A DNA stretch of 64,000 bases from Candidatus Altimarinota bacterium (GCA_013368515.1 JABWCI010000003.1:62001-126000), one strand, 5' to 3'. Shown: positions 1 through 64,000, counted from the stretch's first letter. Translations and numbers: made by a program. The notes: a model not told the origin generated them from the sequence alone.

Positions 1-57
1 TTGACTTTATATATTTTTAGATTATTATTTAAAAACTTAATTATATAATAGAAAAAT

Positions 58-543
58 ATGAGACTAGCAAATGCTATCGTATTGAGTTCAATGCTGGCAG
101 TGTGACAAAGTAGTGCAAATATAAATCCAACACAAAATTACTGATTAGATATAACAAAAATAAATTATAATCCTGTCGTAAAAAGAGAAATACAAACTGT
201 AAATACATCAATAGATGAACTTATTTGAGAACTTGATTACTTAAAAAGAAATTGTTCTTTAATTGCACAAGAATCAAAAGATACAAAAAATTGAAGAGTA
301 GCAAATGAAAAATTTGATTGTAATGAAGAATGAAGCTGAGAAATATCAACTGAAATGATAAATGATTGAGTAGTTAAGATAAAATGAAAAATATATGCTT
401 GTCTAAATTTAAGTACAACATTAACTTATAATTGAGAAGAAAAAACACTTATATTAAAATCAAATTGAGCAGTTTTAGAAAATAAAAAAAGTAGTTTTTT
501 AATGTCTGAAAATTGTGGTGAACTTAGAGTACTTAATAAATAA
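58..543 (+). CDS. secreted hypothetical protein
   Basis: I do not recognise this 161-residue protein. Its N-terminus (MRLANAIVLSSMLAVGQSSA) reads as a Sec signal peptide with a likely cut after SSA, so the product is probably exported. The mature part has several cysteines (in RNCSL, KFDCNEE, YACLN, SENCGE) that could form disulfides, and a C-terminal half that looks beta-rich. No TM segment follows the signal. It is followed at once by its own terminator, so it is probably a single-gene unit. The start is the only in-frame ATG near the 5' end; a TATAAT at 44-49 lies very close to it. Function unknown. Confidence 0.7.
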
Positions 544-548
544 AATAT

Positions 549-575
549 AAAAGCACAAAAGTGCTTTTTATTTTT
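549..575 (+). terminator. intrinsic terminator after the first gene
   Basis: Eight-base stem AAAAGCAC/GTGCTTTT with an AAAA loop, followed by a T-rich tract, six bases after the TAA. Confidence 0.8.
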
Positions 576-583
576 CTAAAATT

Positions 584-611
584 TTGATATTTTTTTATTA
601 TTTTATATAAT
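584..611 (+). promoter_or_regulatory. promoter of elp3-nudix unit
   Basis: TTGATA (584-589), 16-base spacer, TATAAT (606-611), about 31 bases before the elp3 ATG. A close match to a sigma70-type promoter. Confidence 0.6.
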
Positions 612-642
612 CTAAACTAAACCCTTAAATATTAAAATAAAT

Positions 643-2328
643 ATGAACAACACAGAAATAATTGATGAAATAATAAAGCTTGGTATTGCAGAAGTAAAGA
701 TAAAATTATGAGAATATAACAAAGATGATTTTCATAAATTAAAAAATAAAGTTTATTCTAAATATAAGCTAGCAAAACCAATTTCAAGCATAGAAATAAT
801 AGAAAGATATAATGAATTAACTCATTCTTGAGAGATAGAAGAAAATCTTTTTTTTCAAAAACTTATAAGAAAAAGATGAGTTAGAAGCCAATCTGGTGTT
901 ACTGTTATTTCACTACTTACAAAATTTTGGTGATGCCCTGGTAAGTGTGTTTATTGTCCAACATTTGAATGATTACCAAAAAGTTATATCCCAAATGAAC
1001 CAGCTGTTCAAAGAGCAGAATTAAATAAATTTGACCCTATTATGCAAATACATAATAGACTTAGAGCTCTTGAAATCACATGACACAAGATAGATAAAAA
1101 TGATATAAGAATCATAGGTTGAACTTGGTCAGTTTATCCATTACAATATCAACAGGATTTTATTAAAGGTATCTATGATGCTTTTAATACATATGATGAT
1201 ATGAAAGAATACATAGAAAAAACAGAACTTAGTTGAGATAAATTTGCTAGTTTCAAGATAAAAGAGACATACAAAGCAAAAATAAGTTCTAGTTTAGAAG
1301 AAGCAAAAAAATTAAATGAATCTGCTAGATGTAGAATTATTTGAATTGCTATTGAAACTCGTCCAGATTGGATAACACCGGAAGAAATTAAAAGACTTAG
1401 AGATTATTGAGTAACAAGAGTGGAAATAGGTTATCAAACAACTTTTGATGAAATAAATGAACTAAATAAAAGATGACACTGAAATGCAGAATCAATTGCA
1501 GCAACTAAGATGCTAAAAGATGCTTGATTCAAAGTAGTTGCACACATGATGCCAAATCTACTTTGATCAACTCCAGAAAAAGATGTAGAAGCTCTAGCAA
1601 AAGTTTTTGATGAACAATGATTTAGACCTGACGAATTAAAAATATACCCTATGGTAGTTACAGATAAATCAGAATTAACTGAAATCTGGAAAGCAGGATG
1701 ATTTAAGGCATATGACGATGAAACTCTTATAAATCTGACTGCAAAACTAGAATCTATGATCCCTGAATATGTGAGACTTAATAGAACATATAGAGATATA
1801 CCTGCAAGCGAAATACTAGAATGAAGTCATCTTGCAAACCTGAGACAAATAGTAGAAGATAAATTGAAAGCAGAGTGAGTAAAACTAGTAGATATAAGAC
1901 ATAGAGAAATAAAATTTGGTAAAAATGATCCTAAAAAAGCTATTCTAAATGATTTTAAATATGAAGCATCTGATTGAATAGAACACTTTTTAACTTTTGA
2001 AGACCAAGAAGATAGAACTATTTTTTCTCTTTTGAGACTAAGATTACCAAGTGAAAATAAAGAAATAATTGAAGTATTACCAGAATTAAAATGAGCAGCT
2101 TTAATCAGAGAAATCCATACTTTTGGTGATCAATTAAGTATTTGAGAAGCTTGAAGTACTTTTGGACAACATATAGGTTTATGAAGAAGACTTATAGAAA
2201 AATCTGAGGAAATAACTATTGAGGCTTGATATAAAAAAATGGCAGTAATAGCTTGAGTTTGAGTTAGAGCTTATTATGAAAAAAGATGATATCATCTTGA
2301 ATGAGAATATATGGTAAAATATTTATAA
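643..2328 (+). CDS. elp3: Elp3-family tRNA uridine-34 acetyltransferase (radical SAM + GNAT)
   Basis: A 561-residue protein with the Elp3 architecture. The radical-SAM cysteines are C98, C102 and C105 (GCPGKCVYC, CX3CX2C), followed by PTFEGLPKSY. Further Elp3-type stretches are IETRPDWI, RVEIGYQT and HMMPNLLG. The C-terminal GNAT part, from about residue 480, carries REIHTFGDQ, GQHIGLGRRLIEK and VRAYYEKRGY. In this family the radical-SAM half activates acetyl-CoA-derived chemistry on wobble uridine 34 of tRNA. Most bacteria lack Elp3, while archaea and eukaryotes have it; no other Elongator subunit is seen nearby. Many conserved glycines are TGA. A Nudix gene follows after 16 bases, so the two are probably cotranscribed. 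Confidence 0.9.
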
Positions 2329-2344
2329 AATAATAAAAATAAAA

Positions 2345-2776
2345 ATGAAACAAGTAACAAGAACATTTTTAAGAAACGAGGATTGAAAATATATACTTGT
2401 AAGACATAATAAAAAAGATTATTGGACTCTTCCAGGTGGTCATATAGAAGAGTGAGAAGATATATATAAAGCTATAAAAAGAGAAATAAAAGAAGAACTA
2501 AATCTAGAAATAAAGATACTATGACCTAAACTTTGATTAAATATAGACAATATAAAAGAAAGACCAGCTCCAATTTGTACATATAAACTAGATTTTGAAT
2601 ACGAAAAAGGAAAGAAAGTAAAAAAATTAGAATACATATTTTTAAGTGAAATCAAAAGTTGAAATATAAAAATACAAGACGATGAAATAGAAGAATATAG
2701 ATTTTTTACAAAAGATGAGATTTTAAATCTAGAAAATACATTTTTTCAATTTAAAGAAATTCTTAGAAGAATATAA
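2345..2776 (+). CDS. Nudix hydrolase
   Basis: A 143-residue single-domain protein. The Nudix box is complete at about residues 31-53: GGHIEEGEDIYKAIK followed by REIKEEL, which fits GX5EX7REUXEEXGU. Nudix enzymes hydrolyse nucleoside-diphosphate-linked substrates with Mg2+; the substrate here cannot be told. The N-terminus (TRTFLRNEDGKYILVRHNKK) resembles MutT/ADP-ribose pyrophosphatase-like members. It lies 16 bases behind elp3 and ends in a strong terminator, so it is the last gene of the unit. Confidence 0.85.
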
Positions 2777-2777
2777 A

Positions 2778-2808
2778 AAATCACAAGCCAAAGGCTTGTG
2801 ATTTTTTT
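2778..2808. terminator. terminator between convergent nudix and permease genes
   Basis: Stem AATCACAAGCC/GGCTTGTGATT with an AAA loop and T/A tracts on both sides. It overlaps the TAA of the minus-strand permease gene (2807-2809) and starts right after the Nudix stop, so it probably serves both strands. Confidence 0.8.
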
Positions 2809-5158
2809 AATTTGAATAAAAGTAAATAAATATATTTATAAGTAAAAAAAGTATAATCAAAAACAAGATACAGATAAAATAATAAAAGTATGAAATAGAA
2901 AAATAACTTATAAATAAAAATGAAACAAAAAGTATCAAACTACCAAAAAATAAACTAAAAATAAGCCCGATAAGTATAAGATAAAAATATTCAAATTTTA
3001 ATCATAAAAATAAACTATGTTTTAATCATCAAAGTATATGTAAAATCTTTATCTTATAATCTTTGAAACTTTTTAAAAACAATATAGAAACCAAAAAACT
3101 AATAAATGAAAATACAAATATATAAAAAAGTGAAAAATAAACTACTTTTAATATACTTATAGCAACAACTAAAACTATATCTATTATATCTTTTGTATTT
3201 ATAAAAGTAAGATTTCAAGATGTAAGTTTTGATAAGTTAACTTCTAAATCTTTTTCTTTTGTTTCTTGTTTATAAGACAATATATAAGTTTTTGGAAAGT
3301 TTTTAAAATCATCTTTATCAAGCATAAAAAAGAAAAATGGATTAGTTCCAGATCTAACTGCTTCCCTAAAATTTATTACAATAAGCTCTTTTTGTAATCA
3401 AGCTACATTGAAACTTATAGTATCTCAAAGTCTCAGTCATAATCTAGAAGCAAATTCACTATCAACTGAAACATAACCAGATTTAAGTTTATCTCACTTT
3501 TCAATTTTATTATTTAGATTGTTTGTTGTTGAGAAAAATTCACGAGAAAATTCACGACTTACAGTCTGAGTATTTAGATATTTATCAAGTGAAAGTCAGT
3601 TTATCTTTTCTATTCTTAAACTAACTATTTCATATATTTCATCGCTATTAAAATAAGGATTTATTTTTTCTAAATCATCACTTGATACATTTATAACAAA
3701 CATATCATTACTATCTTTTGTCAGATTTTGAAGATATGAAACAAAACTAAGAGAAAATACAAAAAATACAAATATGCTCAAAAATGAAATAATACTAGAA
3801 AAAACTATCAAAAATGATACATTTCAAGGTTTTATTGTAGAACGAATAGCATCAAATATATAAAAATTTTTTATTCTCTTACTTAGTTTTTTAAAAGAAA
3901 AATTTAATATAGCTTTAATAAAAATATAAAATAAAACTACAAAAATGATAGATACTATAGTAAAAATAAAACTATAAAACATATCAATTCATGAAATTAT
4001 ATTTATAAGGAAAAAAGAAATAAATATCAAAAAAAGATAGGTAAAATAATCTCTGGGAGCAAAATTTGAAAAATCATTTGAGTCTTTTAATAGGTTATTT
4101 ATATTACTTTTTACTATCTTATAAAAAGGAGAAAAAACTCAAACAAAAAGCAATATAAACATTATCAAAAATCATTTTATTATAGACTCATAATAAAAAC
4201 TAAAAAAACTAAATTCTCTAGATAAAAAATATAAAGCAAGATAATTTAATAAAATTGAAAATAAAAATGAAACAAAAAATAAAACAAATATAGAAATAAA
4301 ACTATATATAAAAATACTTTTTTTAGTCATTCAAAAAATATTTAAAAGACCAAAATTTGATTTATTTTTCTTGAAAAAACTCTCAAGAGAAAGTATAACA
4401 ATAAAAAATGTAAGTATAAAAATAACTAGATTAAATCCATTTATAAAAAAATAAAATCTATCAGTTATCTCACCTATACTATCTTGCCTATCATTTATAC
4501 TTCTAACTATTATTGAAAATTCTTTTGCTTTTTCTTTTAGCGATAAAACTACTTTTTCATCATAATTATTTATAAAATTAAGATAAATCTTATAATTTAA
4601 TCTAGAATTTGTTTCATTTAATTCAGTATTAAATAATGATAAAGGTAGGTAAATCTTTTTATCATTTGTATAAATAGATATCTCTCAAAGTGGTCTTTTA
4701 TTTATGATTCATTTTACTTTGATTTTTTCTCAAAAAATCTCTAGATAATCTCAAAAAGTTTCATAAGTAAGCTTGTCTACAACTGCAAATCAATCATCAT
4801 TTATTATATCATATGTAAAAGTTTCGTAAAATGGATAGTTTTCTGAGTGGTAAACAAATTCATAAAGAATTGGTTTATTATTTTTATCAAAAAGTGTTGA
4901 ATCAATCTCTATAGTTTCAGCTTTTTTAAAATAACTTTCAAAATATGAAAAATCAAGATAATCTATTTTAGAATCACTTGATAAAACTATATCTGCTCAA
5001 AGTAATGGCTTAACTTGTTCTTTTAAATAATCTTTTACTCACAAAATTATATTGTTTCACAATATATAAGAAAAAATACTTAAAACTACAGATACGAAAA
5101 TAAAAAGAAAGTATTTTTTTTCTTTTAAAAATATAGTCTTTACAAATTTTTTAAACAT
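2807..5158 (-). CDS. ABC transporter permease, FtsX/YbbP-like
   Basis: A 783-residue integral membrane protein. It has an N-terminal TM helix (LFIFVSVVLSIFSYILG), an extracytoplasmic domain containing LLGADIVLSSDSKIDY as in the MacB/FtsX periplasmic family, then blocks of TM helices typical of two FtsX units separated by a second soluble domain. It ends in hydrophobic helices followed by IYFYSN. The gene starts 4 bases after the stop of the ATPase gene, so the two form a transporter pair. The third gene of the operon encodes a TesA-like lipoprotein esterase, which matches the tesA/ybbA/ybbP neighbourhood of Escherichia coli. Role inferred: moving hydrophobic or lipid-like substrates out of the membrane, not nutrient import. 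Confidence 0.8.
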
Positions 5159-5162
5159 ATTT

Positions 5163-5822
5163 TTAAGATTTAATTAAATTATAATCATTCATTTTATAGA
5201 TTGTATCTGATATCTGAGCGACTTCATCATCATGGGTAATCATAATAATTGTATTATTTGTTTTTTTATGAAGAGAAGATATAAGTTCCATAATTATCTT
5301 TTTATTTTTTGCATCAAGAGAGCCTGTTGGTTCATCTGCTAAAAGTAGTTTTGTTTTTCAGACAAAAGCACGAGCAATAGCGACTCTTTGACTTTCTCAT
5401 CAACTTAAATTAAAAGCATAATTATCTGCTTTTTTTTCTAATCAAACAAGTTTAAGGATCTCATCTGTTGAAAAATTTCTTTCTAAATCATTGAGTTCAA
5501 CTACCAAATCTATATTTTCTCTAACTGTTAAATTGTCTATTAATTTAAAATTTTGAAATATATAAGATATATTTTTTCATCTAAAACTAGTTATTTCATT
5601 TTCATTTTTTGTTTTATAATCAAAAGAAAATACATCTATATCTCAAGAAAAATCCAAATCTATTCAAGACATCATGTTTAAAAAAGTAGATTTTCAACTT
5701 CCACTTGGTCAAACTATTGATATAAAATCTCATGAATTTATCTCAAGATTTAGATTACTAAATATATCAACTTTTTCTTTGTCTTTTCAAAAACTTTTTG
5801 TCAGTTTCTTTATCTTTATCAT
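5163..5822 (-). CDS. ABC transporter ATP-binding protein, LolD/FtsE/YbbA-like
   Basis: A complete 219-residue ABC ATPase. Walker A is GPSGSGKST at residues 38-46, with G38 and G43 encoded by TGA. The Q-loop is YIFQNFKLI, the signature is LSGGESQRVAIARA, Walker B is LLLADEPTGSLD, and the H-loop is MITHDDEVA. The DEPTGSLD/HDDEVA pattern is that of the LolD/MacB/FtsE group, which works with FtsX-type permeases, and such a permease follows 4 bases downstream. The start overlaps the region just after the TAA of the esterase gene (10-base gap), giving a three-gene operon. Confidence 0.9.
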
Positions 5823-5831
5823 CGTTTATTA

Positions 5832-6491
5832 TTATTTAATTAAAACATCATTTTTTATCAAAAAATCATATAGATTTTGCACTATTATATCATATCAAGC
5901 ACTATTTGGATGAATCATATCACTTATATTTAAACTAGCAACTCATCAAACTCCTTCAAGAAAATAAGGTAAAAAATATATATCATTTTTTTGTTTTGAG
6001 ATATTTTTATATACATTTTTAAAATCATTTCTATATTTTAATCACAGATTTATAGGTATATCCATACCTCATAGAACTATCTTTGTACCAGCTGGGAAAG
6101 ATTCTATAATAGACAATATATTTGATTCGAGTTCAGTAGTTGGTAATCATCTAAGACCATCATTTCATCAAATAACTATGATTACTATTTCTGGATTTTG
6201 ATCTAGATAAAGAGAAACTCTAGATTTTAGTCAAGAAGAAGTATCTCATGAAATTCAAGCATTTATGACTTTATAATTATAATTGTTTTCAAGTAATTTT
6301 TTTTCTAATTTCGTTGGATAATTTTCACTTATTTCAACTCAATATCAAGCAGTTAAACTATCTCATAAAGCTAAAATAGTTTTTTGTTTTTCTGTTTTTT
6401 CTGAAACAATATTTTCTTCTTTTAAATAATAATTTTTAGAACAAGAAATAACAAAAAACAAAGTAAAAATTAAAAAAAATATTTTTTTCAT
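5832..6491 (-). CDS. TesA-like SGNH/GDSL esterase, lipoprotein
   Basis: A 219-residue SGNH hydrolase. The N-terminus MKKIFFLIFTLFFVISC is a lipoprotein signal with Cys17 as the lipidation site. Block I is LALGDSLTAGYGV with catalytic Ser45. Block III appears as VIGNDGLRGLP. The C-terminal DMIHPN supplies Asp191 and His194. This set matches the TesA/arylesterase branch (thioesterase I, lysophospholipase). It is the first gene of an operon with a YbbA-like ATPase and YbbP-like permease. In E. coli tesA is divergent from ybbAP; here all three point the same way. Probable role: hydrolysis of lipids or lipid-like substrates handled by the transporter. Confidence 0.85.
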
Positions 6492-6544
6492 AAATTATTT
6501 TACTATATAAAAGTAAGTTAATTATATAGAAATAAGCAAAAATA

Positions 6545-6570
6545 AAAAATCTTTTTATAAAAAGATTTTT
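6545..6570. other. hairpin in divergent gap between tesA-like gene and corA
   Basis: Ten-base stem AAAAATCTTT/AAAGATTTTT with a 6-base loop and a T-rich end, then TATAAT at about 6571. It looks like a terminator, but it sits upstream of both flanking genes, so it may instead be a leader or regulatory hairpin. Confidence 0.4.
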
Positions 6571-6611
6571 TATAATATAATCATAAAAATTTATTATCTA
6601 AAAATAATAAA

Positions 6612-7538
6612 ATGAAACATTTATTAAAAATCTGAACTGTAAACTGGGTACATTTTCAAAATCCAACTAAAGAAGAATTATTAAATATATGAGAAGATTA
6701 TGATTTGCATGAGATAATTATAGATGACATAGTAGATCAAACTACTCAAGACAAAATAGATACTTATGATAATCATATTTTCATGGTTTTGCACTTTCCA
6801 AAATATGACTATGCAAATAAAAGATATAAATCAAATGAATTTTCTTTTATACTTTGAAAAAATTTTATCATAACTATTACTTCTCTACCGAGTAATAATA
6901 TAGAAAAAATTAGACAAGATTATATAGACGAAACAACTGATTTAGAGGATCCAGAAAAGTATAAAATTTCTCCATATTATATACTATATAAAATAGTAGA
7001 TATGATGTATGATAAGACTCTTGATTTACTTACAAAATCAAATAAGGATATCATGCTTTTAGAAGAAGATATATTTGCAAATAGTTGAGTAAATAAAAAA
7101 CTTCTAGAAGAAATAATGGTTAAAAAAAGAAACTTAGTTTTTCTAAAACATAACTTCATTTTTCAGTGAGAAATAATTTGAGAAATGCAAAAAACTATAG
7201 AAAAATTTTATGACTGACAACTTGATTTATACTTTGAAGATATAAGCTATAAACTAGATAAAGTTGATAACAATATAACTATTCAATCAAAAAATGTGAC
7301 TTCTCTAACTGAAGTTTATAACTCTTTAATGAGTATAAAAATAAATTCTATACTTGCTAGACTTACTGTTTTTACACTTATAATTTGAACTATGACTTTT
7401 ATAGTTTGAATCTATTGAATGAATGTAAAACTTCCAATGTGAGAATGGGATAGTGCATTTTTGATAATAATATTACTTATGACTATTTTATCTTTTACTC
7501 TATGAATTATATTTAAAAAAAGATGATGGTTTGAATAA
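6612..7538 (+). CDS. corA: CorA-family Mg2+/Co2+ transporter
   Basis: A 308-residue CorA-type channel. A long soluble N-terminal domain (EEYDLHEIIIDD-like start, ITITSLPSNNIEKIR) is followed by a helical stalk and two C-terminal TM helices. The diagnostic motif YGMN lies at the end of the first TM helix, with its glycine (about residue 269) encoded by TGA. The short periplasmic loop and second TM end in a positive tail (FKKRGWFE), as usual. It transports Mg2+ and sometimes Co2+ or Ni2+. Single gene with its own terminator. Confidence 0.92.
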
Positions 7539-7568
7539 AACTCTTAATAAAATTAAGAGTTTTATTTT
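7537..7568 (+). terminator. terminator after corA
   Basis: Stem AAAACTCTTAAT/ATTAAGAGTTTT with an AAA loop and T tail, directly behind the corA stop. Confidence 0.8.
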
Positions 7569-7617
7569 GATAAAATAAGTATAAATTATAAAATAATAAA
7601 AATTAAAAATAAAAGAT

Positions 7618-9228
7618 ATGAAAGAAAGATTTATTATATATTATTTTTGTTTACTATTTTTAATTGTAAGCACTATCAATTCAAAAATATTAACTATGTT
7701 TTGAGTTGATTTATCTTTTGATTTGAGATGAAGTTTTGAGTTTTTAAAAGTTATGGTATTCAACATAATTAACTCTATTTTTTTAATAATTTATTTTATA
7801 TACAATTTTAAAAATAAATTAAATTATAGTAAAGGTATAAATTTAATCTTTTTTTTATTTATCATATCAATAGCAACATCTAGTTTTTTTCTAACAAATA
7901 TATTTTGAAATAACATCAGATGACACTCAATTATCTTTTATACAAATCTAGTTTGATTATTTATAGTGCTTATAAACTTAGAAGAAAATACTAAAAAAAC
8001 TATAATGAAATACCTATTATATCTAAGTATAATACCTGTATTTTTAGCTATAAAAGAATTTTATTTCTCTAGTTTTAATTATATAGATTTAGAAAATAGA
8101 GCTTTTTGAAACTTTTGACACCCCAATTTTCTAGCATTTTTTATATTGATTTTTATACCAATAATATTAAAAAATATAGACAAAAAAATAAATATATTTT
8201 TTTTAATAGTTTTTAGTTTTGCGTTATTTTTAAGTAAATCTATTTTATGAATAATATTGTATTTTTTATATATAATATTTTTCTTTAAAAAATATTTAAA
8301 ACCTATATATTTTTATGTATTAAACTTATTAATTTTTATATTTTTAATTTACTACATAATTGATTTTTGAATAATAACAAAACTTAATTCTTTTGTTTCT
8401 AGATTTTATATTTGGGAATCAACTATAAAAATATATATCTCAGATATAAAATATATATTTTTTGGTATATGAAATGATAGTTTACAATATGTTTTTGATA
8501 ACTTTAAATCTCCTTATTTATATATTTTTGAAAATATATGATATACATCAGATAGACCTCATAATTATTATTTGCAGATACTTATAAATTATTGATTAAT
8601 TTGATTTAGTTTATTTATCTACTTTATAATAAAATTATTTAAAAACTCTAAAAAAAATTATTTATTTCATAGTATAATATTATCTAGCATATTTCTATTT
8701 TTTAACTTCCCTTCTATTATAAATTATTTATTAATTATAATTATTTTATCTATAGTAATAAATCAAAAACTAACAAATAAAAGATATGTATGATTAAAAT
8801 TATTTTTTATTATTTTTTCTATTTTTTCCGTTTTTAGCAGTTTTTTTTACTTAAAAGAAGAAAATATTTTACAAAAAAATATAGAGAATAAATCAAAAAT
8901 ACAATTATATAATAATTTAAAAAATGAAGATATAGAGTACAAGATATTAAACCTTGAGAAATCCTATAAAAATATGTGTTTTGAACTAACAAGAAAAATA
9001 AAAACAGCTGAAAATTATTTTTTTTGTTGAGAGTTGCTAAAAAATATAGATTATAGTACATCTATATTATACTATTCAATATGATTATGAAAATTGCCTG
9101 ATATGTGGAATAAGGAATCAAAATACTATAATAATTATTTAGTAAAAAAATTATATAACGAAAATAGATTTTTTTCAGAAAAGTATAGTGATTTAAGAAA
9201 TATATTAAAAAAAATAGAAAATAAATAA
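7618..9228 (+). CDS. O-antigen ligase/polymerase-like membrane protein
   Basis: A 536-residue protein with about ten or more TM helices in the first 400 residues, then a soluble C-terminal tail of about 130 residues. FGHPNFLAFF in mid-protein and SDRPHNYYLQILINYGLIG in a later loop match the Wzy_C/WaaL family pattern (GHPN and an H-N-x-x-L loop before a TM helix). Family members join or polymerise lipid-linked glycans, or transfer glycans to proteins. No glycosyltransferase genes adjoin it, so the acceptor is unknown. Family assignment is likely; the substrate is not known. Confidence 0.7.
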
Positions 9229-9290
9229 TTTTTTGATTTGTTTTTAATATTATGATAAAATAAATAATAATATATAATAAAAAAATAAAT

Positions 9291-9722
9291 ATGCCTTTAA
9301 TTTTTTCAAACAAAGAACACGCATATATAGAAAAAGAAAAAACAGAAATAAGTCAATTATTTTCTGTTTCAAAAGCACCAGCTGCAGCATGACCTTATAA
9401 TAAGGCTTTTTGGTCATGAGATTTACTATTTTGTTCATGACAAATTGCATTAGATGTAAATACAATGCAATTAATAAAATGATGAATTGAGGAACAAACT
9501 AGACAAGCTTGCAGAAATGTATCTTATGTATTAGAAGAATATTGATTATGACTAAAAAATGTTGTAAAAACAACAATTTATTTAAGTAATATCGAAGACT
9601 ACGATATAGTTAATAACATATATAAAAACTATTTTGTACTTAAACCTGCTAGAACTCTAGTAGAAGTTGCAAAATTACCAAAATGAGCTCTAATAGAAAT
9701 TGAAGTAATAGCAAAAAGATAA
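9291..9722 (+). CDS. ridA: RidA/YjgF-family enamine/imine deaminase
   Basis: A 143-residue protein. After an N-terminal extension of about 27 residues it shows the RidA pattern: SKAPAAAGPYNKAFWSGDLLFCSGQIALD near the start (motifs APAAAGPYNKA and CSGQIALD) and PARTLVEVAKLPKGALIEIE at the end, where the Arg and Glu bind substrate. RidA hydrolyses reactive 2-aminoacrylate and related imines made by PLP enzymes. No internal Met gives a canonical-length start, so the extension seems real. It ends in its own terminator. Confidence 0.88.
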
Positions 9723-9738
9723 TTTGACTTTTAAACTT

Positions 9739-9771
9739 AAATACTAATAATTAAATTATTAGTATTTTTTT
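9739..9771 (+). terminator. terminator after ridA
   Basis: Twelve-base stem AAATACTAATAA/TTATTAGTATTT with loop TTAAA and a T tail. Confidence 0.75.
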
Positions 9772-9782
9772 ATTATAAAATT

Positions 9783-10421
9783 ATGAATTCTCCTAAATAC
9801 TCTTGAAATATCATACTAACTTGAATGCCTTGATCTGGTAAAACAAACATATGAAAAAAATTAGCACAAGAATTAGGTATAAATTTTTGTGATTTTGATG
9901 ATGATGTACTTGAAAAAATAACATTATCTACTGCAGAGGAAGCATTATGAGTTTTAAATTTAAGAAAAACATGATTAATACCTGAAAATTTATCATATAA
10001 AGAAGTAAAAAAGTTACTTGAACTTTTATGAGATGAAAAATTTTTAGAATTAGAATGATTTATGTGAAGAAATCTAAATTTTGAATCTCAAACAGTACTA
10101 TCTACTTCTGGAAGTCTTCCTCTTAGATTAGATGCAATGGAACATCTTAAAAATAACTGAAAAGTAATTTATATAGATATTCCACTAGAACTAATAATTT
10201 CTAGATTACAAGAAATGAAAACTGATAGAATAATATGAATGTGAAAAATGACTTTAGAAGAAATACTACAATATAGAGAAAGTTATTATTTTAGAAGCAC
10301 TGACATAAACTTTAAAGTACCAACTTTTGATGCAAAACAATGAAAAACAAAAGAAGAAAGAGAAAGTGAAAAAAGAATAGTATTTGAAAGATTTATGGAA
10401 TTTTACAAAGCAAATATATAA
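9783..10421 (+). CDS. shikimate-kinase-like P-loop kinase
   Basis: A 212-residue P-loop kinase. Walker A is TGMPGSGKTNIGKKLA near residues 12-27. FCDFDDDVLEK matches the shikimate-binding DxD region, and STSGSLPLRLDAM sits where shikimate kinases carry GGG and an Arg. VIYIDIPLELIISRL is the usual strand-helix before the lid. There is a longer insert after residue 50 than in the compact AroK enzymes (about 170 residues). No other aro gene lies nearby, so use in the shikimate pathway is not shown by context. A related small-molecule kinase is an alternative. Confidence 0.7.
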
Positions 10422-10489
10422 AATTAAAATTATATTTTATTATTTTAAAAAAATATTAAAATAAGTTTATTAAATAATAATTCTAAAAT

Positions 10490-11029
10490 ATGAAAATAGC
10501 AATTTGAACTACAAGAGCACCAAAAGTTGAATGAATTAAAAAATGAGTAAAAGAGTGTCCATATTTTAATTGAATAGAGGTTGAATATTTATTAGAATCG
10601 GTTTCTTCAGATATTTCAGACATGCCTTTAAGTATACAAGAAACTATGAATTGAGCTAAAAATAGAGCTAGAAACTTAAAAAAAGCATGAATAACAGCAG
10701 ATTTTTATATATGAATAGAATGATGAACAACTGAAATCTGAGATAAAAAATATATTGGTTGAATAGTGTATATAGAAGATAATTCTTGAAAATGACATTA
10801 TGGTTTTTCCCCTATGATGGAAGTTCCTCAATTAGTTGAGAAAAAATTATATATTGATAGATTAGAATTGTGACCTGTTATGTGAGAATTATCAGGAAAA
10901 ACAGATATAAGAAGTGAAAATTGAAGTATGTGAGCTTGGAGTAATGATATGTTGACTAGAATTGATGAATTTACGAGTGCATTCAAAGCAGCAATTTCTC
11001 CTTTTTTCAATGATTATTATAAAATGTAA
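10490..11029 (+). CDS. YjjX-like inosine/xanthosine triphosphatase (DUF84)
   Basis: A 179-residue protein that matches the DUF84/YjjX family: start MKIAIGTTRAPKVEGIK, then VSSDISDMPLSIQETMNGAKNRARN, ADFYIGIEGG and GPVMGELSGKTDIRSENGSMG (in pieces). The IGIEGG stretch and the GxNGAxxRA pattern are typical. Family members hydrolyse non-canonical purine nucleotides such as ITP and XTP to keep them out of nucleic acids. It ends 11 bases before the next gene, which has a signal peptide and is probably cotranscribed. Confidence 0.85.
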
Positions 11030-11040
11030 TATTACAATTT

Positions 11041-11874
11041 ATGAAAAAAATAATTATATCACTATTATTTATATTTTCTACTGTAAATTTAACTTTTTGA
11101 TTTGAACTCGAAAGAAAAGAAATAGTAGAAATAAATAAAACTATTAGAAAGATAGAAAAAACTGCTAATGTTTTATGATTTTATTATAGAGATTTAGTTA
11201 TTGCTGAAAATGAAGTCATATTGAGAAATATAGTAAAAGATACAAAGTCATATTTTTTGATTGAAGAATTAAATAAAAGAATAAAACAAATAAAATTTTT
11301 TGATTTTGCTAAAAATCATGCAAAGGAAAATAAAATAGATTTAGAAAAACTAAAACAAAATTGGTTAACTTGGCATAATGAAGCTAGAAATAATCATAAA
11401 TTAAAAAATAATTACATTTATGATGATAGACTTGATAATACTGCTTTTGAGTGGTCATATAACAATATGGAAAAATGAGTTATGGATCATAAAAGAACTG
11501 AAAATAGCGATTATTATAACTATAATGAAATAGAAAGTTGGTTTCAAGAAAGATGAGTAAAATGTAGTGTTGTAAATGGTATAACTAGTTCTGAAAGTTT
11601 ATGATATCATTCATATTATTGTAAAAAAAATAACCTTGATTGTACTAGTGAAGCAATAAAAGCTAGTAAACAAATATTTGATATGTTTATGGCTGAAAAA
11701 TGATTAAAATACCCTCTTGATGCACACTATAGAGCTATAGTTCATAAAAATCTAAATTATATATGATTTTGAATTTCTATAAAAAAAGAAAATCATAACT
11801 ATTTGACTTACAAAGACTATGATTATTACAAAATATATATTACAACTCATTATTGCACATCAATTAAAAAATAA
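11041..11874 (+). CDS. exported CAP/SCP-domain protein
   Basis: A 277-residue protein. A signal peptide (MKKIIISLLFIFSTVNLTFG) is followed by a helical region of about 80 residues and then a CAP domain: WLTWHNEARNNH, DDRLDNTAFEWSYNNMEKG and the His-containing MDHKR, later YPLDAHYRAIVHKNLNYIGFG. CAP domains in bacterial secreted proteins (YkwD-like) are usual cell-surface or extracellular modules. Four cysteines lie between CSVVNG and TTHYCTS. The start was chosen because it gives the signal peptide and a clean 11-base gap to the upstream stop. Exact role unknown. Confidence 0.8.
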
Positions 11875-11904
11875 TCTTTACAAAAAACAAAAAATAGATA
11901 AATT

Positions 11905-12125
11905 TAAATCGTAAATAAAAGCATTTGAGTGAGCTATCAACTCACGAAGCTGGAGAAAGAAAAGTTGATAAAACCAAGTAGAATCTCTCGGGGGCGAAAC
12001 ACCTCGTTAAAAAAGTAAAATTAAGTATTGCTTTAGGTGGTAATCTTCCTTCAAATACAAAACTTAGAAGGACCGAAAGTATAAAAAATATGCATTTCAA
12101 TAAAATTGAAATACTTATTTTTTAT
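11905..12125 (+). ncRNA. candidate structured RNA or leader, family not recognised
   Basis: This gap is clearly richer in G and C than its surroundings and can fold. GTGAG (11929-11933) pairs with CTCAC (11941-11945), and its loop plus 3' side (ATCAACT) is complementary to AGTTGAT at 11963-11969, giving a pseudoknot or two competing helices. CGGGG (about 11990) can pair with CCTCG (12002-12006). CCTTC (12048-12052) pairs with GAAGG (12067-12071). An intrinsic terminator follows: ATTTCAAT/ATTGAAAT with an AAA loop (12094-12112) and a T-rich tail. The next ORF starts 27 bases later, so it could be a free RNA or a leader that controls 12152-13235. I checked by eye for RNase P, tmRNA, SRP and common riboswitch signatures and saw none. 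Confidence 0.55.
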
Positions 12126-12151
12126 ACTTTTATTTTTTTATTTTAAAAATT

Positions 12152-12385
12152 ATGAAAGAAGCAGAATTATACACAAATTATTTATCTAAACTAGAAGAAG
12201 CTCTAGTTCAAGAAAATATGGACAATATAGACTATATAGTTGAAACACTATATACTAGCTGATTAAGTGAAAATGATATGGATAAAATAGATGATATACT
12301 TCATGAAGCAACTTTATTTTTAGAGTTTTGAGAAGAAGAATACAAAGAAACAGCTCTTGATTTAATTACAGATTTTAAAAATTAA
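12152..12385 (+). CDS. small acidic hypothetical protein
   Basis: A 77-residue, strongly acidic protein that looks all-helical (MKEAELYTNYLSKLEEALVQ start, ALDLITDFKN end). No signal, TM segment or known motif. It lies 12 bases before the CYTH gene and behind the candidate structured RNA, so it is likely the first gene of a short operon 12152-13235. Coding is supported by its compact spacing and by in-frame TGA-Gly use like its neighbours. Function unknown. Confidence 0.6.
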
Positions 12386-12397
12386 AAAATAAAATAA

Positions 12398-12967
12398 ATG
12401 CATATCGAAATAGAAAAAAAATATACTTTTAGACTTGATGATTATGAAAAAATAATAGCTAATTGTAAAAGAATTTGAGTAGAAGAATTGAAAGACTATT
12501 ATCTAGATACTCCTGATTATAGATTATTCAAAGCTATGTATTATTTGAGGATGAGAAATGGTATTTACGAGCTTAAAATAACAAGAATAAACTATGAAAC
12601 AAATCTAGTTATTTCAGATGAAATAATTTGAGATGAAGAAATAGATTCTGTACTTAAAAAAGAGTTCAATATAAGTATAGATGATACTATTTGAGCTATT
12701 TTTATTGATACAAGTAGAGAAAAATTTGAATACAAAATGTGATGAGAAACTATAAATATAGATATTGATAGTTTTCAGTATTGAAAAAGATATGAAATAG
12801 AAGTAGTATCAGAAACAAAAACTGAAGCTGAAGTAAATGATTTAATAGAAGATTTTAGAAAAAAATTATGACTTGAATCTACATTTGATGCAGAAACTTC
12901 TTGAAAAGCAACTGTTTGTGCTAGAAACCAAAATATTGAAGTATATGAAATCCTTAAATGACAATAA
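12398..12967 (+). CDS. CYTH-domain protein (ThTPase/CyaB-like triphosphate tunnel enzyme)
   Basis: A 189-residue protein beginning MHIEIEKKYTF, which contains the ExExK signature of CYTH tunnel enzymes (E4, E6, K8). Further strands carry basic and acidic residues as expected: YLRMRNGIYELKITR, DEIIGDEE, FIDTSREKFEY, INIDIDSFQYGKRYEIEVVSE. Family members hydrolyse triphosphates (thiamine triphosphate, tripolyphosphate) or cyclise ATP. Which substrate applies cannot be told from sequence. It lies between two small ORFs with 12- and 10-base gaps. Confidence 0.8.
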
Positions 12968-12977
12968 TTATTAAAAT

Positions 12978-13235
12978 ATGTTAGAATACGTTAAAAAATT
13001 GTGAGAAGAACCTAGTGTTGAAAATCTAGCTAGAATAAATCAAGAAATGTGGAGATCTCAAGATATACTTGTAAATTATCATTTCTTACTTAGTCAAATA
13101 ACAAAAGATTATAAAGTCACAGATTCTCCTGAAATACTAAAAATAAGAAGGCAAATTGAAAATGAAGAATTATTAGTTAAAGAATGTAGAGAAGTTGCAG
13201 ATAAAATAAGTGAAGCTTTGAAAACAAAAAAGTAG
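12978..13235 (+). CDS. small helical hypothetical protein
   Basis: An 85-residue protein, helical throughout and charged at the C-terminus (SEALKTKK), ending in TAG. No recognised domain. It follows the CYTH gene after 10 bases. A hairpin with a 9-base stem at 13261-13288 (AAAAATTGC with GTAATTTTT, one G-U pair) lies between it and the PemK-like gene. It could be an antitoxin for that gene by position, but its sequence shows no DNA-binding motif, and this is only a guess. Confidence 0.55.
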
Positions 13236-13292
13236 AAATTGTCCGCAATGACACTAAACTAAAAAATTGCTCTCCGAAGTAATTTTTAGAAA

Positions 13293-13715
13293 ATGAAAGA
13301 ATATATCATAGAACTGAAAAAATGGTTTGAAGAAAAAATATTTTTACACAATGATTTAAAATCACAAAAAAATATTTTTAAACAAAAAGAAATTTATTAT
13401 GTAAATTTTTGAATAAATATATGAAGTGAATTTAATTTAACTAGACCTGCTCTAATATTTGAAAAATCAAAGTTCTCTTTTTGGAGAAAAAATGTAATAG
13501 TTATACCTATAACAACTTATAAAAATAATAAAAAATATAATAAGTTTGATATTAAAATAAATAAATCTGAAATAAATTGATTAAAAGAAGATTCTATTTT
13601 AAAACTTTTACATATAAAGGATATTTGTAAATCAAGAGTAAAAACTAAGTTATGAACTTTAGAAAAACAAGATTTTGAAAAAGTACAAAATATATTTGAA
13701 AAAATTTACAAATAA
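13293..13715 (+). CDS. PemK/MazF-like toxin-fold protein
   Basis: A 140-residue protein. After about 35 helical residues comes a PemK/MazF-type barrel: KEIYYVNFGINIGSE, LTRPALIFEK, VIVIPITTYKN, then LKEDSILKLLHIKDICKSR and a helix KLGTLEKQDFEKVQNIF. The RPALI, IPIT and D-x-R patterns are those of the family, many members of which are mRNA interferases. No clear antitoxin is adjacent; the 85-residue protein upstream is the only candidate. Toxin activity is inferred from the fold alone. Confidence 0.65.
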
Positions 13716-13823
13716 AAAACCCGAGCTTTCACTCGGGACATACTAGAGCAAAGTCTAGAAGTTTGTAATTCACGGGTAAACCGTAAGTACATTATTATTA
13801 TATCACTTTTTGTGAAAAAGCAA
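13714..13823 (-). ncRNA. candidate minus-strand small RNA with promoter and terminator
   Basis: On the minus strand there is a -10 TATAAT (13802-13797) with a -35-like TTGCTT (13823-13818) 15 bases upstream, a body of about 75 bases with small hairpins (ACGG/CCGT, CTAGA/TCTAG), and an intrinsic terminator CCCGAG/CTCGGG followed by six or more T. On the plus strand that hairpin has no T tract, so the signal is directional. The transcript would run from about 13790 to 13714. It is GC-richer than the surroundings. No RNA family recognised. Confidence 0.5.
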
Positions 13824-13948
13824 AAAAAAATACATCCTTACTTTTGATTACAAAAGATAACTCGCTAAAGCATAAGAAAAAGCTATAAAAATTTTCAATT
13901 TTTATGATTTTTCTAAAAAGGTTTTAGGGGTTTTCGAACTAGCTTGCT

Positions 13949-14093
13949 AAGTTTTATCTCTTACGGCAAGTAATCACTATCTCAACCCCTAAGACCCCTG
14001 GATGTTTCTAGCAGAAAACAAAAAAACTTTTTCGATATGTATCAATGGGATTCTTAAGGGTGAGATTTCGCCGTGATACGAGAGATAAAACTT
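13949..14093. other. large nested inverted repeat, possible structured RNA
   Basis: The gap 13716-14201 has no gene. Its centre folds into one long hairpin: AAGTTTTATCTCT (13949-13961) is perfectly complementary to AGAGATAAAACTT (14081-14093), then ACGGC (13963-13967) to GCCGT (14070-14074), then ATCTCA (13979-13984) to TGAGAT (14061-14066) with imperfect pairing further in. A weaker outer pairing includes TTCGAACT near 13933 with AGTTCGAA near 14112. A 9-base A/T hairpin lies at 13885-13905. A closing stem, an asymmetric internal loop and an apical stem recall 6S RNA, but this is only a shape resemblance. The strand cannot be decided. Confidence 0.45.
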
Positions 14094-14201
14094 AAATCAA
14101 TTCTCTGCGAAAGTTCGAACTCTTAAGCACTTTTGGTACTTTTGGTGACAAAAGGACAAAGAAAAAAAGCTCTCCTGCTTTAAAAATTAAAAAAAGAAAA
14201 T

Positions 14202-14540
14202 ATGACTTATAAACCTACATATAAAAAAATATATAAAAAATTAATTGAATTAGAAACATCAAAAGAAATAACTGTAAATTATGAAGATTTTATAGAAAGT
14301 TATTTAAGAGATAATTGATATTTTAAAGAAATAACAAGTGAAATATTATTAAAAAAAATTAGTAATGAAAACAATAATAATAATATATTAAGTGAAAAAT
14401 CTCTAATTTTTATAGATAAATATGAAACTTGTTTTTGAAAATTAGAATACTGGTGAAAAGATTATCCATTTTTAAGTAGCTTAATTATTTGATTTATATG
14501 ATGAACTTGAGCAACTATATTAAATATATTTATTAAATAA
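14202..14540 (+). CDS. small membrane-anchored hypothetical protein
   Basis: A 112-residue protein: a charged, Asn/Lys/Glu-rich cytoplasmic part and one C-terminal TM helix (LSSLIIGFIGGTGATILNI). The tail-anchor layout suggests attachment to the inner membrane. It lies 6 bases before ileS, so it is probably cotranscribed with it. Not recognised. Confidence 0.55.
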
Positions 14541-14546
14541 AAAACT

Positions 14547-17500
14547 ATGAAAAAATACAACGAAGTAAACCCTCGCCAATCTTTCCCAAAACTGGAAGAA
14601 GAAATCCTATCTTTCTGGAAAGAAAATAAAATATTTGAAGCATCTATAGAAAATAGAATAGATGCACCTGAATTTAACTTCTATGATGGTCCTCCATTTG
14701 CAACTGGAACTCCTCATTATGGTCATATCTTGGCTGGTACAATAAAAGATGTGATTCCTAGATACCAAACTATGGCTTGAAATAGAGTAGAAAGAAAATT
14801 TGGTTGGGATTGTCACTGATTACCTATTGAAAATATCGTAGAAAAAAAGATGTGAATATCTGGAAAAGACGATATAGAAAAAAGAGTTTGAGTTTATGAA
14901 TTTAACGAAGCTTGTAGAAGTAATGTATTTTGATTTGTAGAAGACTGGAAAAAAACTGTTGATAGAATGGGTAGATGGGTAGATATGGAAAACTCATACA
15001 AAACTATGGATAGTGATTTTATGGAATCTGTTTGGTGGGTTTACAAAAGCCTATATGAAAAATGACTTATTTACGAAGGTCATAGAGTAGTTCCATATTG
15101 TCCTAGATGTAGTACTCCCCTTTCAAATTTTGAAGTAAATCAATGATACAAAGACAAACAAGATAAAACTGTAACTGTAAAATTTAAAGTTGCTTGAAGT
15201 TCTAGTAAATATATATTAGCTTGGACAACTACTCCATGGACACTAGTAGCAAACCTATGACTTGCAGTTTGAACAGATTTAGAATATAGTGAATTATTAG
15301 ACAAAAAAACTTGAGAAACTTATGTATTGGCTAGTGATAGAATATCTAGTTATTACAAAAATGAGGAAGATTATACTATAGTTAGAACATATAAATGAGC
15401 TTGTCTTGTTGGTATAAAATATGAACCTATTTTTGATGATTTTTGGACCCTAAATGAAGCAAATTCTATGCCGCAATGATTGAGTTTATGAGTTAATTCT
15501 TATAGTGTTGTAGCTGGTCATCATGTTACAACTGAATCTGGTACTGGTATAGTTCATATAGCTCCAGCTTATTGAGAAGATGATAATATAATCGGTAAAG
15601 AACAAAAACTAGGTTTTGTGGCTCATATAGCTGATAATTGAAATACTGAAAATCTACTTATAGATAATTGAATTCCAGTTTTTGAATACAATGAATTGGC
15701 TATAACAAAATTAAAAGAAAAAAATGCTACTATTTTGATAAATACTTATGATCACTCATATCCACATTGTTGGAGATGTGATACTCCGCTTATATATAGA
15801 GCAATTTCAGCTTGGTATGTAAATGTTGAAAAAATAAGAGACAAGATGATAGAAGCAAACAAAAATATCACTTGGGTACCATGAGAAATAAAAACATGAA
15901 GAATGTGAAAATGGCTTGAATGAGCAAAAGATTGGAATATTTCTAGAAATAGATATTGGTGAAGTGCTATTCCTGTTTGGCAAAATGAAGATAAAAGTGA
16001 AGAAGTTTGTATATGAAGTATAAAAGAACTTTATGAACTTAACAAAGATTTCTGACAAATAAAAGAAGTAAATGGAAAATACTATTATACTGATACTGGT
16101 AAGGAAGTAGATTTACACAAACACTTTGTTGATAATATCAAAATAAAAAATCCAAAAACTTGAAATACTCTAAATAGAATACCAGAAGTACTTGATTGTT
16201 GGTTTGAAAGTTGAGCTATGCCTTATGCAAGTAAACACTTCCCTTTTGAAAAAGACTCTCAATTTAAATTTCCTTGAGATTTTATAGCAGAAGGTCTTGA
16301 TCAAACTAGAGGTTGGTTTTATACTCTTATCATTTTATGAGTTGCATTATACGATGTTGCTCCTATGAAAAATGTAATAGTTAATGGTATAGTACTAGCT
16401 GAAGATGGGCAAAAAATGTCAAAATCAAAGAAAAACTATCCAGATCCACAAATCATTTTTGATAATTATTGAGCTGATGCAATGAGATTTTATCTTATGA
16501 ATTCTCCTGTAGTAGAAGCACAAGATTTGAGATTTATGGAATCATGAGTTGAAGAAGTAGTTAAAAAAGTAATATTACCTCTTTGGAATACTTATTATTT
16601 CTTTACAACTTATGCAAATATAGATAATTTTTCTGCTAAAGGTATAGATAGCAAAAAACTATCAAACAATCTAGATAAATGGTTGATTTCAGAATTAAAT
16701 GAACTATCAAAAGAAGTTTGAGAATGATTTGAAAACTATAAACTTAATGAAGCGGCAAAACCAATAGTTAAATTTATGGATAACTTAACAAATTGGTATA
16801 TAAGAAGAAGTAGAAAAAGATTTTGGAAAACTGAAAATGATAGTGATAAACTAGAAGCTTATGAAACACTTTATTTTACACTTGTTGAAACTTGTAAAAT
16901 AATTGCTCCATTTATGCCTTTTGTAAGTGAATATATTTATAAAAATCTAACATGAAATGAATCAGTTCATCTATGTGATTTTCCAAAATATGATTCAAGT
17001 TTAATTAATTTAGAATTAAATAAAGATACAGATTTAGTTCAAAAAGTAATTACTCTATGACTTGCTTGGAGAGCAAATCAAAAAATAAGAGTAAGACAAC
17101 CTCTTAAATCTATTACAATTACATTTGAAATAAGTGATTATTACAAAGAAATCATAAAAGAAGAATTAAATGTAAAAGATGTTTTAGTTGTAGAATGAAC
17201 TACTCTAGCTAAAAAAATATGTAAACCAAATGGTAGAACAATTGGTCCAAAATTTGGAAGCAATGTAAAAACTATTATGGAAATGGCTAAATCTGGTAAT
17301 TTTACAGAACTGGAAAATGGTAGTGTTTTGGTTTGAGAATTTACTCTTGAAATTTGAGATTTTGAACTTGTTTATGAATCTGGAAATACTGCAAATGCAA
17401 TAGAAGCTTGATTTGGTATGGTTATATCAATGGATAGCAATATAACTCCTGAACTAAAAAACGAAGGTTATATAAGAGATATTGTTAGACATATTCAAGA

Positions 17501-17699
17501 ATCAAGAAAAGAAGCAGATTACAAAGTAGATGATAGAATACAAGTTTCTATATCAGGTTGTGATGAAGTGATAAAAGATTTCAAAGAATATATTCAAAAT
17601 GAAACACTATCTACAATTGTGGAAAATCTAGACACTTTTGAGATAAATAAAGATTTAGAAATAGAAGATTTAAAAATAAATCTAAAATTAAAAAAATAA
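14547..17699 (+). CDS. ileS: isoleucyl-tRNA synthetase
   Basis: A 1050-residue class I synthetase of the long IleRS type. The start reads [17 protein letters not shown]. The HIGH-type motif is HYGH at residues 57-60 within [13 protein letters not shown], and KMSKS is at residues 623-627 in [15 protein letters not shown]. The editing domain ([25 protein letters not shown]) lies between them, and the anticodon-binding domain follows ([12 protein letters not shown]). It charges tRNA-Ile and edits valine. Many glycines are TGA, yet some longer stretches use GGT/GGA. No T-box or other leader is evident, as the upstream gap is only 6 bases. Confidence 0.97.
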
Positions 17700-17721
17700 T
17701 AATAATAATTAATTATATTTT

Positions 17722-18114
17722 ATGAGTTATAACAGAGGTCTAGAATTATGAAATAATTTAAGAAATAGTGAAAAAGAAACTAGAATAAATAATATAGAAA
17801 CTATGATTTTAAATACTTGGAATAGTTGATGATATATAGAAAATGAAGAAGAATATTCTCAAACTAAATTTGAAAAAATAGCAAAAATACTTAAAGATAA
17901 TTGAAAAATATCGTGAAAAAAAGATCTAAGAAACAAATTACTAGAATTAAGTGAAAAATGATATAGTTATGATGAAATCTGAAAAGCTATATCAAATGTA
18001 GTTGCAAAATTAGAAATATGAACTGAAATAGATATACATAAACAAACAATATCTAGAGTTATTGAAGCTGCTAGAATTAACAAAACAAATTTTAGAAATT
18101 TCTCTTGAAAATAA
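17722..18114 (+). CDS. hypothetical protein, possible helix-turn-helix
   Basis: A 130-residue basic protein starting MSYNRGLELGNNLRN. The C-terminal half (LLELSEKGYSYDEIGKAIS, then IDIHKQTISRVIEAAR) has the spacing of a helix-turn-helix, as in sigma-like or resolvase-like DNA-binding units, but no family can be named. It lies 22 bases behind ileS and ends in a strong terminator, so it is probably the last gene of the ileS unit. Confidence 0.6.
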
Positions 18115-18145
18115 TAACTTTAAATTTGATTAAAAATAAATTAAA

Positions 18146-18176
18146 AATATATTACTTGAAAGTAATATATTTTTTT
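18146..18176 (+). terminator. terminator after 17722-18114
   Basis: Stem ATATATTACT/AGTAATATAT with a TGAA loop and a T7 tail. Confidence 0.8.
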
Positions 18177-18186
18177 GAAAAAAATC

Positions 18187-18756
18187 ATGTTAGATTTAAA
18201 AGAAAAACTAGAAAGTTTAATGAAGAAAAGAGATTTATTAGAAAAAAAAGATGAAACTCTTATCATAAGTGATTTTGATGATACTATTTTTTGTAGAAAA
18301 GATCAGCTTGAAAAATCTCAATTATTAAGAGAAAACAGATGAGATTTATGAAATCAAGTAATAATGAATATTATTTGATTAGAAAATTTTATAAATGAAC
18401 ACTATATTTGAAAAGAATTTCCAAAAAATATAATATGTCAATTTAAAATTTGAAAAGATTTGATATTAACAGCTTGATTTAAAGATCTTCAATTAGAAAA
18501 AATAAAAGCAACTAAATTAGATATATATAACCATATAGTAGTAGAAAAAGCTCCTGAAAAAATCTATGAAACTATTAGGTATGTAATAGAAGACCTATGA
18601 TTTATACCAAACAAAATACAAGTTTATGAAGATAGACCAGAATATTTTGTAGAAAATAAAAATTTAATAGAAGATTTTTTATGAACAACTCTTGAAATTA
18701 TGTTTGTAGAGATGATAGATAATCAAAATGAGCCAAATCTAAAAAAAATCGCCTAA
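18187..18756 (+). CDS. HAD-like hydrolase
   Basis: A 189-residue protein with the HAD nucleophile motif ISDFDDTIF (DxDxT) at about residue 29 and, near the end, QVYEDRPEYFVEN, which supplies the motif IV acidic pair (ED). Between them lies a mainly helical region with no classical cap. Members with this layout are predicted phosphatases of nucleic-acid or small-molecule substrates. The TAA falls inside the loop of the shared terminator. Confidence 0.7.
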
Positions 18757-18769
18757 GGCGATTTTTTTT
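18741..18769. terminator. bidirectional terminator, convergent pair
   Basis: Stem AAAAATCGCC/GGCGATTTTT with loop TAA. The loop is the stop codon of the plus-strand HAD gene, and the T tract runs into the TAA of the minus-strand helicase (18768-18770). Confidence 0.85.
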
Positions 18770-21700
18770 AGATTAATTTTAAAACACTAAAAACTAATTT
18801 TTTTAATTTTTCAAATTCACTTATTTTTTGTTCAAATTCATTTATTTTAGAATTTATAAATTCAGAATCTTTTGATTCTTTTACTAAACTATGAACACTT
18901 TCAAAATAATCATTTAATTCAGACATAATTGAATCATAATCTTCAAATAAAGTAAAAATTCATGATAGTTCTTTAGATTTAGTAAATTTAAACATCATTA
19001 AAAATTCTTTGATAATCTTATCTAATCATTTTCTTTCAGTAATATTATCACGAACTATATTTCTAAGTAAATCAAAACGATGTTTTGAAACCATTATATG
19101 ATAATATTCTTCTTCAAAAAATTGAGATATAATCATAGTTAAATTTTCATAAATACCTTTTTCTATAGGCATAGAATCTAAATTAATTCTTACAGTAATT
19201 TCATCTATTTCTTTTTCTAATTTAGAAATAAGTAATTCAATATAAGGTATAAAATAATTTTCAAGTAAATGAACTGCTCTTTTATGCTTTCTTTTATCAT
19301 TAGAAGAAAATAAAGAAATTGCTTTTATAACTTTATCAATTTTTATAAAACTAAATTCAGCTCAAGATAAAAATCAATCTATATAATCTTGATCTATTCA
19401 TTTTAAAGATGATCTTTTTACTATTAACTTTATGTCATCCAAAAATTCTTTTAATGCTCATAAATGATTATGCATTTTTTGAATATTAATCTTACTTTTT
19501 TTAATATTTTTTAATTCTTTACATACAGATTGTATATTTTTAACACTATAACCTGAAAAATTATTATAACTTTCATTTAATTCAGCAAATTCTCAAGAAG
19601 AAGATTCTAAATGTAGAATATATTTTTCTACTATTTTTTGCATTATCCCTTTCTGATCAATTTGAAATAGTTCTAACTTAGTTTTTCAAACAAGTTCTGC
19701 ATATTGCTTTTGTAATAAAAGTATTTCTCTATTATTTAATCAATCAAATTCAGAAACTTTTAATTCAATTTCATCTGTTTCAATATTATTTGAAATAGAT
19801 TCTAAATCTCAATTTCTAAAAGCTATTATATCAGGATCTTGACTTTCCTTAAATTGCTCAATTATTCAGGTATCATGAATAAAACGTTTTTCAGTTACAC
19901 TTGGAGTTGTATGAGAAATTCTATGTTTTTCATTTTGCAATAACCTTAATAATAATATCTTAAATATATATATTTCCTCTGGAGTTTTTCATTCAAGATA
20001 TTTTCTTATGTGTACATTTTTTCAAATAAGTAATTCAGGAAGACACTTATTTAAGTAAAAACTTTCGGCATCTTCTGGTTTTTTAAATCAATCATGTCAT
20101 AATCTATATGAAAAATTTTCTATTCATTTTGCAGCATTTTCAATAGCTTCTTCAATTGTTAATCATTTAACACTTGAATCAATAAATCAAGGTAGATTTA
20201 CACTTATTTTATCAACTTCACTAATATGTCATTCTGTTATTTCAGTTAAAAATGATAAAACATTAAAATCTTCTTTTCATTTTTCACCTCATATAATAAA
20301 CGGTACTCATAAATATAATTTTGATTTATCTAGTTTTTCAACTAATGATATATCACCTTTTGTAAAATAAATTGTTTCTTTTCCTTTTCTATGTGTTTTA
20401 TTTTTAAATTTTTTATTTTTTTCATCATACTCATAGATATCATGAATTGAACCTGAAAGTATGGCAATTTTTCTATCATCTATATTTCATTCATTTTCAA
20501 CAGGAATAGATGATGAAGAAAAACGAGAAAATAAATCATCAACTAATATATCTATATCTCTTAATCTTTTTGTTTTAACTCAAATTCATTCTAGATTAAC
20601 GCATTCATATAATTTTTTCTCGCCCTTTAGTAAAACAAATTTATCTAACTCTTCTGAATTTAATCATAATTCTTTTAAATGACGAATTTTTTCTGAAGAT
20701 AATTTTTTTGCTAAAAATAATTTTATAATCTCTAAATATCAAATTAAATCTGATTCATGGTGAGATTTAATTTTAATTTTTTTCCATAATCAATCCTTTG
20801 AAAGAAATCATTTTTTTTCAAGTATTGCAGTTATATAAATCATATCTTTACTACAATGTCTTTTAATTCATTCTAATAACATTCTAGAATGATATACATC
20901 AAGAGGAAAATAAAGTAAATTTTTTCAAAGTTTTGTTATTTTTCAATTAGATCAAATTGCTCATAATTTACGAAGTCTATACAATGAGATTTTAAGAAGA
21001 TTTTCATTAAAATTATGAAAAAATAAATTATCTCCGTTTTTTTCTGCTTCCTCTTTATAAGTTTGTATATCTATTCACTTTTCAAGCAATATAAGAATAT
21101 ATCTATCTAACATTTCTTTTTCAATTGGAGCTTCTGGAAAATCACGTAAATCATCAAAATTTGTCTCATTTGTTCTTATATATTCTCACTCATGTGTTCT
21201 TCATGCTCTTCAAGCTCTTTGATTTGAATTTGCTTTAGAAGTATTTTCTATTCTTAACTCACTAATTCATAAATGATTATAGCGCAAAACTTTATGAGTT
21301 CATAAATCATAAACTAAATCTACATAATCAATAGTTATACTTTCTTCTGCAACATTTGTACTAACTATAATTCTAGGTTTTCATGTAGTATTTTTTAAAA
21401 GAGCAAATTGCATTTCTTTTGGCATTTCTGCATGAAGAGGGTAAACTTCAGAGTTTTCTCACAATTTTTGTTTTAATATTTTAACATAAGTTTCAATTTC
21501 TTTTTTTCATGGAACAAAAAAAAGTATATTCTTACCTTTTCTAGATTTATTTCAATTAAACTGAGTTATAATCGCTTCAACTACATTTTCTCAAGAGTTA
21601 TAATATTTTGTTACAGGAAATGTTCTTCAAGGTATTTTAACAACTGGAATATTTGAAGAAACATTTTTATAGTATTCTTGAAATATTTCAGGATTTAGTG

Positions 21701-22265
21701 TAGCAGACATTATAATAAGCTTAATTTTCTTATTACTTCTTGAAAGCATTGCAAGTATTTCGGTAGGAATTGAAAAATTATGAACTTCATCTAAAACTAA
21801 CATATCTGGAGAAACTCAAGAAACAACTTGTCTCATAAGTTCTAATCAATCAGTATGAAAAGAAAGCGGAGATAGTCTTTTCGAACTTACTCATTGTCAT
21901 GTCCTATATCAAACTCAATATCATAAAGTATATTTTGGATCACCTTCTACAGATAATAACTCATTTGCAACACGAGAAGCATTACTCATTGCAGATAAAA
22001 CTCTAGGTTGACTAACAATAATTGACTTATTATCATCATAAAACATCTTAGGGATTTGAGTAGTTTTTCAACTTCAAGTTTCTCAATCAACAATAATTAT
22101 TTGATTATCATTTACGGCATCTATAATTTTATCCTTTAAAAAAGTTGCTGGCAATGATGAAACAGTATCTATTATATCAATTCTATCCTCCATTGATATA
22201 CTATTTCAAAACATATCAACTATTGAACCATCTTCTTTTTCTCAAGGAATAATTATGTTTGACAT
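18768..22265 (-). CDS. DEAH-type ATP-dependent helicase, HrpA-like, with long C-terminal region
   Basis: A 1165-residue SF2 helicase. Walker A is GETGSGKTTQ (61-70); motif II reads DEVH instead of DEAH (LVLDEVHNF); motif III is MSAT; motif V/VI regions read STNVAEESITIDYV and QRAGRAGR. This is the HrpA/HrpB/DEAH RNA-helicase pattern. The helicase core and winged-helix/ratchet part occupy about the first 450 residues. The remaining 700 residues are charged and partly helical, and I cannot assign them to a domain. Likely role: remodelling RNA or ribonucleoproteins, for example stalled ribosomes as reported for HrpA. Single gene, convergent with the HAD gene. Confidence 0.85.
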
Positions 22266-22339
22266 ACTAATTATATTATAATATAAAAATATTAATTATA
22301 ATATAAAATATAATAAAAATATGTCAATATTATTTTAAA

Positions 22340-22369
22340 AAATAAAAAGATAACTGTAGTTATCTTTTT
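22340..22369 (-). terminator. minus-strand terminator upstream of the helicase gene
   Basis: Twelve-base stem AAAAAGATAACT/AGTTATCTTTTT with a 2-base centre at 22344-22369; the following minus-strand sequence is T-rich. It closes the unit of the acidic coiled-coil gene (22482-23243). Confidence 0.7.
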
Positions 22370-22372
22370 ATT

Positions 22373-22410
22373 TTGGGTTTTGGCTTTTTTATTGGGTTTT
22401 GGCTTTTTTA
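22373..22410. repeat. tandem repeat, two perfect 19-base copies
   Basis: Unit TTGGGTTTTGGCTTTTTTA at 22373-22391 and 22392-22410, followed by a decayed third start (TTTTGGATTC). It lies in the gap 22266-22481, next to the terminator. On the minus strand the unit reads as A-rich AAAAAAGCC... Nothing else is seen in the gap except a weak AAAAGAT/ATCTTTT hairpin at 22421-22443. Confidence 0.8.
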
Positions 22411-22481
22411 TTTTGGATTCAAAAGATTTTATAAGTATCTTTTGGGTTAATTATTAAGATATCGTAGATCACAAATATATA

Positions 22482-23243
22482 TTATTTTGTAGATGTTGGT
22501 AATTCTTTCATTTTTTCAAGTGCTTTTCTATTTTTTACAATAGATTGTTTTTCTGTATTTAATCTAGAAACCTCTTCATTATCAGTGTTAACTGCTGATT
22601 CTAAAGATGCTATTTGTTCTCTTAAAGACTTAATATGTTCTTCTTTTGATAAAATACTTTCAGCTATTATATCTTCTCTTTTAGCAAATTTTGCTATTGC
22701 TTCATCAAGTATATCTGCCATAGTTCAAACTAATCAATCTGATTTGTTAGATAAAGAATCTTGATTTTCAACAGATAAATCAACTTTAGAAAAAGTATCT
22801 TCTGATGTATTTTCATCTAATGAAAATATATCTTGAGATTCAGGTGAAACAGAGACTGATTGAGGTTCTATAGATGATGGTAAAATTTCTTCATCTGAAA
22901 CTTTTTCTAAAGAAAATCATAAATTATCATCATTTACTGGTAAATCTTGTACTTCTGAAGAAATATTTTCAATAATTTCTCATGATGAAGTTACATCATC
23001 AAATGATAACATAAAATCATTAGAGTCTTGATTATCTCATAAATCTTGAGATTTTTCATTTGTTTCATCTGAAGTAGAAATATCAAAACCAGTTAAATCA
23101 GAATCAAATGAAATAAAATCAGAATCATTTGAAGAACTATTTTTATCATCTCATAGTATTTGCTCATCAAGAACGAATTCACTTCAAGCATCACTATCAT
23201 CTGATAATATTAATAAATCTTCATCGTTTGTAGTTCAAGCCAT
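22482..23243 (-). CDS. acidic, coiled-coil hypothetical protein
   Basis: A 253-residue protein in two parts. Residues 1-165 are Asp/Ser/Glu-rich and look disordered (DSDAGSEFVLDEQ, SLDENTSEDTFSK). The last 85 residues, from about MADILDEAIAKFAKRED, form a heptad-like coiled coil (SKEEHIKSLREQIASLESAV) with a positive end. An ATG at MADIL could be an internal start, but the upstream frame is open under code 25 and begins with a good ATG after an A/T-rich gap. No family recognised; such proteins often are scaffolds. Confidence 0.7.
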
Positions 23244-23369
23244 TTTTAAATTGTTAATTTTAATATACAATAAAATATTATCACATTTAAAAAATAATTG
23301 CAAAAATTTGATAATTTTTAATTATTTAATATAATCCTTAAACAAAATTTAACATTTAAGTATAAAAAA

Positions 23370-23702
23370 ATGGACTTTAGTAAAGCTTGAGAATTAATGA
23401 AACTTCAACAAGAAGCTATGAAAGTAAAAAAAGAATTAGAAAATACATATATAGAATCTGAGGTTGGTTGATTAGTTATAACTGTAAACTGAGAAATGAA
23501 AATTGAAAAAGCAGACTTTGAAACTAAAGATTTGATTCCTGGATTAAACGAAGAACAAAAAAAAGCTTTAGAAAAAGCTATTGTTGATGCAGTAAATAAA
23601 TGAGTTAAAAAATCACAAGAAGTTGCAGCTGAAAAGATGCAATGAGTAATGAGCAAAATGTGAATGTGAGATATGCTTGGATGATTACCTGGTTTAAAAT
23701 AA
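23370..23702 (+). CDS. ybaB: YbaB/EbfC-family nucleoid-associated protein
   Basis: A 110-residue protein with the YbaB pattern: N-terminal helix GELMKLQQEAMKVKKELEN, strand region GGLVITVNGEMKIEKADF, then KKALEKAIVDAVNKGVKKSQEVAAEKMQG (in pieces) and a Gly/Met-rich C-terminus (MGMGDMLGGLPGLK). YbaB binds DNA as a dimer and often sits between dnaX and recR; neither is seen here. Single gene with its own terminator. Confidence 0.9.
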
Positions 23703-23732
23703 AAAAATGGCTAAAATTAGCCATTTTTTTAT
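23702..23732 (+). terminator. terminator after ybaB
   Basis: Stem AAAAATGGCTAA/TTAGCCATTTTT followed by T, directly behind the stop. Confidence 0.85.
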
Positions 23733-23802
23733 TTTAAAAATATTATTGAAATATATATTTTTTTTATTAAAATATAACAAATAATTTATATAAGAAAAAG
23801 TA

Positions 23803-25242
23803 ATGAATTTTAAGAAAACGAAAATTATAAAAAAACAAAATAATTTAATAAATATAATATGAATAATATCAATTTGTGTAATTTTTATCATAGCATTGAT
23901 TATGATAAAAAATATAAATATAATTAAAATAAAAATTGATGAACAAAATATATTAAAAGAAAATGAAGAAAAACAAGAGAATGAAAAAAATATACTAGAA
24001 AAAGTTTTATGATGAAAAAAAGAAACTGAAGAAAATGAAGATAGTGATAATAATTTAAATATATTATTAGTTTGAAGATGATGATGAAATCATGATGCTC
24101 CTGATTTAACAGATACTATTATTTTAACAAAAATTGATACAAAGAATAAAATAATAAGTATGTTATCAATTCCTAGAGATTTGTATGTAAGATATCCTTG
24201 AGATGAAAGTTATTATTGAAGAATAAATTGAATATATTCAAAATATATGCATCAAGAAAAATCAGAATCTTATGGTATGGAAATGCTTTCAAAGAAAATA
24301 ACAGAAATAACTTGAGAAAAAATAGATAATTATATAAATATTGATTTCAATTGATTTAAAGAAATAATTGATACAATTTGATGAATAACAATAGAAGTTC
24401 CTGAAAATTTTGTAGATTATCAATATCCAGATTGAAGCTGATGATACAGAACATTGGTATTTAAAAAATGAATATGGTTATTTGATTGAGAAAATGCATT
24501 AAAATATGTTAGAAGTAGACATTCAACAAGTGATTTTGATAGATCTCTTAGACAACAAAAAGTTATAAATGCTATAAGAGAAAAACTTACTGCTTGATAC
24601 TTTTTCTCTTCACCAATGAAAATAAAGGAATTATATGATGTTTTTAATAAAAATGTTAAAACTAATATTTGACTTTCAAAGATATTGAAACTTGCATACA
24701 CAGTTAGTTCAAAAGAAAATTTTGAAATAAGTTCATCAAATATGAATGATAGTTGTTTTTATTATAGCACTAGTTGTGAAAAATGATGAATACTTTATGT
24801 TCCTCAAAGAGATTTATTTTGATGAATGTCTATACTACTTATAAACTGAACAGATATATCAAAATTATCAAATTATGAAGAATCTATAAAATACTCTAAT
24901 ATAATTTTTAATTACTCATTAATAGAAAGAGAAAAAGCAGAAGTGAATATATTTAACTCTCTAAAAGTAAATAATTTAGCTTTACCTTTAGCTAATGATT
25001 TTAAAAAATATGGTTTTATAATTCCGAGTGAAAACTCTATATGAAACACATGAGTAGAATATGAAAAAACAAAAATTTATTACAATAATATATCTAAAAA
25101 TTCTGATACAATTAAAGCATTAAAAACATTTTTTAACTGAGAATTTACAGAATTAGAATCACCAAAATATTCAAGCGGAGCGAAAATAGAAGTAGTTATT
25201 TGAAAAGACTATTTGATAGAAAAAAATATTTTTAAATTTTAA
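23803..25242 (+). CDS. LytR-CpsA-Psr (LCP) family protein
   Basis: A 479-residue type II membrane protein. One TM helix near residues 17-40 (ISICVIFIIALIMI) is followed by an acidic stalk and then the LCP domain: NILLVGRGGGNHDAPDLTDTIIL, ISMLSIPRDLYV, GRINGIY, NYINIDFNGFKEIIDTIGG, KYVRSRHSTSDFDRSLRQQ (pieces). The Arg/Asp residues in these motifs bind the lipid pyrophosphate. The C-terminal 90 residues (EVNIFNSLKVNNLALPLA) match the LytR_C domain. LCP enzymes attach glycopolymers from lipid carriers to peptidoglycan or protein. It lies 9 bases before the PBP1A gene, an operon devoted to wall assembly. Confidence 0.9.
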
Positions 25243-25251
25243 AATTATAAA

Positions 25252-28200
25252 ATGAATTTTAATAAAGAAAAATTAAAGTCAGCTTCATCACCTATTAATA
25301 ATAGAAGAAATAGATTAAAAACTAATTACACTAGAAAGATATCATACTCTAACAAAAAAAATAATACAAGTATAATAAAAATAATATCTTATGTTTTAAT
25401 ATTTTTTATAACTCTTACTTTTTTTATTTGACTTATTTTATATACTAAATATATAAAAGAACTTCCTAAAATAGAAGAATTAGAAAATCTAGAAATTGCA
25501 GAATCATCAGTTATATATGATAAAAATTGATGAGTATTATATAAAATATTTAAAGAAAAAAGAACATATGTTTCTTTTGATGAAATAAATAAAAATATGA
25601 TAAATGCAATAGTTGCATGAGAAGATAAAAGATATTGGGAAAATCCTTGAATAGATGTGATATGACTTGCTAGAGCATGAATTTATTTTGTGCTTTGAAA
25701 AAGTGACTGAACTGTAAAATGAACTTCTACTTTAACACAACAATTGATAAGAAATACTATTCTTACAAATGAAAGAAGTGTTGAAAGAAAAGTTAAAGAA
25801 ATTTATTTAGCATATAAATTAACTTCTTGAGTTTCAAAGGAAAAAATTCTTGAATTATATTTAAATAAAATCTCATATTGACACAATGCTTATTGAATAG
25901 AAGAGGCAGCTAAAACTTTTTTTTCTAAAAGTGCCTCTGAGTTAAATATAGTTGAGTCTTCTATACTTGCATCTATACCAAAATGACCAACTTTTTATTC
26001 ACCATATAATCACCCTGATAGATTAGTTGGTTATCCATATTTATATGAAAAAGAAGATAGTGAAAATAAAATAGAAGTCTTAAATAAATCTGAATTTGAA
26101 GAAAATAAACAAGATTTATCTGTATTAATTAATTTTATTAACAATTTAAAATGAGATTGATTAGAATCAACAGATAGATTAGTTCTTTGTAATGTAGAAA
26201 AAAAAGATTTCAAAATAAATTATTCTATTGATAATGAATGATGTCTGGTTTTAAAATACAGCGATTTATTAAATTTCTTAAATAATATAAGACTAGAATC
26301 AAACTGAAAATATATAGAATACCAAACTTGAAGAAAAGACTTTATATTGTGAAGAATGCTTGAAGATTGATATATAAATTTTGATGAATATAAAAGTGCA
26401 ATAACAAGTTCTTTTGCAATAGAATTCTCTAAAGAAAAAGAAAATATAAAAGCACCTCATTTTGTATTTTATGTAAAAGAATATTTAGAAGAAAAATATG
26501 GGAAAGAGATAATATCAGTATGATGATTACATATATATACTACACTAGATCCAGATCTACAAGAAAAAGCAGAAGAACTAGTTACTAAACAAGTAAAAGC
26601 TAATAAAACTAATTTTAATGCTTGAAATGCTGCTCTAATAAGTATTGATAATAAAACTGGTGATATTCTTTCAATGGTTTGAAGTGTAGATTATTTTGAT
26701 ACAGAAAATAAGTGAAATGTAAATATTATAACATCTCCTTTACAACCTGGTTCATCATTTAAGCCATTTGTTTATTCATTATGAATATTCAATAAGGAAA
26801 TATGATCAAAAACTCCTATATATGATGTACCTACTGTTTTCCCTTGAAACTATAGTCCAAAAAACTTTGATTGATGATTTATGTGAAAAATGACAATTTC
26901 ATCAGCATTAAATCATTCTAGAAATATAACAGCAGTTAAAATGTTTTATATGGCTTGATGAGAAACAAATATAGTAAATTTCATGAAAAAGTTATGAGTA
27001 AATTCTCTTAAATCAAATAATACTTATGGTGCACCACTTGCATTGGGAACATGAGAAATGACACCTTTAGAACTAGCATGAGCATATAGCGTTTTTGCAA
27101 ATTTATGAGAAAAAGTTGAAATTAATCCTATATTAAAAATAGTAGATGCAAGATGAAATATAGTAGAAGAGAAAAAAGATGTAAAAAAAGAAAAAGTTAT
27201 TAGTGAAGCTCAAAGTTATGTTATAAACTCTATCCTTAGCGACACAAGTACTCGCCCTGATTCATGGAATTGATTCATAAGTATGAAATCAAGACCAGTA
27301 GCAGCTAAGACATGAACTTCAACAAAACAATATAGTAAAACAGAAATTTTTCCTGCAAACTTATGGACTGCTTGATATACTCCACAAATAACTACTGTTG
27401 TATGGGCATGAAACACAACTTGATGAAAATTATGAATGAAATGAGATTGATTAAACTGAGCTTGACCAATTTGGAGAGATTTTATGGAATTTGCACATAA
27501 AAATAAACCAGTTGAAAGATGGTCTATGCCCAGGTCAGTGAGTGAAATAAACATATCTGAAATAACATGACTATTACCTAATCCTGAAAATGCATTAGCT
27601 CAAAACTTACTTGTAAAATCATATTTTGTTAACAAACCAAGTAAATATGACAATAGTTTTATAACTGTTGAAGTAGATGCATTATGTAATTGAAAAGTTA
27701 CGGAAAATACACCAGAGGCGGCTATAAGAAATGCAACTTTAGTAGAATTTCACTCGTTAAAACCTGAAGATCCAGCCTGGGAAATTCCAGTTCAAGAATG
27801 GGCTAGATGAGAAGATGCAAAAAAAAGATATTGAAATATATCTAACCTTATAACAACGAGAAGTGAACAAATTTGTGAAAGAACAAGTAGCAATTGAAGT
27901 ATGATTATAAAATCAAATATAAAAAATAATTCTAATTATTTTATTTGAGAAAATCATATGGAAATAGCATATAGAAGTGATTCTAATATAAAATCTATAG
28001 AAATACTTATAAATTGAGCTGTAAGTCAAACTATACCTACAGAAAATAAGAAAGAATGACTATATATGTGAAGTATTTTTATACCTTGAATGTATAGAAA
28101 CCAAAGTGTAGAAATAGAAATAAGAGCTATTGATGATAATTTTTACTCGGCATCTGAAAAAAATAATATAAATATATTAAATAAAGATGATATAGTTCCA

Positions 28201-28479
28201 GAAATAACTCTAGAAAATCCAAGTAATTGAAATATAAAAATATATGAAAGTGATTTTTTTAATCTTAAAGCAAATATTTTTGATAATTCAAAAATAGATG
28301 TAGTTATTTTTATAAATGATATAGAATATTTAAAACTATGAGATAATAGAAAAATAAATACAACTATAAACTCACAAACAAAATTAGATATATGAAATCA
28401 TAATATAAAAATAGTTGCAACTGACTCTGCTTGAAATAAATCTATAAAAGAAATTTCTTTAGAAATAATGAAAAAATAA
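25252..28479 (+). CDS. bifunctional penicillin-binding protein 1A (GT51 + transpeptidase)
   Basis: A 1075-residue class A PBP. A basic cytoplasmic tail and one TM helix (residues about 45-68) lead to the GT51 glycosyltransferase with [14 protein letters not shown] and [12 protein letters not shown]. The transpeptidase has the active-site SxxK at residues 501-504 (SSFK in [10 protein letters not shown]), SRN as the second motif and KTGTS as the third. A C-terminal extension of about 200 residues contains two beta-rich Ig-like modules ([22 protein letters not shown]). It polymerises and cross-links peptidoglycan. It follows the LCP gene by 9 bases. Confidence 0.95.
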
Positions 28480-28483
28480 TCAT

Positions 28484-28530
28484 AGTCAAATAAAAATGAG
28501 AATAATTCTCATTTTTATTTGACTTTTATT
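28484..28530 (+). terminator. very strong terminator after PBP1A
   Basis: A 19-base perfect stem (AGTCAAATAAAAATGAGAA and its complement) with a TAA loop at 28484-28524, then TTTATT. A second small hairpin GAGATT/AATCTC lies at about 28554-28568, in front of the peroxiredoxin gene. Confidence 0.85.
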
Positions 28531-28599
28531 TTATCTTAAATATCCTAAATAGTGAGAGATTAAAAATCTCAAAAATTATTACTTAATTATAATAAAATT

Positions 28600-29211
28600 A
28601 TGGAAAATTTTGAATATCCTATGATTGCAAAAATCGATAATAAAGCACCTGAGTTTAACTTACCTGCTTACAATCCAAAGACTGATGATGAAGAAAAAAT
28701 TGCATTATCTGATTTAAAAAATAAATGGGTTGTTTTATTTTACTACCCTGCTGATTTTACTTTTGTTTGTCCAACTGAACTAAAAGATATGGCAGATCAA
28801 GAAGAAAAATTTAAAGAATTAGGTGTTGAAGTTTTAGCTGCATCAACTGATACTGTTTATACACATAAAGCATGGGTAAAACATGAAAGATTAATGCATA
28901 AATTTCCATATAAAATGCTTGCTGATCACAATACTGAAATAGCAGACATTTATAATATATTGGATGAAGATACTGGTATAGCTGGAAGAGGTACTTTTAT
29001 AATTGATCCAGATGGGATGATTAGAGGTATTGAAGTAACTAGTGGTCCATTAGGAAGAAATAGTGATGAATTGATTAGAAAAATCGAAGCTTTACAATTT
29101 ATGAGAGCTCATCCAGGTACAGCTTGTCCAGCTAAATGGGCAGTTTGAGCAAAAACTCTTACTCCTTCTATAAAAATAGCTTGAGAAGTTGCTGAAGCAT
29201 TAGAAAAATAA
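28600..29211 (+). CDS. ahpC: 2-Cys peroxiredoxin, AhpC/Prx1 type
   Basis: A 203-residue peroxiredoxin. The peroxidatic Cys57 is in DFTFVCPTE, and the resolving Cys177 is in HPGTACPAKW. KWVVLFYYPADF and RGTFIIDPDGMIRG are typical of the Prx1/AhpC group. It reduces H2O2 and organic peroxides. The first 182 codons contain no TGA: glycines are GGT, GGA or GGG. Two TGA-Gly codons occur only in the last 20 residues (AVGAKT, IAGEVA). That is unlike the neighbours and suggests selection for GGN in an abundant protein, or late acquisition. No reductase gene is adjacent. Confidence 0.95.
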
Positions 29212-29240
29212 AAAAATAGAGATTAAAATCTCTATTTTTT
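29211..29240. terminator. bidirectional terminator between ahpC and YtxH-like gene
   Basis: Stem AAAAAATAGAGAT/ATCTCTATTTTTT with a TAAA loop. It contains the TAG of the minus-strand gene (29232-29234) and begins at the last base of the ahpC stop. Confidence 0.8.
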
Positions 29241-29720
29241 TATTTTTTTTATTTCTTTTTTAAGTTCTTCAAAACTTAAAAATAATTTATTTTTTAATTC
29301 ATTTACTTTTTCTGGAGCAAGATCTTTTAAAGAATCTATTTCACTTAATTTTTCATTATACAAATCTTCTAATTTTTTTTGTATAACTAAAATATATCAT
29401 TTTCAATTTTGTTTTAATTCATTTATTAATTCATTTCATTTTTGTTTATATGAATCAATTATTTTTAAAACATCTTCTTTATGAGATTCAAACTTTGCTA
29501 AGTTTTCAGGTGTTAATACTTCTTTTTTTAAATCATCTAGTAAATTAGTATGAGTTTCTAAAAAATTGTCTACTAAAACTTTAAAACTTCACTCTCCTGT
29601 TTCTTTTGCTTTATTTAATTCCTTTTTTAATTGTTCTGGCTTTTTTTTATTGTACAAAGAAGCTATAAGTCACCCAGCTACATATCAAGCAGCCAATAAA
29701 AATAAATTTTTCTTAGACAT
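29232..29720 (-). CDS. YtxH-like membrane-anchored helical protein
   Basis: A 162-residue protein. After SKK, one TM segment (NLFLLAAGYVAGGLIASLY) is followed by KKK and a long charged helical region with repeated Lys/Glu heptads. This is the layout of YtxH/gas-vesicle-GvpP-like proteins. It is a stress-protein type in Firmicutes; here no function is shown. It ends in TAG inside the shared terminator and is divergent from clpC across a 145-base gap that holds a TATAAT near 29803. Confidence 0.65.
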
Positions 29721-29865
29721 AATCTTATAATTAAAAATTAAAAATAGTCCACTAGTTTTTAACACAAAATAAACTACAAAACTTTGTTAGTGTCTTTTTT
29801 ATGATATAATAATTATATAAAATATTTATATATTTGCAAAAATTAATTATTAACAAAATAAAAAT

Positions 29866-32445
29866 ATGTCTTATAACAATTTTTCTGATGGTTATAGAAA
29901 AGTACTTATAAATGCAGAAAACAATGCAAAAGAGATTTGAATGAAAGAATTAACTATAGAAGATATATTTATAGAAATAGTTAAAAATTCAACTTGATGA
30001 ATAAAAGAAATTTTTAGTTTATATGGTATAAATGAAAAATTAACTATTGAGATAATAAATAAATGAATCTTTAATGAAAAACTAGAAAAAAGAAGATGAG
30101 TTTATTCTGGTATGAACAGCAGACTAAAAAATGTTATATTATGAAGTGTAAAAATAGCAGCATCATATTCTAAACAAAAAGCTTCAACAGAAGATTTTCT
30201 ATTATCAATTCTAAGAAATGATTCTTGGTTAAATAGTTTTCTTGACTATATAGGAATAACTCCAAAAGATATAGAAAAAAACATAATGGATTTAAATCAA
30301 TTATGAACAATTGATTGAATTAAATCGAATATAGAACTTGAGGCAAATATTTGAGATTTTGAAATAAATGATGAAGAAAGTATAAATAAACTCCTTTGAG
30401 CTATAACTCAAAATTTAATGGGTTGACAAAAAGATGAATCTACTCCTTTTGATCAAAACAAAGAACAAAAAACAAATAAAGCAATTGAATCTACAACTCC
30501 TGCGTTGGATTTTTTCTCAACTGATTTAACAAAAGAAGCTAGAGAATGAAAAATAGATAAAATAATATGAAGAGATATAGAAGTAGAAAGACTTATATCT
30601 ATACTTAATAGAAAAACTAAAAATAATCCGGTATTGATTTGAGAACCATGAGTTGGTAAAACTGCAATTGCAGAATGATTAGCTCTTAGAATATCCTCTG
30701 GACAAGTCCCTTTTTCTATGAAAGAAAAAAGAGTTTTATCTCTTGATATGTCTTCACTTGTAGCTGGAACAAAATACAGATGAGAATTTGAATCTAGAAT
30801 AAAACAAGTAATAGATGAGGCATCTAAAGTAGAAAATGAAATAATATTATTTATTGATGAAATTCATACTATAATATGAGCATGATCTTGAGAATGATCT
30901 CTTGATGCATCAAATATACTTAAACCAGCAATGGGTAGATGAAAAATAAGAGTCATTTGAGCAACAACTCACAATGAATATAAAAAATACATAGAAAAAG
31001 ACTCCGCTTTAGAAAGAAGATTTCAACCAATTGTAGTAAATGAACCTGATAAAAAAACTGCTAGTTTAATACTTGAATGACTTAAAGAATCATTTGAAAA
31101 TTATCATAATTTAAATATAAGTCCAGATGCTATAGAAGAAGCTGTTGAGTTATCTATAAGATATATAACTGATAGATACTTGCCAGACAAAGCTATAGAC
31201 TTAATTGATGAGGCTTGTAGTATAAAATCAATGAAATACAATTTCGATGAAAGCGAAACAAAAAAATTAAAAGAAAGGATAGCTAAAAATAATAAGATGA
31301 TAGAAGAAGCTGTTATATCTCAACAATATAAAAAAGCTTATAAATTAAAAGAACTTCAAGTAGAATTAGAGAAAAAAATAGTCGAACTAAAACAAAAATT
31401 TCAAGTTCCAAAAGAAAAAAGAATGACTATTGATAGTAGTGATGTACAAAAAATACTTAGTATAGCGACTTGAATACCTGTTTCAAATTTATGAAAAGAC
31501 GAAACTCAAAAACTAAAAGACTTAAGTAAAAATATAAAAAGTGAAATAATTGGTCAAGACGATGCTATAACTTCTATAATAAAATCTGTTATGAGAAGTA
31601 AAGCTGGGATTTGAAATCCAAATAGACCTCTTTGAAGTTTTCTATTCTTAGGACCAACTTGAGTAGGTAAAACTGAACTTGTAAAAGTACTTGCAAAAAA
31701 TTTTTATGATGATAAAGATGCTCTTATAAAAATAGACATGAGTGAATTTTCAGACAAAACTTCTGTAAATAAACTTATATGATCAAATGCTTGATATGTA
31801 TGATATGAAGAAGGTTGAATGCTTACTGAAAAAGTAAGAAAAAAACCATATAGTGTTATACTTTTTGATGAAATAGAAAAATGAGATTTTGAAGTATATA
31901 ACCTACTTTTACAAATACTTGAAGAATGAGTTTTAACTGATAATAAAGGTAAAAAAGTAAATTTCAAAAATACAATAATAGTTATGACTAGTAACATAGG
32001 TCAAGAAGAATTTACAAAAAAAGCATCTACTATTTGATTTGATATAAAAGAAGATGAAGAAACAAAAGTAATGTCTGATTATAAAAAAACTGCTGAAAAT
32101 ATAAAAGCTAATTTAACTGATTATTTTTCTCCTGAGTTTATAAATAGAATAGATAAAATAATTGTTTTTAATCCTCTTGATAAAAACCAAATCAAAAAAA
32201 TAGTAACGCTATGACTAAAAGACTTAGATACTAGACTTAAAAAAAGAAATTATACTTTAAATTATGACTTAAAAGTAGTAAATTTTATAACTAAAGCTGT
32301 TTACAATCCTGACTTTTGAGCAAGAGAAGTAAGAAGATTTATAGTTGATAACATAGAAGATTTAATTGCTGAAAAAATAATAAATAATGCAAATAGTAAT
32401 AATTTTGAATTATATATAGAAAAAGATAAATTAAATATAAAATAA
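29866..32445 (+). CDS. clpC: ClpC-like AAA+ unfoldase
   Basis: An 859-residue Hsp100 protein. It has an N-terminal Clp repeat region, AAA-1 with Walker A GEPGVGKTA at about residue 259 and Walker [10 protein letters not shown], a short UVR-like coiled middle ([19 protein letters not shown]), and AAA-2 with Walker A GPTGVGKTE at about 596 and Walker [10 protein letters not shown]. The short middle region with the UVR-like stretch fits ClpC rather than ClpB. It unfolds substrates for ClpP or a regulator; clpP is not in the window. No CIRCE or CtsR-like box was seen in the upstream gap. It ends in a strong terminator. Confidence 0.88.
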
Positions 32446-32451
32446 AAAATG

Positions 32452-32482
32452 AAAAAAGCTTGTCAAAAACAAGCTTTTTTTT
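32452..32482 (+). terminator. terminator after clpC
   Basis: Stem AAAAAAGCTTGT/ACAAGCTTTTTT with a CAAAA loop and a long T tail. Confidence 0.85.
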
Positions 32483-32538
32483 TGATAAAAAATATTTTTT
32501 ATATATAATAATTTTAATTAATTTTAAGTTATTTGTAG

Positions 32539-34113
32539 ATGAAAAAAATCTTTTTCATATTATTTTTAATAACAAGTTTTTTTATAAGTTCAAATGATAT
32601 TTACTCATTTGGAACTAATTTTTGAGAAATTTGATTTTATACTAATATAGTAGAAAATATAGATAAAGTTGAAAAAGATATATATAAGATAGATATAATA
32701 TGAAATGAATGAACTAAAGATAAAATTAACAATATAATTAAAAATAACTGTTTAAATGACAATGTCTCAATAGAAGAAATTGATAGTATTGTAAATGAAT
32801 GAAAAATTGATTCAATATACTGAAAAATAAGTGATTCTTGTAAAACTAGTAATTGAGAATTAACAACTGAATTTTTATTAAAATTAATAAGTGCAATTGA
32901 AGAAATAGATAGAGAATATAAAAATCAAGCAAAAGAAAAAACAAATCAAATTTTTAATATAGGTAGTACATGAATATACTCTGATTGAATTGAATGAAAT
33001 AGTCCTTTTGATCTCATAGTAGATTTAAAAAATATAGATACTATAATTTTTATGGAGGATTCTGAGATATATGATTGAAATAAAGATATTGATTTAAATG
33101 CAATATTATCAGACTTAACTTATATATCTGATGAAATCAATAAATCAAGCACTATAAACACTATAATAAATACTTGAAACAATTACTCAAATGAAGAATT
33201 TAATGTATTAAATACTTATAATCAAATAAACTCACAAAATATATATAGTAGTTATATATGTAGTATAGATAGTTCAAATTCATGATTAAATTATAATAGT
33301 TTATACTTTATAAACTCTAAATATAATGTTAACAATAATTTACTCAATAATTCTTGAAGTTATGATAACTGAGATAATAGTTTAGATAATTTTGATGTTA
33401 CAGATAACCCTGTTAGTGATTACAAAAAAGTAAATGATAACTGAGTCTGGCCTTGTGATTCTATATTTTGTATAGATATAGAATTCTTGATATATGAACA
33501 TAATTTATTTTCTTTTTGAAGTAATAAAATTTCAATCGAATATCTAATAAAGAGATCAAACGAGCATTTGAAAAAATTTACAAATACATCACTTGTATGA
33601 TCTAAGATGACAATAAATAATTTTGAATTATGATTAAAAGATCTTAATTTAGCTGACATATTTCATATTTGAATACAAGTTACAAAAAGACCTGTACCTA
33701 TTTTACAATTAGAAAAAGAAAATAAAGTAGATGAAAGTATATATGAAAAAGAAAATCAACTAAAATTTTATTATGAGTCGTACTGACTAGATTATGAAAG
33801 AAGAAATGATTTATCTCTACTTAGAGATATAGAAACAGATAAACAAATTGCTTTAAATTCATCTTTATTAAATACTCAACAATATCTAAAGAAAATACCA
33901 GAATTTCAAAAATATCTTGATGATAAAACAGATAGAAAAAAGCTTATGTGAAAGATAATTGAAAATGAGACGAAAGTATGAATAATTGATGATTTTGAAT
34001 ACCATTTTAAAGAAATAGAATCATTTAATTGAAATATAAAAGATTATATAATTAATCTTGATAAATTAATATCTAATATGCTAAAAATTCCTTCAGATAC
34101 TTGAATGAACTAA
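32539..34113 (+). CDS. large exported protein, family unknown
   Basis: A 524-residue protein with a signal peptide (MKKIFFILFLITSFFISSND). The mature part is rich in Asn, Asp, Ser and Ile, with scattered cysteines (NNCLND, SDSCKTS, YICSIDS, WPCDSIFCIDIEF). No TM helix follows. The C-terminal third is charged and helical (SLLRDIETDKQIALNSS). It forms a tandem pair with the next exported protein (10-base gap). I recognise no family; a surface or periplasmic role is inferred from the signal and pairing only. Confidence 0.65.
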
Positions 34114-34123
34114 TTTTAAAATA

Positions 34124-35425
34124 ATGAAAAAACTATTTTTAACATTTTTTGTATTACTTATTTCTAGTAATCAAGTACTAGCTTCAGGATGCTTAATAAA
34201 AGATAAAAGTGCTCCTGTTTTATTGGAGTATATAAAAAATAATAGATTAGTTATTAAAAATATAACTTGAGAGTTATCAAAAAATAATAACACTAATAGT
34301 AGCTCAAAAACAGTATCGTGAAACATATGAAAAGAATATGAAAATATTAAATCAAGTTGATTAAAAATATATAATGAAATATTTAATTTTGATTCCTATT
34401 ATTCATATTTCAATTATTTTGCTATATTTCCAATAAAAAATGAAGTTCCACTTGAAGTAAAAAGAGATTATAATATATTATTAAATGAATGAAATTGAAT
34501 AAAGTCTTATTTAGAATCTATTCTGAAATCATGAAAATGAGATATAATTATAAATAACGCTTGTAAATGAGTTAATAATTGTAATATATGAAATGATTTA
34601 GCAGCTTGATTTGTTGTATGAAAATTGATTGCAAATAATGATGCAATAATGGATTTATACAGAAATACTGTTATATGAGAAATATATAAGAATCCTACAG
34701 AAATAACTTTGGTAAGTAACAATTTTTCACTTGAAATAGAAAAATATTATAATATAGCCTCATTTAGTAAATGTAGTGAGGAAGAATGATGATTTTTTAA
34801 TAGAATTTATACAAAATGAATTTTAATAATAAATGAAAATATAAAACTTTGAAAAGATTGAATAAAAAAATGGCAAGAAGCAATAGATTTATTATTATGA
34901 AATGATACTACTAATGAAAAATATGTAGATCTAGAAAAAAGATTATTAAAGGAAGAATTATCTAAACAATGAATATATTGAGATTCTCAAACAAATATGT
35001 TGGAAGCACTTGATAAATATAATATAGAATGATGATTTTCTGAAAATAACAACTTTGTAGTAAATACTTTCAATAATACAAGAACAAAATTAGAAAAAAA
35101 ATTAAAAGAGTTTAAAGAAGAAGTAATATGAGATTTCTTTGAAAAGAAAAATACTGAAAATATAAATATAAACAATATACTTGATGCTCAAAAAAATAGT
35201 ATAAATACTAACGAAATAAAAGAAACAATAGATCGTGCTTTTTTGGAAATGAGTAATTTGGAATGAATATCTGAAATGAATACTACTAATATAAGAAATA
35301 GGATAATAAATGTTCATATAGACTTATCAAATTCAATAAACACTTTAGAATTAACTTGTCCTAAAGCTGTACAAGTTTGTAATGAACAAGACTATGGTAA
35401 TTGAAATTGTTGAAAATGTAATTAA
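34124..35425 (+). CDS. exported protein paired with 32539-34113, family unknown
   Basis: A 433-residue protein with a signal peptide (MKKLFLTFFVLLISSNQVLA). Cysteines occur as SGCLIKD, NACKGVNNC, FSKCSEE and a C-terminal cluster LTCPKAVQVCNEQDYGNGNCGKC (in pieces) that could bind metal or form disulfides. A long helical segment (TRTKLEKKLKEFKEEVIGD) lies in the second half. It shares layout with the preceding gene and precedes map by 13 bases. Function unknown. Confidence 0.65.
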
Positions 35426-35438
35426 TAATATATAAAAA

Positions 35439-36182
35439 ATGTTAAATAAAGAAGAATTAGAAATAATGAGAGAAAATGCAAAAGTACATAAAAAAGTATT
35501 TGATGCTATAAGAGAAATTGTAAAAGAATGAACTACTGCAGTAGAAATAAATGAATTATGTGCAAAAATTGCAAAAGAACATTGAGTTTTATGTTGATTT
35601 AAATGAGTATATGACTTTCCAGATAATATATGTATAAGTGTAAATGATGTAGTTGTTCATGGTAGAGCAAGAAAATGAATAGTATTTAAAAATTGAGATT
35701 TAGTAACTTTTGATTTTTGAATCAAAGATAAAAAATATGGTATAAATACTGATGCTGCATTTTCAGTAATAATATGATGAGATGATAAAAATCCTATTTG
35801 AGCAAAACTTATAGAAGCAAATAAAAAAGCTCTTTATGCTTGAATTAAAGCAGCTAAAGTTTGAAATACAACTTGAGATATAGGTTATGCTATACAAAAA
35901 GAAATAGAAGATGCTTGATTTAAGGTAGTAAAAGATTTAACTGGTCATGCTATTTGAAAATCTCTTCATGAAAAACCATATATATATAATTATTGAACTC
36001 CTTGAACATGACCTAAACTTAAAGTTGGAATGACTCTCGCAATAGAACCTATACTTTGACAAACAAGTTGAGAAATAGAAGATGATTGAGATTGGGAAAT
36101 ATTTATAAAAGATGGTAGTTTATGATGCCAATATGAACATACTATCTTAATCACAGAATGAGAAGCTGAAATAATAATATAA
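35439..36182 (+). CDS. map: methionine aminopeptidase, type I
   Basis: A 247-residue M24A metallopeptidase. Metal ligands are visible in order: Asp in LVTFDFGIK, Asp in GINTDAAF, His in LTGHAIGKSLHE, Glu in LAIEPILG and Glu in CQYEHTILI. The substrate-side His is in VVVHGRAR. It removes the initiator Met from new proteins. The start follows the upstream stop by 13 bases. It ends at a terminator shared with the small convergent gene. Confidence 0.95.
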
Positions 36183-36211
36183 AAAGAACTAAGTAATTTA
36201 GTTCTTTTTTT
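36181..36211. terminator. bidirectional terminator between map and small minus-strand gene
   Basis: Stem AAAAAGAACTAA/TTAGTTCTTTTT with a short loop and T tail. The map TAA ends at 36182, and the minus-strand TAA (36198-36200) lies in the right arm. Confidence 0.8.
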
Positions 36212-36377
36212 GCTTTTCTTTTTTTAAAAGTTCTTCAACTTCAGCTAAAGTATGTCATAATCTCCATTCTACTTTTTTAGGTCTTCAAATTTCACTTTTT
36301 CATTTTTCAGTATTTTTTAATTCTTCTCTTGGAAATCATCACCATCATCATGTCCATCATCCAGGTTTATCAATCAT
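36198..36377 (-). CDS. small Gly/Trp-rich protein
   Basis: A 59-residue protein with an unusual N-terminus, MIDKPGGWTGGWGGFPREE, in which six of eight glycines are TGA, followed by a charged region (GKSEIGRPKKVEWRLGHTL) and a Lys-rich end. No signal or TM segment. The frame is open only under code 25. Its TAA is placed exactly in the shared terminator arm, as for other real convergent genes here, which supports it. Not recognised. The gap to the xer gene (36378-36504) is A/T-rich and holds the 15-base ATAATATTTGAAAAA twice. Confidence 0.55.
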
Positions 36378-36504
36378 AATAAATAAATTATATAAATAAT
36401 ATTTGAAAAATATAACAATTTTTCACAAATATCAAAATAATATTTGAAAAAACTTTTAAATAAATATAATAGATAACATAATATTTATTATTTTAAATGC
36501 AGGA

Positions 36505-37425
36505 ATGTTATTAAAAGAAGCTCATACAAAATTCTTAAATTATCTAGAAGTAATCAAAAATAAATCACCTAAAACAGTAGAACAATATGATAGGCATCTA
36601 AAAAAATTTAATATTTATATAGAAGAAAAATATAAAAATATAGAGATTTTTAAAGTTGAAGATATAGATTTAGATATAGCTGAATGATTTAGAAGTTATA
36701 TATATGAAAAAAGAAGGAATGTATCTATAAAAACTGCTAATGCTTATATGATAACTATTAGAAGTTTTTTAAAATACTTAGAAAAAAAATGATATAAGAG
36801 TCTAAGTGCAACCGCAATAGATCTAATAAAGGCTGAAGATAGGCATGTAGAATTTTTAAATCAAGAAGAACTAGATAGGCTTTTTTCTGCACCAAATAAA
36901 GATACTATTATATGAGCTAGAGACTTAGCAATAATGGAATGTATTTATTCAACTGGACTGAGAATTTCAGAATTAACATCCTTAAATAAAAATGATATAA
37001 ATTTAAAAAGAAGAGAATTTGCTGTTAGATGAAAATGAAGAAAAGTTAGAGTTGTATATTTAACAAAGCAGTCGGCAACATTGATAGAAAAATATCTAGA
37101 AAAAAGAACTGATAGTTTTTCACCTCTTTTTATAAGACATAATATGAAAAAAGATGATATAGCATCTTTAAATGATGAAAAAGTGAGACTTACGAGATTT
37201 TTTATAACAAATATGGTTAAAAAATATGCACTAAAAGCTTATATTTTAAAAGATATTTCAGCTCATACTCTTAGACATAGCTTCGCTACTACCCTACTTA
37301 GTAATTGAGCAGACTTGAGATCAATTCAAGAAATGCTTTGACATGCTAGTATAACAACTACTCAAGTTTATACTCATGTTACAAACAAAAAATTAAAAGA
37401 TGTACATTCAAAATTTTTTAAATAA
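36505..37425 (+). CDS. tyrosine recombinase XerC/XerD-like
   Basis: A 306-residue recombinase. The N-terminal SAM-like DNA-binding domain ([15 protein letters not shown]) is followed by the catalytic domain with Arg in STGLRISEL, Lys in GKGRKVRVV, His-x-x-Arg in HTLRHSFAT, His in GHASITTTQ and the nucleophile Tyr in VYTHVTN. Length and composition fit the chromosomal Xer enzymes that resolve chromosome dimers, not a phage integrase. It is alone, with its own terminator. The preceding GCAGGA is one of the few Shine-Dalgarno-like sites in the window. Confidence 0.9.
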
Positions 37426-37426
37426 T

Positions 37427-37452
37427 AAAAACTGACATAAGGTCAGTTTTTA
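37427..37452. terminator. terminator after xer gene
   Basis: Stem AAAAACTGAC/GTCAGTTTTT with a short loop. It lies 7 bases from the TAA of the convergent HAD gene and can serve both. Confidence 0.8.
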
Positions 37453-37458
37453 TTATTT

Positions 37459-38388
37459 TTAAATGAAATTCATATTATCTCTATCTATCTCAAAAATCAA
37501 ATCTTTTCTTTCTATTATAAGATGATAATTTATATTTTCAGTTTTAAAATTTGTAAAATTGTTTATTACCTTTCTTTCAGGATTTACAAAGTAAAAATCA
37601 TTTCATTTTTCAAGAGCATAACTTATACCAAAATCACTTGCAGTATCTCACATACCTCAAATAGTTTTATCTATAATATTTTTTTCTATAAGTAGGTTTA
37701 TAAAATCTTTTTTATGATTTCTTCACCAAAGAGGTGTATAATCAGTTGATTCTAAAAAAACATTACTTCAAAATCAAAAAACATTATTAGCATAAGAGTC
37801 TCATATATTTTTTGCTATATAATCTTTTAATAAATCAAGATAAATATCAAAAACAAAATTTGGAGCACCAGAAACAAATAAAAAATTACCACCTGATAAT
37901 AAAACTTCCTTTATTTTTGAAAATGAAAATCTATAAGGATTTATCTTTTCTTTAGTTTTAAAACTATATTTCATAAAATTTATATATCATTGCCAATCAA
38001 CTAAATTTTTATGTTTCAATAGTAAATAAATACCGGCATTTAAATACTCAAAAAAATCTATTTCTTTATTGTAAGCTTTTTTTTCTAAAGCATTAAAAAA
38101 TTCTAAATCTTTTAAAAATTCATAATAATTATCTATATCTAAATCAAGATAATTATGCTTTTTTACAAATTTAACAAATATAGTAAAGGCTTCTTTTTGT
38201 AAAACTCATCTAAAAAATGTACCATCAAGATCAGAAATAAAATAATTTCATCTATGCATAGAGTTTATTTTATTTTTATAATAATCTTGATTATAATAAT
38301 CCGATCTAAAACAAATTCATAGATGTTCTAATATGTCTTTTTTATTTGTTTCATCTTTCAAAACTTCCAAAACTTTTTCTAACCTCAT
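37459..38388 (-). CDS. HAD-superfamily phosphatase, SerB-like branch
   Basis: A 309-residue protein. Motif I is ISDLDGTFF at about residue 62 (DxDGT), motif II is FVSGAP, and motif IV is GMGDTASDFGIS. Between I and II lies a helical cap of about 110 residues, as in subclass IB (SerB-like) enzymes. The N-terminal 55 residues and the C-terminal tail have no assignment. It is a predicted phosphatase of a small metabolite; the substrate is unknown. Confidence 0.75.
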
Positions 38389-38498
38389 AGATATTTTTTA
38401 ATATTAACAAATTTATTATAGATAATAAATTAAAGTTTTAAAGTTTATTTTTATTTTTTTTTATATATAATTTCAAAAATACTAATTAATTATTCAAA

Positions 38499-39023
38499 AT
38501 GAAAATTATAGTTTGACTTTGAAATCCATGAAAAGAATACGAAAAAACAAAACATAATGTATGATTTATGTTTTTAGACTATTTTCAAAAATTAAATAAA
38601 TTTAGTGATTTCACTTTTGAATCAAAATTTAAAGCAGAAATAAGCTCTGGAATATTTGATTGAGAAAAAACTCTACTTATAAAACCTCAAACTTATATGA
38701 ATCTTAGTTGAGACAGTATAATTTCAATAATGAATTTTTATAAGATTGATAAAAGTGATTTTATTGTTATTTATGATGATTTAAGCATGGATTTTTCTAA
38801 ATTGAGATTTAGGGATAAATGAAGCGCCGGGTGACATAATTGAATAAAAAGCATCATAAAACATCTTTGAGAAGAGTTTAAAAGAATAAAAGTTGGTATA
38901 GGTTTTGATACTAGATTTGAAGTAAGTGATTGGGTTTTATCAAAATTTAGTGAGGAAGAACTAATTGATTTAGAAAATGATGTTTTTAAAGAAATAAATA
39001 ATATATTAATAAAGAATTTTTAA
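38499..39023 (+). CDS. pth: peptidyl-tRNA hydrolase
   Basis: A 174-residue Pth. The start [22 protein letters not shown] holds the conserved Asn and the catalytic His19 (motifs VGLGNPG and KHNVGF). PQTYMNLSG, YDDLSMDF and GSAGGHNGIKSI complete the family pattern. It frees tRNAs from peptidyl-tRNA drop-off products. The stop is one base before the murC start, so the two are cotranscribed. Confidence 0.95.
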
Positions 39024-39024
39024 T

Positions 39025-40356
39025 ATGAAAAAAATATATGTAATCTGAATTTGATGAATATGAATATCAGCTATAGCAAGATATTATAAACAAAATTGAT
39101 TTGAGGTTTTTTGAAGTGATATGACAGATAGTGAACTTATTTCAAATCTTAAAAACGAATGAATTGATATAGTTATATGAGAAAGATCTGAATTTATAGA
39201 TAATAGTTTTGAAAAAGTTATATATACTGAAGCAATACCTAACTCTCAAAAAGAATTAATAAAATCAAAAAGTCTAAATATAGAAACTCTAACTTATCCA
39301 GAAGCTTTAGCACAAATAGCAAATGATAAGATACTTATAACTATTTCATGAACTCATTGAAAGTCAACAACTACTTCTATTTGATCTATTATATTAAAAA
39401 ATAGTAATCTAAATTTCACTAGTGTTATATGAACTTTACTAAAAGAATTTAATTGAAAAAATTTTTATCATAGAGATGATAAAGAAAAAAAAGAAAAATA
39501 TTTTATAATTGAAGCATGTGAATATAAAAGAAGTTTTCTAAAATATAAACCTGATATTGCCATAATTACAAATATCGAAGTTGATCATCTTGATTATTAT
39601 AAAGATGAGAAAGATTATATTTTGGCATATAGACAATTAATAGACAACGTAAAAAAATGATGATACATTATATTAGATTGACAAGAAAAAAATAGTAGAC
39701 AATTGGTATGAATTAGACAAGATGTAAATTTTATAGAAATTGATAAAGAATGATTTAAATATAATTGACAATATCATTTATTCCCTAGTTTGTCATTAAA
39801 AATACCATGACAACATATTGTCTATGATGCAAGATTGACATATATATTATGAGTTATATTAAATATAGACAATGAAAGTATTATTGACAGTATAGAGACA
39901 TATTCTTGAGCTTGGAGAAGAATGGAAATAATATGACAAACATTAAATAATAATTTAGTAATGAGTGATTATTGACATCATCCTACTGAAATAAAATTAA
40001 CACTATGAGCAATTAGAGAAAAATATAAAGATAAAAAAATATTAACTATTTTTCAACCTCATCAATATAATAGAACTATAGAATTATTAAATGATTTTAA
40101 AGATGTTTTTTTAGAAAGTGACGAGTTAATAATTCCAAACATATATGAGTCTAGAGATTCTATAGAAGATAAGAAAAAAATTAATACTGACATATTACTT
40201 GATAATATAAATCATAAAAATAAGAAAAATTGAAATTGACTAGAAAATACTTTAAAACTAATAAATGAATTTGATAATAATAATAAAGATAGTTTAATTA
40301 TACTTATGTGAGCTTGAGATGTTGATAATCTAAGATACAAAATAAAAACCACTTAA
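39025..40356 (+). CDS. murC: UDP-N-acetylmuramate-L-alanine ligase
   Basis: A 443-residue Mur ligase. The N-terminal Rossmann motif is VIGIGGIGISAIARYY; the ATP loop is ISGTHGKSTTTS; ITNIEVDHLDYY and VMSDYGHHPTEIK are typical of MurC rather than MurD/E/F. It adds L-Ala to UDP-MurNAc in the cytoplasm. With the LCP/PBP1A pair this shows a working peptidoglycan pathway. It follows pth by one base. Confidence 0.93.
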
Positions 40357-40366
40357 GTGGTTTTTT
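40344..40366. terminator. bidirectional terminator between murC and secD
   Basis: Palindrome AAAAACCACTT/AAGTGGTTTTT; the murC TAA (40354-40356) is at the centre, and the secD TAA (40365-40367) lies at the right edge. Confidence 0.85.
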
Positions 40367-41969
40367 ATTTTTTAATTCAAATAAATTTATTTTCATCTTT
40401 TAATATTATTGAAAGCCATAATAGGAAAACTCTTGAAACATACATAGCAGTAAAAAGAGAAATAACTATTCATATTCAAAGCATCAATCAAAATCACTTA
40501 ATCATATTAATTCAAAAAATAAATAGTATAAGTGAAACTAATAATCATGTAAAATTAGAATCCCAAATTGCTGACCAAGACTTATTAAATCCTATATCAG
40601 TAGAGTCAAGAAGGTTATTTCATTTTTTAATTTCTTCTTTTATTCTTTCAAATATGAGAATATTTGCATCTATAGCTATTCAAATAGATAAGATTAATCA
40701 TGCAATAGATGCAAGAGTTAATACTAATCAAAAAAACTTAACAACAGTTAAAACTAAAATAACATACAAAATCAGCGCAATAGATGACATAAGTCATGAT
40801 AATCTATAAGCATATACTAAAAATATAAATATTAGGAAAAATCAAGAAAATCATGCAATAACCAATTTTTCAAGAGAAGATTCTCATATTTTCGAATCAA
40901 TAGTTCTTTCGCTTGTAAGATAAATAGGAGCTGGAACTACTCATGTATTTATATCTTGAGATAATTTAGATGCTTCTTTAGGTGTAAATTCTCAACTTAT
41001 AACAGCTTTTCAACCATAAATAGTAGTGTTTACTACTGGAGCCGTAAGCATTTCTCATCATACAAATATTGCAATTTGTTGTCAAACAAGTCTTTTAGTT
41101 AAATCAGCAAAAACATCTGCTCATTCTGTATTAAAAACTAGCTCTATTTCTGGTCTTGCCGCATCATTAAATTGAACACTAGATTTTACAAAATATTTAT
41201 CATCTAAAATTCTTCATTTAGAATCTATAGCAGCTGTCCAATCAGAAGGAGTCTTAGATATAAAAATATAATTTATTTTATTATCTTGACTATTTTCTAA
41301 AATTAAAAATCAATCATCTCCAGAACTAAATTTTACATTATTTATTTGTTTTTCTTTTAATTCTCATTCAAATACAAATAAATCACTTATAGATTCTGTT
41401 TCTCCTAAAACTATATTTTCATAGTTAAGAGAATATTTACTTCAAACAACACTAAATTTTTCTCAAGAATTAATTTCATCTAAAACTAAAGATGCTATTT
41501 TATTTCTTAAATCATAATCTTCTTGTGTAAAAGAACTTTTTCTTTCTTTAAATTGAATTTTAACTACTTTTCAAATTGCATCTTTTGCTTTTTCAATATT
41601 TTCACTATTTTCTAAACTATCATTTCATTTTAAAGGAATTTGTACAATAATGTGTCTTTCTCAACCATATGATGCATCATTTATTTCAGAATCATTGATT
41701 TTTAAAGCTTCAATTCTCCTATCAATTATAGATTTTAATCACTCTATTATTTCTTTTTCTTTATTTTTATCTACCTCTCAAGATTTATTTAATTCTTCTA
41801 AATCAACTTTATAATCAAGCTCAATTCATCATTGTAAATCAAGTCACAATCTATAATCTCATCATGAAAATGGTACTTTAATACCATAATTATGCCAAGG
41901 AAAAACATAAGATAATAAAAAAATACCTCAAATAAATATCAAAAATAATCTAAAAATAAGATGTCTCAT
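40365..41969 (-). CDS. secD: protein-export membrane protein SecD
   Basis: A 534-residue SecD. One N-terminal TM helix precedes the periplasmic domain with GLDLQGGIELDY; about residues 350-390 carry ISGEFTPKEASKLSQDINTG. A C-terminal RND-type bundle of five or so TM helices follows, with [30 protein letters not shown] (in pieces). SecD with SecF aids Sec translocation using the proton gradient. The protein ends at the SecD length; no secF follows, because murC is convergent. The large periplasmic domain is somewhat long and lysine-rich. Confidence 0.92.
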
Positions 41970-42070
41970 AGAAAAAAACTAAAAATGTAAAAATTTTATT
42001 AATTATATATTTTTTAAATAAAAGTAAAAAAATAATAGCAAAAGCCATTATTTTTAGTTTGACATTTTAT

Positions 42071-43126
42071 TTAATTATTGTCATTGTCTTTCTTTTTATT
42101 TGCAAGTTGTCAACAAGCCGCATCTATATCATCTCACATTGTTGCTCTAATAGTAGAAACAACTCAATAATGTTGTAATATAGTTTGAAACTTTTCTATT
42201 ATAAATCTAGGTGTTGGAGAATATGTTCATCCAGTACCTTCTCAGGCATTATAAGGAATAAAATTTACATGTGCCAATTTTCACTCTAAAAGCTTTCATA
42301 ACTCATGAGCTAATTTAATATTATCATTTACTCAATTTATCATTATATATTCATAAAATATTCTTTTATTAGTTTTAGCCGTATATTCATCTAAACTAGA
42401 CATTAATTCAGAAAGTGGATAAGTATGATCAACAGGCATTATTTGTTTTCTTATTTCATCATTTGGTGCATGCAAACTTATAGCAAGACTAGTTTGAGGA
42501 AAGTCAGAAGTAAATTTTTTTATACCTGGAACTATTCAACAAGTTGAAACTGTAACTCTTCTATTGGCTAAATCAAATTTCTTTTGATCATTTGCTATAT
42601 TTATAGTTTCTTTAACTACATCATAATTAAGCATTGGCTCACCCATACCCATATAAACTATATTTCTAAGTTTATTACCCTCATCATTTAATAATTTCGC
42701 AGCATAGTATATTTGCTCTATTACTTCATAATTTTTAAGATTTTTTAATAATCAAAGTTTTCAAGTAGCACAAAAAGTACAAGCCATAGGACAACCTGCT
42801 TGACATGAAATACAAAGAGTAACTCTACCAGTTAAATGTCTCATTATAACTGACTCAATAAACTCTCAAGTTTCGGTCTTAAAAAGTATCTTGGTAGTTT
42901 GTCAATTTGAACTTGTTTTTTGATCATCAACTGTAAGCGAATAAAAAAAACAATTTTCCTTTAATAACTCTCTTATATTTTTTGAGAGAGTATTCATATC
43001 ATCAAAATTTGTTATAAAATTTTTATATATAGCATTCTCTATTTGGCTATATCTAAAAGCTTTTTCTCAATTTGCCTCCAACAATTCTTTTACTTTTTTC
43101 TCATCATGTATAGAAATTTTTTGCAT
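42071..43126 (-). CDS. rlmN: 23S rRNA/tRNA adenine-C2 methyltransferase RlmN
   Basis: A 351-residue radical-SAM methyltransferase. The cluster cysteines are C112, C116 and C119 (CPMACTFC). [24 protein letters not shown] and [15 protein letters not shown] are typical of RlmN. The C-terminal catalytic Cys is in TMGDDIDAACGQLA. It methylates A2503 of 23S rRNA and A37 of some tRNAs. The 100-base gap to secD is A/T-rich without a clear signal. Confidence 0.95.
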
Positions 43127-43193
43127 TATTTATTTTATTTATTATATTTAAAGTAATTTAATTATAATTTACTTTATTTTTCTTTTTTGTAAA

Positions 43194-43826
43194 ATGAAAA
43201 AATCAAAAATAGCAACTACGATTGCTGAAGCTATGGTGGTAATGACAGTTATAGTTATTGGTTTGACTTGAATATACAGGATATATTCTGAATCTTCTAG
43301 ACTTTCAAATAGTGTGGAAATAAAAATTCAAGCAATTCAAATTGCAAGAGAATGAATAGAAGCAATAACAAATATAAGAGATACAAATTGGATTTTATAC
43401 TCATCTGATAAAAATAATTGTTGGAAAACTCTAAATTATAATTCATGATGTATTTGAAATGCAAGTCCTAATAATATAGCAAATAACTGAAATTATAAAG
43501 TATATAGAAATAGTGCTAATAGATGGCAACTAGAATCTGATTGATGATTAATTTGAGATGATTTTTCTACAACTAATTACAAAGATTTTTACAAGATTTT
43601 CTTAGATCAAAATTCTCTTTATACTCATACATATACTTGAGATACTAGAACTTTAACAAATACTAAATGAGTATTTACAAGACAAATAAAAACTAGTTAT
43701 GTTGATCCAGGTGATTGAAATACAAACAATTGATTACAAGTAAGAAGTATTGTTAGATGGGTTGATTCATGATGAACTAATATAAATGAAATAGTTTTAG
43801 AAACTATACTAACTAACCACAAATAA
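43194..43826 (+). CDS. type IV prepilin-like protein
   Basis: A 210-residue protein with a class III (prepilin) signal. After MKKSKIA, cleavage before TTIAEAMVV would put Glu at position +5, and the following hydrophobic helix (MVVMTVIVIGLTGIY) is the pilin spine. The rest is an Asn/Thr/Trp-rich globular domain with two cysteines (NNCWKT, SGCIGN). It may be a minor pilin or pseudopilin. No pilus assembly genes lie near. It ends at a terminator shared with the 1322-residue gene. Confidence 0.75.
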
Positions 43827-43858
43827 AAAAATAAATCCAAAAATGGATTTATTTTTTT
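43826..43858. terminator. bidirectional terminator between prepilin gene and large minus-strand gene
   Basis: Stem AAATAAATCCA/TGGATTTATTT with an AAAA loop and long T run, overlapping the minus-strand TAA at 43857-43859. Confidence 0.85.
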
Positions 43859-46800
43859 ATTTTAAATGTGTATCTATACTAGATTTAATAGTATCAAAAA
43901 CTGATTCTATTTTATTTGATGATTTTGCAAATTCATCTCTTCATCACAATATATTATCAACTGCGTTCATAAGTTTATCATCAGAATCTCATTTTAATAT
44001 TCTTGAAGGAGAAAATTCTTTAAAATCAGATATGTTTAGTCACCAATTTCTAAAATCAATTCAAGTTTCAGTTGTTAAATTATTAAAAGCTAATAAAACT
44101 GGTTCATTACCTCAATGTAATTCAATTATTCATGAAACTATTTCTCTAAGAGTTTGTGTAAGATAAATCTTTTTTAGCTTTAGATCTTCATTGGCATCAT
44201 CACTAAATACTTTAGAGTTAGTAGATTTTAAGTCTTCTGTAATCTTTTGCCACATAACAGGTCAAGTATCTTTACTGACAAAACCTCATCATGTATTTTT
44301 TGCTAAATACTTTATAACTATCCTATATACATCTAATCCAGAAAGTCATTCAGCTCAACATGAATCTCACATATAATCTTCTTTAAAAGTTCATCACTCT
44401 CAAGAAATTATTCTTATCTTACTATACATAGCTCATAAAATTGGATTTTCATCTTTTTTCAAAAAAAGTACTTTATCTGTTTTTGAATACTCTCACTTAT
44501 CAGTATGTAACATATTAAGAGATCTAGATAATGGCTTTCCATAATTTTTCCAAAATTTTTGTGTTTTAAGAAGTCTTTCCTTTTCACTTCATTTTTTACT
44601 TTTAGCAGAGTCATATATATCTTGAGCCTCTTTTACAATGTTAGGAAATTTATTTGGATATGCTTTTCATATTTCTTTTGATAGTTCAAGAATAGTATCA
44701 TTAAATAAATTCATCTCTGGAACAGTAGAGAAAAATTTAGTCATCATTATAGGCATACCAGAACCCCATAAGTCTCTTATATTTAGATAAGTTTTTTGGT
44801 CTAATTCATAACATGCTCATGAATAAAGTAAACAAAAAAATCATTCACTCATATCTTCTATACTTCATCATCTTTCTACGGCCTTTTTAAACCATCATAT
44901 TGCATTTGAAGTAGTTCATCAACTTGCTTCATCCATTCATCATTTTACCATATCAGAAGCCTTTCTTTTTTTAGATGCATCACTATAACCTTTTTCAACT
45001 TCATCTTTTATACCTCACCCCCATTTTCATTCAAATTCTTTATGTAATCTAGATCTTCTTTTAATTCAATTATAGTTTGTAAAACATTGTTTTTTTAGTA
45101 ATCTATGCATTAAATATTCTTCTGAAAAAGTTATTTCAGATTCTTCACATTCTTTTTTAACATCAAGATATAATGGATCTCAAAATTTTCATCCAAATGC
45201 CTCATACCATATATATTTTCATCTAAATTCATATAATGGTCATTTTGCTGTAAGATGTCCATATTTTGAAAGCATAAACATAAGACCTGCCTCTTTTTTA
45301 TACTCTGGAGTATTTTTATTTAAAAGCCATCATTTTATTCTATTAACTGCAATAGGAGAGTCAACTTTTGACAATCAATCTAAAGCTTTATCCATAGACT
45401 CTGCCTCTTCCCTTTCTACTTTGATTTGAAGTTCTGCTCTAAGCTCTTCTGGAAGAAATCATCACATAGAAAGAGCAAATCTAGCTGCCTTTAAATCATT
45501 TCATCTTTTTAAAGTATCTTCTATAGAATTAAGAAGCATCTTAGAACCAGAAATCAAGTCTAAAAATGAAGATTTATCGAATAATTTAGTAAAAAATCAT
45601 GATTTAAATTTATTGTTTGAGTTAACCTCATTATTTTCAAGAGTTTTTCAAGTTTCCCAACTAGGTCTAAATCAATATTTTTCATCATCTAAAATTTGAG
45701 ATTTAAATTGATTCAAATTGTAAGTAACTTTTTTTGCTCACTTAATGAACAAAATTTCTTCTTCTGATTTATCTTTATAATTTTTATCTTTTTTATCTAA
45801 ACTTCATTTTTGTTTTCTTTCTCAAAATGAAACTGTAATTTTATCTCAAGAAATTTCATGTATTTTAACTATATCATCATTTTTATCAGAAATTAGATAC
45901 TCTACTTTTTTGTTTGGATTTTTTTTATTTTCCTCTTTTATTGATAATTTATCATTTTCAAAAGAAAATCATTTCCATTTATCAGATTTTTTTTCAAAAT
46001 CACTTAATAACTCTCAAAAATCTTTTATTTTTTTAACTCTTTTTGTTTTTAATCTAGAAAAAGTTTCATAAAATTCATCATAACTAAATACAACATCTTG
46101 TCATAAAGTTTTGACTGAAATTTCTCAATCTGAAATTTCTCAATCTGGAACTCATATTATCTCATGAATTCATCAGTCTTTAGCTTGTAACAAAACTCAT
46201 TTTCAAAGTTTTAAATCTTTTCAATCAGGATCTATATCATCAAGTTTAGATAATAAAGTTTCAAAATTTAAAAAATCTAATAATTGTTCATCTGAAAAAT
46301 CTCAAGAATTTACAATCTTTTCAATAGAGTTCATTTTTTCTCTATCTAAATTAGTCAATTTTCATTCACTTTGAAGTTTCTTAAACTTATCTAGTTCTTT
46401 TTGTTTAGATTCAATAAACTTTTTTGAATAATTTTTTCTATTTTCATCATTATTTAAATCCTCTTTAGAATAAGAGAAAAGTTCATTAGTAGTAATCTCT
46501 CAAGTTTTAACTTTATCCTTTAAGTCATTTTCACTATGAAAAACAATGTTAATATTTTTCTTTAAAGATAAATTTAAAAAATCAAAATAATCTATTTCTT
46601 TTTCTGTATTAGAAGAGAAAGAAATTATATTGTTAGATCAAACTTCAAAAAACTTTAAAATCTTTTTATCATCATCAAAATCTTTTACCTTTAAAAAAGT
46701 ATTTTTAGTATTTCATTTTTCATCTTTTATTATTATCTCTACAAAATTGCCCTTAGAAAATTTTTCTATATCTTTTATTTTTAAATTTTTACTATTTTCC

Positions 46801-47825
46801 TCTAATTTTTTCTTTAAAATTTCTAAAGTTTGAGGTCAAGTATTTTTTTTATTTATAATATCTTCTCTAATAATAGATTTAAAATCATCTTCCAAATTTT
46901 TAAATCAAATTTCTTTTCAGATTTTCAAAATACTATCATCATCTAAATTAAGAGTTTTTATATCAATAATAACATCTTCTAAGTTAGTAGATGATACTAT
47001 ATTGTTAAAATTATCTTCTCATAATTGATTTTTTAATTCTTCACCAAATAAATCTAGTATTATATATTTTTTAATTTTATCAGCATCACTTTGTGAATAA
47101 TATCAAATTTTAACTAGTAATCATAAACTAGTAGTAGGTATAAAATCTAAAACAAGTTGTTTTTTCTCTAAAGATGTGAAAAAATTAGTTGAAAAAATAT
47201 CTACTATTTCTGTATCAACTATTTTTCATTCATAGATATTTAATAAAATAGTTTTTACTTCATCTAGCATATTATAAGGAATCAATTTTTGAAGTCTAGT
47301 ACTTATATCATTACCTGAAAAATTTAAAAAAGATATATCTAGGTCTTTCTTTTTAAAATTTCAAACCTTTTTTAATAAAGTTTTTATTTTTAAATCTGAT
47401 TTTATATTTATTAATAAATCTTTTTGATCCAATTTATTTATTTCCTTTTCAATTTCTTTAATATCTTTATCTGAAACATCATAATTTTTATAAATAATAG
47501 ATTTTAATATATTTCTAGAGTTATTTATTTGAAAAAAGTAACTTGAAAATTTTCTTTTTAAATCAAAAATAGTTATCTTAGAAAAATCAAAATCTTTTAG
47601 CTCTTCTATATCAGTATTTGCTATAAAATCACTCATTACTTTTTTTAATTCTGAAGACTCATCTATAGAGTCTATTTTATAAACCTCATCCAAAATAACT
47701 ACATTTCTTGAATCAATAGTTTTTTTAGAAAATTCCTTTAAAAAAAGTTCTTTTGAAGTTTGATTCTTTTTAGTATTTTTCTCTACTCAATTATCATTTC
47801 ATGAACTTATATTTAAATCAGACAT
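43857..47825 (-). CDS. very large cytoplasmic protein, family unknown
   Basis: A 1322-residue protein without signal peptide or TM helix. I recognise no domain. The first 700 residues are Lys/Asp/Leu-rich and mainly helical with repeated short beta pieces (DDIVKIHEISGDKITVSFG). The C-terminal 500 residues are richer in Gly, Trp, Tyr and Cys (GKYIWYEAFGGKFG, CGAEGLSGLDVYRIV) and look like a globular enzyme or structural core. Several short beta modules (residues about 395-430, 580-620) resemble small binding domains. It lies downstream of cobW on the same strand, but a terminator-like hairpin separates them. The 60-base upstream gap is A/T-rich. Confidence 0.7.
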
Positions 47826-47885
47826 AAATTTAATTTAAAAAATATTTTATTTATTATAGCATAAAAATATGATTTTGTAAAAAAT

Positions 47886-47925
47886 AAAAAAGTAAAATTT
47901 ATTTTCATAAATTTTACTTTTTTAT
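47886..47925 (-). terminator. terminator after cobW-like gene
   Basis: Stem AAGTAAAATTTA/TAAATTTTACTT with a 6-base loop, T-rich on the minus strand, 8 bases beyond the cobW-like stop. It separates the metal-related group from the 1322-residue gene. Confidence 0.7.
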
Positions 47926-47932
47926 TTTTTAT

Positions 47933-49450
47933 CTAATTACTAAAATTTTCCCATTTAGTAACTCTATTATCAACTTCAAAATACTCATATCTAAGCCAAT
48001 CTTTCATTATATCACTATCACTTGATATTTCTTGAACAATACCATTTTGTAAAAAGTCTTCTATTGTCATATTTTCGTCTATACTCGTATCAAATATATC
48101 TACTCCATATTTTGTTTTTAAAACACTATTCAAAAACATAAGTCTTTTATGACATATATAAGTTGGACTAGCACAATGATTCCTTAATTCTCAAATAGTT
48201 TCAACTTTTGAACTTGTTCAAGCATAAGCCAATCTTTTATACTCAATCCATATAAATGGATTATCATATTTCATTGATTCTCAAAGATGTTTTTGTTTTA
48301 ATTGTAATAAAGTGATTTTTCTAGATAAATCTGAATTATCAACATTATTAGAACTTTTTAATTCTTCTTTTAATAATTGTATTTGATTTTCTAAATTCAT
48401 ATATTCATGATATTGCTCAACAAGAGTAGAGATTTTTCAAGGAGATAATTCAAAATCAATTAATTGCTTATTTCCCATCTCAATAAATAATTTGCTAGAA
48501 TCAGATTCAATCAAATCAAAATCTATTTTTCTAGTAGAAATAAAAGTAATATATGATTTTTCTTGACTATATTTTCACAAAGTTAAGCTTCCATGTACAT
48601 AATCAAACTCTCTATTTCAAACTATTCATTTTGCTCTTATTATAGTTTTATTGTTATCTAATATATTTTTTAATTGCTCTAAATCTATACTTATTTCTCT
48701 TGAAATAGTAAAAACTGGAGCTTTATTTGAATGATTTTTATTTGTATTTCACATCAAAAAATAAGATCACTCTTTATTAGCTTGAGTTCATAATACTTGA
48801 AAAACTTTTTTCTTAGAGTCATGTCTAGCAGTTAATATAGACTGAGATATACCTCTAAAAATATCTTCTGTTTCATGAGAATATTCTTGATTATCAGAAA
48901 CTAAAGGTATATCTATAGTTTTTATTCATGGATTCACTTCATCAAGCCATTTTTGAAAATCTAAAACAGCATCTTTATCTCAATTATTCCATGTCAATCA
49001 TACTATATCTGCAACTCTAATTTGATTTTTTATAACTTGATTTTCAATATTATCACGAAGTCTATGATGTTCTACATCTCATAAAAATATAGTAGAAACA
49101 TCATATCATAAATCAGTCAGAACTTTTTTTATACTTGTTCATTCTGCTATTCAACTTGGTTCTATGATAATATTTTTTGTTTTTCATTTTAATTTAATTA
49201 AAGCTTCTCTTAGGGATTTTATATCTTCGCAACAAACACATCATTCTTGCAATGCAACTATCTCATTTCATTTAATTCTTTTAGAATCTATATTTATAGC
49301 TCAAACATCGTTTATAATCAATATAGTATCATCTGGATAGTGTGGTAATAATCTCTTAACCAAACTTGTTTTTCAAGATCAAAGTGGTCATAAAACAAGT
49401 GTTACTTTTGTATTATTTTCTAAAGATTCTTTTTGTAATGATAAAAACAT
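47933..49450 (-). CDS. CobW/COG0523-family G3E GTPase, extended
   Basis: A 505-residue protein. The N-terminal 190 residues are a G3E GTPase: Walker A GPLGSGKTS (21-29), INDVGAINIDSKRI, and the metal-binding CxCC motif C71-V-C-C74 in QEGCVCCED, then IIIEPSGIAEG. CxCC is the hallmark of CobW/ZNG1-type metallochaperones, which load Zn, Co or other metals using GTP. A long C-terminal part (from about 250) with coiled-coil character (QIQLLKEELKSSNN) exceeds usual COG0523 lengths (about 320-400). The late segment has RNHCASPTYICHKR. It is downstream of two CooC-like ATPases, with a 129-base gap containing a perfect inverted repeat. Confidence 0.85.
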
Positions 49451-49480
49451 TTTTTTATTAAAATATATTAATTTTTAAAA

Positions 49481-49525
49481 TAATCTATAAATTATTGAAA
49501 CTAAGTATCAATAATTTATAGATTA
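49481..49525 (-). promoter_or_regulatory. 18-base perfect inverted repeat before cobW-like gene
   Basis: TAATCTATAAATTATTGA (49481-49498) and its exact complement (49508-49525) with a 9-base spacer, 30 bases before the cobW-like ATG. No T run follows on the minus strand, so an operator or an RNA switch is as likely as a terminator for the upstream ATPase gene. Confidence 0.6.
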
Positions 49526-49579
49526 TAATTATATTATTATTTTGTCAATATAAATAAATAATATAATAAAAAAGCAAAA

Positions 49580-50449
49580 TTACTTTAAAAAATTTTGCTT
49601 TTTTTCATCCATTTTTTTTATTCTTTCTATTATTCTACTATTAGATGAGTTTTTAAATTTCAATATATTACTAACTATATTTTCAATGACATCATCAAGT
49701 TGTTTTGATTTTGATAAAAATAACTGTTTTTTAGAATCTAAATCATAGATTTCGCTATCAAATTCCATTCAATCAATTAGATTGTATCAATCAAATTCAT
49801 TTTTTATAGATGATAAATCTTCTTTATCTATATATTTATTTGGTATAATAATTATTTCTTCTTTTGAAAATCATATCAACTCCAATCAATTTAAAATCTG
49901 TTTAGCAACTTTTATATTTTTAAAATTTGCATCTGTGATAACAAAAATCAAATCAAAACTCATAACAGTAGCACGAGATATCATCTCTACTCAGGCAGCT
50001 AAATCAGCTATCAAAAATTGGTCATTTTTAAGATTTATATGATTCATAAAAACTTTGGACATTTCATAATAATCACACATACTTTCTATTCCCCTTTTTT
50101 CGTCTTCTATAAAACCTAAACTCATAAGTTTTATATTTTCACTAGAAATACTGTATTTATTTATAAAATCACTTTCATAATCATAAAATCAATCTGTATT
50201 TGTTGGTAAATATACTCTATTTTCCCAATCAGACATTTTTGTGCTTCATGTATAATTCATTACTTCTTCTTTTTTTGTTCAAAAAGTAATCAGTTGCTCT
50301 ATATTTTCAAATCATAAAGAAGTAGCTAAATTTACATTTGAATCTAAATCCAAAGCCAATGTTTTATATTTTTTAGAAATCCTATCTATAACAAGAGAAC
50401 TAATAGTTGTTTTTCATGCTCATCATTTTCAAGCAAAAGCTATTTTCAT
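49580..50449 (-). CDS. CooC/MinD-like P-loop ATPase, copy 2
   Basis: A 289-residue ATPase. The deviant Walker A is FAGKGGAGKTT (residues 6-15, with four TGA glycines including the two in KGG), then LALDLDSNVNLATSLG; FLIADLAAGVEM is the switch II region. A single Cys125 lies in ESMCDYYEMSKVF, exactly aligned with Cys125 of the neighbouring paralogue. CooC inserts nickel into CO dehydrogenase and carries a CxC metal motif; here only one Cys remains. No CO dehydrogenase gene is in the window. It is 19 bases downstream of copy 1. The C-terminal 50 residues are Lys-rich and helical. Confidence 0.82.
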
Positions 50450-50468
50450 ATTTAATAATTTTTAAATT

Positions 50469-51338
50469 TTAATGACATTTTTTATCTCATTTTAAAATAT
50501 CAAGTTTTTGTAATCTAGAAAGTACCTCATTTTTATCAGTTTTTAGATTTAATATATTGTTTTTTAAATCTAAAAAACTTTTTTGTAAATCAGAGCTCAT
50601 ATTGTCAAAATCTATATTTCAAGTTATATCCATTTTCATTATTTCTTTAGAAAAAGGGATAACTCAAATTATATTTATATCATCTAAAAACTCTTTTTTT
50701 ATAAAATCTACATCTTCTTTATTTCTTATTTTATTCAAAACAAAATAAACATTTTTATAATCTATAAATTTTAAAGTTTTATATATATCTTTTGCTACAT
50801 CCAAATTTTTTGAATTTGGTTCAAGTGGAATAATTACATTATCAATACTTGCAATAATTCATTTTCAAGCTACTTCACTTCATGCTGCAAAATCTATCCA
50901 AACTATTTCATCATCATTTTCAACAAGATTTGCTAAATAAACCTTTATTGTTTCATTGTAAGGACACATTCAAGTAACTCAGACTCTAGCTACTCTTGGT
51001 GCTCAAAGCTGAATTAAATTTGTATTTCAATCACTATAAATAACTTTTTTTAATATCTCGTCTTGTAAATCAGTCGAAAAAGCTCATTTTCAATCTTTTG
51101 GGAAATATTTTCTTTCATATTCATCACTTGAAACTCAACTTGCTAAAAAAATATCTTTTTTAAGATCTCACAATTCATATATGTCATTATTTTCTTGAAA
51201 TCATAGATAATCTATCAAATTTTTATTCGAGTCAGCATCTATAGCAATAACTTTTTTCTCTTTTGATAAAAGTTTAATCATACAAACACTCAATGTAGTT
51301 TTTCATGCTCATCATTTTCAAATTATGGCAATTTTCAT
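50469..51338 (-). CDS. CooC/MinD-like P-loop ATPase, copy 1
   Basis: A 289-residue ATPase, the same length as copy 2. Walker A is IIGKGGAGKTT, then VIAIDADSNKNLIDYLG. GVTGMCPYNETIKVYLANL carries Cys125 at the place of the CooC metal motif; IVWIDFAAGSEVAGKGIIASID and VIIPLEPNSKNLDVAKDIY closely follow the CooC pattern (D-x-x-AG, EP-x-S). The C-terminus ends KKCH, a possible second metal site. It starts 2 bases after the stop of the nicotianamine-synthase-like gene, so the two are translationally coupled. The target apoprotein is unknown. Confidence 0.85.
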
Positions 51339-51340
51339 TT

Positions 51341-52087
51341 TTATTTCTTAGTAGATAAAATAAAAGAGTTTATTATGTTATTTTTTGGATGAACTATAAG
51401 TTTCATATCAAAAAAATTTTTTAATAATTCTAAATCTATTTTTTTATATAACAATTGTCTATATCAATCACTAGTTCTAGTTAAGATAAATTTAAAGTTT
51501 ATTTTTACTATATTTGATAATATTCTCTCACAATCATCACTCAAAAAAACTAAACTAGCAATATAACATAAATCATAATTATCTTTATCTTCATAATAAA
51601 TAGCATCAGATAAAGAAATATCTATATAATCTTGTAAACCAAGGGAAATAATAAGTTTTTTTGATATATCAACTGCTTCAGGATCAATATCAATTATTTT
51701 TGATTTTATTTTGTATTTTTTTGCTAATATTATTGATGTAAGAGGCAAAGGTCATCATCAAATAAATAATATATTTTTTATATCTCAAAAAAAACTAATA
51801 TTTAAATATTCTAAATTTGTTAAATCAAGATAATTTTGATAATATATAAAGTTTAAAAGTTCAAGTTCACTATTATCTGATAAAATTATTTTTTTAGCAT
51901 AATATTTTTCCATTTCATATTCTCAAATACTACAAAATTTATTTATAGCATAAACTTTTTCTCAAAGTTCAGGCTCTCATTGAGTTTGCATAGCATATTT
52001 ACACAAACTAGAAAATATATCATTTGTTTCATCTCAAGGGGAAAAATCATCCAATTTCTTCAATCTAGTATAAAAATAATCTATCAT
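51341..52087 (-). CDS. nicotianamine-synthase-like enzyme
   Basis: A 248-residue protein that matches nicotianamine synthase (NAS) along its length. Visible blocks are YYQNYLDLTNLE (82-93), FIGGGPLPLTSIILAK (the GxGPxPLTS SAM site, about 108-123), IIDIDPEAVDIS (about 131-142), YDLCYIASLVFL, and the end VHPKNNIINSFILSTKK. NAS and bacterial homologues (CntL type) transfer aminobutyrate units from SAM to make metal-binding opine-like metallophores. A plain methyltransferase is less likely because the PLTS and HP-x-N-x-x-x-NS blocks are NAS-specific. First gene of the minus-strand group, divergent from a DtxR/MntR-type regulator. No CntM-like dehydrogenase or exporter is adjacent. Confidence 0.83.
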
Positions 52088-52103
52088 AAATGATTATAAA
52101 AAG

Positions 52104-52136
52104 TATAAGTTTTTTGATAGTATTAAAAAACTTATA
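52104..52136. promoter_or_regulatory. 12-base perfect inverted repeat in the divergent NAS/regulator gap
   Basis: TATAAGTTTTTT (52104-52115) and AAAAAACTTATA (52125-52136) with a 9-base spacer, 16 bases in front of the NAS-like start. A likely operator for the divergently encoded metalloregulator, or a leader hairpin of the NAS mRNA. Confidence 0.55.
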
Positions 52137-52170
52137 TATGTCAAACTATTTTTATACATATAAAATAAAT

Positions 52171-52198
52171 TTGAATTATAATTATAAAAAAATATAAT
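52171..52198 (+). promoter_or_regulatory. promoter of DtxR/MntR-like regulator
   Basis: TTGAAT (52171-52176), 16-base spacer, TATAAT (52193-52198), 33 bases before the ATG. Confidence 0.65.
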
Positions 52199-52230
52199 GT
52201 TTTATATAAAAATAATTAAAAAAATAAAAA

Positions 52231-52632
52231 ATGAATGAACATATAAATGATGCATGGAAAGAATTTTGAAATATAGAAATAACTCATTCTATTATTCATT
52301 ATTTGTTTGCAATAGACTTTTTAGTAAAAAATAAATGATATTGTAGAGCTGTTGATATAGTAAATAACTTATGAATAACTGCTTGAAGTTGCAGTATATC
52401 TATAAAAAATCTGATTAAAAAAGACTTGATTATAGAAGATGAAAACAAATTTATAAAGTTATCAGATAAATGAGAATACATAACAAAGAAAGCAATATAT
52501 AAAAGAAATATATTAAATGATTTTTTCATATCTATATGATTGAATAAAGATACAGCTCAAAGTGAAGCTTGTAAAATAGAACATTTATTACTTGATGAAG
52601 TTGTAGAAAAAATAAAAGATTTTAGAAAATAA
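52231..52632 (+). CDS. DtxR/MntR-family metal-dependent regulator
   Basis: A 133-residue protein. The N-terminal winged helix-turn-helix reads GYCRAVDIVNNLGITAGSCS then ISIKNLIKKDLIIED and FIKLSDKGEYI. The dimerisation part has the family block KRNILNDFFISIGLNKD and AQSEACKIEHLLLDEVVEKI, whose E-A-C and E-H residues are the metal ligands in DtxR/MntR. No SH3-like third domain, so it is of MntR size. It is divergent from the NAS-like operon with an inverted repeat between them, which suggests it represses that operon when metal is sufficient. rseP follows after 12 bases. Confidence 0.87.
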
Positions 52633-52644
52633 TATTAAAAACCA

Positions 52645-54051
52645 ATGCTTATTTTGTGAATAATTACTGCAATTATTATATTTTCAATAGTAGTTTTAGT
52701 ACATGAATGGTGACATTTTGCTGCAGCTAGAAAATTTGGAGTTAGAGTTGAAGAGTTTTGACTTTGAATTCCTCCTCGTGCTAGAAAACTATTTACTGAT
52801 AAAAAATGAACTCTTTTTAGTTTAAACTGGTTACCACTTGGATGATTTGTAAAGTTAACTTGAGAAACACCTCATACTTTTTTGGTTTTTGATGAAAATA
52901 AAAAATTGTACAATAATCTAGATTTAGAAAAAGCTCTAAAAGAAAAAAAGGACATATTTTACAAATCAGGAGAAAAAATTTGAACTCAAGAAAAGCAAGA
53001 AATAAACAGACTACTAAATGAAAATAATGCTAGTTATAATCTAGCAAATAAATCAAGTATAGAGCAAGCAATTATAATATTGGCTTGAATTTTTATGAAC
53101 TTTGTTTTAGCTTTTTTTATATTTTTTATACTTTTTTTGATTTGAATAAAACCAATTTGAATAAATACAAAAATAGAAACTAATCTAGAATTAAAAACTA
53201 TACCTACTTTAGAACAAGCTATAGATTCTGGGCTTATCATAAAAAATCCTTGAATTATTTTATCACCTGTAGCTTGAAGTACAGCAGAAAAAAGTTGAAT
53301 TAAAAACTGAGATATATTATATGAAATAGCAACATGTAATTCTAAAATGCTTGATTTTGTATTTTGTGAATGAAAAGAAGAAGCTGTTTATCATAATATA
53401 AAATCTAATGATGACATAATAAAAATAATATCTGAAAATGCCTGAAAAGATATAGCTTTTTATGTAAATGCTTGATTTATAGAAAATGAATGAATAAAAT
53501 GATATTCTTGATGAAGTTTTATAAAAGTAAGTGTTCCTTCAGAATGAAAAATATGAGTTTATCTTTGAGAAAATTTAGAAATAAATGAAGAATACATTAT
53601 AAAATATAATTTAATAGGTTCTTTAAAATATGCTTTTTTAGAAACAAAAAATCATATACTTCTTACTTTTAAATGAATATGAATTTTAGTTAAAAAAATA
53701 TTTAATCCTGAAACTCCAATAGAAAGACAAGAAGCAATAGAAAGCTTAAGTTGACCTATATGAATAGTTGATTTTATAAATAAATCTTTAAGTGCTTGAC
53801 TTATATTCTTGATAGTTATTTGAGCAATTATATCTATAAATTTATGAGTATTTAATTTATTACCAATCCCTGCTTTAGATTGATGAAGATTTATATTTAT
53901 AACTATAAATTGATTATTGAGAAAAATTTTTGGTAAGAAAATAATCAGCGGTAAAACAGAGGCAGTAATTCATTTTAGTTTTTTTGTTTTACTTATAATT
54001 TTAAGTATATTTATAGCTTATAATGATATAAATAAAATAATAGCAAATTAG
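52645..54051 (+). CDS. rseP: RIP metalloprotease RseP (site-2 protease)
   Basis: A 468-residue intramembrane zinc protease. HEWGH at residues 20-24 holds the zinc ligands H20 and H24 and the catalytic E21. The second site reads LLPIPALDGGRF. A PDZ-like domain (VAGSTAEKSGIKNGDILYEI) lies between TM segments, with an inserted charged stretch (residues about 80-130). It cleaves membrane-anchored anti-sigma factors or leftover signal peptides. Stop is TAG. It lies 12 bases behind the metalloregulator, probably in one transcript. Confidence 0.92.
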
Positions 54052-54114
54052 TTGCTTTAATTAAAATAATATAATACAATTAGATAAAATATTAATATTT
54101 TCTAATTAATAAAA

Positions 54115-54717
54115 ATGAATTCTATTTTGATTGAAAATGCTAAAAAGTATGTAAATAAATTACTAATGCCATTAGAAAATCACTATTATCATAGTTATGA
54201 ACACTCTATAGATGTAATGACAAGAGCAGTTTATTTGGCTGAAAAAGAATGATTGAGTTTTGATGAAGTAGAAATGCTATGATTAGCAGCATTGTTTCAT
54301 GATACATGATTTGTTATACAATATGATAAAAATGAACCAATTTGAGCAAAAATAGCTAGAAATTATTTAAAATGAATACTATATCCTGATAATAAAATTG
54401 ATTTAATAGAGAAAATAATATTGGCTACTGATCCAGCATATAAAGAACCTAAAAATCAATATGAAGCTATAATAAAAGATGCAGATATGGATAATTTATG
54501 AAGAGATGATTTCTTAAAAAAGAACAATGATATAAAAAAAGAATTGGAAATTGTAAAGAAAATTAAAATTAAAGATCCTGAATGGAGACATGCATCAGTT
54601 GAATTACTTAAAGAATTTAAATATAAAACTTTGTCTCAAAAACTCGAAAGAGACAAAAAGAAAGTAGAAAACTTAAAAAAAATGATACATGAGTTAGAAG
54701 AAGACTGAATTTTATAG
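54115..54717 (+). CDS. HD-domain phosphohydrolase
   Basis: A 200-residue protein. The HD pattern is visible: His in SYEHSIDVM, the H-D pair in LAALFHDTGF, and Asp in IIKDADMDN. This fits metal-dependent phosphohydrolases acting on nucleotides or (p)ppGpp-like substrates. The last 60 residues are charged and coiled (LSQKLERDKKKVENLKK). Stop is TAG, inside the terminator. Substrate unknown. Confidence 0.78.
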
Positions 54718-54730
54718 TCTTCTTTTTATT
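54699..54730 (+). terminator. terminator after HD-domain gene
   Basis: Stem AGAAGACT/AGTCTTCT with a 9-base loop and TTTTTATT tail; it overlaps the TAG at 54715. Confidence 0.75.
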
Positions 54731-54792
54731 TGCTTTTTTACAAAAAAAAACTAATATTTTGCCTGATTTTTTATAAAAATAATAAAAAAATA

Positions 54793-55984
<1,192 letters not shown>

Positions 55985-55989
<5 letters not shown>

Positions 55990-56019
55990 ATAAAAGCTTT
56001 GCCTTTTGTTTATTTTTTT
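55985..56019 (+). terminator. terminator after tgt
   Basis: Stem AATAAATAAAAG/CTTTTGTTTATT (one T-G pair), loop CTTTGC, T-rich tail; it contains the tgt TAA. Confidence 0.7.
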
Positions 56020-56045
56020 ATATAATCACTATAGTTTATATAGTA
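55999..56045 (+). promoter_or_regulatory. promoter and palindromic operator of riboflavin operon
   Basis: TTGCCT (55999-56004), 16-base spacer, TATAAT (56021-56026), then directly the near-palindrome CACTATA-GTTTA-TATAGTA (56027-56045). The 13 bases TATAATCACTATA are identical to the element before the malic-enzyme gene (61834). The palindrome covers the expected start of transcription, as a repressor site would. Confidence 0.6.
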
Positions 56046-56058
56046 ATAAAAATATAAT

Positions 56059-56637
56059 ATGTTTTCTTGAATTATAGAAAATAAGGCACGTATTTTAGAT
56101 ATAGATAATGGAAATTTTACTGTTGAAAATATATTTAAAACTCCGTTAAAACAAGGTATAAGTGTGGCTCATGACTGAGCATGTATGACTATCATAGATA
56201 GTGATGAAAAAAAATATAGTTTCTTTGTAATGCAAGAATCTATTAAAAAAACTAACTTTAAAACAAAACAAATTTGAGATTTTTTCAATGTAGAGTGAAG
56301 CTTAAAACTGAGTGATACTATGGATTGACACTTTGTTTCTGGTCATGTAGATACTACTTGAATTGTTGAAAAAATAATTGAAAATGATGATGGTTCAAAA
56401 TATTATTTTGTTAAATATGATACAAAATACAATAATTTAGTGATAGAAAAATGAAGTATTACTATAAATTGAGTTAGTTTAACAGTTGTAGAAGATGCAA
56501 AAGATTATTTAAGTGTTTCTATTATTCCACATACTCAAACTATAACTAATATATGACTTTTAAAAGTTTGAGATACAGTTAATTTAGAATTTGATATTCT
56601 ATGAAAATATATAAATAAATTACAATCTAATAAATAA
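56059..56637 (+). CDS. ribE: riboflavin synthase alpha chain
   Basis: A 192-residue protein with the two-lobed riboflavin synthase fold: MFSGIIENKARI at the N-terminus, SVAHDGACMTI, MDGHFVSGHVDTTGIV, then the second lobe with KGSITINGVSLTVVED and SVSIIPHTQTITNIG. It dismutates two molecules of 6,7-dimethyl-8-ribityllumazine to riboflavin. It starts the operon ribE-ribH-rfk/ribL, which has a shared palindrome at its promoter. ribD and ribBA are not in the window. Confidence 0.93.
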
Positions 56638-56641
56638 AAAT

Positions 56642-57100
56642 ATGTCTAATTATAAAATGCAACTTTGAGATTATTCAAAACTTGATAAAAATATAAAAAT
56701 TGTTTTTGTAACTGCTGAATTTAACAGAGATTTTACAAAAGCACTAGAAGATGTAAATGAAAAATTATTAAAAGATAATTGATTTAATAATGTAGAAAAA
56801 TTTCTAGTTCCTTGAGCATATGAAATACCTGCTTTTGTAAAACTAGTAAAGCAAAAATTAAATCCTGATTTAGTTATATGTTTTTGAGTAGTTATTAGAT
56901 GAGAAACTACTCATTATGAAATGGTAGCAGGAGAATCTGCAAGATGAATTATGAACATAAGTATAGAAGATAATACTTCTACAGCATATATAAATGGTAT
57001 TTTAACATGTGAAAATGAAGAACAAGTAAAAGCTAGAATAAGCTCTACTTATGCATTATCATGATTAAATTTACTAAGTGAAAGAAAAAAAATAAGTTAA
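56642..57100 (+). CDS. ribH: 6,7-dimethyl-8-ribityllumazine synthase
   Basis: A 152-residue lumazine synthase. FVTAEFNRDFTKAL, VPGAYEIPAFVK, ICFGVVIRGETTHYEMVAGE with the catalytic His, and NGILTCENEEQ are the expected blocks. It condenses the pyrimidine intermediate with dihydroxybutanone phosphate. It begins 4 bases after ribE. The usual C-terminal end is slightly shortened. Confidence 0.94.
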
Positions 57101-57124
57101 AGTTTATTTCATAATTTATAAATT

Positions 57125-57874
57125 ATGATACAAAAAATAAGGTGAGTTGTAATAAAATGAAACCAAATAGGTAGAACTATAGGATTTCCTACTGCAAATA
57201 TAAACCTAGAAAAAGATTTAATTTCAGATTGAACATATAAAATAAATATAATTATTGAGTGAAAAATTTATGCTGGAGCTTGAAGTGCAAACAATACAAA
57301 AGCCTTATTCGAAAGTTTTATTTTTGATTTTAACGAAAGTATTTACGATAAAGAAATAGAGGTAATTATACTTGAAAAAATAAGAGAAAATAGAACTTTT
57401 ACAAATTTTGAAGAATTAAAAAATCAAATAAAATCTGATATAAAAGAAATAAAGGAAAAAAATAATTATGTACTTACATTTGGAACTTTTGATTTAGTTC
57501 ATGAATGACATAAATATTTTTTAAATGAAGCAAAAAAATATTGAAATATACTTGTAACAATTTTAGCTACGGATAAAAATATAGAAAAATTTAAAGGTAA
57601 AAAACCACTTTATACTATAGAAGAAAGAATTTCTCATATAAAAGAATTAAGAATTTCTGATATAGTATCAACTTGAGATGAAGAAGATCCTTTAAAGTGG
57701 ATAGATATGTATATGCCTAGTGTTATTTGTCTTGGTTATGATCAAAAATGATTTAGTAATGATTTAGAAAATTACTTAAAAGAAAATAATTTAGATATAG
57801 AAATAATTAGAATAGAACCATATAAAGAAGATATTTATAAATCTAGTTTATTAAAAGAGAAAATAATAAAATAA
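57125..57874 (+). CDS. riboflavin kinase fused to RibL-like nucleotidyltransferase
   Basis: A 249-residue two-domain protein. Residues 1-112 match the riboflavin kinase domain of RibF (RGVVIKG, GRTIGFPTANIN at 16-27, YAGAGSANNT, FESFIFDFNESIY). Residues 115-249 match a TagD/RibL-type cytidylyltransferase-fold enzyme: LTFGTFDLVHEGH with HxGH at 126-129, TIEERISHI, and ICLGYDQKGF. In ordinary RibF the FAD-synthetase domain is N-terminal and of another subgroup. Here the order is reversed, and the second domain resembles the archaeal FAD synthetase RibL. It would convert riboflavin to FMN and then FAD. Third gene of the operon (24-base gap). Confidence 0.85.
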
Positions 57875-57902
57875 AAAACTCTGGGAAATCCCAGAGTTTT
57901 TT
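57874..57902. terminator. bidirectional terminator after riboflavin operon
   Basis: Stem AAAAAACTCTGGG/CCCAGAGTTTTTT with an AAAT loop, GC-rich core. It touches the TAA of the rib operon and that of the minus-strand membrane protein (57901-57903). Confidence 0.9.
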
Positions 57903-60900
57903 ATTTTATTTTAAAAAGTGCTTTATATGACATTCATATTACATTATCCAAAGATTGCATAGTTTTTGGATTTTTTTCAAAATAATTTTTATAAGGTAAT
58001 AAATAGTTAAAATCATTATCATTTATTTTATCACCATCTAATAAATCATTTATATAACTTACACAAAAAGTTCTTTTCTTATATCTAGATATCTTATTAT
58101 CATTTTCATCATATGAATCATAATTTATTCAAGATATATTCATATATTGAATAATATCATTATTTTTATCATATAAATCAATAGCTAATCTTAAACAAAC
58201 ACTATCTGTTTCAATTAATTCAAGAGAATCATTATTAAATGTTTTTAATAAATTTTCATATCTTTTTGTTAAATCATGAGTATCAGATTGATCAATAGTT
58301 GCAGCATTTAAATCTACAAGTAGATATTTTAATCACAATTTTTTTAATCTATCTATAGTTATATTTGAATCATTATCATATATATAATCATCAAAAGAAA
58401 AAATCAAACTATCTTCAAAAAGTCTATTATTATTTTCACTAATATAATATTTTAAAAAAGTTCAAACTCTATATATTTTTTCTTTATTAAGATAATTTTT
58501 ATCAGGATTTTGTATAGATTTATATAGATTTTGTATAGATTTTTTCGCTTTTAGTTCATATTTTTCATCATTTTGTAATTGTTTTAATATATCTATAATT
58601 TGAGATATATTTTCAAATTTTACAGTTGAAATAAGCAAATATAATTCCTCATCTATATTATCTTTTAAAAATTCTTCTCTTTTTGATTCATCTATATTTA
58701 ATGTAAAAAGTAAATTTTTATAATCATCATGATATGCAAAAATTGCTTCGGCTTGGCTCAATTGTCAAACTTTGAATTCAGTATATCAAGCTGATTTTAA
58801 ATTTGAAAATGTATATGGAAACAAACTATTTAAAAAATAAATCAGCACTAAAAGTAAAAATGAGATTGTTCCAATAACTTTATACATATATTTTTTCTCA
58901 TCTATATCATGATTATAACTAGTTATAAAAAATGCTCATAATCAAATCATTAACAAAAATGAAAAATACATAGTTATACCATACCACACTATTCAAAATG
59001 CAGATATTAACCATAAAAAAGTATATACTGATGCAAAAATTAAATTTAATTTAAATATATAATTTAATTTTCATTCTTTTAAAGTAAAAAGTAAATAAAT
59101 AGTTGGAATAATAAATGATCAAAATATAAAAATATAACCTAAAGGTAGATTAATTTTTGCAAAGAAATCTACTATTTTTCATTTTATAGTTCTAGTTTCA
59201 TTCCATATTTCATTTATAATATTTAATTCTTCTTGAGAAGAATCATTTTTAATTAGTAATTGATTTAAAGTTACAATATCTCCTACATTAAAAAATGAAG
59301 TATTATTATAAATTTGATTTAATTTTTTAATATATAAATAATCTTCTTCCTCTAATGGGATAGTTATAAATGTAAAATCTTTTCATAATGATGGGTCTAA
59401 AACTTTTTCTTTTAATTCTAAGTAAAAATTAGTATTAACAACTTCTTTTAGTTCTAAAAAATCTTTTTCTAATAATTCATTATAATAACTATCAAAATTC
59501 TTATTTAATAAATCTATATTTTTTTGATAAATTAAATTATAATTTTCTTGAGTTTTTATATTTGATTTTTCAATTTGAGAATTTGTATATTCTAAAGCTA
59601 GATTATTTAAATATTCTCTAGTCTTTCATTTTATTTCTTCTACATTTAATCAAGTATATATAACACTATCATCTATATATTTTCCAATATCTATATCATA
59701 TATATTTTCATAATTTTTTGTTTTTTTAAAAACATAGTCATTTGAAGTAAAAACATTGTTTAAACTTCAAGTAGAAACAGAAGAATATAATGAGTTATCA
59801 ATATGCTTTTTATTTGTTTCAAAATAAAATAAAAATTGAGCTATAGACAATCATACAAAAAACAATGCATAATATTTTTTTCTATATGGTAAAAATATAA
59901 AAATAAGTGGTAACAAAGCTAAAAATAAAAATCAAATATCAGTATACTCTCATTTTTGATTAACTTGCATAGTCAAATTCCAAGGCATATAAACAAAATC
60001 ATTTATACCCTTTTCATATCAAAAATACCTTAAAAAATCTTCATTTGTAGTTATAGAGTTTTCTTTTTTTCTTTCAATAGATTTTTCTTGTCATATTTGA
60101 ACTAATTCTTCACTAGTATGTATTTTTTTATAATCAACTCTGAACTCATCTGTTTTACCTCAGATAATAGAAAATATACTTAAATTGGGATATGATTCTC
60201 ATATATTTTTTCAAAACCAAGGCAATAAAACTAAAAATAACCCTAATACAAAAACTAAAAATTCTTTTAAAAATTGTAAAAAATCTTTTTTATATTTTAT
60301 AAAAACATAAGAAAATAATATAAGTCATACGACTATACTAGACAATCAAAAACTAGTTTCAAATCAAGAAATAGCATTTGGATTTATAACTACATTCATC
60401 ATTTTCCATAGATTTGCTATAGTAAACAATCAAAAGAAAATAGATAGATAAGCTAAAAAACCTATTATTCATACTCTAGCAAAAGATATAACTCAAACTA
60501 TAGCTATAATAAGTAAAAGTGCTGTAAATTTTATACTAAAAGCAAATCAAGCTATTAATCATATGATAAATATATATAAGATAGAAGGGGTTTTTTCTTT
60601 TATAAATAATAAAAAATATTTAAATAAGAAAAATAATAAGATTACACTTATAAAAAATAAACCTTCATCAACTTTTAAATCTTTTGTAGTTTGAAATCAA
60701 ACCATTGGCAAAGATATAAAAATAGTTGATAAAATAACTGGAATATTAATTATAGTATCTTTTTTATGAGAAACTGATTTTATAAGATTTGAAAATACTA
60801 ATAAAAGTACTATATAAGTTAAAAATAATCCTGAAATATTTAAGAAAAAAGCAAAAACTGGTGAACCAAACATATAACCTATACCTGTAAAAGTTTGCCA

Positions 60901-61695
60901 ACTATACATAGCTCAAAGAGAAAGTAAGTTTCAAGCTTCTGCCATAAGATGAGGATAATTCATATATACTCATAGATCATCCCATCATATTGGGAAAGGT
61001 CTAACTATAGATATAAGTCAAACTCATAGAACTATAAAAGAAAAAATAGTAAAAAACTCTACACTTAAAAGATTTAAATATGATCATTTTTTTATATCAA
61101 ATTCATATTTTAATTCTCATAAATCTCTAAAAATAATAAATAATTGTTTATAAGAAAAAGCTAAAAATCAAATTAATATACCAAAAACTATAAATAAATT
61201 ATAAAATCAAAGCACTCAAAAAACAACTAAAATTGATATAAAAGATATAAATCAAACTACTAGTTCCAACATCCAAAAAACTCATTTTCAAAAGTCATCT
61301 TTATTTGGTAATCTTTCAAGAATTTTTTTACCAAATGATGTAGATATAAAAAATATAATTATAGGTAAAATACTATAAATTATAATCTTGAAAAATAAAT
61401 GAAATCAGTTTAAAAAACTATTTCAAAAACCAGTTAAATTAAAATAATATATACATAGAATAAATAGATTTAGTAAAAAAAACCATATGATAGATTTTAA
61501 AGATATAGAAAATTTTTCTCTAGAATAATCAAGTTGAAAATATTTATATATCGCATAAATAATTGCTACCACTATAAAGTATGAAAGATATCCATCAAAA
61601 TTTGATGTATGTCATGGAAATACAAAATAATAATTAAATAGAATAAAAAAAGAAAACAAAAGTAATGCGAAAACTTTCAATAAATAACTAAGCAT
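57901..61695 (-). CDS. very large polytopic membrane protein, glycosyltransferase-like (GT39/YfhO-like)
   Basis: A 1264-residue protein with about 15-18 TM helices in three blocks. The region FPIGWDDLGVYMNYPHLMAEAG near residue 230 has the Asp-rich first extracytoplasmic loop typical of GT-C glycosyltransferases (PMT/ArnT/YfhO-like). Two large non-membrane regions follow (about residues 620-820 and 960-1264), both helical and Asp/Asn/Lys-rich. It might transfer sugars from a lipid carrier to protein or glycan outside the membrane. No accessory sugar genes adjoin it. Assignment rests on topology and that one loop. Confidence 0.6.
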
Positions 61696-61833
61696 TTTTT
61701 ATAAGATTAAAAAATATTTAAATATAGTAGTTATACTTTAAAGTCTTTTTAGTATAATTATTATGATTTTAATTCTAAAAATATATAAAACAAGAAAAAG
61801 TTTTGATTTTATGTTAAAAACCATTATATTATA

Positions 61834-61858
61834 TATAATCACTATACATTATATAGTG
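61834..61858 (+). promoter_or_regulatory. promoter -10 and palindromic operator of malic-enzyme gene
   Basis: TATAAT (61834-61839) directly followed by the perfect palindrome CACTATA-CATTA-TATAGTG (61840-61858), 30 bases before the ATG. The first 13 bases are identical to those in front of ribE. The -35 region is weak. Confidence 0.6.
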
Positions 61859-61887
61859 AAATATAAATTAATATTTAAAAATAATAT

Positions 61888-63021
61888 ATGAATTATTTTG
61901 AAAAAAGTTTAGAATTACATGAAAAACTAAAATGAAAAATCGATTTCAATTCAAAAGTTACTATTGATAGCAAAGAATTGCTTTCTACTGCTTATAGTCC
62001 ATGAGTAGCTGAACCTTGTAGAGATATACAAAAAGATAGCGAAAATGCATATAAATATACAATAAAATCAAATACTGTAGCTGTGATAAGTGACTGAAGT
62101 GCAGTTTTATGACTTTGAAATATTGGTGGACTAGCATGATTACCAGTTATGGAATGAAAATGTGTACTATTTAAAGAGTTTGCATGAGTAAATGCATTTC
62201 CTATAGTTCTTGATACTCAAGATACAGAAGAAATAATAGCAACAATAAAACATATCTCTCCTACTGTTTGAGGTATAAACCTAGAAGACATAAGTGCCCC
62301 AAGATGTTTTGAAATAGAAGAAAGATTAAAATCAGAACTAAATATACCAGTTTTTCACGATGATCAACATGGTACTGCAATAGTTGCACTTGCTTGACTG
62401 ATAAACTCTCTAAAAGTAGTAGGAAAAAACAAAGATGATATAAAAATAGTTGTAAACTGACTTTGAGCTGCTTGAACTGCTATAATCAAACTTTTTAGAT
62501 TGTACTGAGTTTGAGATATAGTTGTTTGTGATAGTAAATGAATCATATCTAAAAAAAGAGATGATTTAAATAAAGAAAAAATGGAAATTCTAGATATGAC
62601 AAATAAAAATGATATATCAGGAAATCTAGCAGATGCTCTAGTTTGAGCAGATGTTTTTGTTTGAGTTTCTGCACCACTTGTAGTAACAAAAGAAATGGTA
62701 AAAACTATGAAAAGTGATTCTATTATCTTTGCTATGGCGAATCCAACTCCAGAAATCATGCCTGAAGATGCACTTGAAGCTTGAGCTAAAATAGTAGCAA
62801 CTGGTAGAAGTGATTATCCAAATCAATTAAATAATGTACTTGTTTTCCCTGGACTTTTTAAGTGAGCACTAGAAAATAGAGTAATAAAAATAACTGATGA
62901 GCATAAATTAAAAGCTGCATTCGCTCTTGCAAATTATGTAACTAATCCAACTGCTAACGAAATAATACCTAGTCCACTTGATAAAAATGTAGCAAATATA
63001 ATTGCAAGTGTGATAAAATAA
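61888..63021 (+). CDS. NAD(P)-dependent malic enzyme
   Basis: A 377-residue malic enzyme of the short bacterial type. [28 protein letters not shown], the metal-site [12 protein letters not shown] and [15 protein letters not shown], then the dinucleotide-binding [27 protein letters not shown] and FPGLFKGAL are visible. It lacks the phosphotransacetylase-like C-terminal domain. It decarboxylates malate to pyruvate with reduction of NAD(P). The specificity is not decidable by eye. The promoter palindrome is shared with the riboflavin operon. Confidence 0.93.
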
Positions 63022-63054
63022 AAAAATCTTGATTTAAAAATCAAGATTTTTTTT
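63020..63054. terminator. bidirectional terminator between malic-enzyme gene and luxS
   Basis: Stem AAAAAAATCTTGATTT with its complement, long T tail, overlapping both stop codons (63019-63021 and 63053-63055). Confidence 0.85.
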
Positions 63055-63532
63055 ATTGTGGATAATATAAATTATGTGGTTTTATATCAAGTAATACTTC
63101 ATTTAAATATTTATTTGATAAGTATTTAGCCATAGGTAAATTCATATCAAGATAATTTCAACAATCACGAGCACTTTGTCCAGGAATTTCTCAGATAAAA
63201 TCTCTCATAAAAGTATACAGTTCTATCAAAAGTGGAACTATATCTTTTGATTCATAATCTCAATTTAATAAAAGATAAAATCAAGTTCTACATCACATAG
63301 GACCAAAATAAATTATTTTACTTCCATATTGACTATGATTTCTCAAAAATGTAGCTCAAAGGTGCTCTATAGCATGCATTTCTGCATTATTCATAACAGG
63401 TTCAGCATTTGGTTTTGTCATTCTTAAATCAAAAGTAGTAACTATACTATTACCTACTTCATCTTTTCTAGAAACAAAAACTCCAGGAAACATTCTTGTA
63501 TGATCTATCATAAAACTAGCTATTTTTTCCAT
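63053..63532 (-). CDS. luxS: S-ribosylhomocysteine lyase LuxS
   Basis: A 159-residue LuxS. Zinc ligands H53 and H57 with E56 in MHAIEHLGA, and C124 in ARDCGNYL. The second Cys, C81 in MGCRTGFYL, is the catalytic one. DLRMTKPN and GPMGCRTG are typical blocks. It makes homocysteine and the AI-2 precursor DPD from S-ribosylhomocysteine. The adjacent upstream gene on the same strand is the SAH nucleosidase that makes its substrate, a complete two-step recycling route. Confidence 0.96.
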
Positions 63533-63585
63533 ATTATTATACTTTATAAATATAAGCTAATTTTACTAATTTTTTACACAAACTC

Positions 63586-63648
63586 AAAAACAAGGACCAA
63601 TTCAACTATGTTGAATTTGGGGCTCAAACAGTTTTCGTTTGTTTCAAA
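63586..63648. other. two hairpins in the gap between mtnN and luxS
   Basis: CCAATTCAAC/GTTGAATTTGG (63597-63620, 3-base loop, one bulge) and CAAAC/GTTTG (63625-63641). The stretch is GC-richer than the gap around it. On the minus strand it lies between the nucleosidase stop and luxS, so it could be a leader of luxS. No known SAH or SAM riboswitch signature was recognised. Confidence 0.45.
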
Positions 63649-63676
63649 AAATAGTAAAATCAAAACTATTTAAATA

Positions 63677-64000
63677 TTAATTAATTATTTTTTCTAAAAC
63701 TTTTAAACTATTCTGCATAGCAAAATCTAGATTTCACATATGAGCATCTTTTGCATCACTATCAGCTCAATCTGATATAGCTTTTATAAAAATACAATTA
63801 TCAAGTTTATCAAATTCTCTTGCAACAGATGCAACAGCAAAAGCCTCCATTTCTATCACATCTGCGTTATATTTACCTCTCAATTCTGAAACTTTGTTAT
63901 TATCATCTATAAATTGATCTCCTGTTAAGCAATACGAATTATTTACAAGTTTAAATTCAAAATCTCAATCTAAAAATATATTATTATTTATAACTATTTC
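63677..64000 (-). CDS. mtnN: MTA/SAH nucleosidase, C-terminal part (cut by window end)
   Basis: The last 107 residues of a 5'-methylthioadenosine/S-adenosylhomocysteine nucleosidase. The catalytic-site helix VIEMEAFAVASVA and the strand FIKAISDGADSDAK with the general-acid Asp are present. The N-terminus lies beyond base 64000. It cleaves SAH to adenine and S-ribosylhomocysteine, the substrate of LuxS encoded 145 bases downstream. Partial gene because of the window edge, not a truncation in the genome. Confidence 0.92.

Follow-up and report, generated by a model that had tools for sequence, protein, structure and literature searches.

Bacterial nicotianamine-type chelators are known mainly as secreted zincophores, and for most COG0523 proteins and CooC relatives, which are metallochaperones, the clients are not known. 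A stretch of 64,000 nucleotides from a Candidatus Altimarinota bacterium (the window hereafter) holds members of all three families beside a metalloregulator, which raises the question of what such a gene set does in so small a cell: what its nicotianamine synthase (NAS)-family enzyme makes, where the product goes and which metal is involved. The first-pass annotation had read the locus as one metalloregulated pathway that makes an intracellular metallophore and loads a metal into a target. The observation behind this reading was confirmed and the interpretation is partly supported: on balance, the cluster is probably a metal-starvation module, with iron as the likeliest metal, an intracellular chelator made by NAS, and metal transfer by NTPases.

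Five genes in a code-25 genome

The window is part of a genome of 1,154,102 bases in 28 contigs (G000). Reading the cluster region with translation table 11 gave short fragments only; table 25, the code of Gracilibacteria and SR1 in which TGA encodes glycine, gave five intact open reading frames between positions 47,933 and 52,632 (Table 1), and the many in-frame TGA glycines place these genes in a code-25 genome. The profile search proposed with the first reading returned the NAS, CbiA, cobW and Fe_dep_repr_C models, with the Pfam matches of all five proteins above the curated cut-offs. A terminator scan found no terminators. NAS genes are rare, occurring in 3 of 60 genomes (the window's own counted) and in 5 of 380 genomes of the phylum, and no comparable cluster is described in the literature searched, whose coverage mostly left out subscription papers.

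Table 1. Features of the cluster, with positions counted from the first nucleotide of the window.
Feature	Position	Strand	Details
P0004, COG0523 GTPase fused to DX	47933..49450	-	505 aa; cobW match, GCVCC
Domain DX, segment of P0004	47936..48457	-	174 aa, helical (predicted), without Pfam match
Inverted repeat upstream of COG0523 gene	49480..49526	.	arms 23 nt, 96% complementary; rank 29 of 241
P0003, CooC-like ATPase 2	49580..50449	-	289 aa; Walker A kept
P0002, CooC-like ATPase 1	50469..51338	-	289 aa; best solved relative CooC
P0001, NAS-family enzyme	51341..52087	-	248 aa, 9 TGA=Gly; PF03059 match
Inverted repeat over NAS -10 region	52104..52136	.	arms 16 nt, 94% complementary; rank 209 of 241
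Predicted NAS promoter, TTGACA-16-TACTAT	52117..52144	-	consensus scan
Candidate operator AACTTATATATGTCAAACTA	52129..52148	+	20 bp, overlaps NAS -35 box; FTR1-promoter motif match
P0005, DtxR-type metalloregulator	52231..52632	+	133 aa; Fe_dep_repr_C match

The arrangement recurs in another genus of the same family (G030), where NAS, the COG0523-DX gene and both ATPases lie in a single run. The relative of the regulator (54% identity) is on a separate contig and starts some 80 bases from the contig end. The ends of this contig and of the NAS contig share an exact 18-base overlap; joined there, the regulator and NAS are divergent, the arrangement seen in the window. The neighbourhood comparison suggested with the first reading thus recovered all five genes in another genus. 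The ATPase pair accompanies NAS in two genomes only.

The NAS-family enzyme and the three NTPases

P0001 matched the NAS profile PF03059 over its full length (1.1e-35, 123.8 bits, cut-off 27.1), and its closest solved relative was archaeal MtNAS (9.3e-18), with CntL far behind (about 4e-05). The predicted model (pLDDT 93.2) contains the NAS fold, an N-terminal helical part followed by a Rossmann-like SAM domain, and this model resembled MtNAS most (Z 28.6, rmsd 2.0 over 240 residues), followed by CntL (Z 23.3) and other methyltransferases (Z at most 17.9). E60 and Y86, invariant in all six sequences of the alignment used (A4), align with Glu81 and Tyr107 of MtNAS, which I take to be catalytic residues; solved entries of MtNAS carry Glu81 mutated to Gln, and E81Q is also named in their titles. 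By profile, fold and kept catalytic residues P0001 is a NAS-family protein, as had been claimed at first, and to judge by its family the product is probably a nicotianamine-like chelator. Since metK (SAM synthetase) and an MTA/SAH nucleosidase are present in G000 and LuxS in the window, SAM supply and by-product removal are possible.

The CntL model scored only 26.2 bits against a cut-off of 350, so P0001 is not a CntL-type synthase, and a role as AZE synthase was rejected because AzeJ ranked well below MtNAS. No opine dehydrogenase was found beside the NAS gene (five genes by Pfam, flanking genes by eye), and the cluster holds no exporter either, in agreement with the first-pass annotation. 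It is highly improbable that P0001 uses SAM to transfer aminobutyrate or methyl groups to another substrate, without a part in chelation and with the metal genes as chance neighbours: the starter amino acid does vary among NAS-like enzymes (PMC10248798) and P0001 was assigned by family, but the lead of MtNAS over the best general methyltransferase in the fold comparison, the invariant Glu and Tyr and the partnership with DX and COG0523 in the loci found all speak against it.

The two ATPases matched the Pfam model CbiA (3.1e-15 and 5.9e-09) and are 33% identical to each other. The best solved relative of P0002 was CooC (8.7e-18, over most of its length), and a profile of seven relatives matched CooC at 1e-32. 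Both proteins keep the deviant Walker A motif GKGGxGKTT (GKGGAGKTT in P0002), which is the motif of CooC (PMC6006190), and they are the sole KGGxGK[TS] proteins found in G000, and so no stray ParA or MinD copies. CooC further has a strictly conserved, metal-binding pair, Cys112-x-Cys114, at its dimer interface (PMC6006190); P0002 (TGMCPY) and P0003 (ESMCDY) have a single Cys in its place, and relatives in three other genomes (G008, G019, G439) have Cys-Tyr-His at this position. Two CooC-like ATPases, as first described, are therefore present, but nickel insertion, named there as the task of CooC proteins, is not supported for this pair, the Cys-x-Cys nickel/zinc site being absent. No CODH genes lie beside P0002 and P0003 in the cluster, and no relatives of P0003 were found in viral contigs.

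Within the order, the CooC subfamily was found only in G000, G030 and the same three genomes, where it occurs without NAS: the relative in G019 adjoins a LysA-like decarboxylase, those in G008 and G439 adjoin a decarboxylase and a cysteine-synthase/SbnA-like PLP enzyme, and the one in G008 also a ZigA-like GTPase. One may guess that these PLP genes make a metal ligand as well, which would fit a link of the ATPases to small-molecule chelators. The same neighbours bear on another explanation, namely that the CooC-like pair and the GTPase mature one metalloenzyme and that NAS merely supplies metal for this maturation. CooC and COG0523 relatives are NTP-driven metal inserters (PMC9164220), and within the cluster the identity between G000 and G030 is highest for the two ATPases (65% for P0002 and 61% for P0003, with NAS at 46% and the GTPase at 42%); I nevertheless consider this explanation improbable, since no enzyme is conserved in the cluster, the CooC Cys-x-Cys site is not kept, and the PLP enzymes beside the other CooC relatives resemble small-molecule biosynthesis.

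The GTPase P0004 matched cobW (1.3e-22, 80.6 bits, cut-off 20.7), had YjiA as its best solved relative (3e-07) and was the only CxCC GTPase found in G000, with the motif present as GCVCC. The CxCC-bearing G3E GTPase of the first reading is thus borne out, and it additionally carries a domain of its own: the COG0523 domain with its CVCC is followed by about 170 residues, here called DX. The CobW_C model scored 15.2 bits in P0004 (cut-off 22). DX had no Pfam match and no solved relative by sequence. Its predicted model (pLDDT 88.5) is almost entirely helical, a Foldseek search of the PDB gave no match with E<=0.001 (best E 0.55), and DX is possibly a new fold. PDB matches of DX obtained with VIA-align were set aside, as they mostly covered an N-terminal helical hairpin (residues 1-62), which is a common shape.

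Six DX loci, all in candidate-phyla bacteria, were found when 84,980 species genomes were scanned by pattern: two of Gracilibacteria type, three in Saccharibacteria and one in a Paceibacterium. The scan requires conserved motifs, so that remote relatives may escape it. No DX relatives were found in viral contigs. DX forms a gene of its own in the loci of the Saccharibacteria and the Paceibacterium, and NAS lies adjacent to DX or at most three genes away in all six loci and in the window. Two further candidate-phyla genomes (L015 and L016) have NAS-family genes without DX, so DX implies NAS and not the reverse. DX can serve as a sequence marker for systems of this kind. I tentatively suggest a nucleotide-driven metallophore relay, in which the CooC-like ATPases and COG0523-DX would load and unload the chelator and DX would dock the chelator or NAS. 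If this were true, CooC-like ATPases would accompany two different chelator-like pathways, with NAS here and with a decarboxylase and a cysteine-synthase/SbnA-like PLP enzyme in G008 and G439, and all would belong to one unknown class of systems.

Regulation and the choice of metal

P0005 matched Fe_dep_repr_C (8.5e-10, 38.9 bits, cut-off 27), and its best solved relative was MntR (2.8e-12, in a gap-free alignment). The MntR equivalog model stayed below its cut-off (59.2 bits, cut-off 138), and the positions of MntR Asp8 and Glu99 are His23 and Cys114 in P0005. C114-x-x-E117-H118 corresponds to Cys102, Glu105 and His106 of DtxR and is invariant in ten family members, and the Met10 ligand of DtxR is replaced by His23, which is conserved in the family. 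Judged by these residues, P0005 is a regulator of the DtxR type, not of the MntR type. Work on IdeR found that Fe(II) is favoured by sulfur ligands in this position and that ligand swaps between IdeR and MntR alter the metal response (PMC10317159). The Cys at the DtxR Cys102 position accordingly favours Fe(II) for P0005 (PMC10317159), and with His23 replacing Met10 the choice of metal is unreadable from sequence alone.

Among 76 genomes of the order, 12 have a relative of P0005, and in three of these (G006, G447 and G450) it is divergent from the iron permease FTR1. The Cys at the selectivity position and the FTR1-linked relatives together make iron likelier than manganese. Of the DtxR/MntR-type regulator reported first, the DtxR family and the divergence from NAS stood. 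G000 itself has no FTR1, and a motif search (regex only) found neither an FeoB signature nor an NRAMP-like transporter in it; a separate Zur-like gene adjoins ZnuABC, and a PerR-like regulon has its own box.

The three FTR1/regulator intergenic regions contain near-palindromes such as AAGTTTGGCATGTCAAAGTT. A symmetric operator motif was built from these three FTR1 promoter sites of other genomes alone and searched for in G000, rebuilt from stretches for this search (107,776 intergenic bases): the candidate operator was the best intergenic match, and the other 24 of the best 25 sites all lay inside genes. The regulator/NAS site ranked second in the 64 kb of the window and first in 17 kb of G030 (18.0 vs 6.7 for the next site), scores that may be inflated by the partial overlap of the candidate operator with the -35 box and that come from a motif of n=3 sites. 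The NAS promoters of both genera share TTGACATATATAA[G/C]TTTTTT and a TAnTAT -10 box. With no other intergenic site among the best 25, the search gave no further regulon members in G000, and a relaxed operator pattern showed no excess there (31 vs 47 in a reversed control). Neither the COG0523 promoter nor the sequence preceding the regulator gene of G019, G017 or G031 yielded an FTR1-type site.

Inverted repeats had been noticed at both likely control points at first. Both exist, but they are ordinary in G000, where 241 near-perfect palindromes of this kind occur in 1.15 Mb; they are thus weak evidence, and were rejected as operators for not being distinctive. The half-site pair of the COG0523 inverted repeat has no other occurrence. 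As far as the sequence can tell, the informative control element is the separate 20-bp candidate site.

The site shared with FTR1 promoters, the lack of FTR1 in G000, the separate Zur/ZnuABC locus and the PerR-like box together make iron the likeliest signal, and the cluster in this lineage is most likely an iron-starvation operon. An operator shared with FTR1 promoters suggests an iron response in a lineage of little-studied metal biology. The neighbours of the NAS-DX pair elsewhere point to zinc: in G017, two Saccharibacteria and one Paceibacterium the pair lies beside Fur/Zur-type regulators, ZigA-like COG0523 or other zinc-type genes, so that the chelator may serve zinc. The Fur-family gene near NAS in G017 is 45% identical to the ZnuABC-adjacent Fur of G000, in surroundings where two COG0523 genes also lie, one of them ZigA-like (2.1e-151 to NF038288); L020 combines a Fur-family gene with a His-rich COG0523 and a permease that is ZIP-like by motif; and the neighbours in L013 and L014 are ArsP_1 and DUF1980. 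COG0523 proteins are also often part of zinc responses (PMC2770081). That the same machinery buffers and delivers zinc inside the present cell, having in this lineage come under the control of a DtxR-type regulator, is still rather unlikely given that zinc uptake in G000 has its own Zur-ZnuABC locus and that the NAS promoter site is common to FTR1 promoters. The chelator module is probably used for more than one metal.

For the iron-starvation operon, I infer the following for the metal, the product, its retention and the part of the three NTPases in metal transfer. At low iron (or, less likely, a low level of another divalent metal) the repressor P0005 would leave its site over the NAS promoter. 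NAS would then take aminobutyrate units from S-adenosylmethionine and couple them with an amino acid, giving a nicotianamine-like chelator that would be retained inside the cell, and the COG0523-DX GTPase and the two CooC-like ATPases would spend GTP and ATP on passing metal between chelator and client proteins. That a cell of about 1.15 Mb keeps NAS and dedicated NTPases, with no adjacent export genes, suggests internal use like that in plants. With a partner chelator, the hand-off of metal to COG0523 and CooC metallochaperones would become testable.

Comparison with known systems

P0001 resembles MtNAS (PDB 3fpe) in family, full-length fold, the equivalents of Glu81 and Tyr107 and the SAM loop GGGPLPLT, but the two are only 26% identical, and the P0001 gene shares its operon with CooC-like ATPases and has a COG0523-DX gene as neighbour. 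The staphylopine and pseudopaline (Cnt/Zrm) zincophore systems likewise place a NAS-family enzyme under a metalloregulator; the cluster described here differs in having no opine dehydrogenase, histidine racemase, exporter or importer.

The near whole-length homology and the deviant Walker A of P0002 recall CooC (PDB 3kje), the nickel-insertion ATPase of CO dehydrogenase, whose Cys112/Cys114 pair is not conserved here, in a cluster without CODH genes. P0004 shares the G3E GTPase domain and CxCC motif of the COG0523 GTPases ZigA/ZagA, YjiA and CobW, but carries DX as an unrelated new C-terminal domain. P0005 has the winged helix and dimerisation domain of DtxR/IdeR and MntR and shares the C-x-x-E-H ligands with DtxR; it differs from DtxR/IdeR in having His for Met10, in the loss of the ancillary His and in the lack of an SH3-like domain, and from MntR in having Cys for Glu99. 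Each protein family is known, and what is new is their combination, the domain DX with its fixed link to NAS, and a site in common with FTR1 promoters.

Palindromes at putative regulatory sites

The exact 7-1-7 palindrome TGAGAATNATTCTCA occurred six times in a genome-wide count, and all six copies were intergenic. Two of the genes downstream encode a ZIP transporter and a Fur-family protein, both assigned by Pfam; the other four, mostly judged by eye, encode a peroxiredoxin, a thioredoxin, a thioredoxin reductase, and a PHP-type protein. These six genes likely constitute a PerR regulon. At L062, L067, and L068, where a relative of the DtxR-type regulator P0005 and an FTR1 iron permease gene are divergently arranged, a 20-bp near-palindrome lies between the two genes.

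NAS-family genes and the window

The distant NAS-family genes of L015 and L016 had no DX, COG0523, or CooC among their neighbours. Two Saccharibacteria loci (L013 and L014) carry an ArsP_1 permease, DUF1980 genes, and a Fur-family gene near NAS-COG0523-DX genes. In the window, the LuxS and MTA/SAH nucleosidase gene pair lies 11 kb from NAS and could serve to remove the NAS by-product. Both very long window proteins lacked a Pfam match.

Coordinates of the features discussed
Feature	Source	Positions	Remark
Distant NAS-family gene	L015	9652-10446	other candidate-phyla genome
Distant NAS-family gene	L016	9204-10043	other candidate-phyla genome
Very long protein	window	43857-47825	1322 aa
Very long protein	window	57901-61695	1264 aa
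LuxS + MTA/SAH nucleosidase	window	63053-63532 and 63677-64000	adjoining
TGAGAATAATTCTCA	window	28497-28511	precedes peroxiredoxin gene (28600-29211)
CooC-like ATPase operon	L033	7968-11574	with LysA/ornithine-type PLP decarboxylase
CooC-like ATPase operon	L039	3268-7165	with LysA/ornithine-type PLP decarboxylase
CooC-like ATPase operon	L032	9032-12205	with LysA/ornithine-type PLP decarboxylase

CooC-like ATPase operons with PLP enzymes

In two of the three CooC-like ATPase operons (L033, L039, and L032) there is also a gene for a cysteine-synthase/SbnA-like enzyme that is extended at its C-terminus; in L033 this extension is a rhodanese. Together with their PLP decarboxylases, the three operons possibly specify an undescribed small-molecule pathway.
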